Of a DNA stretch of 34,641 bases, positions 1 to 34,641 are shown piece after piece (the stretch's first letter is position 1; every line of letters begins with the position of its first letter). Both the position numbers and the translations under genes were made by a program. The stretch lies in NCBI GenBank assembly GCA_030647435.1, contig JAUSJX010000175.1:1-34641 (forward strand), in the 5' to 3' direction. Under the pieces are notes generated by a model that did no database searches, was not told the DNA's origin, and saw only the letters and a list, made by a program, of their open reading frames with translations. This DNA comes from Candidatus Rokuibacteriota bacterium (GTDB taxonomy: Bacteria > Methylomirabilota > Methylomirabilia > Rokubacteriales > CSP1-6).

Positions 1-264
1 GAGGAAGAGGAAGACTGGACCGTCGTCATCCGTTCGCCATACGATCGCCTGGGCGTCGACGGGGCACCCCTGGGGCGGGTTGAGATGCAGCGTCACAAGC
101 GAAGCGTCTTCCAGCCGCTCCCCGAGGCGCAGCTTGACGCCGAATTGACTCACGTCAATCGTCCTGCCGTGAAGCACCCGATCGTCCAGCTCCACGACCA
201 CCGGCCAGTTGACCTTGGCCCGTGGTCGTCGACGCGACTCCGACCGCCGCAATTTGCCGCGCAT
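1..264 (-). CDS. PilZ-domain protein (3' end beyond the window)
   Basis: This gene is read leftward off the window edge; 88 codons are visible from an ATG at 264-262. The N-terminal half shows the two PilZ signatures for cyclic-di-GMP binding: an RxxxR arm (R11 to R15) and a DxSxxG motif (D37, S39, G42, in DVSQFGVKL), followed by PilZ-like beta strands. The family acts as a cytoplasmic c-di-GMP receptor, often controlling polysaccharide synthesis or motility. A purine-rich Shine-Dalgarno sequence (GGGGGA) lies about 7 nt before the ATG. A candidate sigma-54 promoter sits 27-40 bases upstream. Whether other domains follow PilZ cannot be seen. The EPS locus nearby makes a polysaccharide-related role plausible, but that is inference. 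Confidence 0.85.
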
Positions 265-288
265 GAGAGTTCCCCCGCTGTGAATCTG

Positions 289-305
289 TAGCAAGCGACG
301 TACCG
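289..305 (-). promoter_or_regulatory. Candidate sigma-54 (-24/-12) promoter for the PilZ gene
   Basis: On the minus strand the sequence CGGTACGTCGCTTGCTA has GG (304-303) and GC (292-291) separated by exactly 10 bases. The -12 half TTGCT matches consensus; the -24 half CGGTAC differs from TGGCAC at two positions. The predicted transcription start is near 280, about 15 bases before the ATG at 264, leaving room for the Shine-Dalgarno. Only the match and its spacing are seen; use is inferred. Confidence 0.45.
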
Positions 306-312
306 TCGTCGC
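295..312. repeat. Inverted repeat overlapping the candidate PilZ promoter
   Basis: GCGACG (295-300) and CGTCGC (307-312) form perfect 6-bp arms around a 6-base spacer. It overlaps the candidate -24 region, so it could be an operator. A small terminator for leftward transcription is also possible, but there is no T-tract. Low certainty. Confidence 0.3.
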
Positions 313-400
313 CGGCTGATGGACATGCTACAAAATCCGCTACTTGTGGAGCACTCAAGGATGCCGCCACGCTTCTGTATGGCGCTTGTCGTCGCATCAC

Positions 401-440
401 CGACGAATCTTGGAGGGTCAGGACGAATTTTGGAGGATCA
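401..440. repeat. Two tandem 20-bp repeats with GACGAAT core
   Basis: Bases 401-420 and 421-440 are two adjacent 20-bp units agreeing at 17 of 20 positions; each contains GACGAAT followed by a TTGGAGG-type stretch. They lie in non-coding DNA just downstream of the acs remnant. Arrays of ~20-bp repeats occur at the ends of IS21-type and related transposons, so this could be a transposon-end scar. It could also be a regulator binding site. No transposase is visible nearby. Confidence 0.5.
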
Positions 441-498
441 GAAGGATGGATGGTCACGCTTGCCATCGCCCGGCGGTGCTGCTCCCGGAACGGATTCC

Positions 499-832
499 TC
501 AGCGCGCCTCGGGGATGGCCCTGACGCCGCCCGGATTGTCGAGGGAGGAGAGATTGCCCGGATCCTTGCCGAGGTGGCTCGCGCGGATCACCCAGCCGCA
601 GCACGGCGAAGCAGACCACGGCCTCGCCCTTGATCTCGTGGGGCACGCCGACCGCCGCAGCCTCGGCCACCGCCGGATGGCTCACCAGCACCGACTCGAC
701 CTCCGCCGGCCCCACGCGCTTGCCCGCGATCTTCAGCGTCTCGTCCGAGCGCCCGGTAACGAACCAGAAGCCGTCCGCATCTATACCGGGATTTCCGATA
801 TGGACCGATTCGGCCTCCGTGGCGGCATCCAC
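499..832 (-). pseudogene. acs: Remnant of acetyl-CoA synthetase (C-terminal part, internally deleted and frameshifted)
   Basis: Read leftward from about 832, the translation is a clear AMP-forming acetyl-CoA synthetase C-terminal region: [20 protein letters not shown], then [23 protein letters not shown] and [11 protein letters not shown]. At about 590-600 the reading shifts frame and resumes as the enzyme's extreme C-terminus ([20 protein letters not shown]), ending at TGA 501-499. About 45 residues normally between these blocks are missing, including the segment that carries the conserved catalytic, acetylatable lysine. The N-terminal ~500 residues are absent too, and the residues just before the conserved block are decayed. 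This cannot encode a working enzyme. Compositionally different DNA starts right after it (response regulator at 887). Confidence 0.85.
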
Positions 833-886
833 GGAGCGGACCGTCCCGTCGGTCAGCTCGTCCTATCTTTAATTTCCACATCTCCC

Positions 887-1303
887 CTACTCGTTGACAG
901 GTTTCTTGGTATCTTGACGGACTGGCGGTGTACCGCAGTGTTCGTGGACGATACTCATCAAATAGTCCAAACTGACCGGCTTTTTGACTAGACCTTTGAT
1001 TTTCCCCGACTCCGTCATTACCTTCACCTCTGATTCATTAGGTGTTGCGGACACAATAACAATAGGAATTGAGGCAATCGTATGGGTTTGACTCGCTAGT
1101 TCGATAAATTCATAACCATTCATCTTAGGCATCATCAGATCGGTGAGGATTAAGCAGGGCACTTTTAGTTCCTTCAGAAGCGAAAACGCTTCTTCTCCGT
1201 TATTGGCCGTTCGGACTTCGTAGCCCTCTAATTCGATGGCCAATTGAAGCACTTCCCTAACCGATTGATCATCCTCCACAATGACGATTAAACTATGACT
1301 CAT
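887..1303 (-). CDS. Single-domain response regulator (CheY-like receiver)
   Basis: This 138-residue protein is only a receiver domain. It has the acidic pair D11-D12, phospho-acceptor D55 in LTDLMMPKMNG, S85 at the switch position, and K108-P109 at the end of beta-5. No output domain follows, so it would act through a partner protein, as a phosphate relay or by protein contact. The start at 1303 is set by an AGGAG Shine-Dalgarno (1312-1316) 8 nt upstream; a longer in-frame extension lacks receiver similarity and a comparable site. GC is clearly lower than in neighbours (26 of 60 bases in 961-1020), which suggests recent transfer. No histidine kinase is in the window. It sits between a broken acs remnant and the large sigma-54 regulator. 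Confidence 0.9.
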   Translation of the reverse strand: MSHSLIVIVEDDQSVREVLQLAIELEGYEVRTANNGEEAFSLLKELKVPCLILTDLMMPKMNGYEFIELASQTHTIASIPIVIVSATPNESEVKVMTESGKIKGLVKKPVSLDYLMSIVHEHCGTPPVRQDTKKPVNE

Positions 1304-1311
1304 ATTACATG

Positions 1312-1316
1312 CTCCT
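1312..1316 (-). promoter_or_regulatory. Shine-Dalgarno that fixes the response-regulator start
   Basis: AGGAG on the minus strand lies 8 nt before the ATG at 1303, favouring this start over an in-frame upstream extension. Confidence 0.6.
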
Positions 1317-1447
1317 TTTCTTGATGACCTATTCCGTGTCTCGAACTTGGTTGGGTGCTGATTCCATATCTTGCAAAGAACTCCCTTTGAGCCGGGATCT
1401 CCGTTATGGAGCCAATTTCTCATCCCTCCTGTGACACCAAGCCTGAG

Positions 1448-1464
1448 AGACGGCGGCACCGTCT
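1448..1464. repeat. Short inverted repeat in the gap between two minus-strand genes
   Basis: AGACGG and CCGTCT (6-bp arms, 5-base loop) lie in the 277-base gap between the large regulator (ending 1581) and the response regulator (starting 1303). It could be a weak terminator or an operator. No T-tract follows on either strand, so the call is tentative. Confidence 0.25.
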
Positions 1465-1580
1465 GGATCGCAGCCTCATGGAGCTCGGAGGCGACGGGAA
1501 CCCACGTCACCCCCGTGGAAAGTCTAACGTCGAACTGTCTACCAGGAGGGGAAGCTTACAGGAGCGTTGGTCGGGAGCTT

Positions 1581-4500
1581 CTAGACGCCCTTCTTGAGTT
1601 CGAGCGAGCCTTGAGCCGGTCCCTGCAGGTTGTCAGCCAGCTTCGCCGCGTGGGTAGCATAGAAGGGGACCTTCAGATCGCTGAACGCCCTCTGCGCGGC
1701 AGCCAGATGGGTCGCCGCCGCATCCGGTCGGCCCGATGCGTCGGCAATCACGGCCAGGTCGAGCAGGGTGCGGGCGCCCTCGTAGGCCGCGCCGATGGAT
1801 TGAAAAGCCTGACGGGCCCCCTCCAAATGGCCCTCTGCCTCAGCGAGGACGCCCCTGGCCCGGGCGATGCGGCCGAGGGCGCGCCGGGCCAGCGCCCCAG
1901 CGAACGGGAAGCCAAGCTCATCACTCAGGGCCAGTCCCTCCTCGGCCAGTTCCAGTGCCCGCTCCTCGTGCCCTCGCCCCAGGAGGGCCTCGCTCAGCCA
2001 GGCGCAGACTAATGCGTGCAGTGGTCGGCACTTCCACCCGAGGAATTTGTCATAGGCCTGTACCAAGACGTCGGCCGCTTGCTCCGGATCTTCCATCTCG
2101 AGGCAGGCGGCCCCCAGCCAGGCCCGAGCGACTGCTGTGGCCAGGGGGTCGGGCGCCAGTTCGACAGCGCGCCGGCAGGCCGCGACGCCTGCCTCCCAGT
2201 CTCCGCGGAGCGCGTGGGCCCACCCCTTCGCGAACCCGGTGAAGCACTCGAGCCGAGGATCGCCCGTCTCTCGCGCGACCTCCCACGCCGCCTCCTCCAC
2301 CTCGATGGCGCCCTCGAGATTTCCGGCGGCGATGCAGTTCATGCCTATGCCCCACATCGCTTGGCCTGTCCACCACCGCTCGCGCGGCTTGCGGAGCCGG
2401 GCGACCGCCGCCCGGCCGTCCTCGGTCCCCTCGCCGAAGCGTCCTGCCCAGAAACAGTCCAGCGCGAGCCCATGGCTCGCCATTGCCAGCGTGGTCGCGT
2501 CCCCGGAGCGGCCGGCCTCCGCCGCCGCCCGCCGGAGCCAGACCGCAGCCGGGGCCGCCTCTCCCAACAGGCCGTACGCTCCGGCAAGCGCCAGGAAGAA
2601 GGGTCCGGCAAGCCGCGGGTCCGTGAGGGCCTCAACGCAGTGCAGGTGGCGAAGCAGCAGGTCGCGGGCTCCCTCGAGCCGGCCAAGCTTCAAGAGGGGA
2701 TGGGCCTGGTGGGTCACCAGACCCACCATGAGCCGGTCGCGCTGAGCGCCGGCTGGCAGACGCGCCGCGTCCTCCAGTGCATGATCCAATACCGCCGCGG
2801 TGTCTCCGAGGGTGCAGTTCCGACCCGCCGTCTGGAGCACGTGCGGCAGGTAGGCGATCGCCTTCGCTGAATCGGCGCTCCTGCCGTAGTGGTAGGCGAG
2901 GAGCTCGTACACCTCCTGGAGCCTGCCGGCATGCAGCTCCTCGAGGGCCGCACCCACGGCCGCGTGCAGCGTCCGCCGCTCCTCGACAGGGAGGGATTCG
3001 TAGACGGCACGGCGCATGAGTGGGTGATTGCACTGCAGCACGGTCTCTCCGCGCCGGCTCTCCTCGTGGAGGAGCTCGTGCTTCCGAACCTCGGCCAGGA
3101 GGGGAGCGAGGCCTCGTGGCCTGCCCAGCACGTGTTCGACCAGACGCACCGGAGCCCAGTCGCCGATGACCGAGACGATCAGCAGCAGCCGACGGGCTCC
3201 GGCGCTCAGGCGGCTCATCCGCGGCAGCAGAGCCCCTTGGATGGCATCCGTCATTCTGAGCTCGTCGCCCTCACCCTGCTTCTCGACAGCGCCCCGAGCG
3301 AGCTCTTCAAGGAAGAACGGGTTCCCGTTCGCGGTGTCCAGGATCCGGTGGATCAGGCCCTTCGGCTGCAGCGAAGCCGGCAGAAGGGAGCGCAGGAGCC
3401 CGAAGCTCCTCCCGCGCGACAGCGGCTGCAAGCCGAACTGGGTTACGTACGGCCTGTCGCCCCACGGGAGCCGGTACCCGGGCCGATATGTTGTCAGCAG
3501 GAGAATTCGGGAGCTGGGCAGCTCCTGGCTGACAGAGAGCAGGAACTCCTCGGCGGTTCTCCCGGCCAGGTGCAGGTCATCGATGGCAATGACCAGCGGT
3601 GCACACCGGCTGCGTTCGACCGCAAACCGGCGCAGCATTTCGATGGTCCGGGCCCTGATCGCTTCGCGGCTGACCCCGGCCAGCCGTTCCGTGCCGGCCG
3701 AGACACCTGCGGCAGACAAGAGGTACGGGGCCCACTCGTCTGGATCGAGGCCCGCGTCCTCCAACCCATGGCGGACCTTCTCGCAGATGGTGCCGCCGCT
3801 GTCGCTCTCTGTGATCCCGTAGGCCTGCTGCAGGATCTGGATCACGGCATCGTTGACCATGGCGCCGTTGGAGGGGACGCATTCCGCGTCGCGATAGACG
3901 AAGCCCCTCTGGACCGCCCGCTGCCGGAACTCGCGCAGCAGTCGGGACTTGCCAATCCCAGCCTCGCCCACGATCCCGACCGCCCGCCCTTGGCCCTGCT
4001 CGACCTGATCGAGCAGGGCGTCCAGCATCGAGAGCTCGTGCTCCCGGCCCATAAAGGGCGCGAGCGGCTGGCCCGGCGCATGGCATCCCGCTCGCCGACG
4101 GCTGACGAGTCGGTACAGCGGATCCCGACCATCTCCCGGAGCCGCGACGGGCTCGAGCTCGAACTGTGCGTGGAGCAAACGCGCCGCGTCGGCAGCGACG
4201 AGGATGGACTGGGGCTCCGAATGCTCGAGCACAATCCCGAGCGCCACCGCTCCCGGCCGTTGTCGCCCCCCGGTCGTCTCCGGCGTATCGTCCCCGTCCC
4301 GGACCCGCGCCGTCGACACGTGCAGGGCGAGCTGCACGGTGAACGGGCTAGAGCCGTCCGGGTACCCGTCCGCGCCGGCCTTCTGCACGGCAAGGGCTGC
4401 GTTGGCTGCGCATGAGGGCCCGTCCTCCATATGGAGTCCATCAAAGCCGAAGCGGGCAAGCAGCTCGGCGCCGGTCATCCCCTCGACCCGCCCGCCGAAG

Positions 4501-5720
4501 CGCCGCACCTTGTCGGCGATGCTCTCCAGGACGCGGCTGACCTGGCCGGGATCAGTGCCCGCCTGCGATACCGAAGCAGCCAGGTAGACCCCCTGACGGG
4601 GCTGCCAGGTGTCCTCTGTCCATGCAGGCGCGCCGGGCCCGACCTTCCCCGACCTCTCACCAATCTTGCCGGGAGGCTTCCTTCCCGGTGCGAGGACCGT
4701 CCCGGCTTTCCCCGGGTAAAGCTCGAGCTTGGCGATCCGGTAGCGGAGGGTGTTGCGGGGCAGTCCCAGGTGAACAGCCGCGAGGGAGACGTTCCAGCCC
4801 GTCTCCCGGAGAGCCCCACGCAGCTTCTCCCGCTCGAAGCCCTCGACCGAGACCTTCAGTTGCGACCGTTCGGGCTCGCGAACGCCCTTCGCGGGCCCGG
4901 CAGGCGGGCGCAGACCAAGGAGGTCCGGTGTGATGATGGACACGTCTCCCGAAAGCAGGGCGACGCGTTCGAGCATGTTCGCCAGCTCCCGGACATTGCC
5001 CGGCCACGGATAGGCCAGGAGGGCCGCCTGTGCTTCTGCGGTCAGCACTTTCAGGGGCAGGTGGTATTCGGCGCACGCTCGTCCGAGGTAGTGCGCTGCC
5101 AGCAGCAGGATATCGCCGCCGCGCTCCCGCAGCGGTGGCATGAAAAGCGTCATGGCCGCCAGCCGGTGGTAGAGGTCCTCGCGAAAGGCGCCCTCGCGCG
5201 TGGCCGTGGCCAGGTCGATGTTGGTGGCGGCGATGACCCAGAGATCCACTACCTCGACGCGCGTACTCCCGAGCCGCCGGACCCCCCGCTCCTCCACCAC
5301 CTTGAGGAGCTTCGCCTGAAAGGTCCTGGGCAGCAGCCCCACCTCGTCCAGGAAGATCGAGCCGCCGCTGGCAGCATGGAAGAGGCCGAGCTTGGGTTGC
5401 TTTGCGTCGGTGAAGGCGCCACGCTCGAATCCGAAGAGCTCAGCTTCCAGCAGGGTCTCCGGGATGGCCAGGCAATCTGCGTCGATGAACGGCTGGCTCG
5501 ACCGCGCGCTCGCATTGTGGACAGCCCGTGCGAGGAGGCCCTTGCCTGTCCCCGTCTCACCCTGGATGAGCAGCGTCGGCAATCGCCGTGACGGCGACTG
5601 CCGACGCAGGAGGTGGGTAATCTGCTCGCGCAGCAGGATCATCCCCGGGCTTTCTCCGATCAAATCCTGTATGCCAACACCACGGGGATCCAGGAACCGC
5701 CCATGCTCGATCGCAGCCAT
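1581..5720 (-). CDS. Giant sigma-54 activator fused to degenerate cyclase-like, STAND-type ATPase and TPR-like regions
   Basis: This 1379-residue protein has an unusual domain order. Residues ~20-255 are a sigma-54 AAA+ activator: Walker A GETGTGKG (54-61), sigma-54 contact loop GAFTDA (101-106, usual form GAFTGA), Walker B SIFLDE (121-126). A Fis-type helix-turn-helix follows at ~303-330 (GWNVSLAAVHLGLPRNTLRY). Residues ~370-530 resemble a class III cyclase domain but read MTGAELLARFG where active enzymes have GD, so catalysis is unlikely. A second ATPase starts near 554 (PFMGREHEL) with Walker A GEAGIGKS (~583-590) and Walker B LVIAIDDLH (~707). Residues ~900-1379 are helical TPR-like repeats. 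No receiver or PAS domain precedes the AAA+ module, so sensing is probably C-terminal. It is divergent from the EPS operon and is a likely regulator of it (inference). The start at 5720 is chosen for its strong ribosome-binding site. Confidence 0.9.
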   Translation of the reverse strand: MAAIEHGRFLDPRGVGIQDLIGESPGMILLREQITHLLRRQSPSRRLPTLLIQGETGTGKGLLARAVHNASARSSQPFIDADCLAIPETLLEAELFGFERGAFTDAKQPKLGLFHAASGGSIFLDEVGLLPRTFQAKLLKVVEERGVRRLGSTRVEVVDLWVIAATNIDLATATREGAFREDLYHRLAAMTLFMPPLRERGGDILLLAAHYLGRACAEYHLPLKVLTAEAQAALLAYPWPGNVRELANMLERVALLSGDVSIITPDLLGLRPPAGPAKGVREPERSQLKVSVEGFEREKLRGALRETGWNVSLAAVHLGLPRNTLRYRIAKLELYPGKAGTVLAPGRKPPGKIGERSGKVGPGAPAWTEDTWQPRQGVYLAASVSQAGTDPGQVSRVLESIADKVRRFGGRVEGMTGAELLARFGFDGLHMEDGPSCAANAALAVQKAGADGYPDGSSPFTVQLALHVSTARVRDGDDTPETTGGRQRPGAVALGIVLEHSEPQSILVAADAARLLHAQFELEPVAAPGDGRDPLYRLVSRRRAGCHAPGQPLAPFMGREHELSMLDALLDQVEQGQGRAVGIVGEAGIGKSRLLREFRQRAVQRGFVYRDAECVPSNGAMVNDAVIQILQQAYGITESDSGGTICEKVRHGLEDAGLDPDEWAPYLLSAAGVSAGTERLAGVSREAIRARTIEMLRRFAVERSRCAPLVIAIDDLHLAGRTAEEFLLSVSQELPSSRILLLTTYRPGYRLPWGDRPYVTQFGLQPLSRGRSFGLLRSLLPASLQPKGLIHRILDTANGNPFFLEELARGAVEKQGEGDELRMTDAIQGALLPRMSRLSAGARRLLLIVSVIGDWAPVRLVEHVLGRPRGLAPLLAEVRKHELLHEESRRGETVLQCNHPLMRRAVYESLPVEERRTLHAAVGAALEELHAGRLQEVYELLAYHYGRSADSAKAIAYLPHVLQTAGRNCTLGDTAAVLDHALEDAARLPAGAQRDRLMVGLVTHQAHPLLKLGRLEGARDLLLRHLHCVEALTDPRLAGPFFLALAGAYGLLGEAAPAAVWLRRAAAEAGRSGDATTLAMASHGLALDCFWAGRFGEGTEDGRAAVARLRKPRERWWTGQAMWGIGMNCIAAGNLEGAIEVEEAAWEVARETGDPRLECFTGFAKGWAHALRGDWEAGVAACRRAVELAPDPLATAVARAWLGAACLEMEDPEQAADVLVQAYDKFLGWKCRPLHALVCAWLSEALLGRGHEERALELAEEGLALSDELGFPFAGALARRALGRIARARGVLAEAEGHLEGARQAFQSIGAAYEGARTLLDLAVIADASGRPDAAATHLAAAQRAFSDLKVPFYATHAAKLADNLQGPAQGSLELKKGV

Positions 5721-5723
5721 CTC

Positions 5724-5732
5724 TCCTCCTCC
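5724..5732 (-). promoter_or_regulatory. Strong Shine-Dalgarno deciding the start of the giant regulator
   Basis: On the minus strand GGAGGAGGA lies just before the ATG at 5720-5718. An in-frame ATG 18 codons further upstream (5774) has no comparable site and adds a Gly/Pro/Cys-rich tail without family similarity. Confidence 0.65.
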
Positions 5733-5822
5733 GGCTTGTCCGCACTTAGGCCACACGGGAGCACGCCCGTCCAAGGCGGGGGCCGAGTCTATTCGATAGT
5801 TCGCCAGTCTTCAATGGCCACC

Positions 5823-5869
5823 GACGAATCCCGGGCGATTCAGACGAATTGCTGGCGTTTGTGACGAAA
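5823..5869. repeat. Three GACGAAT/A motifs phased at exactly 20 bp
   Basis: GACGAAT begins at 5823 and 5843, and GACGAAA at 5863. The 20-base step is about two helical turns, so a protein could bind all three on one DNA face. They lie about 100-150 bp upstream of the giant regulator's start and 240-290 bp upstream of the EPS sigma-54 promoter, a normal distance for an enhancer-binding protein. The same heptamer and period occur at 402 and 422. An alternative is a transposon-end remnant. Confidence 0.5.
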
Positions 5870-6111
5870 ATCCAGCGACCGCTTCGGGATTCAATTCTTG
5901 TCGTGGCAGGCTGCGGCACCAAAAGCGGAGCCCAGTGGCCCGAGCCGCATACTCGTCCGCAAATGTTTGCACTGTGAATGTCGCTTCAGTTTACAAAACA
6001 CCATGATCGTCGAGTGAGGACCGTGCTCAAGGCAGTCGGAAAGTCTTACGTTCTCGGAAGATCTCTCTATTCACGAAGCTGAACTAATGAATTCAAATAA
6101 GGTCTTCGACA

Positions 6112-6128
6112 TGGCGCGTTGTTTGCTT
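6112..6128 (+). promoter_or_regulatory. Sigma-54 promoter of the EPS operon
   Basis: TGGCGCGTTGTTTGCTT has GG (6113-6114) and GC (6125-6126) exactly 10 bases apart. It matches the consensus TGGCAC-N5-TTGCW at all but one position (TGGCGC for TGGCAC; TTGCT exact). Transcription would start near 6137-6138, about 40 bases before the ATG at 6177. It agrees with two sigma-54 activators encoded on either side. EPS loci controlled by PrsR-type regulators are known to use sigma-54 promoters. Confidence 0.75.
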
Positions 6129-6152
6129 TATGTGAAGGCTCGTGAACATAAA
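6127..6152. repeat. Inverted repeat TTTATGT-N12-ACATAAA over the promoter start
   Basis: Perfect 7-bp arms at 6127-6133 and 6146-6152 flank a 12-base spacer. The left arm abuts the -12 element and the repeat spans the predicted transcription start, a position suited to a repressor operator or a 5' leader hairpin. It lies upstream of the chosen ATG (6177). Confidence 0.5.
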
Positions 6153-6176
6153 CCGCAACTTCGAGGGCACGGGACC

Positions 6177-7595
6177 ATGCACCGCGAGCCGATGAAGAAG
6201 CGGTTCGTGCTGGTGGTGGAGACCGACCCGATCGCCCGACGACATCTGACCAGCCTCCTGGAGACCTGGGGATACGAGCCGGTCGTGACAGGCTCGGTGG
6301 ACGAATCGCTTGCCGTCCTTGCCCACAGCCACTTCCTCTTCAGCCTGCTCGACCTGGACCTCGACGGCGCCGACGGGAACGAGCTCCTCAAGCGGCTCCG
6401 GGTCCAGGGGGGCGACCCCGGCGCGATCATCGTTATCACCAACGGAACCGGGCTCCACGGCGCCGCCGAAGCGGCGGCCCTGGGCGCCGACGACTTCGTC
6501 CAGAAGCCGTTCACCCCGGAGGAGCTCGACAACGCCATCAAGAACGGGCTGGCCCGGCCGCGCCGGGGCTGGGGGCGCGCGGTCGAGGACGACCCGCACC
6601 GCAGGCTCCAGGAGGAGATCTCCCTCTGGAGCAGTGCCGGGATGCAGGAGGTCCGGCACATCATCGGCCAGGCGGCGCGCGCGGACGTCACGGTCCTCAT
6701 CTGCGGTGAGACGGGCACCGGCAAGGACCTGGTGGCTCGGAGCATTCACCAGGTGGGGGTCCGGCAGGACGGCCCCTTCGTCAAGGTCAACTGCGCGGCG
6801 GTGCCCCGGGAACTGCTCGAGAGCGAGCTGTTCGGCCACGAACGCGGGGCCTTCACCGGGGCCCACCAGCTCAAGATCGGCAAGTTCGAGTCGGCCGACC
6901 GCGGCACCATCTTCCTCGACGAGATCAGCGATCTCCACCCGGCCCTGCAGGGCAAGCTGCTCCACGTGCTGCAGGATGGGCAGTTCTCTCGGGTCGGGGG
7001 CCGCTCGATCATCAAGGTGGACGTGCGCGTGCTCGCCGCAACCAACCAGAACCTGGAGCAGGCCGTCGCCGCGGGGCAGTTCCGGGAGGATCTCTACTAC
7101 CGCCTGAATGTCATCCAGATCGTCGTCCCCCCGCTGAGGGACCGTCTGGAGGAGATTCCGGCCCTGGTCCAGTACTTCGTGCGGCGCTACGCCCGGCTCT
7201 TCCAGCAGGAGGGGTTCACGCTGCCGCCCGAGACCATGGAGCGGCTAATGCGGCACCGGTACCCGGGCAATATCCGGGAGCTGGAGAACTCGGTGAAGCG
7301 AATGATCGTCCTCGGTGACTCGCTGCTGACCAAGAGCCCGATGTTTAGCGGCCTGGGGAGCGACGAAGCCGACAGACCCATCCCCGCGGCCAAGCCCGGT
7401 ACCGTCTCGCTCAAGGCCGTTTCCAAAAGGGCGGCGATGGCGGCCGAGCGGGAGGCCATCCTCCGCGCTCTCGAGCAGACCCGGTGGAACCGTCTGCAGG
7501 CGGCCAAGCTCCTCAACATCAGCTACCGGGCCCTGCTCTACAAGATCAAGGACGCCGCGCTCGACCGCGAGCGCCTACCCTCGAGCGGGCCATGA
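6177..7595 (+). CDS. NtrC-type sigma-54 response regulator (PrsR-like)
   Basis: The 472-residue protein has the classic three-part layout. The receiver (residues ~8-125) has E15/D17, phospho-acceptor D59, T88 and K110. The AAA+ domain (~150-385) has Walker A GETGTGKD, an intact GAFTGA sigma-54 loop and Walker B TIFLDE. A C-terminal Fis-type HTH ends the protein (TRWNRLQAAKLLNISYRALL). Phosphorylation should trigger hexamer formation and open sigma-54 promoters, probably including its own at 6112. An in-frame ATG at 6087 lies upstream of that promoter's start site, so 6177 is preferred; 6192 is possible. It resembles regulators of EPS/PEP-CTERM loci, but no exosortase or cognate kinase is here. 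Its stop overlaps the next gene's start (ATGA). Confidence 0.93.
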   Translation: MHREPMKKRFVLVVETDPIARRHLTSLLETWGYEPVVTGSVDESLAVLAHSHFLFSLLDLDLDGADGNELLKRLRVQGGDPGAIIVITNGTGLHGAAEAAALGADDFVQKPFTPEELDNAIKNGLARPRRGWGRAVEDDPHRRLQEEISLWSSAGMQEVRHIIGQAARADVTVLICGETGTGKDLVARSIHQVGVRQDGPFVKVNCAAVPRELLESELFGHERGAFTGAHQLKIGKFESADRGTIFLDEISDLHPALQGKLLHVLQDGQFSRVGGRSIIKVDVRVLAATNQNLEQAVAAGQFREDLYYRLNVIQIVVPPLRDRLEEIPALVQYFVRRYARLFQQEGFTLPPETMERLMRHRYPGNIRELENSVKRMIVLGDSLLTKSPMFSGLGSDEADRPIPAAKPGTVSLKAVSKRAAMAAEREAILRALEQTRWNRLQAAKLLNISYRALLYKIKDAALDRERLPSSGP

Positions 7596-9223
7596 CGGAC
7601 GACCTCACGCGTATCGTCGAGGAAGACAAGCCCCAGAAGGGCGTCGCGGTCGAACGCCTGCGCGCAGCCTGGGGACGGCGGAAGTGGCTCGCCGTGCTTG
7701 TCTTCGCCTTCCCGTTTGCAGCCGCGGCGAGCGTGATCTTCTCCTTGCCAACCTTCTACCGCTCCACGGCCGTGGTCCTGGTCGAGCGGCAGCAGGTCCC
7801 CGAGGCCTTCGTCCAGGCCACGGTGACGAGCGAACTCGAGACCCGGCTGCACACCATCAGCCAGGATATCCTCAGCCGCTCGCGGCTCGAGGCCCTGATC
7901 ACCCGGTTCGGCCTCTATCCCGGCCTGCGCAAACAGGACCCAACTGAAGAAATCGTCGAGCGGATGCGCAAAGACATCAAGCTCGAGCTGAAGACGACTA
8001 ACACCAGGGGACGTCCGAGCGCCACGACCGCCTTCGCGCTCTCCTACCGGGGGCCGGACCCACTAACGGTTGCGCTCGTCACCAACACCCTCGCGTCCTT
8101 CTACATCGAGGAGAACCTCAAGCTCCGCGAGCGTCAGTCCACAGGCACGGCAGACTTTCTCACGGTGCAGCGCGGCGAGGCGCGGAAGCGCCTGGACGAG
8201 CTCGAGGCGCGCGTTAGCGAATTCAGGCGCCGCTACCTGGGCGAGCTGCCCCAGCAGATGCCGGCCAACCTGGCCACCCTCGAGGCGCTCCATGCCCAGC
8301 TCCGGCTCAACAGCGACAACCAGCTCCGCGCCGGCGAGCGACGGGAGAACCTCAACGCTCAGCTCGCCGAGGCGGCCTCCATGCCCCAGCTATTCGGCGC
8401 CCAGCCGGGCTCCGCGCCCGGCACTCAGCCGATCTACGAGACCAGGGCCCAGCGGCTGGGCCGGCTCAAGCTTGACCTGACGACCGCGCTCGCCAACTAC
8501 ACGGAGGCGCACCCCACGGTGATGCGGCTCAGGCGGGAGATCCAGGCGCTGGAGCGCGCCACGGACGAGCCCGCGGCCAAGGATGCCGGGTCGGCCCTGC
8601 CCGCCACCCCGTACACTCTCCGCCTCAAGGAGGCTCTCCAGTCAGCCGAGGCCGAGATCAAGATTCTCAAGGCCGAGCAGCAGCGGCTCCGGACTGGAAT
8701 CGCGGCTTACCAGGCCAGGGTCGAGAACTCGCCTCGGCGCGAGCAGGAGTTCCAGGAGGTTTCGCGGGACTACGACACGACGAAGCAGCTCTACGAGTCG
8801 CTCGGGAAGCGACAGGAGGCGGCACAGCTCGCCGAGAGCATGGAGCAACGGCAGAAGGGAGAGCAGTTCCGGATCCTGGAGCCGGCCATGCCCTCGCAGA
8901 TCCCGGCCGCGCCGAACCGCCTCAGGCTGCTCGTCGTGAGCCTCGTCCTCTCGCTCGGCCTCGCGGGCGGGGCGCTCGTGGTCGCCGAGATGCTCGATAC
9001 CTCGTTCCACTCGGCGAACGAGCTCCGCGACTTCAGCATCGTGCCGGTCCTCGTGAGCATTCCCAAGATCGTGACCGACGCCGATCGGCAGCGCGAGCAG
9101 CAGCGGTTTCGCCTGGTGGCGGGAGGGGCAATGCTGGGGCTGGTCCTCATTGCCGGCGCCTCCTACTTCATCGGGCACGGCAACGAGCAGCTCGTCCAGA
9201 TCCTCGCGGGCGGCGGGAGCTGA
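7592..9223 (+). CDS. Wzz/GNVR-type polysaccharide chain-length (co-polymerase) protein
   Basis: This 543-residue inner-membrane protein has the polysaccharide co-polymerase plan: a transmembrane helix at ~32-52, a long periplasmic coiled-coil-rich region (~60-440), then a Pro-rich PSQIPAAPNRLR segment leading into a second helix (~444-466). It lacks a kinase domain; a separate tyrosine kinase is encoded two genes on. A third hydrophobic segment at ~507-527 is followed by a short Gly-rich tail, which is more than the usual two helices. It should set EPS chain length with the Wzy-like polymerase. The ATG at 7592 overlaps the regulator's stop by 4 nt; a longer reading from upstream would run through the regulator gene and is rejected. 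Confidence 0.9.
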   Translation: MTDDLTRIVEEDKPQKGVAVERLRAAWGRRKWLAVLVFAFPFAAAASVIFSLPTFYRSTAVVLVERQQVPEAFVQATVTSELETRLHTISQDILSRSRLEALITRFGLYPGLRKQDPTEEIVERMRKDIKLELKTTNTRGRPSATTAFALSYRGPDPLTVALVTNTLASFYIEENLKLRERQSTGTADFLTVQRGEARKRLDELEARVSEFRRRYLGELPQQMPANLATLEALHAQLRLNSDNQLRAGERRENLNAQLAEAASMPQLFGAQPGSAPGTQPIYETRAQRLGRLKLDLTTALANYTEAHPTVMRLRREIQALERATDEPAAKDAGSALPATPYTLRLKEALQSAEAEIKILKAEQQRLRTGIAAYQARVENSPRREQEFQEVSRDYDTTKQLYESLGKRQEAAQLAESMEQRQKGEQFRILEPAMPSQIPAAPNRLRLLVVSLVLSLGLAGGALVVAEMLDTSFHSANELRDFSIVPVLVSIPKIVTDADRQREQQRFRLVAGGAMLGLVLIAGASYFIGHGNEQLVQILAGGGS

Positions 9224-9230
9224 CGAGCCC

Positions 9231-10250
9231 ATGTCGCTCAACCTCGCGTTCTTCGGCCTGCGGCAGAAGCCGTTCAACCCGACGCCCGATCCCGCCTTTC
9301 TCTATGCGTCCCCAGGGCATCAAGAGGGCCTCGCCCACCTCCTGTACGGAGTCCAGGAACACAAGGGCTTCATCCTCCTGACGGGCGAGGTCGGGACGGG
9401 GAAGACGACGCTCCTGCGCACCCTGCTCAGCCGTCTGGATGGCAACACCGCCTCGGCCTTCGTCTTCGATACGACCCTGCCATTCGAAGGGCTTCTCGAG
9501 TACATCCTCGAGGACTTCGGCGTCGCCAAGCCCGGTGAGTCTCACGCTCAAAGGCTCTTCGCCCTGAACAACTTCCTGATCGAGCGCCAGCGCGCCGGCC
9601 AGAACACGGTGCTCGTCCTCGACGAGGCGCAAAATCTCGACGTCCGCGCCCTCGAGCAGATCCGGCTCCTCTCGAACTTCGAGACCCATACGGAGAAGCT
9701 GCTGCAGATCGTGCTCGCCGGCCAGCCGGAGCTCCTGGACAAGCTGAATCGCCCCGAGCTGCGCCAGCTCAAGCAGCGCATCGGCCTCCGTTGCCGCATC
9801 CTCCCCCTGACCGCCGACCAGACCCGTGACTACATCCGCACCCGGCTCCGGATCGCCGGGGCGACCAACCTGGGGCTCTTCTCGGATGTGGCGATCACGC
9901 GGATTGCCGGGTACTCGGGCGGAATCCCGCGGCTCATCAATACGGTCTGTGACCACTGCCTGCTTATCGGCTATGCTGACCAGATCCGTCGGGTCGATCG
10001 CAGAATCGTCGAGGAAGCCATCGAGTATTTCGAGGAGGGCGAGCGGCGACCGCGGAAGCCGCGGCGCCTGCTCCATACCTGGGGCCGGGCGCTGGTCCGC
10101 TGGGCCCTGGCCGCGGCGGGCGCGGTGCTGATAGGCGGCGCGGCGGCGCTGACGATCGCGCACCGCGACGCGCTGCGGCAGGTCTTTGATCTTTCCACCG
10201 CTACTCTTTCCGGGCTCGCGCACGCTGCGAGCAGCTTTCTCAGGCAATGA
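9231..10250 (+). CDS. ExeA/GspA-like AAA ATPase of the EPS locus
   Basis: This 339-residue protein opens with the family signature NLAFFGLRQKPFNPTPDPAFL. It has Walker A GEVGTGKTT (52-60), Walker B VLVLDEAQN (~126-135), a sensor/lid region around GYSGGIPRLIN, and one transmembrane helix near the C-terminus (~290-309). ExeA/GspA ATPases work in secretin assembly, and a close branch is routinely found in exosortase-associated EPS operons beside Wzz and a tyrosine kinase, as here. No peptidoglycan-binding domain follows the helix. Its exact role in EPS export is unknown. The start at 9231 is 7 nt after the Wzz stop. Confidence 0.88.
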   Translation: MSLNLAFFGLRQKPFNPTPDPAFLYASPGHQEGLAHLLYGVQEHKGFILLTGEVGTGKTTLLRTLLSRLDGNTASAFVFDTTLPFEGLLEYILEDFGVAKPGESHAQRLFALNNFLIERQRAGQNTVLVLDEAQNLDVRALEQIRLLSNFETHTEKLLQIVLAGQPELLDKLNRPELRQLKQRIGLRCRILPLTADQTRDYIRTRLRIAGATNLGLFSDVAITRIAGYSGGIPRLINTVCDHCLLIGYADQIRRVDRRIVEEAIEYFEEGERRPRKPRRLLHTWGRALVRWALAAAGAVLIGGAAALTIAHRDALRQVFDLSTATLSGLAHAASSFLRQ

Positions 10251-11194
10251 GCAAGTTCTTCAAGGCGCTCGAGCAGGCGGAGCGGGACCGCGCCCTTCAG
10301 CGAGGAGGGGCGCCCCGCTCGGCGGATCCGACAGCCGCCCCAGCCCCCGAGATCGAATCTGCTGAGCCTGTGACGCTCCAGCGGCCGCCGGCGGATTCAG
10401 CCGGTGGCGTGGACGACCATCTGGTCAGCCTGGTCGCCCCGGCGGCCTTCGAGGCGGAGCAGTACCGGGCCCTCCGCCACACCGTGGAGCAGCTCCACAA
10501 GACGCGCGACCTTCGCGTCGTGGCCGTGTCGAGCCCGGGCGTGGGCGACGGGAAAAGCATCACGGCGATCAATCTGGCCGGCGCGCTGGCGCAGGCGCCG
10601 GACGTGCGCGTCCTCCTCGTGGACGCCGACCTCCGCCGTCCTTCGGTGGCCAGCCTCCTCGCGCTCGGCGGGTCGGATGGCCCCGGCCTGGTCAACGCGA
10701 TCCTCGATCCCACCGTCACCCTGGAGCAGGTCGCCCGGCCGCGCCCCCCGTTCAACCTGTCCGTGATCCCGGCTGGGGAGGTGCCGCCAAGCCCCTACGA
10801 GGTGCTCAAAGCGCCCCGGCTCGGCGAGCTCCTCGATGAGGCGCGCCGCCGCTACGACTACATCGTGCTGGACGCTCCCCCGCTCTGCCCCGTCCAGGAC
10901 TGCCGGGTCATCGCCCGCTGGGTGGACGGCTTCCTTCTCGTCGTGTCGGCGCACCACACGCCCCGCCGGCTGGTCGGCGATGCGCTCAACGTCGTGGAGC
11001 GCGGCAAGATACTCGGCCTCATCTTCAATGGGGACGACCAACCGCCCTCGAGCTTCTACGGGTACTACGGCTACTACGGTGGAGGTCCCTACGCGGCCCA
11101 TGGCTCGCCCAACGGACATGACCGCGGCCGGCTGGGCCGCGCCGTGACGCGCGTCGGGCAGATGCTCCAGCGGCGGCGCGGAGGCGGGCGGTGA
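10247..11194 (+). CDS. Cytoplasmic bacterial tyrosine autokinase (CpsD/CapB type)
   Basis: This 315-residue BY-kinase has Walker A SSPGVGDGKS (~94-104), Walker A' LLVDADLRRP (~122-131) and Walker B YIVLDAPPL (~204-212). A Tyr/Gly cluster with six tyrosines (~271-283, FYGYYGYYGGGPY) is the likely autophosphorylation site. About 30 basic residues follow the cluster, so it is not at the very end. In this family the kinase docks on a Wzz-type membrane activator, and cycles of phosphorylation control polymerisation. The N-terminus (SKFFKALEQAERDRA) is typical of the EPS-locus subgroup. Translation is coupled to the ATPase by an ATGA overlap at 10247. Confidence 0.9.
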   Translation: MSKFFKALEQAERDRALQRGGAPRSADPTAAPAPEIESAEPVTLQRPPADSAGGVDDHLVSLVAPAAFEAEQYRALRHTVEQLHKTRDLRVVAVSSPGVGDGKSITAINLAGALAQAPDVRVLLVDADLRRPSVASLLALGGSDGPGLVNAILDPTVTLEQVARPRPPFNLSVIPAGEVPPSPYEVLKAPRLGELLDEARRRYDYIVLDAPPLCPVQDCRVIARWVDGFLLVVSAHHTPRRLVGDALNVVERGKILGLIFNGDDQPPSSFYGYYGYYGGGPYAAHGSPNGHDRGRLGRAVTRVGQMLQRRRGGGR

Positions 11195-11224
11195 GCCTCA
11201 TGCTTGTGACCAGGGTGCGGACCC

Positions 11225-12634
11225 ATGTTTGAAGAACGGTCCGAGCGACTGCACCGTGTCCTGACGCTGCTGGACGTCGCTGTGACCATCTTCGTGTTCC
11301 TGGCCGCGTCGTGGGTCCGGAATGCGCTCCTGGACGACGACCCCGTGGACCTCCTGTCTCACGTCGCCCTTCTTCCCTTCGTCCTGGCGCTCTGGATGTT
11401 CTTTCTCACATTCTTCGGCGCCTACCGGAGCCCACGGATGACCTCACGGCTCCAGTACGCCTGGGCCGTGACCCGCGGGGTGGCGGTCGGCCTCGCCGCC
11501 TTGCTCACGATCTTGTTCCTCTTCAAGGTCCAGTACGTGAGCCGTGCGGTCGTGGTGACATTCGCGGCCGCGGATCTTCTGGCCCTCGTTGGAATTCGCC
11601 TCGGCGTCGTCTGGTACTTCCACCGCTCGCTCCAACGAGGCGAACACTTCCGCAGGGTCCTGATCGTCGGCAGTGGCAACCGGGCACGGCGGCTGGCCGA
11701 GACCCTTCTCCAGAACTCGGAGTGGGGCATCCGCATCGTCGGACACCTGGACCCAGACCCGACGAAAGTGGGCGACCGCGTGCTCGAATCCTCCGTGCTA
11801 GGCACGGTCGGCGACATCAGCTCCATCCTGAAGGGGAACGTGATCGACGAGGTCATCCTGGCCGTCCCACGCGCGATGATCCCAGACGTCGACAAGATCG
11901 CGCAGGCCTGCGAAGAAGAGGGGGTCAAGCTCTGCTGGATGGCTGACGTCTTCGATGTCCATGCTGCGCGTACGCGGCTGGTCGCGCTTGGACCAATTCC
12001 CCTGCTGACCCTCGAGCCTGTCGCGCAAGGAGAATGGCAGCTCCTCGTCAAGCGGTTCATGGATCTCGCTATCGCGGCCCCCATCGTCCCGCTGCTGCCC
12101 GTGATCGGCCTTATCGCCCTGGCCATCAAGCTGGACTCGCCCGGTCCGGTCTTCTTCATGCAGGAGCGGGTCGGCCTTCACAAGCGCCGTTTCCGGATGC
12201 TGAAGTTCCGGACCATGGTGGAAGACGCCAGTCGACGACAGGCAGAGTTCGAGCACCTGAATGAGGCCAAGGGCCCCATCTTCAAGATCGCCAACGACCC
12301 GAGGATCACGCAGGTGGGCCGCTTTCTGCGTCGAAGCAGCCTCGACGAGCTGCCCCAGATCCTCCACGTGCTGACCGGTGAGATGAGCCTTGTCGGGCCG
12401 CGCCCCATGTCCCTGCGGGACGTGGATCTCTTCGACAAGGGCATCCAGCGCAAGCGCTTCAGCGTGAAACCGGGCCTCACCTGCCTGTGGCAGGTCTCCG
12501 GGCGGAGCAACCTCCCGTTCTCCAAGTGGCTGGAGCTCGACCTCTACTACATCGAGCACTGGTCGCTGGGGCTGGATCTCAAGATCCTGTTCAAGACCAT
12601 TCCGGCGGTGCTGAGCGGCAAGGGCGCGAACTAA
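11225..12634 (+). CDS. Polyprenyl-phosphate sugar-1-phosphate transferase (initiating enzyme, WbaP/WcaJ type)
   Basis: This 469-residue membrane protein starts repeat-unit synthesis by moving a sugar-1-phosphate from a nucleotide sugar to undecaprenyl phosphate. It shows about four N-terminal transmembrane helices (~10-130), a Rossmann-like cytoplasmic domain (VLIVGSGNRARRLAETLL at ~145), a further hydrophobic segment (~275-300), and the catalytic domain with KRFMDLAIA, FKIANDPRITQVGRFLRR, SSLDELPQ and SLVGPRP. Catalytic Asp-Glu lies in SLDELPQ. The C-terminus (YYIEHWSLGLDLKIL) is standard. The sugar cannot be told from sequence. It begins 30 nt after the kinase gene. Confidence 0.95.
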   Translation: MFEERSERLHRVLTLLDVAVTIFVFLAASWVRNALLDDDPVDLLSHVALLPFVLALWMFFLTFFGAYRSPRMTSRLQYAWAVTRGVAVGLAALLTILFLFKVQYVSRAVVVTFAAADLLALVGIRLGVVWYFHRSLQRGEHFRRVLIVGSGNRARRLAETLLQNSEWGIRIVGHLDPDPTKVGDRVLESSVLGTVGDISSILKGNVIDEVILAVPRAMIPDVDKIAQACEEEGVKLCWMADVFDVHAARTRLVALGPIPLLTLEPVAQGEWQLLVKRFMDLAIAAPIVPLLPVIGLIALAIKLDSPGPVFFMQERVGLHKRRFRMLKFRTMVEDASRRQAEFEHLNEAKGPIFKIANDPRITQVGRFLRRSSLDELPQILHVLTGEMSLVGPRPMSLRDVDLFDKGIQRKRFSVKPGLTCLWQVSGRSNLPFSKWLELDLYYIEHWSLGLDLKILFKTIPAVLSGKGAN

Positions 12635-12643
12635 CCTCCCAAC

Positions 12644-13795
12644 ATGAGCCTTCCAGCACCGTCCACCTCCACGATGCGCCTCCCGGTCACACCGGTGTCC
12701 CGGTTGCGCGCTATGGCCATCCGCGGTCTGGCACGAATGTACCGGCCGGAGAACGGGCTCTTCGCGTTCCGGGTCCGGCGGCGGGGCGAGGAGCTCCTCT
12801 TGGAGGGCTCGAGTCATCGCTACACCGCGATCGCCCTTATCGGGCTTGCCGGCGAGGACGAGGCGGTGCAGGCCTCGGTCCTGGCTGGCATTAGGGTGCG
12901 CGAGGCGTGTGCACGTCTCGTCAGCGAAGTGGCCGCACTCGAGAGCCTCGGCGACGTGGCCCTCGTCCTCTGGGCCGCCTGCGCGGTCGGCTACCCCGAC
13001 CGCCGGTCAGTGGTCGAGCGCCTGCTCGCTCTCCAGCCGGACGAGGCCGCTCATCCGACGGTCGAAGTCGCGTGGACGCTGGCGGCACTCTGCGCCGACC
13101 TTGACGCCCCGGTCGGGCCCCTTCGCAACCGGCTGGCCCGCCGCCTGATCGCCGCGTTCGAACCCCGCTCCGGGATGTTCCCTCACGGCATGGGTGGACG
13201 GCCCGGCGGCTTCCGCGGGCACGTCTGCTGCTTTGCTGATCTCGTGTACCCGGTCCACGCCCTTGCGCGGTACGCGGAGCTCTTCGGCGACGCGGAGGCG
13301 CGCGACGTTGCCCTGCACTGCGCCCGGGAATTCTGCGCCCGTCAGGGTCCCGACGGGCAGTGGTGGTGGCACTACGACCGCCGGACCGGCGATGTCGTCG
13401 AACGATACCCCGTCTACGCCGTCCATCAGGACGCGATGGCTCCGATGGCGCTCTTCGCCCTCGAGCGCGCGGCCGCTATCGACCTACGCTCGCCGATCGC
13501 ACGGGGGCTCGGCTGGCTTGCGCACGCGCCGGAGCTCGGCGGCGGCTCGCTGATCGATGAGGGCGCGGACCTGATCTGGCGAAAGGTGGCCCGTCGCGAG
13601 CCTCGGAAGCTTTCGCGCTACGCTCAGGCGGCCGCAAGCCGCCTTCACCCCAGCTTGAGGACACCCGGCCTGGACATCCTCTTCCCGCCGTGCGTCGTCG
13701 ACTACGAGGACCGTCCGTACCACCTGGGCTGGCTTCTCCACGCGTGGCCGGCCGGGCGCGCGGCTCGATGGGACGAGCGAGCGATCCCGCAATGA
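12644..13795 (+). CDS. Unrecognised EPS-locus protein, probably helical (alpha/alpha-toroid-like)
   Basis: I do not recognise this 383-residue protein. It has no signal peptide or transmembrane helix and is rich in Ala/Arg/Leu. Repeated Trp/Tyr/His/Gly motifs sit between predicted helices (GMFPHGMGG, GFRGHVCCFADLVYP, DGQWWWHYDRRTG, YPVYAVHQDAMAPMAL, RPYHLGWLLHAWP). This pattern recalls (alpha/alpha) barrel proteins such as glycan lyases, epimerases or cyclase-like toroids, and the clustered aromatics and acidic residues could line a sugar-binding groove. That is fold-level inference only. It lies between the initiating transferase and the WecG-type enzyme and overlaps the latter by ATGA, so it is probably a dedicated part of the pathway. 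The start may be 12644 or the in-frame ATG at 12674. Confidence 0.8.
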   Translation: MSLPAPSTSTMRLPVTPVSRLRAMAIRGLARMYRPENGLFAFRVRRRGEELLLEGSSHRYTAIALIGLAGEDEAVQASVLAGIRVREACARLVSEVAALESLGDVALVLWAACAVGYPDRRSVVERLLALQPDEAAHPTVEVAWTLAALCADLDAPVGPLRNRLARRLIAAFEPRSGMFPHGMGGRPGGFRGHVCCFADLVYPVHALARYAELFGDAEARDVALHCAREFCARQGPDGQWWWHYDRRTGDVVERYPVYAVHQDAMAPMALFALERAAAIDLRSPIARGLGWLAHAPELGGGSLIDEGADLIWRKVARREPRKLSRYAQAAASRLHPSLRTPGLDILFPPCVVDYEDRPYHLGWLLHAWPAGRAARWDERAIPQ

Positions 13796-14592
13796 TGGTT
13801 CCGGTCGTGCAGGCTACCAAGCAGGAGATCCTCGGGGTCCCCATCGATGCCCTGACGATGGAGGAGGTGCTCGACCGAGTCGACGATACCATCGTCGGCC
13901 GAGGCCGGTTGCAGATCGGCGTGGTCAACGCGGCAAAACTGGTGAACATGCGGCGTGACCCGGCACTCCGGGCCGACGTGCTCTCGTGCAACCTGATCCT
14001 GGCCGACGGCGTCCCGGTTGTGTGGGCCAGCCGGCTCCTCGGCCGTCCCCTGCCCGAGCGGGTCGCCGGGATCGACCTGATGCTCGGGATGCTCCGCCGC
14101 GGCAACGAACACGGCTATCGAATCTACTGCCTCGGCGCGAGCGAAGATGTGCTGGCAACGGCTGTGGCCCGGATCGCCGGGGACTACCCACACGTGGAGG
14201 TGGTCGGACACCATCACGGCTACTTCACCAGCCAGGAGGAGCCCGGCCTTGTCGCAGCCATCTCTGACGCGAAACTGGACATCCTACTGGTGGGAATGAG
14301 CTCACCCAAGAAGGAGCGCTTCCTCGCCCGCTGGAGTGACCAGCTCGGCGTCTCGGTGTGCCACGGCGTTGGTGGTTCACTCGACGTTCTCTCGGGGAAG
14401 GTTCGGCGAGCTCCCCTAATCTGGCAACGGCTCGGTCTCGAATGGCTCTACCGCGTCTGCCAAGAACCGCGGCGGCTCTGGCGCCGGTATCTGGTCACCA
14501 ACACCCTGTTCTGCGCGATGGTCTTGTCCGAACTCGTGCGGCGACGGCTTCTCTCTCCACCCGTTTCGCTTTTCCCCCGTGGCCACAAATGA
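13792..14592 (+). CDS. WecG/TagA/CpsF-family glycosyltransferase (GT26)
   Basis: This 266-residue enzyme carries family hallmarks: VVNAAKLVN (~44-52), LADGVPVVW with D72 matching the proposed catalytic Asp of TagA, GIDLM, YCLGAS, and the closing VGMSSPKKERF, GVGGSLDVLSGKVRRAP and GLEWLYRV. The family adds the second sugar (often N-acetylmannosamine or its acid) to the lipid-linked first sugar at the membrane face. ATG at 13792 overlaps the previous stop by 4 nt; an adjacent ATG at 13795 is an equal alternative. Confidence 0.95.
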   Translation: MMVPVVQATKQEILGVPIDALTMEEVLDRVDDTIVGRGRLQIGVVNAAKLVNMRRDPALRADVLSCNLILADGVPVVWASRLLGRPLPERVAGIDLMLGMLRRGNEHGYRIYCLGASEDVLATAVARIAGDYPHVEVVGHHHGYFTSQEEPGLVAAISDAKLDILLVGMSSPKKERFLARWSDQLGVSVCHGVGGSLDVLSGKVRRAPLIWQRLGLEWLYRVCQEPRRLWRRYLVTNTLFCAMVLSELVRRRLLSPPVSLFPRGHK

Positions 14593-14611
14593 TCGGCCCC
14601 CGGTCCCGATC

Positions 14612-15409
14612 ATGAGCGACCCGAGCGCTCAAATACAGTCAGCGCTCGACCGCTTCGTCGCGGGACAATCGCACCCTCTACGGGTCCTTGAGGCGGGCTG
14701 TGGTTCGCTCAGCAACATCAGACTCGGCAGCAACGTTCGCATCGTCGGAATCGACGTGTCCGCCGAAGCGCTTGCGCAGAACGCGACAATCCACGAGGGG
14801 ATCCAGGCGAATCTCGAAACCTCCGACCTGGGGGATTCTGAATACGATCTCATTGTCTGCTGGGACGTTCTGGAGCATCTCGCGAAGCCAACGAATGTGG
14901 TCAGAAAGTTCCTCAGGGCTGTCAAGCCGGGCGGTCTTATTCTCCTGGCACTTCCTAACGTCCTATCGCTCAAGGGTTTGGTCGCGAAGTACACGCCACT
15001 TTCTTTCCACTTCTTGGTCCATCGGCTCATCTACGGCCAGAGAGCCGGCATCGCTCCGGGCTATGAGGTTTGTCCGACTTACTTGTGCTACTCCATCGCA
15101 CCCCGGTCGATTGCTAGGCTCGCGACGCACCACGCATTCGATGTGGACCTCTTCTCCACCTACGAGTCGGGCATGCAGCGGCGGTTTCGCGAGAGATTCG
15201 GGCTCGTCGGCAAGCCCTGGCAGGTTGTGCGCGTTCTCGTCTGCCTTCTCTCCATCGGCATCATCGACGCGGAGGCTACGGATTGCATTCTGATCCTGCG
15301 CAGGCCGAGGCTATCTGTCCGGCTCCAGTCGCCCATCTCACAAACGGGCCCCCATCCCGAAGCCGTGACGAACTCCGTCGCTACCTCGGCGGCGTCTAAG
15401 CAGCTATGA
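14612..15409 (+). CDS. SAM-dependent methyltransferase
   Basis: This 265-residue class I methyltransferase has motif I VLEAGCGS (25-32), acidic end of beta-2 IVGIDVS, YDLIVCWDVLEHL (post-motif region) and the KPGGLILLALPN strand. The C-terminal third (~105-220) is an extended basic and hydrophobic region typical of sugar-modifying members (PLSFHFLVHRLIYG). It probably O-methylates a sugar of the repeat unit; the acceptor is unknown. A GTG at 14579 would overlap the previous gene by 14 nt but has no Shine-Dalgarno; ATG 14612 is preferred, with moderate certainty. Its stop overlaps the polymerase start (ATGA). Confidence 0.9.
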   Translation: MSDPSAQIQSALDRFVAGQSHPLRVLEAGCGSLSNIRLGSNVRIVGIDVSAEALAQNATIHEGIQANLETSDLGDSEYDLIVCWDVLEHLAKPTNVVRKFLRAVKPGGLILLALPNVLSLKGLVAKYTPLSFHFLVHRLIYGQRAGIAPGYEVCPTYLCYSIAPRSIARLATHHAFDVDLFSTYESGMQRRFRERFGLVGKPWQVVRVLVCLLSIGIIDAEATDCILILRRPRLSVRLQSPISQTGPHPEAVTNSVATSAASKQL

Positions 15410-16887
15410 TCCGCCTTATTTTCCTCTCGACAGCCCTCTTTGTCGTCGGCCTCTACGCCTGGAAGGACTGGTACAAGTCGCTTTGCGCTCTCATCGTCCT
15501 GATGGCTTTCCTCGAGCATCCCGACATGCCCAGGTCGATGTTCGGCATCCAGGGGGTGAACCCTTGGAACCTGCTGCTCCTCGTGATCATCTTGGCCTGG
15601 CTGGCCCAACGCGGGCGCGACGGACTCGTTGGGCATCCGCCGGGCACGTTCGTGCTTCTCTTGCTGGCCTTCGTGGCCGTCGTGACGACAGCGTTCGTCC
15701 GGCTCATGATCGACCGGCAGGGCCTTCCCACGGATGCCAGCACCGCCGGTCTCATTAGTGAGTACCTCGTGAACACATTGAAGTGGGTCATCCCGGGACT
15801 CCTGCTGTTCGACGGCTGTCGCAGCCGGTCCCGCTTTTTGTGGGGCTTGTCCTCAATCCTCTCTCTCTACGTCCTTTTGAGTTTGCAGGTCATTAGGTGG
15901 ATGCCCCTTGACGCCATCGCAAATCACGAGATGCTCGCCCGCCAAAGTATGAAGATTCTTCGCCCGGAGATCGGCTACTATCGAGTCGATCTCTCCGTCA
16001 TGCTGGCAGGCGCCTCGTGGGCAATATTCGCAGCACAATCTCTCGTGGTCTCCCTGCACCGCCGAATTATCCTGCTGCTCGGTGCCCTTTTAGTTGTGCT
16101 TACGCAGGTCTTGACGGCCGGGCGGGGCGGCTACGTCGCATGGGCTGTCACTGGCCTTACTCTCACTCTCCTGAGGTGGCCACGGTATCTTCTTCTGGCC
16201 CCGGTGCTCGCGATCGGTCTTTCTCTGCTTCCCGGTGTCTCCGACCGAATCTTCGAAGGCATCTCTGACAGCACCAACACGAGTTCCTCTGCGGAAGTCG
16301 ACCTAGAGAGGCTCACTGCCGGACGGAACCTCATATGGCCCCCAGTGATCGACAAGATCGCCGAACAACCGATACTCGGCTACGGGCGGGTAGCCATGGA
16401 GCGTACTGGACTCTCGTTCGCGATCGCGTCCGAGGAAGGAGGGGTCGGCAATCCCCACAGTGCGTACCTCGAGATGCTGCTCGACAACGGGCTGTTAGGC
16501 CTCGCCGTGACGCTCGCCCTCTTTGCCTACATCCTCGCGCATTCGTTGTCCCTGACTCGGGACCGCCGGAGTCGCGTGTTCGCCGCGATTGGTGGCGTCA
16601 CATCCGCGCTCGTTATCGCACAGCTCGCCGGGTCCATCACCGGCCAGTCCTTCTATCCGCGAGAGGGCACGCTCGGGATGTGGTGTGCCATCGGCCTGAT
16701 GCTGCGCGTCTCGGTCGAACGTGCCCGCGCTAACCTGAGCTTTGCGATGCATGACCGTGCGAACCGTCCGACCAAACCGACTCGCCCCGTGGAATGGTGG
16801 CGACCCGCGGCCAGTCCAGAGCCGCAGACGCGCCCGGATCCAGTTCTAGCGCCCTCCAACAGCGGATCCATCGACTCGCCACTATGA
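15406..16887 (+). CDS. Wzy-like O-antigen/EPS polymerase (O-antigen ligase superfamily)
   Basis: This 493-residue protein has about 11-12 transmembrane segments. The central region contains LTAGRGGYVAW followed by a helix, then a long periplasmic loop (~275-345) with LTAGRNLIW, GYGR and NPHSAYLEMLLDNGLLGL, the pattern of the Wzy_C/O-antigen ligase domain. It should join lipid-linked repeat units at the periplasmic face. The last ~60 residues are Pro/Arg-rich and polar, probably a cytoplasmic tail. Polymerase and ligase members cannot be separated by sequence alone; the EPS context with Wzz and Wzx favours polymerase. Confidence 0.9.
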   Translation: MIRLIFLSTALFVVGLYAWKDWYKSLCALIVLMAFLEHPDMPRSMFGIQGVNPWNLLLLVIILAWLAQRGRDGLVGHPPGTFVLLLLAFVAVVTTAFVRLMIDRQGLPTDASTAGLISEYLVNTLKWVIPGLLLFDGCRSRSRFLWGLSSILSLYVLLSLQVIRWMPLDAIANHEMLARQSMKILRPEIGYYRVDLSVMLAGASWAIFAAQSLVVSLHRRIILLLGALLVVLTQVLTAGRGGYVAWAVTGLTLTLLRWPRYLLLAPVLAIGLSLLPGVSDRIFEGISDSTNTSSSAEVDLERLTAGRNLIWPPVIDKIAEQPILGYGRVAMERTGLSFAIASEEGGVGNPHSAYLEMLLDNGLLGLAVTLALFAYILAHSLSLTRDRRSRVFAAIGGVTSALVIAQLAGSITGQSFYPREGTLGMWCAIGLMLRVSVERARANLSFAMHDRANRPTKPTRPVEWWRPAASPEPQTRPDPVLAPSNSGSIDSPL

Positions 16888-18302
16888 AACTGAACGCACG
16901 AGCGCGGCCGTCTCTTTTTGCGCCGCGGGCCGTCCGGGCCAGCAGCGCCATCGGCGCCTTCAAGCCCGAGGACAGCCCGTCCCTGCGACGTACCGACTCT
17001 CCACCGACGAGCAAATCTCCGGATGACCGAATGCAGTCGACAGTGCGCGGCACACTCAGCGTGCTACGCTCGCTGTTGGCATACACGGTGGTCGCGTGCG
17101 CATATTTCGGAACGCTGGTCGTCTGTCGTATGAGCCGGCTGGCCCCACGCCGGCCTTGGACCCCGACCCGCCGGATCGTAGTGACAGCAACGTTCTTCAA
17201 TACACAATGGTTTCTCTCACATGTCATACCGCTGACGCGCTCGGGAGTGGACGAGGTCATTGTTGTCACTGACCAGCCATTGGTGGCGCTCGACAAGGTG
17301 CGGTTCTGGTGTCCGGCACACGGGATGAGTCGCTTGATCGGACGTGCGGTGTCGAAGTTTGCGTGCCTGCTCGCATGCGGTCTCTATCTCAAGCCTGACG
17401 TGTTGATCGGATTTCATCTATTCCCTGGCGCAATTTCCGCCCTGATCGTCGCAAGAGTGCTCGGACGACCGGCGTGCTACCAAATGACGGGGGGGCCCAT
17501 CGAGATCGTGGGCGGCGGCGCCTACAGCGAGAACCGCCTCCTGGCGAAGCTCGGGCGAGGGTCTCGACTGCTCGAGAGCCTCGCCATTGCGGTCGTGCGC
17601 GAGTTCGATCTCGTGGTTGTGCGTGGCAGCAAAGCAAGAGCGTTCCTGATAGATCGGGGAGTTCGTCCCGTCACAGTCATCACCGGGAGTGTAACCTTTT
17701 TGAGCGAGCCGGCTGCACCCGACCGCGAGTACGACCTCGTGTTCGTCGGCCGCCTCGCCGCAATCAAGCAGCCGCTACAGTTCGTCGATATCGTGGCAAG
17801 TCTGCGGCGACAGCTGCCGACAGTCCGCGCCGCCGTTGTGGGCGATGGGCCTCTTTTGAACGCCGCCCGTGAGCGCGCCATCGCGCTCGGCATCGAGCAG
17901 TCCATCGATTTCCTCGGTCAGATCCAGGATGTGGAGCGGATCCTGACTCGCTCGAAGGTTTTCGTTCTGACATCGCAATCTGAGGGGCTGTCCATTGCCA
18001 TGGCCGAGGCCATGGCGGCGGGAGTGGTGCCGGTCGTGGCTGATGTCGGCGACCTTGGCGACCTCGTCATCGACGGGGTGACGGGATTCCTGGTGAAGCC
18101 CGACAGTGTCTCCGAGTTCACCCACAGAGCCGCGTTGCTCCTGCAAGACCCCACACTCTGGGCCCGCCAGTCCCACGCCGCAACGGAAGCAGCCAGCCGG
18201 CAAACCAGCCTCGACGTCGTTACCGCGAAGTGGACCGAGAGTCTGTCAAGACTCGTCGCCACCTCCACGAACTCACCGGGCGCCGACGAGAAACGCCTAT
18301 GA
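16884..18302 (+). CDS. GT4-family glycosyltransferase with N-terminal hydrophobic segment
   Basis: This 472-residue GT-B enzyme has a C-terminal GT4 half with DREYDLVFVGRLAAIKQPLQ (sugar-nucleotide loop), VVGDGPLL and an E-x7-E motif (E367 to E375 in SQSEGLSIAMAEAM). Unusually, the N-terminus carries about 50 low-complexity basic residues followed by a likely membrane segment (~57-78, LAYTVVACAYFGTLVVC). This suggests anchoring at the inner membrane or a poorly conserved extension. Start at 16884 is chosen because it overlaps the polymerase stop (ATGA); ATG 17031 (MQST) is an alternative that would drop the low-complexity part. Donor and linkage are unknown. Confidence 0.9.
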   Translation: MKLNARARPSLFAPRAVRASSAIGAFKPEDSPSLRRTDSPPTSKSPDDRMQSTVRGTLSVLRSLLAYTVVACAYFGTLVVCRMSRLAPRRPWTPTRRIVVTATFFNTQWFLSHVIPLTRSGVDEVIVVTDQPLVALDKVRFWCPAHGMSRLIGRAVSKFACLLACGLYLKPDVLIGFHLFPGAISALIVARVLGRPACYQMTGGPIEIVGGGAYSENRLLAKLGRGSRLLESLAIAVVREFDLVVVRGSKARAFLIDRGVRPVTVITGSVTFLSEPAAPDREYDLVFVGRLAAIKQPLQFVDIVASLRRQLPTVRAAVVGDGPLLNAARERAIALGIEQSIDFLGQIQDVERILTRSKVFVLTSQSEGLSIAMAEAMAAGVVPVVADVGDLGDLVIDGVTGFLVKPDSVSEFTHRAALLLQDPTLWARQSHAATEAASRQTSLDVVTAKWTESLSRLVATSTNSPGADEKRL

Positions 18303-19849
18303 GCTCACTACGTAACGAGAGGACGTCAAAGATGCCAGAAGTCTCGAATATTGCGGCTTATCAGGGTGCCGGTCGTTACTCGGATACCCCGCCGTATCAT
18401 CCAACTGAGCCATATCCTGAGTATGTCTTCGGGTCCTCGGCCCTCGGACCTGACAATCCGGCTTACGCTGCGGTTCGCGGTGCCCTCGGCCTTCTCTTTC
18501 CCCATGGGCTCGGTACGGCGAATTGGAATCCCCTGCGCGAGCTCGTCAGGCCGGGCGACACGGTAGTCCTCAAGCCGAATCTCATCTGTGATTTCCATGA
18601 AACTCGTGGTGACGACGTAGTCAGCATGCTCACGCACGGAAGCGTCATACGGGCCGTCCTCGACTATGTCGCAATCGCTCTCCAGGGCCAGGGGCGCGTT
18701 GTTATCGCGGATGCCCCGCAGTGCGACGCTTCCTTCGAGCGCTTGATGGCCGTCACCGGCTTGCTCACGATACAGTCTTTCTATCGAGAGCATTCTCCGA
18801 TCCAGGTCGATGTGATCGATCTTCGCCCCGAATACGCTCGCAAGGTGGATGGCGTCATTGTGGCGCACAGCCCACTCCCTGGTGACCCCGCTGGGTATGC
18901 GGTCATCAACCTGGGTCGAGCATCGGAGTTTTTCCCGATTAGTCACACGAATCCGCGCTTGTACGGCAGCGAGTACGACGTGAACGAGGTCACTCTCCAT
19001 CACCACGACGACACCCAAGAGTACCTGATCTCCAAGACAATTCTGGCCGCTGACGTCTTCATCAACCTTCCGAAGATGAAGACCCACAAGAAGGTCGGCG
19101 TAACGTTGAGCCTAAAGAATTTAGTCGGTATCAACGGAAACAAGAACTGGCTGCCTCACCACCGTGAAGGAGTTCCTACAACCGGCGGCGACCAGTACGC
19201 TGAATCCGGGCTCTCCGAACGCCTCGAACATGTCTTGCTGGCCACCTTCAAGCGACACTTTCCGAAGCTGGGACCGCTTCGTCGACATCTGGCAGGTCCG
19301 GTAAAGAGGATCGGGCGGGCTGTTTTTGGAGACACCACCACAGATCGCATACGATCCGGGAACTGGTACGGCAACGACACCACGTGGCGAATGGTTCTGG
19401 ACTTGAACCGGGCGCTTCGCTTTGGTGATGGCGCCGGGGTCCTGCACGATCAGCCACAGCGCCGATACTTCAGCGTGGTGGACGGTGTCGTCGCCGGCGA
19501 GGGCAATGGCCCAATGGGAAGTGATCCGCGTCCAGCGGGTCTCATCGTCGCTGGACTTGACCCTCTTGCAGTGGATCTGGTGTGCACACGGATCATGGGA
19601 TTCGACTATCACCTGATTCCGGTGCTTTCCAACGCCTCAAATGATCATCCCTATCCATTAAACGTTGTTCCGCACGCCGCAATCCGTTGCAATTCCAACG
19701 TCGATGAATACGATCGCCTACTCAATCAAATTGAAGGGCCTTGCTTGGCATTCAGGCCTCACTTCGGCTGGATTGGCCACATTGCAGTCACTGACGCCAT
19801 CACCCCAGCTGCGCCAGCCACTCGACAAGGGCCATTATCTGCCGTCTGA
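18299..19849 (+). CDS. DUF362-domain protein
   Basis: This 516-residue protein carries DUF362 signatures: VVLKPNLICDF near the N-terminus, a GRVVIADAPQ strand, NLPKMKTHKKVGVTLSLKNL (the conserved K-x-K/H-x-G block), VVDGVVAGEGNGPMGSDP and LDPLAVDLVCTRIMG. Many DUF362 proteins carry iron-sulfur ligands, but none is evident here. The biochemical role of the family is not settled. Members occur in EPS loci, next to adenylate-forming CapK-like enzymes as here (next gene starts 8 nt after this stop), suggesting a shared step. The N-terminal ~25 residues are weakly conserved; ATG 18299 (ATGA overlap) is preferred, ATG 18332 is possible. Confidence 0.88.
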   Translation: MSSLRNERTSKMPEVSNIAAYQGAGRYSDTPPYHPTEPYPEYVFGSSALGPDNPAYAAVRGALGLLFPHGLGTANWNPLRELVRPGDTVVLKPNLICDFHETRGDDVVSMLTHGSVIRAVLDYVAIALQGQGRVVIADAPQCDASFERLMAVTGLLTIQSFYREHSPIQVDVIDLRPEYARKVDGVIVAHSPLPGDPAGYAVINLGRASEFFPISHTNPRLYGSEYDVNEVTLHHHDDTQEYLISKTILAADVFINLPKMKTHKKVGVTLSLKNLVGINGNKNWLPHHREGVPTTGGDQYAESGLSERLEHVLLATFKRHFPKLGPLRRHLAGPVKRIGRAVFGDTTTDRIRSGNWYGNDTTWRMVLDLNRALRFGDGAGVLHDQPQRRYFSVVDGVVAGEGNGPMGSDPRPAGLIVAGLDPLAVDLVCTRIMGFDYHLIPVLSNASNDHPYPLNVVPHAAIRCNSNVDEYDRLLNQIEGPCLAFRPHFGWIGHIAVTDAITPAAPATRQGPLSAV

Positions 19850-19857
19850 ACTCCGCC

Positions 19858-21330
19858 ATGCCGATGCACCTAGCCCTTTCGCGGAAGAACCTCTGGGAGC
19901 GCACACCGCCCTTCTTGAAGAGTCTCTTGGGACAGGCCACAGCGATCATTCCTATGTCGCACCTGCTCGGTGCTCGTTTCAGAGCCCATCTGGCTTTTGC
20001 TCGAGAGGCACAGTGGTGGTCAGCCGAGAGAGCACGAGAGTACCAGCTCACCCGTGTCCGAGAGATCTGCTTGCTAGCCTATGAGAAGACCGACTACTAC
20101 CGCGAGACATTCCGCCAAGCCGGGTTCACGCCAGGGGACCTCAAGTCGCTGGAAGACTTTTCCTCCCTGCCGACCATCGACAAGGAGACGATCCGCACAC
20201 ACATGAATTCCATGTGCGCGGTACCGTACGGGTCCTCAGGCATCGACTATGTCGCGACCGGGGGCTCTTCCGGGGAGCCACTGCGCTTCCTAGCAGGATC
20301 GGACCGTTCTGCCGTCGAGTATGCCTACCTCGTCGCGAGCTGGGAGCGCGCGGGCTACCGACTCGGTTTGCCCCTGGCCGTCTTCCGCGGGCAGGTCGTG
20401 AGGCCTCGACGCAACGGCTTGCGACACGAGTACGACCCATTACTACGCCGCCACTACTACAGCAACTTCCACAGGTCTGCCCAGGACATGCGTCGCTACC
20501 TCGAGCACATCGCCACTCTGGGACCCTGCTATCTCCTTGCGTATCCCTCCTCCGTCTACACCCTCGCCCGCTTCCTCGAAGAAGCAAAGATCCCAGCCCC
20601 GCCGAATATACGAGGCATACTCGCAGGATCCGAGAATGTCTATCCCAACGACCGGATGGATACCGAGTCGACTTTCGGGGTTCGATTCTTCTCTTGGTAC
20701 GGTCACTCGGAGAAGCTAGTCTTGGCCGCTGAATGCGAGGGATCCGCAGACTATCATGTCTGGCCGACGTACGGGTACTTCGAGCTCCTCGATCCTGACG
20801 GCAAGGCGGTCACGACACCCGGTGAGCGAGGTGAGATCGTCGGTACCGGTTTCATCAATACGGTTATGCCATTCATTCGGTATAGGACTGGTGATTACGC
20901 TGTCTTCTCGGGACAAACATGTAAGGCCTGCGGCCGAGAGCAGACTCTCTTGTCTCGCATCGACGGTCGGTGGCCCCAGGGCGATCTGACCGCCAAGGAT
21001 GGTTCGCCCATCTCGATGACGGCCTTCAACGTACACGATGACACATTTGAAGCGACACACGGTTACCAGTTTTTTCAGTCGGAGCCCGGCAGAGCCGTGT
21101 TGAGGGTGATCCCCGCAAGGTCGCTAACCCACCAAGATCGTGAATTCATACTCTCCCGAGTAAACGCACGGCTGCAAGGCCAAGTCTACGTGACACTCGA
21201 AGTGTGCGGTCAGCTTCAGCTGACACCCACCGGTAAGCAACTGCGCGTAGTCCGAGCCGCGCCCTCGTCTTCGCCAGGTTCCCTCGATCCACGCGGGAAC
21301 CACTCCAATGACGTATCCGTCTCGCAATGA
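19858..21330 (+). CDS. CapK/PaaK-like adenylate-forming enzyme
   Basis: This 490-residue protein belongs to the phenylacetate-CoA ligase/CapK branch of adenylate-forming enzymes. It shows the early helix pattern (LLAYEKTDYYRETFRQAGF), the phosphate-binding loop TGGSSGEPL (~134-142), ILAGSENVYPNDR, FFSWYGHSEKLVLAAEC, and MPFIRYRTGDYAVF with the hinge/ribose-binding Arg-Thr-Gly-Asp. A CKACGRE pair of cysteines (~357-360) and a C-terminal lid with TPTGKQ (Lys in the A10-like position) complete it. It should activate a carboxylic acid with ATP; in capsule loci it is thought to help attach non-sugar acyl or amino-acid groups. No acyl-carrier protein is visible. The substrate is unknown. Confidence 0.9.
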   Translation: MPMHLALSRKNLWERTPPFLKSLLGQATAIIPMSHLLGARFRAHLAFAREAQWWSAERAREYQLTRVREICLLAYEKTDYYRETFRQAGFTPGDLKSLEDFSSLPTIDKETIRTHMNSMCAVPYGSSGIDYVATGGSSGEPLRFLAGSDRSAVEYAYLVASWERAGYRLGLPLAVFRGQVVRPRRNGLRHEYDPLLRRHYYSNFHRSAQDMRRYLEHIATLGPCYLLAYPSSVYTLARFLEEAKIPAPPNIRGILAGSENVYPNDRMDTESTFGVRFFSWYGHSEKLVLAAECEGSADYHVWPTYGYFELLDPDGKAVTTPGERGEIVGTGFINTVMPFIRYRTGDYAVFSGQTCKACGREQTLLSRIDGRWPQGDLTAKDGSPISMTAFNVHDDTFEATHGYQFFQSEPGRAVLRVIPARSLTHQDREFILSRVNARLQGQVYVTLEVCGQLQLTPTGKQLRVVRAAPSSSPGSLDPRGNHSNDVSVSQ

Positions 21331-22517
21331 AACCCAATCCTTCTCTGCCGTTGAAGGTGATGCTCCTGACGAGCAGCCTGCACTACGGAGGCGCTGAGCG
21401 CCAGGTGGTCGAGTTGGCGAAGCACCTGGATCGCCGCCGATTCGAACCGCTCCTGTGCTGCCTCGACGGTACTCGCACGCTCTTCGATCTCAGCCCAAGT
21501 CTGACGCCGATCGTGATGGCAAAGCGCCGGGCCAGGTTTGATCCCATCCCGTTCCTCCAGGTTGGCTGGCTGCTGCGTCGCCGGTCGATCGACGTCGTCC
21601 ACTCCTTTCTCTTCGACGCCGAGATTATCGGTCGCGTCATGGGTTGGCTCACCAAGGTGCCCGCGGTCATCGCCTCCGAACGGAACTCGGACTACCCCCC
21701 GATGCCGATGAAGGATCGGGTCCAACGCCTGACCCGTCCGCTCGTGGACCTCGTAATTGCCAATTCACACGCCGGCAAACGCTACACCATTGAGCGGCTA
21801 GGCTTCGCCAAGGACCGAGTAGCCGTGGTCCACAACGGGGTCGACACGGAGCGTTTCAGGCCCGGTGACAAGGCTCACGCCCGTGAACGGCTCGGCATCC
21901 CGAGAGCCGCTCCGGTCATTGGGATGTTCGCAAGCTTCAAACCGCAGAAGAATCACGCGATGTACTTCCGGGCCGCCATGCGCATTCTCGAGCGATACCC
22001 CGAGGCGCGATTCCTGTCAGTGAGCTACGTGCCCTGGCATCCCTGGAATGGTGCCGTTGCCGACGCCTATCAGGCGTCACTGCGGAGTCTCCTTGGTGAA
22101 CTTGGGCTCGCCGACCGCCTGCTCATCCTGACGAATCGCCCAGACGTCGAGCAGCTGTACCATGCCTGTGATGTCACGGTCCTGACAAGCCAACGCGAAG
22201 GCACACCCAACGTCGTCCTCGAGTCGATGGCGTCCGGGGTCCCGGTGGTGGCAACCGACGTGGCGGACAATGCCTTGATCCTGGATGACGCCTCGGGCGG
22301 CGCGGTCGTGCCCCTCGGTGACGACGCGGCCTTGGCGGGGCGCGTGTGCCGCCTGCTGCGCGATCCCACGGTGCTCCACACTGCCGGCGCACAGGCCCGC
22401 CACGCGGCCCTGGAGCGATACTCCCTGACTCGGTGGGCATCGGCGATTGGGACGCTTTACGAAGAGACCTGGCTTCGAAAGACCGGCCGTCAGCCCAGTT
22501 TCTCTCGGGCTAGCTGA
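21327..22517 (+). CDS. GT4-family glycosyltransferase
   Basis: This 396-residue GT-B enzyme starts with VMLLTSSLHYGGAERQVVEL, the Gly-rich acceptor loop of GT4 enzymes. The linker region contains VVHNGVDTERFRPG, and the nucleotide-sugar half has PVIGMFASFKPQKNH and the E-x7-E motif (E291 to E299 in SQREGTPNVVLESMASG). It acts at the cytoplasmic face, adding a sugar with retained anomeric configuration. ATG at 21327 overlaps the preceding stop by 4 nt. Its donor and acceptor are not predictable. Confidence 0.94.
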   Translation: MKPNPSLPLKVMLLTSSLHYGGAERQVVELAKHLDRRRFEPLLCCLDGTRTLFDLSPSLTPIVMAKRRARFDPIPFLQVGWLLRRRSIDVVHSFLFDAEIIGRVMGWLTKVPAVIASERNSDYPPMPMKDRVQRLTRPLVDLVIANSHAGKRYTIERLGFAKDRVAVVHNGVDTERFRPGDKAHARERLGIPRAAPVIGMFASFKPQKNHAMYFRAAMRILERYPEARFLSVSYVPWHPWNGAVADAYQASLRSLLGELGLADRLLILTNRPDVEQLYHACDVTVLTSQREGTPNVVLESMASGVPVVATDVADNALILDDASGGAVVPLGDDAALAGRVCRLLRDPTVLHTAGAQARHAALERYSLTRWASAIGTLYEETWLRKTGRQPSFSRAS

Positions 22518-22525
22518 GCCTTGAC

Positions 22526-23812
22526 ATGCTTCTCTTGCCAGCCACTGCAAGTAACATGACCGAGAAGCCAGGCACGGTGGCGCTGGCCAAGTATCCCCAC
22601 CCGTATCGGGCGATGATGGCAATCTGTAGTGACCTCGACGAAACCCCGAACTGGAGGGTGTACGGTGAGATCATGCGGTTCCTGAACACCACGGAACCAA
22701 CACCAATGGGCTCTGGAGTGGGCCTCGAGGTCGGAAACTCCATATACTTCATGATGCCAACCGATCAGTACTCGTATTTCGGCACCGATGAAGCCGGCCG
22801 TGAGATGGCCCGGGCCCTCATGCACACCGGCCACATCGATTGCATGCATTCATACGGTGACCATGCCCTGACCCGCCGGGACGCGGAGCGCGTCCTCGCC
22901 GAACTGGTCCGCCAGGGATGCCGGCTCAAGGTCTGGGTGGACCACTCCACGGCCCCGACGAACTTCGGCCCCGACATCATGCACGGCAGCGGTGACGTGC
23001 CAAGATCTACGGCTTACCACGCCGACCTCACGGTTGCCTACGGGATTCGCTACGTCTGGCGTGGGCGGACCACCTCGATCACGGGACAGGACACGCCCAT
23101 CAGGCTGCGAAACCTGACGAGCATTATCGACCCGGCCCATCCGGTCGACTCTACTCGCACAGCGGCCAAGCAGGCGGTCAAAATCGGGCTCGGTCGGCTC
23201 TCTCACACTTCTTGGGAGATGCACGCGGTGAACCGGCTCTGCCGTCCCAGTAGACTCCGAGACGGTCAATCCGTCTGGGAGTTTCTCCGCTCGAACCCTC
23301 ATTGGGCAGGGCCCGGGATTGGCGCGACCGCAGACGGGTTCGCCTCCGTCCTGACCCAGACCTTCCTTGACCAGCTCGTGCATCGCGAGGGGGTGTGTGC
23401 CCTCTACACCCATCTAGGCAAGGTCACGGACCCAGGCTGTCCTTTTGGTGAGCGCACCCAGACGGCATTCCGCCGCTTGGCAGCCATGCACGAGCGGCGC
23501 GAGATTCACGTGACCACCACCCATCGCCTGTTGCGATATCTGACGGTCCGCGATTCGGTCCGCTTTACCACTTCACGGCTCGGCGGCCGCACCGTCATCG
23601 TGATCCAATCGGTCGACGACCCGGTGTACGGTTCCTACGAGCCATCGCCCGACGACGTGATCGGGCTCTCCTTCGTAATGAACCGCTGCGACATGGTCGA
23701 GGTTTCTGTTCGTAGCGGGTTGCCGCTCGAGTGCGACATCGCTCACGCGGGTCCGCGGACCATCGCGTCCGTGCGATGGCCGCGCCTTACCTATCCCGAT
23801 CCACTGTGCTAA
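22526..23812 (+). CDS. Divergent polysaccharide-deacetylase-like (NodB-fold) protein
   Basis: This 428-residue protein looks like a distant NodB-type carbohydrate esterase. It has AICSDLDETPN (D36 and D38, in place of the TFDD motif) and DCMHSYGDHAL (H108 and H113, an H-x4-H where classic enzymes have H-x3-H), then VWVDHSTAPTNFG and, later, GVCALYTHLGKV, where a metal or catalytic His motif is expected. No signal peptide is present, so it probably acts in the cytoplasm. The C-terminal ~90 residues (VRFTTSRLGGRTVIVI and on) look like an added beta-rich domain. It could deacetylate a lipid-linked sugar, but assignment rests on motif shape only. The start is 22526 or 22556. Confidence 0.75.
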   Translation: MLLLPATASNMTEKPGTVALAKYPHPYRAMMAICSDLDETPNWRVYGEIMRFLNTTEPTPMGSGVGLEVGNSIYFMMPTDQYSYFGTDEAGREMARALMHTGHIDCMHSYGDHALTRRDAERVLAELVRQGCRLKVWVDHSTAPTNFGPDIMHGSGDVPRSTAYHADLTVAYGIRYVWRGRTTSITGQDTPIRLRNLTSIIDPAHPVDSTRTAAKQAVKIGLGRLSHTSWEMHAVNRLCRPSRLRDGQSVWEFLRSNPHWAGPGIGATADGFASVLTQTFLDQLVHREGVCALYTHLGKVTDPGCPFGERTQTAFRRLAAMHERREIHVTTTHRLLRYLTVRDSVRFTTSRLGGRTVIVIQSVDDPVYGSYEPSPDDVIGLSFVMNRCDMVEVSVRSGLPLECDIAHAGPRTIASVRWPRLTYPDPLC

Positions 23813-23830
23813 TCGCATGCTCCCCTTAAC

Positions 23831-23835
23831 GGAGG
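23831..23835 (+). promoter_or_regulatory. Shine-Dalgarno GGAGG for the zinc-ribbon methyltransferase
   Basis: GGAGG lies 9 nt before the ATG at 23845. This is one of few junctions in the operon without gene overlap, so independent ribosome loading makes sense. Confidence 0.6.
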
Positions 23836-23844
23836 CTCGGACTG

Positions 23845-24852
23845 ATGATCGTAACCGATAAGAGGCTGCTCGACATCCTGTGCTGTCCTTCCGATCGCGG
23901 AGAGCTGTCCCTCGTTGCCGCGGAGCCCTCTGAACCGTCCCTTCGCTGCGGCCAGTGTGGACGAAGCTACCCTGTTCACAACGGAATCCCGCGCTTCGTC
24001 TCGGATGACCAGTACACAGCCAATTTCAGCCACGAGTGGAGGCTTCACCGAACCACCCAGCTGGACAGCGCGAGCAGCGCTCTCTCGGAACGCACGTTCG
24101 CCGAGAAGACGGGCTGGACGCCGGATGACGTCCGCGGGCGGCTCGTGCTTGACGTCGGCTGTGGCATGGGTCGTTTCGCCGACGTCGTGCTTCGCTGGGG
24201 CGGTCGCGTCGTCGGCATTGAGCTGAGCTACGCCGTGGACTCGGCCCGGGCGAATCTTGCCCACCACGATGGCTTCACAGCCATCCAGGCGAGCGTCTTC
24301 GAGCTACCGTTTCGGCCAGAGTGTTTCGACCTGATCTACAGCATCGGGGTCCTCAATCACACTCCGGATCCCAGGAAGGCCTTTCATTGCCTGCCGCCAC
24401 TTTTGCGTGCTGGCGGTGAGATCGCCGTCTCTGTGTACTCTCTGCATGCCTACCCTCCCGACGGGATCGAGGAACGGCGCGATCGCGTCCTCCGGAGCGT
24501 CACGACGCGGATGCCGGCGCGTCTTCTCTACGCGCTCTGCCGCGCGGCATGCCTCGTCCGAATCCCGTTCGGGTCCCTGTGGCACATGCTCCTCCCCGGC
24601 TTTGTCTTCCATGGGCTCCCCAAGACGCACAGCTACGATAGCTACGATTGGCGTGTCCTCGACACCTTTAACTGGTACTCACCGCCGTACCAGTTCAAGC
24701 ATTCCTATCCGGAGGTGTTCCATTGGTTCCGGGAGGCCGGACTCGTGGACATTGACCTGCGTGACGTTGAGGTGGCGGTCCGCGGCAGGAAGCGCGCGGT
24801 CGGAACCCCGCAGCTCAGCGAGCCGGCCACATGTACCGAATCGCTGGTATAG
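23845..24852 (+). CDS. Methyltransferase with N-terminal Trm112-like zinc ribbon
   Basis: This 335-residue protein begins with a Trm112p-type zinc ribbon: LDILCCPSDRGEL then LRCGQCGRSYPVHNGIPRFV (cysteines ~13-14 and ~36-39). The class I methyltransferase domain follows from ~95 with LVLDVGCGMGRF (motif I), VVGIELS (motif II acid), FDLIYSIGVLNHTPDP and LLRAGGEIAVSVY. The C-terminal ~120 residues include aromatic, membrane-surface-like helices (LLPGFVFHGLPKTH, FNWYSPPYQFKH). It likely methylates a glycan or lipid-linked intermediate. The zinc ribbon is fused here rather than supplied as a separate protein. Confidence 0.9.
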   Translation: MIVTDKRLLDILCCPSDRGELSLVAAEPSEPSLRCGQCGRSYPVHNGIPRFVSDDQYTANFSHEWRLHRTTQLDSASSALSERTFAEKTGWTPDDVRGRLVLDVGCGMGRFADVVLRWGGRVVGIELSYAVDSARANLAHHDGFTAIQASVFELPFRPECFDLIYSIGVLNHTPDPRKAFHCLPPLLRAGGEIAVSVYSLHAYPPDGIEERRDRVLRSVTTRMPARLLYALCRAACLVRIPFGSLWHMLLPGFVFHGLPKTHSYDSYDWRVLDTFNWYSPPYQFKHSYPEVFHWFREAGLVDIDLRDVEVAVRGRKRAVGTPQLSEPATCTESLV

Positions 24853-24857
24853 TTCTG

Positions 24858-24962
24858 ATGTGGTGGCCGCTCGTCTTTCGTCTCTGGAACCGGCTTCGAA
24901 GGCTGGACTCGGCGCTGGACACTACACTGGTGGCGATGCTCGTCGCGGCCCTCCTGACCTAA
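24858..24962 (+). CDS. Possible 34-residue membrane peptide
   Basis: In the 123-base gap between the methyltransferase and sulfotransferase genes, an ATG at 24858 (6 nt after the stop) opens a 34-codon frame ending TAA at 24962. The peptide begins MWWPLVFRLWNRLRRLD and ends in a hydrophobic stretch (LVAMLVAALL). That amphipathic-then-hydrophobic pattern would suit membrane association. No Shine-Dalgarno is visible. It may be chance; support is position and composition only. Confidence 0.25.
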   Translation: MWWPLVFRLWNRLRRLDSALDTTLVAMLVAALLT

Positions 24963-24975
24963 CCTAATATCAGCG

Positions 24976-25902
24976 ATGCCCACCTGTCTGTACATCGCCT
25001 CTCCCAGTTTCTCGGGCTCTACGCTGCTGGCCATGCTGCTGGGCGGACACCCCTGCGTCGCCACCGTCGGCGAGATGAAGGGCGGGCAGGAGGAGCTTCT
25101 GACCTACGCGTGTTCCTGTGGAGACTTGTTCACCAAATGCAGCTTCTGGGCGCACCTGATTGCCGCGCTCAAGGAGCGCGGCTTCGTTTATGATCTGTCG
25201 GACCGCCACACGATGCCCGCATTCCGCATGCCAGAATCGCCGATCGCCGACCGGTTCATGCGACGGGCGTACGGCAGTCCAGCGTTTGAGTTCCTGAGGA
25301 GCCTCGTCCTCCACTGCTGGCCCGGCTCCATGCGGCGCCTCGAGTATCTGCGACGGTACAACCAGACCTTCATCGAGCTTGTCCTTCAGTTCAACAGCGC
25401 CTCCGTCTTCCTGGATTCCTCAAAGGACCCGATCCGAATCAAGTACCTGGCCGACATTCCCTCCTTGCAGCTCCAAGTGGTGCATCTAGTCCGGGATGGC
25501 CGCGGCGTCGTCAACTCGGCCAGGAAGAACCTCGGGATGCCAGCTCACGAGGCGTCCGTCGAGTGGCGCGAGACGCACCTCGAGATCGAACGGGTCACCA
25601 AGCGGTTTTGCGACGGGCGCGTTCTGCGTCTCAGATACGAGGATCTCTGCACGGATCCGGACGGCGTGCTCACCAGCATCTTCGCATTCATCGGAGTCGT
25701 GGGAACTATCAAAGCCTCTCAGGCCATCGAGCGCAAGATGCATGTGCTCGGGAATCGCCTGCGGCTGAAAGGGGTGCTCCCCATCCGTCTCGACGAGTCC
25801 TGGAGGCATGAGATGTCCGGCAGTGATTTGGCTGCATTCGCCTCCCTCGCGGGGAGCTTGAACAATAAATATGGATACGGAGTGCCCCGTGGCGAGGCGT
25901 AA
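24976..25902 (+). CDS. Sulfotransferase (PAPS-dependent)
   Basis: This 308-residue cytosolic-type sulfotransferase has the 5'-phosphosulfate loop ASPSFSGSTLLAMLL (residues 9-16 core) and the 3'-phosphate-binding block HLVRDGRGVVNSA, with R173 and S181 eight residues apart as in known family members. The intervening region has a Cys-rich stretch (YACSCGDLFTKCSFW) of unknown purpose. It should transfer sulfate from PAPS to a hydroxyl of a glycan or lipid; in this operon a sulfated EPS is the natural guess. No PAPS-synthesis genes lie in the window. Its end overlaps the flippase start by 32 nt. Confidence 0.9.
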   Translation: MPTCLYIASPSFSGSTLLAMLLGGHPCVATVGEMKGGQEELLTYACSCGDLFTKCSFWAHLIAALKERGFVYDLSDRHTMPAFRMPESPIADRFMRRAYGSPAFEFLRSLVLHCWPGSMRRLEYLRRYNQTFIELVLQFNSASVFLDSSKDPIRIKYLADIPSLQLQVVHLVRDGRGVVNSARKNLGMPAHEASVEWRETHLEIERVTKRFCDGRVLRLRYEDLCTDPDGVLTSIFAFIGVVGTIKASQAIERKMHVLGNRLRLKGVLPIRLDESWRHEMSGSDLAAFASLAGSLNNKYGYGVPRGEA

Positions 25903-27487
25903 CTCCGACACGCCGGAAACCGCCGTCGCTTCGGGTGAGCAGGCCCGGGTGGATGTGTTGCCGGCCGCCCCTCTCGATTCCATTGAGGTGGCATCGGGAC
26001 TTCTCCGCAGCACTATTTGGAACTGGGCGGGCGAGTTCGTCATGGTGGTGAGCGGTTTCGTTCTGCCGCGACTCATCAACCAACGGATGAGTCAGGAAGA
26101 ACTTGGCATTTGGGACTTCGGGTGGTCCATTCGATCGTATGTTGCACTCGCCTTCGGGCCGCTGGGAACCGGCGCCAACCATTACTTCGCGCGCTACGCA
26201 TCGAGTGAGCAGTGGCCAGAGATCAGCCGCACGCTTGGCGCGATGCTCGCACTGGTCATGTACGCATCACTAGGTGCGGGCCTGTTCACCCTCGGACTTG
26301 CTTACTTCACGCCCCGGTTGGTCAACACGGCCTCAATACTCCTCATTGGCGACGCACGGAGCCTGGTCCTCTCCATGGGGCTTACTTCCTGCATCAGCAT
26401 TCTAGCTGTCGTCTTCGGCGGCATCATCGCGGGGCGCGAGCGGTTCGACGTTCTGAATCTCATCGACGGCTTCAGCGACGTTCTTTTGGTCGTGGCTGTT
26501 CTCGCGTCCGTGCTCTCAGGCGCCGGACTCAAGGTGATGGGCTTCTGCGTGTTGGCGCGTGAGTTGCTGAACGGCCTCGCCAAATACTGGTGCGCCGGGA
26601 AGATTGCTCCGCAGGTGAGTATCCGTCCACGTTGGGTCGATCGATCGATGTTCCGCGAGATCTTCGGATACAGTGCCAAGACGATGATGCATATTTGCGC
26701 GGATCTGCTGCAGATCACTCCCTTGGTTGTCGTCACAGTCATCGGGCCCGCCGCTCTGGCACTTTACTCGAGACCGCGCGCACTGATCCAGGTTACCACT
26801 CGCTTCCTTATGGCGTTCACGCGTGTTCTTGTACCCGTCGCTAGCGCCTTCCACGGTAAGCAGGACCGCCAGGAATTGGGCGAACTGCTCGTCCGCTCTA
26901 CCCGATACGTGATGTTCCTGGCTCTGCCGCCGGTGCTGGTGATGCTGATCCTGGGGCAGGCACTACTGCGCGTCTGGATGGGGGACCGGTCCTACGCAGA
27001 CAACCACGTCCTCCTCATCCTAGTCCTCGGATACCTCCCGTTGTTCGCGCAGCAGGCTACGTCCTTCATCCTGTTCGGATTGGCTTCCCACGGGTTGACC
27101 GGCGCTGCGTCCCTGAGCGGCTCCCTTCTAGGTGCCGGCCTCAGCATTCTCTTCGTCGGAATGCTCGGCTGGGGAATCGACGGAGCGGCGCTGGCCGCGG
27201 CCATCCCCATCTTCGTTGTCAACCTCTGCGTACTTCCGTATGCCGGATGTCGGGCGGTCCACATTCCTCTTCTCCGCTACGTGCGCGACTCGATCGTCTC
27301 CCCCTTGTTCTCGGTGATACCGTTCGCGGCGGTGCTCCTTACAGTTCGATTGTCCTTCCCGGGCAAACCCACAGCCCAACTCCTGGTCGGCTTGTTTGCT
27401 GGCTCATTAGTCTTGGCCCCCGTCTATTGGCACACGCTCGTGCCGGTCGACTTGAAGCAGCGAATTTCGAGACGGTTTCTCCTGTGA
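25871..27487 (+). CDS. Wzx-like flippase (MOP/oligosaccharide transporter family)
   Basis: This 538-residue protein has about 12-14 transmembrane helices, with the first after ~45 polar residues (STIWNWAGEFVMVVSGFVLPRLI). It has the Wzx look: a helical pair with GIWDFGWSIRSY, a central loop with RPRALIQVTTRFL and VASAFHGK, and a terminal helix pair ending near 525. It should flip the undecaprenyl-linked repeat unit to the periplasm for the Wzy-like polymerase. The ATG at 25871 lies inside the sulfotransferase end (32-nt overlap); the extra N-terminal polar tail makes a later start possible, though none has a better site. Confidence 0.9.
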   Translation: MDTECPVARRNSDTPETAVASGEQARVDVLPAAPLDSIEVASGLLRSTIWNWAGEFVMVVSGFVLPRLINQRMSQEELGIWDFGWSIRSYVALAFGPLGTGANHYFARYASSEQWPEISRTLGAMLALVMYASLGAGLFTLGLAYFTPRLVNTASILLIGDARSLVLSMGLTSCISILAVVFGGIIAGRERFDVLNLIDGFSDVLLVVAVLASVLSGAGLKVMGFCVLARELLNGLAKYWCAGKIAPQVSIRPRWVDRSMFREIFGYSAKTMMHICADLLQITPLVVVTVIGPAALALYSRPRALIQVTTRFLMAFTRVLVPVASAFHGKQDRQELGELLVRSTRYVMFLALPPVLVMLILGQALLRVWMGDRSYADNHVLLILVLGYLPLFAQQATSFILFGLASHGLTGAASLSGSLLGAGLSILFVGMLGWGIDGAALAAAIPIFVVNLCVLPYAGCRAVHIPLLRYVRDSIVSPLFSVIPFAAVLLTVRLSFPGKPTAQLLVGLFAGSLVLAPVYWHTLVPVDLKQRISRRFLL

Positions 27488-28776
27488 CCGGTACCGGCTT
27501 TCGTTGCGGCGCGGATTCCAGCGAGCGGGGTAGTCCGCCGGCACCCCCCGAAGCTCCTCCGCCATGTTGCAAGACCGCGCTGCCGCCGGTGTCCGGCCGC
27601 GCCTCGATATGTTTTGTCGCCCCGAACGCCTACTCCGCGCTCTCCGGGCGAGGCGATGTAGCCCACATCGGCGGAGCCGAGCGACAGCAGGTCCTCCTCG
27701 CCAAGGAATTGGTCCAGCGAGGATACCGCGTCAGCTTTGTCGTCCTCGATCACGGCCAGCCCGACGCTGAGGACATCCATGGAATCCACGTCTTCAAGTG
27801 TTACAGAGTCGATGTCGGTATGCGCGGGTTGCGTTTCTTTCATCCTCGTCTCACCGGCTTGTGGAATGCCATGAAGCGTGCCGATTCCGACGTCTACTAT
27901 CAGCGCGGAGCCGAGTCTGAAACTGGGCTGGCCGGTCACTGGTGCCGGCGGCATACGCGCGGTTTCATTTTTTCGTTCGCCAACGAGATGACATGCACCC
28001 TGCTGTCGCCATTTCCCGCCACTGGCCCCAAGGAGCGCTGGCTGTTTCGCCATGGCCTCCGCCAAGCAGATGCCGTCGTCGCGCAGACATCTCGCCAACA
28101 GCGCATTCTATGTGAGACATTCGGCCTGTCGAGCACCGTGATACGAAGCTGCTGCGAATGGTCGCCAGAGGTAACACGAATTGCGCAATCCGCGTCCTAC
28201 GATCCGGCGCCCGGTCCCGTCCTCTGGGTCGGTCGGTTGAGCGAAGTGAAGCGACCGGATTGGGTGATCCGGCTCGCCGCGGACCTCCCGGAGTGTCGCT
28301 TCGACCTCGTTGGGCAATCCAACGTCGCCTCTCAATATGGACGGACACTCGCCGGTCAGATCCAGTCACTGGCCAACATCCGCTGGCATGGCTACGTCCC
28401 GCATCATCTGATGAAAGCACTCTATCGCGAGTGCCGATTGCTCCTCTGTACCTCGGAATCGGAAGGTTTCCCGAACGTCTTCCTTGAAGCCTGGGCATGG
28501 GGCAAACCAGTGCTCACGTCTGTAGACCCTGACGACGTGGTCGCCAAATTCCAGCTCGGTTACGTCGAAACCGACTATGTAGCGCTGAAACGACGTCTAA
28601 TGGCGTCGCTATCAGAGTCCGCGATGTGGCGGGCAGCGGGCCGTCGGGGTCAGGACTACATCCGTGAACACCATAGCACTTCTGCCGTGGTGAACGCCTT
28701 GGAGGGCGTGGTTCAGCGGTGTCATGAGTCGGTTCGTGCCCGCCGAGCGGCAGCGACGATCGCCTCTGGACCGTGA
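27484..28776 (+). CDS. GT4-family glycosyltransferase
   Basis: This 430-residue enzyme starts at GTG 27484, whose GTGA overlaps the flippase stop; longer in-frame readings would run through the flippase gene and are rejected. After ~40 low-complexity residues the GT-B core begins with ASICFVAPNAYSAL and HIGGAERQQVLLAKEL. The C-terminal half has GPVLWVGRLSEVKRPDW and E-x7-E (E327 to E335 in SESEGFPNVFLEAWAWG). The acceptor side includes YYQRGAESETGLAG. It adds a sugar to the growing repeat unit. Donor and position are unknown. Confidence 0.9.
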   Translation: MTGTGFRCGADSSERGSPPAPPEAPPPCCKTALPPVSGRASICFVAPNAYSALSGRGDVAHIGGAERQQVLLAKELVQRGYRVSFVVLDHGQPDAEDIHGIHVFKCYRVDVGMRGLRFFHPRLTGLWNAMKRADSDVYYQRGAESETGLAGHWCRRHTRGFIFSFANEMTCTLLSPFPATGPKERWLFRHGLRQADAVVAQTSRQQRILCETFGLSSTVIRSCCEWSPEVTRIAQSASYDPAPGPVLWVGRLSEVKRPDWVIRLAADLPECRFDLVGQSNVASQYGRTLAGQIQSLANIRWHGYVPHHLMKALYRECRLLLCTSESEGFPNVFLEAWAWGKPVLTSVDPDDVVAKFQLGYVETDYVALKRRLMASLSESAMWRAAGRRGQDYIREHHSTSAVVNALEGVVQRCHESVRARRAAATIASGP

Positions 28777-29432
28777 TGTTCAGCGAACTGAACGCTGAAC
28801 TCAAGCAATACAGCCGCTTCTGCTATCAGGGGCGGCCGGTCTGGCGCGTTCTCGCGCGCATCCTCTACGTGCACCCGGCAGCACTGGCTGTCATCTGGTA
28901 CCGCGTCGGATCCGCCGCCCGGCGGATCCGGGTTCCGTTCGTACGGCAATTGTCGCAACTCGTCTATCTGATCGGTATGCCTTTCGTTCGGATCTATTCC
29001 GGCGTCCAGATTAAGCCACAGACCAAGATCGACCCTGGTCTCACCATCCTCCATTTTGGTGGTATCCTCATCACGCGCGACTGCACGATTGGGGCTAATT
29101 GCCTCCTGTACCACAACGTCAGTATCGTAACGATGCGCAGTCAGCGCGGCGCGACAATTGGAAATCACTTCTATGCTGGAACGGACGCCACGATTCTTGG
29201 CACCCTTTCCATCGAAGACAACGTAACGGTCGGAGCCGGCGCAGTGGTCACGAAATCCGTCCCGAAGGATGCAGTCGTGGCCGGCGTGCCTGCTCGGATT
29301 CTCCGCTTTTGGGAGCCCTCGGAGGACGCTTCCGAGAATCAAACACTGCCGAATCGCTCCCCTGAATGGCTTACGTATCAAACTGACACTGCTCGGGCTG
29401 AGCGTCAGCCTACCACGAGGCGAAAAGCATGA
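28776..29432 (+). CDS. Serine-acetyltransferase-like hexapeptide O-acetyltransferase
   Basis: This ~218-residue protein has an N-terminal helical region (FSELNAELKQYSRF, ARILYVHPAALAVIWYRVGSAA) as in serine O-acetyltransferase CysE relatives, then a left-handed beta-helix built of hexapeptide repeats: GVQIKPQTKIDPGLTILHFG, ITRDCTIGANCLLYHNVSIV and the closing VTVGAGAVVTKSVPKDAVVA. The likely catalytic His is in LTILHFGG. Expected reaction is acetyl-CoA-dependent O-acetylation of a sugar. ATG 28776 shares one base with the previous stop (TGATG); a GTG at 28773 would give one more residue. The C-terminal ~35 residues are polar and probably disordered. Confidence 0.9.
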   Translation: MFSELNAELKQYSRFCYQGRPVWRVLARILYVHPAALAVIWYRVGSAARRIRVPFVRQLSQLVYLIGMPFVRIYSGVQIKPQTKIDPGLTILHFGGILITRDCTIGANCLLYHNVSIVTMRSQRGATIGNHFYAGTDATILGTLSIEDNVTVGAGAVVTKSVPKDAVVAGVPARILRFWEPSEDASENQTLPNRSPEWLTYQTDTARAERQPTTRRKA

Positions 29433-31639
29433 AGCAGATCGCGCAGTACCAGGACGGGCGACACGAGGTGCGCGAGGTACCGATGCCGATGCCACCGCCA
29501 GGCGGCGTGCTCGTCCGAACGACCCACTCGGTGATCAGCGCTGGCACGGAGAAGATGAAGGTCATGCAAGCCAGCATGAACCTCATTCAGAAAGCCAGGG
29601 CACGTCCGGATCAAGTGCGCAAGGTGCTCGACACTGCCAGGAACCTCGGATGGCGCAGCGCGCTCCAAAAAGTCCGAAATCGCTTGGAGTCTCCCGCGCC
29701 GCTCGGCTACAGCGCCGCCGGCGTTGTGGTTGACTTGGATAAGGCGAATACTCGATTTCGTGTCGGCGACCGTGTCGCCTGTGCTGGGGCAGAATGCGCC
29801 TTCCACGCCGAGTATCTCGCCATGCCGGATCTCCTCCTTGCGCCGGTTCCCGATGAAGTGGAGAACTGGAGGGCCGCGTACACAACCATCTGCGCCATCG
29901 CGCTACACGCGGTCCGACAGACCGCGCCAAATCTCGGCGATCGCGTTCTGGTGACCGGACAAGGTCTGGTAGGGCTGTTGGTGACCAATATGCTGGCCCT
30001 CGCGGGCGCCCGGGTGATCGCAGTTGACGTACAAACGTCTCGCCGTCCCATCTCCGCGGCCATGGGGGCCGAACGAGTCGTCATACTGGGTGCGCAGCGC
30101 CTCCTCGATGAGGTTCGTGACTGGACCCAAGGCTACGGCGTCGACGCCGCCGTCATTTGCGCAGCTTCCAACTCCAGCGCGCCCGTCGAGCAGGCGGCGG
30201 AGGCATTGCGAGACCGGGGGCGTGTCGTCAGTGTAGGCATGACCCGCATGGACCTGCCGTGGAGGATCTTCTACGAAAAGGAGCTGGACGTCCGATTTTC
30301 TCGTTCCTATGGTCCTGGCCGCTACGACGCCACCTACGAGTGGGCCGGATGCGACTATCCAATCGGGTACGTCCGCTGGACGGAGCAGCGGAACTTCGAG
30401 GCTTGCCTCAATCTGATGGCACGTGGCCGCATCAATCTCGAAGCCATCACGACCCGTCGCGTCGCGTTCCTTGATGCCGCCAAGGTGTATGAAGACCTCA
30501 AAAAGGGATCCAGTGATATCGGCGTCGTGCTGGAATACTCAACGGATGAACGGACGCTAGCGCAGTCTTCAGGCCCGACGACCCTCCCGGCCGATCCTTC
30601 TCCTATTACCGCCCATCCGGTCGCACGCCTAACGCAGCCGGTCACCAGCCTCAACGTCATCGGCGCAGGTAACTTCGCGCGGACCATGCTCCTGCCCCAT
30701 CTCAAGGGCCGGATCTCTTTCGGCACGGTCGTGAACCAGACAGCGCTCAGCGCAACCCACGTCAAGACAAAGTTCGGCTTCCAGAGGGCGGCGACTGATG
30801 TCTCGGACGCGTTCACCGCTGGTACATCTTCCGCGGTCTTGATCGCAACGCGCCATCACCTGCATGCCCCCCTGGTCAAGACCGCGTTACTCGCGCATCG
30901 CCACGTGTTCGTCGAGAAGCCTCTTTGTCTGACGCCGAACGAGCTCCAGGAGATCGACGCAGCTCTCTCGCACAGTCACGGCAGTCTCCAGGTAGGCTTC
31001 AATCGACGCTTTGCACCCGCGACCGTCGAGTTGAAGCGCCGACTCGCCGACACGCCGGGGCCCAAGACAGCCGTCTATCGGGTCCTTCCGGGCCCGCTCG
31101 ATCCGCACCACTGGTACGCGAACTATTCTGAGAGTGGCGGGCGCGTCGTCGGTGAGGTCTGCCATTTCCTCGATTACTTCTGTTTTCTCTTCGCGGCGAA
31201 GCCCACGCGTATCAGCGCTCAGTCGATTCGGCCGGTCACCGGCGCTCTCCCCTTCCCGGACAGCATCGCGGCGCAGATCGAGTTCGCAGATAGGTCCTGT
31301 GGACAGCTGATCTACTCGGCCGAGGGGGATCCGGCCTTCCCGAAGGAGACCCTCACCGTCTTCGCATCTGGTTTCGTCGCAGAGCTCACTAACTTTCAAA
31401 GACTGATTCTCTACTCGAATCGTCGGAGACGGAAACTGTCCTACTCCTCGAAGGGGCATGCGGAGCAGATGGGCGCCTGGCTCGCCTTCCTCAGCGGCGA
31501 GGCCGAACATCCGTTGCCGTACAACCAATCGAGAACTAGCACCTTTCTGACCTTCGCTGCGCTAGAGTCAATACGACGCGGCTGCGCGGTCGATCCCACC
31601 GCGCCCTTCCTCCTCGATCCGCCAGCCTCCAGCTCGTAG
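29429..31639 (+). CDS. Bi-domain oxidoreductase (MDR dehydrogenase fused to Gfo/Idh/MocA)
   Basis: This 736-residue protein joins two dehydrogenases. Residues ~1-365 are a medium-chain dehydrogenase/reductase with SVISAGTEKMKV, PLGYSAAGVV, DRVLVTGQGLVGLLVTNMLA (nucleotide site) and YGPGRYDATYEWAG, typical of this bi-domain family. After a Pro/Thr-rich linker (~366-405), residues ~406-736 are a Gfo/Idh/MocA enzyme: LNVIGAGNFARTMLLPHL, then VFVEKPLCLT with catalytic K497, and GRVVGEVCHFLDYFCFL. Such fusions sit in polysaccharide loci and probably oxidise or epimerise a nucleotide sugar or lipid-linked sugar; the substrate is not established. It overlaps the acetyltransferase gene by ATGA. Confidence 0.92.
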   Translation: MKQIAQYQDGRHEVREVPMPMPPPGGVLVRTTHSVISAGTEKMKVMQASMNLIQKARARPDQVRKVLDTARNLGWRSALQKVRNRLESPAPLGYSAAGVVVDLDKANTRFRVGDRVACAGAECAFHAEYLAMPDLLLAPVPDEVENWRAAYTTICAIALHAVRQTAPNLGDRVLVTGQGLVGLLVTNMLALAGARVIAVDVQTSRRPISAAMGAERVVILGAQRLLDEVRDWTQGYGVDAAVICAASNSSAPVEQAAEALRDRGRVVSVGMTRMDLPWRIFYEKELDVRFSRSYGPGRYDATYEWAGCDYPIGYVRWTEQRNFEACLNLMARGRINLEAITTRRVAFLDAAKVYEDLKKGSSDIGVVLEYSTDERTLAQSSGPTTLPADPSPITAHPVARLTQPVTSLNVIGAGNFARTMLLPHLKGRISFGTVVNQTALSATHVKTKFGFQRAATDVSDAFTAGTSSAVLIATRHHLHAPLVKTALLAHRHVFVEKPLCLTPNELQEIDAALSHSHGSLQVGFNRRFAPATVELKRRLADTPGPKTAVYRVLPGPLDPHHWYANYSESGGRVVGEVCHFLDYFCFLFAAKPTRISAQSIRPVTGALPFPDSIAAQIEFADRSCGQLIYSAEGDPAFPKETLTVFASGFVAELTNFQRLILYSNRRRRKLSYSSKGHAEQMGAWLAFLSGEAEHPLPYNQSRTSTFLTFAALESIRRGCAVDPTAPFLLDPPASSS

Positions 31640-31668
31640 GCGCATGACATGTGTGAAATCTGTTAGAT

Positions 31669-31731
31669 ATGTATCGCGATGCCGCAATTGCCCTACGCAC
31701 ACAACCCGAGGACTTCGCACGCGGATCATGA
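31669..31731 (+). CDS. Possible 20-residue leader peptide coupled to the next gene
   Basis: ATG at 31669 opens a 20-codon frame (MYRDAAIALRTQPEDFARGS) ending in TGA at 31729-31731, which overlaps the ATG at 31728 as ATGA, the same coupling used along the operon. There is no clear Shine-Dalgarno. It could be a leader that couples translation, or a frameshifted 5' end of the GNAT-like gene. Evidence is the overlap alone. Confidence 0.3.
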   Translation: MYRDAAIALRTQPEDFARGS

Positions 31732-32327
31732 ACGTCGACCAGATTTCTGAACTGGTTCAGGTCACGGAAAACCCGGCCGGGCTTCAGCAGCTTTTTGATC
31801 CGAGGTCGATCTGCGTCGCGGCCGAAGCGCCGGACGGTCAGATCGGCCCGATGGCATGGGCTTGGCTCGGGCCGGGCGATTGCCCAGTCGACGCCAAGTA
31901 TCGCCATGGAGTTCGATGGCGACTTTGCGCCGATGAGGCGTGGCTGCACAATGGCGAGACCTCACTAGCCCTGCGCCGGACGAGGGTCTATCTTGCCGCT
32001 TACCGCACTCTCCTGGAAGAGCTGGCCCGGCGCGGCGATCGGCGATGTTATGGACAAACCTCGGCGAGGAATCCCGAGTCGATTCTGGTCCATTTGCGGC
32101 TGGGACTCAACCCATTCGCGGAGATCTCCTATCGCCGAGTTGCCCTGATCGGCATATATCGCCTGCGCCACGATGAGACAAGGCGCCAGATCTGCACCCT
32201 GCGTCCGGCACTGAAGATTTCGCCCTACGATTGGCTCGGCTCGGTTCTGACGGAAGCGATACCCGTCCCAAGCGATAATGCACCAAGCTCGCCCAAAACT
32301 ACCACCCCAGGAGGGCCCCCCTCATGA
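31728..32327 (+). CDS. GNAT-like acyltransferase, weakly assigned
   Basis: This ~199-residue protein looks like a divergent GNAT-fold acyltransferase. The central strand-loop (RLCADEAWLHN), an Arg-rich helix (LALRRTRVYLAAYRTLLEELARRG) and the typical late GNAT block (SARNPESILVHLRLGLNPFAEISYRRV, where a helix ending in LGLNPF precedes the last strands) support this. No clear Gln/Arg-x-x-Gly-x-Gly/Ala acetyl-CoA loop is visible, so CoA use is uncertain. ATG 31728 is preferred because the 28 residues read from ATG 31644 look non-native (Cys/Thr/Arg-rich). The Shine-Dalgarno for the next gene lies within its 3' end, and their ends overlap (ATGA). Confidence 0.65.
   Translation: MNVDQISELVQVTENPAGLQQLFDPRSICVAAEAPDGQIGPMAWAWLGPGDCPVDAKYRHGVRWRLCADEAWLHNGETSLALRRTRVYLAAYRTLLEELARRGDRRCYGQTSARNPESILVHLRLGLNPFAEISYRRVALIGIYRLRHDETRRQICTLRPALKISPYDWLGSVLTEAIPVPSDNAPSSPKTTTPGGPPS
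32309..32314 (+). promoter_or_regulatory. Strong Shine-Dalgarno for the polysaccharide deacetylase
   Basis: AGGAGG lies 9 nt before the ATG at 32324, inside the end of the preceding gene. With the ATGA overlap it supports efficient re-initiation. Confidence 0.65.
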
Positions 32328-33319
32328 TACTCGCCGCCATCACCGTGGATACCGAGCCGGACAACGTCTGGAGCAACTTTCGCTCAAGTGGACTCGACAA
32401 TATCCGCGCCCTCGAGCGCTTTCATGAATTGATGGTGGAATGGGGAATACCGCCAACTTATCTCATCACCCATTCGGTCGCATCCGATCCGACCGCGGTC
32501 TCACGCCTGCAGCGTTTCGCCCGGAAGGGACCTCTCGAGGTCGGAGCTCATCTGCACGCGTGGGAAACGCCACCCTATCTGCGCGACGGTTCTGATCGCC
32601 AGTACCCAGTGTTTGCTCACGATCTACAACCCGAACTGGTACATGAGAAGCTCCAGACTCTGACCCAGCGCATCGCGGAAAACTTCGACGAGCCCACCAG
32701 CTACCGGGCCGGGCGATTTGGCTTCGTCCGGGAACACATCCGGATTCTCGAGTCCCTCGGTTACTCCGTGGACAGCTCGATTACGCCGCTGGAGGACCGC
32801 TCCGAGAAGTTCGGACTGCCGCCTGCACTCGGCGGGCGGGGTGGCCGGGACTACCGACGGGCGCCATTGGAGCCCTATCACCCCGCCTATGAGGATGATC
32901 TGATCCCCGGCTCATCGCAGCTATTGGAAGTGCCGGTGACGGTCGGTCCGACCCGATCCTGGCCGGGCTTGTTGCCGTTTCACCGTTACGGCCCCGAAGT
33001 ACTGCAGCGCGTGCTCCGTAAGGCCCGCGTCTCGGAGGTGGTGCTCGCTTCTCCGCCGCAGTACGGTTGGCCCCAGCTCGATCGTCTCTTGACCACATGC
33101 CTGCATTCGGAGCGAACGGTGCTCAACTTCATGCTGCACTCATCGGAAGTGATGGCGGGCGGCGCTCCATGGATCCAGGACGATGCCGCCCTCGAGGCGC
33201 TCTACGATCGATTGCGCCGCTGTATCGTCTGGTTGCGCGAGCGCGCTCAGGTTCGGTTTGCAAGCCTCGCTCAGATCCCGGGTATTTTCACTAGGCCAGG
33301 GTCCCAAAGCGCATGCTGA
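32324..33319 (+). CDS. Polysaccharide deacetylase (NodB-type) family protein
   Basis: This 331-residue protein starts directly with ILAAITVDTEPDN, where D9 and E11 occupy the place of the NodB catalytic/metal acids. The metal histidines are in EVGAHLHAWETP (H76 and H78). A later block YRAGRFGFVREHIRILESLGY is the standard Arg/Gly motif of the fold. There is no signal peptide, so it would act in the cytoplasm on a nucleotide- or lipid-linked N-acetyl sugar. The C-terminal part contains NFMLHSSEVMAGG (His likely catalytic). It differs from the earlier NodB-like gene, giving the locus two putative deacetylases. Its last 7 nt overlap the next gene. Confidence 0.88.
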   Translation: MILAAITVDTEPDNVWSNFRSSGLDNIRALERFHELMVEWGIPPTYLITHSVASDPTAVSRLQRFARKGPLEVGAHLHAWETPPYLRDGSDRQYPVFAHDLQPELVHEKLQTLTQRIAENFDEPTSYRAGRFGFVREHIRILESLGYSVDSSITPLEDRSEKFGLPPALGGRGGRDYRRAPLEPYHPAYEDDLIPGSSQLLEVPVTVGPTRSWPGLLPFHRYGPEVLQRVLRKARVSEVVLASPPQYGWPQLDRLLTTCLHSERTVLNFMLHSSEVMAGGAPWIQDDAALEALYDRLRRCIVWLRERAQVRFASLAQIPGIFTRPGSQSAC

Positions 33320-34470
33320 TCAGCACGATCACGACGCGCACAGAGTTAGACGCACTCGCACCGGAGTGGAACGATCTACTCCAGGCCAGTCGCGCCGATA
33401 CGATCTTTCTTACGTGGGAGTATATCTCCGCCTGGCTTGACGCCGCCGCTTCGAGCGCCGAGCTGCACGTGCTAGCCGTGCGCGATCAGAGTGGCAATCT
33501 GGTGGGGATTGCACCGTTCTATCGGCGGCAAATCCGCCTCTGCCGTGTACTGACACACCGATGCCTCTGCATTCTGGGCGAACACGCGAGTCCCGCCGAG
33601 TACCTCGATCTAATTCTGCACCGCGATCAGGAGCAGCCGGTTCTCGATGCACTTGGCGCTGCACTCGCCCGCCGCAGCGATTGGGATTGCATCTGGATCC
33701 CAAAAGTAGCGGGATGGACAGGCGCGCCTGAACGTCTCACCAGGTTGGCCCGTTCGGCGGGGTTACATGTCTGGCGCCGCGACAGCTCCTTTTCGGCCAT
33801 CGAGCTCCCGCCCGAAGTGGATCAGTACATGCGGTTGCTCTCGACCAAAATGCGCTACCAGATGCGCCGAGGAATCAAACAGCTCAACGAGTCCGGCGCG
33901 ATCACGTTCGAACAGTGTCGGTCACGAGAGCAACTTCCACTGTTCATCGACAACTTGGAGCGGCTGCATCAGAAACACTGGGCGTCAGCGGGTGAGCCGG
34001 GCGGCTTTCGCCGTAACCCCTCCTTCCGAGCATTTGTCGAAACGATCTGCGATAGGGCGATCGAGAAGGGATGGATCAGTCTTAGCAGCATTCGGGTGAA
34101 CGATATCTGCGTCGCAGTACAGTTCGCGTTTACTTATCATGGCACGTTCAGCGCGATTCAAGAGGGATTCGACCCCGATTTCAAAACGGTCACAGAGGGC
34201 ATCGGAAACGTCCTGCGCTGCCGCACGATTCAGCAATGCATTGAGGCGGGCCTGACATGTTACGATTTTCTGGGGGGGGAGACTTGGCATAAACAGCGCT
34301 GGGCCGCGCAGATGCGACAGGGCTTTGACTTCTTCATTCATCGCCGCTCGGTTAAGACGCTTCCTCTCCGGGTCCGACCCGTATGGCCGACCGGTCGCCA
34401 CATGGCCTGGCACCTCGATGGCTCGACATCCCTCCCGCACCCGACGACTCAAGTTGCGGCAACAAATTGA
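33313..34470 (+). CDS. FemAB/CelD-type GNAT acyltransferase (Acetyltransf_6)
   Basis: This 385-residue protein has two tandem GNAT-like halves. The first includes LAPEWNDLLQASRADTIFLTWEYISAWLDA and LHVLAVRDQSGNLVGIAPFY, the opening signature of CelD/BcsL-type proteins. The second includes STKMRYQMRRGIKQLNESG, LERLHQKHW and VAVQFAFTYHGTFSAIQEGFDPDF ending with YDFLGGETWHKQRW, typical of the Acetyltransf_6 family. It probably transfers an acyl or aminoacyl group to a sugar of the EPS. It is the last gene of the operon; the start overlaps the deacetylase stop by 7 nt. Confidence 0.9.
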   Translation: MLISTITTRTELDALAPEWNDLLQASRADTIFLTWEYISAWLDAAASSAELHVLAVRDQSGNLVGIAPFYRRQIRLCRVLTHRCLCILGEHASPAEYLDLILHRDQEQPVLDALGAALARRSDWDCIWIPKVAGWTGAPERLTRLARSAGLHVWRRDSSFSAIELPPEVDQYMRLLSTKMRYQMRRGIKQLNESGAITFEQCRSREQLPLFIDNLERLHQKHWASAGEPGGFRRNPSFRAFVETICDRAIEKGWISLSSIRVNDICVAVQFAFTYHGTFSAIQEGFDPDFKTVTEGIGNVLRCRTIQQCIEAGLTCYDFLGGETWHKQRWAAQMRQGFDFFIHRRSVKTLPLRVRPVWPTGRHMAWHLDGSTSLPHPTTQVAATN

Positions 34471-34641
34471 CGCGGTTCTTTGAAGAACAGAACCCTTAAC
34501 CTGAAGTTCCCGCCTCGCTTTTCCGAAGAACTCACGGGAAATCAGCAAGTTGCCGTAGGTCGGTGGGTCCAGTATGTTGACATGTAAATAGCAGGCAGGC
34601 GTGATATTTAGCTTTATCAATGGCATAATCTCGCATATGAT
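34471..34641. other. Non-coding right edge, lower GC
   Basis: I see no convincing gene in these 171 bases. GC is visibly lower than in the operon, as expected for an intergenic region or a boundary. A leftward open frame from 34626 runs into the FemAB gene on the opposite strand and has no recognisable family motif. Confidence 0.6.
34474..34494. terminator. Weak hairpin after the last EPS gene
   Basis: GGTTCT (34474-34479) pairs with AGAACC (34489-34494); a nested GTTCT/AGAAC pairing is an alternative. It begins 4 bases after the last stop codon. No T-tract follows, so an intrinsic terminator is doubtful; it is the only candidate in the 3' flank. Confidence 0.3.

Follow-up and report, generated by a model that had tools for sequence, protein, structure and literature searches.

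A probable one-component sigma54 activator with a C-terminal pseudo-cyclase/STAND/TPR sensor beside an exopolysaccharide cluster in Rokubacteria

Introduction

Rokubacteria are uncultured bacteria of soil and groundwater. A contig of a Candidatus Rokuibacteriota genome (JAUSJX010000175.1; the whole stretch of 34 641 nucleotides was analysed and is called the window) carries a gene in which the AAA+ and Fis-type HTH domains of a sigma54 activator are followed by a cyclase-like domain, a second ATPase and helical repeats. This raises the questions whether such a chain is a genuine regulator, which genes it would control and how it could be switched. Judged from sequence and predicted structure, the fused protein is probably a one-component bacterial enhancer-binding protein (bEBP) with a C-terminal pseudo-cyclase/STAND/TPR sensor, activating a divergent exopolysaccharide (EPS) regulon.

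Results and Discussion

The fused gene is a single unbroken reading frame (Table 1). Its domains are arranged, from N to C terminus, as sigma54 AAA+, lid, Fis HTH, cyclase fold, STAND (AAA_16) ATPase and TPR. The AAA+ domain starts about 20 residues from the N terminus, and Pfam detects neither a receiver nor a PAS or GAF domain in the protein; having no receiver ahead of the AAA+ domain, it is not a response regulator of the NtrC/PrsR type. A receiver is present in its neighbour at 6192–7595. The original prediction had read this domain order and the lack of an N-terminal sensor from the letters of the sequence, together with a pseudo-cyclase with GD changed to GA and a second, STAND-like ATPase followed by about 450 residues of helical repeats. 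All were borne out by Pfam (AAA_16, TPR_12), PDB profile and fold matches and structure prediction, and 68 fusions in all were collected across Methylomirabilota genomes.

Table 1. Features of the window (positions in the 34 641-nucleotide stretch; residues of the fused protein).
Feature	Position	Strand	Basis or remark
PilZ-domain gene, runs off contig; candidate second target	1–264	−	Pfam PF07238, E=1.9e-10
Sigma54-like site CGGTACGTCGCTTGCT facing PilZ gene	290–305	−	2 mismatches; score 11.5, next best 6.5
Further 20-bp tandem repeat with GACGAAT; possible second enhancer	402–441	+	Repeat and dyad searches
Fused gene (1379 aa), starting with the ATG at 5720	1581–5720	−	88%-identical ortholog in G003, family alignment
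TPR sensor region, residues ~912–1366 (~455 residues)	1623–2987	−	Modelled helical pairs, Pfam TPR_12, Foldseek
Winged-helix/arm region of STAND module, residues ~742–911 (limits approximate)	2988–3497	−	AlphaFold, 6mfv match; by analogy
STAND ATPase AAA_16, residues 555–741	3498–4058	−	Pfam 3.5e-23, fold match to 6mfv
STAND Walker A (GEAGIGKS); Walker B (IAIDD)	3945–3968; 3570–3596	−	Sequence motifs
Domain with class III cyclase fold, metal-binding motifs absent; residues ~370–541	4098–4613	−	PDB profile matches, AlphaFold and Foldseek, residue comparison
Fis-type HTH, residues 292–332, recognition helix PRNTLRYR	4725–4847	−	Pfam HTH_8 2.6e-11
AAA+ lid, residues 198–268	4917–5129	−	Pfam AAA_lid_14
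Sigma54 AAA+ core, residues 21–192	5145–5660	−	Pfam Sigma54_activat 1.7e-55, motif conservation
AAA+ Walker A; GAFTDA loop; Walker B	5538–5561; 5403–5420; 5343–5360	−	Read from coordinates, alignment
Candidate sigma70 promoter of fused gene, TTGAAG-N17-TAGACT	5786–5814	−	By eye; blocks conserved in G003
Three GACGAA repeats, exact 20-bp spacing, candidate enhancer sites	5823–5868	+	Phase kept in G003
Sigma54 −24/−12 promoter-like site TGGCGCGTTGTTTGCT	6112–6127	+	1 mismatch; 0.01 expected in intergenic stretch
Receiver-sigma54-HTH regulator, predicted direct target	6192–7595	+	Pfam; start conserved in G003; 71% identical in L193
XrtA/PEP-CTERM-type exopolysaccharide cluster, predicted behind regulator	7484–34470	+	NCBIfam; candidate operon extent

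The N-terminal half has the make-up of a sigma54 bEBP of the NtrC family. Walker A and B, the arginine finger and the sigma54-contact loop are present in the AAA+ core (Pfam, alignment), and a Fis-type HTH follows. The AAA+ motifs are intact family-wide in the alignment, the contact loop reading GAFTDA in 67 of 68 fusions. The genome also has a gene for sigma54, and a −24/−12 promoter with upstream sites is found nearby.

This promoter-like site is conserved in the genome G003, with a similar site at the ortholog in another genus (L193); it lies 407 bp from the start of the fusion, farther than in most family members. The exact dyad GACGAA-N14-GACGAA has three occurrences in the genome (5.8 Mb), all of them inside the window, with the third before the PilZ gene. 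This gene is likely to be a second target of the fused protein, as far as the sequence indicates; the PilZ link was not seen in G003, whose contig carries other DNA there. A sigma70 consensus scan of the intergenic region found no promoter. The divergent regulator probably starts at the ATG at 6192 and not at 6087, and the cluster behind it encodes Wzz, an ATPase, a tyrosine kinase, sugar transferases and glycosyltransferases (NCBIfam). Fusion, receiver regulator, Wzz and ATPase are linked in the second genus as well. Control of the adjacent EPS operon through sigma54-dependent transcription, as first proposed, is thus supported by the conserved −24/−12 site, the phased repeats and the synteny, with one refinement: the direct divergent target would be the receiver-sigma54 regulator that heads the operon.

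The arrangement recurs across the family. A divergent −24/−12 promoter was found upstream of 43 of 66 fusions (same orientation, 5/66; 4.1 expected) and of 1/20 non-fused controls; about a third of the fusions have no divergent site, and a few have one in the same orientation. An IHF-like element stands at a near-constant distance in 13 of the 43 with a divergent site. The HTH recognition helix and the operator repeats between gene and promoter vary together across fusions, a covariation that was defined on the same data with 3–5 independent contrasts only and is not significant by independent pairs. Divergent target genes were picked by codon-position GC and ribosome sites, the choice of the longest frame being unreliable in GC-rich DNA, and some may be miscalled. 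Most fusions sit back to back with a sigma54 promoter that is probably under their own control.

The promoter at 6112 and the GACGAA repeats could also serve the receiver-sigma54 regulator, which would activate its own operon while the fused protein acts on distant targets. This regulator is itself a bEBP by Pfam, and autoactivation of bEBP genes is common. In most family members, however, promoter and repeats are present although the divergent gene does not encode an EBP; moreover, the repeats change with the recognition helix of the fusion and, in the window, adjoin the fusion's own candidate promoter. Self-activation of this kind is regarded as unlikely, and control of the divergent operon by the fused protein is preferred.

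The best PDB fold match of the C-terminal half is 6mfv, the STAND-TPR protein PH0952 (Foldseek, E=5.7e-15), with a TPR superhelix behind the STAND core as in the fusion; MalT (8bob) is also among the matches. Global TM-scores for 6mfv are low (0.23/0.31), and the domain arrangement is thus not fixed by the match. STAND-TPR proteins switch by oligomerising, and an ADP/ATP switch with ligand-driven oligomerisation is known for MalT (PMC6468293); by analogy, we infer that the fused protein may behave likewise. Alternatively, the fused protein might activate sigma54 while its C-terminal half, instead of being a STAND on/off switch, acts as a scaffold or is a constitutive component, control being exerted through expression or partner proteins. 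The GAFTDA loop carries the same change as NorR G266D, which is active and rendered NorR constitutive, and the STAND Walker B is followed by LHLAG in the window protein versus LHWID in most members. Against this, all 29 aligned members retain the STAND Walker A and most have the module at full length; a role without switching is considered very unlikely, and a STAND module that could switch is the preferred reading.

In the domain between HTH and STAND module, GA replaces GD in MTGAELLARFG (residues 415–425; 4446–4478, minus strand), and the first metal-Asp motif is likewise lost. Pfam gave no cyclase match in the fused protein. A family profile of residues 366–552 matches PDB structures of class III cyclases (2w01, E=1.2e-5), and the AlphaFold model (pLDDT 85) resembles Rv1625c and RhoGC (Foldseek, E about 4e-11). 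The protein has the cyclase-homology fold of class III nucleotide cyclases, and the two metal-binding Asp motifs are present in 0/68 fusions; an active cyclase was rejected on this evidence. Among the non-fused cyclase-STAND-TPR relatives, the first metal-Asp motif is present in 17/20 and the catalytic GD in 20/20, versus 0/68 fusions, so upon fusion cyclase output was apparently exchanged for sigma54 activation.

The 68 fusions were gathered from Methylomirabilota genomes, with up to five per genome; a full-length paralog (41% identical) is encoded elsewhere in the genome of the window. No fusion turned up in genomes sampled from other phyla, those to which Anaeromyxobacter (146 genomes), Bryobacter (199) and AH_259_B03_O07 (58) belong, with 3–10 candidates scored per genome. 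A search of contigs with the family profile returned ordinary EBPs, because its seed words came from the AAA+ and STAND motifs, and no report of a sigma54-STAND fusion was found in the open-licence literature. Separate halves in all close relatives had been named beforehand as the sign of an assembly artefact; the fusion is unsplit in these relatives, exceptions being few (the copy in L060, a small genome, 86% complete, where two overlapping frames encode the halves, and some contig-end truncations). Although that copy, and the fact that each half is also common in the genome as a gene of its own, might suggest an assembly artefact or a functionless one-off fusion, this can be dismissed with near certainty, since the fusions, which come from many assemblies, can be aligned over their full length and share family-specific residues on both sides of the join, and ortholog and paralog exist.

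Probably, the family arose from a cyclase-STAND-TPR signalling chain that gained a new output, a sigma54 activator placed in front, the cyclase then turning into a non-catalytic domain; this direction is the one that we infer. At rest, the STAND part would be closed (ADP) and the protein unassembled. Binding of a ligand or of a partner protein to the TPR domain would open it to the ATP form, and the opened protein would oligomerise, so that an AAA+ ring could assemble on the phased GACGAA sites and contact sigma54-RNA polymerase at 6112–6127 through DNA looping. Expression of the receiver-sigma54 regulator would thereby be turned on, together with that of the EPS genes that follow it and probably of the PilZ gene.

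Divergently placed bEBPs (NorR-norVW; the Desulfovibrio vulgaris one-component EBPs, PMC4641369) share with the fused protein the sigma54 AAA+ and Fis HTH domains and a gene divergent to a sigma54 promoter with repeated operator sites between. Known bEBPs have their sensor (receiver, GAF, PAS, V4R) ahead of the AAA+ domain, or none, whereas the fusion carries about 1000 residues of sensor behind the HTH. MalT and PH0952 (6mfv) likewise have a STAND ATPase followed by a winged helix and TPR superhelix (C-terminal fold match), but their effector is a LuxR-type or ArsR-like HTH in place of a sigma54 AAA+ machine, and they have no cyclase-fold domain. The mycobacterial cyclase/AAA/LuxR (Mclx) proteins Rv0386, Rv1358 and Rv2488c also combine a cyclase-homology domain, an NB-ARC/AAA ATPase and a DNA-binding output in a single chain, and two of the three have lost some of their cyclase residues (PMC4452763); their output is a C-terminal LuxR HTH, that of the fusion an N-terminal sigma54 activator, and metal motifs are kept in no fusion. 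Zinc-ribbon/cyclase/AAA_16/TPR proteins of the same genomes are homologous to the fusion from residue ~395 over ~970 residues (L058, L059: 35–37% identity) but lack an EBP, keep the GD (20/20) and have a divergent sigma54 promoter in one of 20.

Conclusions

It is possible, though at present a tentative view, that the family represents a new class of bEBP control, in which assembly of the AAA+ ring is driven by a STAND oligomerisation switch on the C-terminal side of the HTH and the pseudo-cyclase is kept as a nucleotide-sensing regulatory domain; it would have spread by duplication within Methylomirabilota, each copy having a divergent sigma54 promoter of its own and an operator that varies with its HTH. 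The chain combines the STAND/MalT switch with the AAA+ ring of bEBPs, both of them thoroughly studied, with the output first and the sensor last, an order for which no report was found in the open-licence literature. The family offers a natural example of how an enzyme domain turned into a pseudoenzyme when a signalling chain changed its output, and its dozens of paralogs with their own predicted promoter and operator are ready regulator/promoter pairs for HTH specificity and one-component sigma54 control. For Rokubacteria, in a phylum, Methylomirabilota, with few cultured members, the window supplies a concrete candidate regulator of exopolysaccharide.

Domain architecture and catalytic motifs

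The uninterrupted minus-strand frame 1581-5720 encodes 1379 residues. A cyclase domain was not found by the Pfam search of residues 366-552; a profile of this region built from 29 family members matched PDB class III cyclases (2w01, E=1.2e-5). The AlphaFold model of the cyclase-like domain (pLDDT 85) gave Rv1625c, RhoGC and CyaC as structural matches (E about 1e-11 to 1e-10), and the top PDB match of the model of residues 366-1379 was the STAND-TPR protein PH0952 (6mfv, E=5.7e-15), with MalT (8bob) ranked lower. The original prediction had listed a sigma54 activator, a pseudo-cyclase, a second ATPase and TPR-like repeats in one chain; this list was borne out, since Pfam, profile and structure matches agreed with each domain.

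Positions of protein domains (residues of the fused protein) and of features ahead of the PilZ gene (nucleotides of the window)
Feature	Position	Strand	Evidence
Sigma54 AAA+ core	residues 21-192		Pfam
AAA+ lid	residues 198-268		Pfam
Fis HTH	residues 292-332		Pfam
AAA_16	residues 555-741		Pfam
TPRs	C-terminal end		Pfam
PilZ gene	1-264	-	E=1.9e-10
Sigma54-like site CGGTACGTCGCTTGCT	290-305	-	score 11.5
GACGAA 20-bp dyad	402-441	+	only exact dyad in the genome besides those at 5823/5843

The Walker A, Walker B, arginine finger and sensor II motifs of the sigma54 ATPase were all retained in the window protein and in nearly all of 29 aligned fusion members. The sigma54-contact loop was GAFTDA in 67/68 fusions, compared with 9/74 enhancer-binding proteins (EBPs) from a broad sample. 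The NorR variant G266D, which has the equivalent change in its loop, remains able to form open complexes and is no longer repressed by the GAF domain (PMC2941729); by analogy, this loop would suit a family without an N-terminal repressor domain. Both metal-binding motifs were gone from the cyclase-like domain in all 68 fusions; non-fused cyclase-STAND-TPR proteins from the same and related genomes kept the GD motif in 20/20 and the first motif in 17/20 cases, and two of them that were read at full length (L058 and L059) had a zinc-ribbon-like N terminus. The Walker motifs of the second ATPase were retained. The pseudo-cyclase could have a sensing role or be no more than a structural remnant. 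At three outgroup loci of the L087 type (L144, L157 and L158), in Desulfobacterota AH_259_B03_O07 and one relative, non-fused cyclase-STAND-TPR genes stand in tandem and their cyclase motifs are intact; the products share ~25% identity with the window protein's C-terminal half.

Window locus

Three GACGAA repeats, spaced by exactly 20 bp, are located at 5823-5868; their phase was kept in the ortholog from the same-genus genome G003, in which the middle copy is changed. In the 5.79-Mb genome there are three exact GACGAA-N14-GACGAA dyads, every one of them within the window (5823, 5843 and 402). A sigma54 promoter-like site, TGGCGCGTTGTTTGCT, was identified at 6112-6127 (0.01 expected in that stretch) and is kept as TGGCCTGTTCCTTGCT in G003, though much of the surrounding intergenic DNA has diverged. 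The next gene encodes a receiver-sigma54 regulator and is followed by XrtA/PEP-CTERM-type EPS genes. Translation of this regulator probably starts at 6192, not at 6087, because the promoter falls within the longer frame and ATGAAGAA(G/A)CGG is conserved in G003. The arrangement recurs in genome G072, from another genus, where the counterparts of the regulator (71%), Wzz (64%) and ATPase (68%) lie opposite a related fusion and a sigma54-like site precedes the regulator start by about 120 bp; the fusions of the window, G003 and G072 form one clade in the tree. The fused gene is directly followed, in the same orientation, by a gene for a stand-alone receiver-domain protein (887-1510), which may be co-transcribed with the fused gene or belong to the same EPS signalling.

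On the minus strand, CGGTACGTCGCTTGCT lies about 97 bp beyond the dyad at 402, and the PilZ gene comes next; this gene is probably another target of the fused regulator. PilZ proteins are typically c-di-GMP binders that in many cases affect exopolysaccharide, which makes a common regulon of the EPS and PilZ genes plausible. The link was not seen in G003, on a contig that is short. An ORF at 155-832 (-) overlaps operator and promoter ahead of PilZ; the N-terminal part aligns to PF13193 (AMP-binding enzyme C-terminal domain) over only about half of the profile, and the ORF looks like a gene remnant.

Predicted divergent promoters and operator repeats

The 600 bp 5′ of each fusion were scanned for TGGCAC-N5-TTGCW (≤1 mismatch, GG and GC invariant). 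This gave 15 sites, all divergent (0.37 expected in that orientation), and none in the same orientation. By using a weight matrix set by hand (cut-off ≥10 bits), a divergent site was found in 43/66 fusions and a same-orientation site in 5/66, with 4.1 predicted from Markov controls. Most divergent sites are separated from the start codon by 120-160 bp. Only 1/20 non-fused cyclase-STAND-TPR genes had one (Fisher p=1e-6 against the fusions, relatedness ignored). An IHF-like element, with the consensus YAA-N4-YTGATW, was present in 13/43 cases (0.8 expected), in a single orientation only and mostly 29-31 bp 5′ of the -24 box. Such an arrangement is classic for a bacterial EBP (bEBP) gene beside its target. 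At three fusion loci (L029, L171 and L168, the last with its fusion at 12715) a sigma54-like site is aimed at the fusion's own gene, possibly for autoactivation.

Repeats between fusion and divergent promoter were identified by k-mer enrichment upstream of the fusions. The recognition helix RNTLRAR was accompanied by TTGACC/TTGAAC repeats in 15/19 cases (1/20 otherwise), and PRNTLRYR by NCGAA repeats in 6/8 (0/31 otherwise); S/T-RNTLRYR usually occurred with ACCACC arrays, which are not specific to that class. In a tree built without the HTH, the P-type helix arose on several branches. The covariation comprises 3-5 independent contrasts only, which puts significance out of reach of a sign test, and motif classes were defined and counted on the same data; binding of the repeats by the fused protein itself is therefore a strong lead, not proof. 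Fourteen loci (L041, L044, L172-L179, L181, L182, L184 and L186) have in common an operator of the form GGTCAA..GTTCAA..TTGACC adjoining the fusion start, together with an IHF-like element at a fixed position; opposite many of these fusions lies a gene for a membrane or exported protein of ~190 aa without family assignment.

Distribution of the fusion

The genome of the window also encodes a full-length paralog (41% identity; frame open at L029), and the same-genus genome an ortholog (88% identity). By our own tally from the match table, about 34/57 genomes of the window's taxonomic family encode one or more fusions that are full-length or nearly so, the maximum being five in a single genome. 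The match coordinates of one member of this family, G013, are identical to those of Candidatus Rokubacteria bacterium GWA2_70_23, which places the window in Rokubacteria/Methylomirabilota. It was also found in two other families of the order and in two genomes of one further family of the class. Few candidates were scored per genome in the limited samples of 48 other named genomes and of the phyla of Anaeromyxobacter (146 genomes), Bryobacter (199) and AH_259_B03_O07 (58), in which the fusion was not found, so wider occurrence is possible. At L060 (G023:C215) the EBP half and the C-terminal half lie in two overlapping frames, probably through a frameshift or misassembly in this small genome.

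Known systems and proposed role

Each half and each layout is already known: the bEBP gene beside its target from NorR and the D. vulgaris divergons (PMC4641369), the STAND-TPR module from other STAND-TPR regulators, and the cyclase-ATPase-HTH chain from mycobacterial cyclase-AAA-LuxR proteins with partly degenerate cyclases (PMC4452763). The open-licence literature yielded no protein that combines an N-terminal output with a sensor of ~1000 residues C-terminal to the HTH.

STAND proteins with a TPR sensor exist as closed monomers with ADP bound until an inducer binds, whereupon they open and assemble (PMC6468293), and bEBPs are hexameric rings that remodel sigma54-RNAP (PMC2941729). In the simplest joint model, STAND opening would make the AAA+ ring assemble at the phased operator. 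We consider it fairly likely that the fused protein, controlled by its STAND-containing module, is a sigma54 activator of the divergent genes; STAND gating is the least certain step. Predicted targets of other members include MlaC, SBP56, DctP/TRAP, cupin, AurF-like, aminotransferase and response regulator proteins as well as many small proteins, exported by appearance. Since these targets vary among members, the sensors of different fusions probably read different signals.
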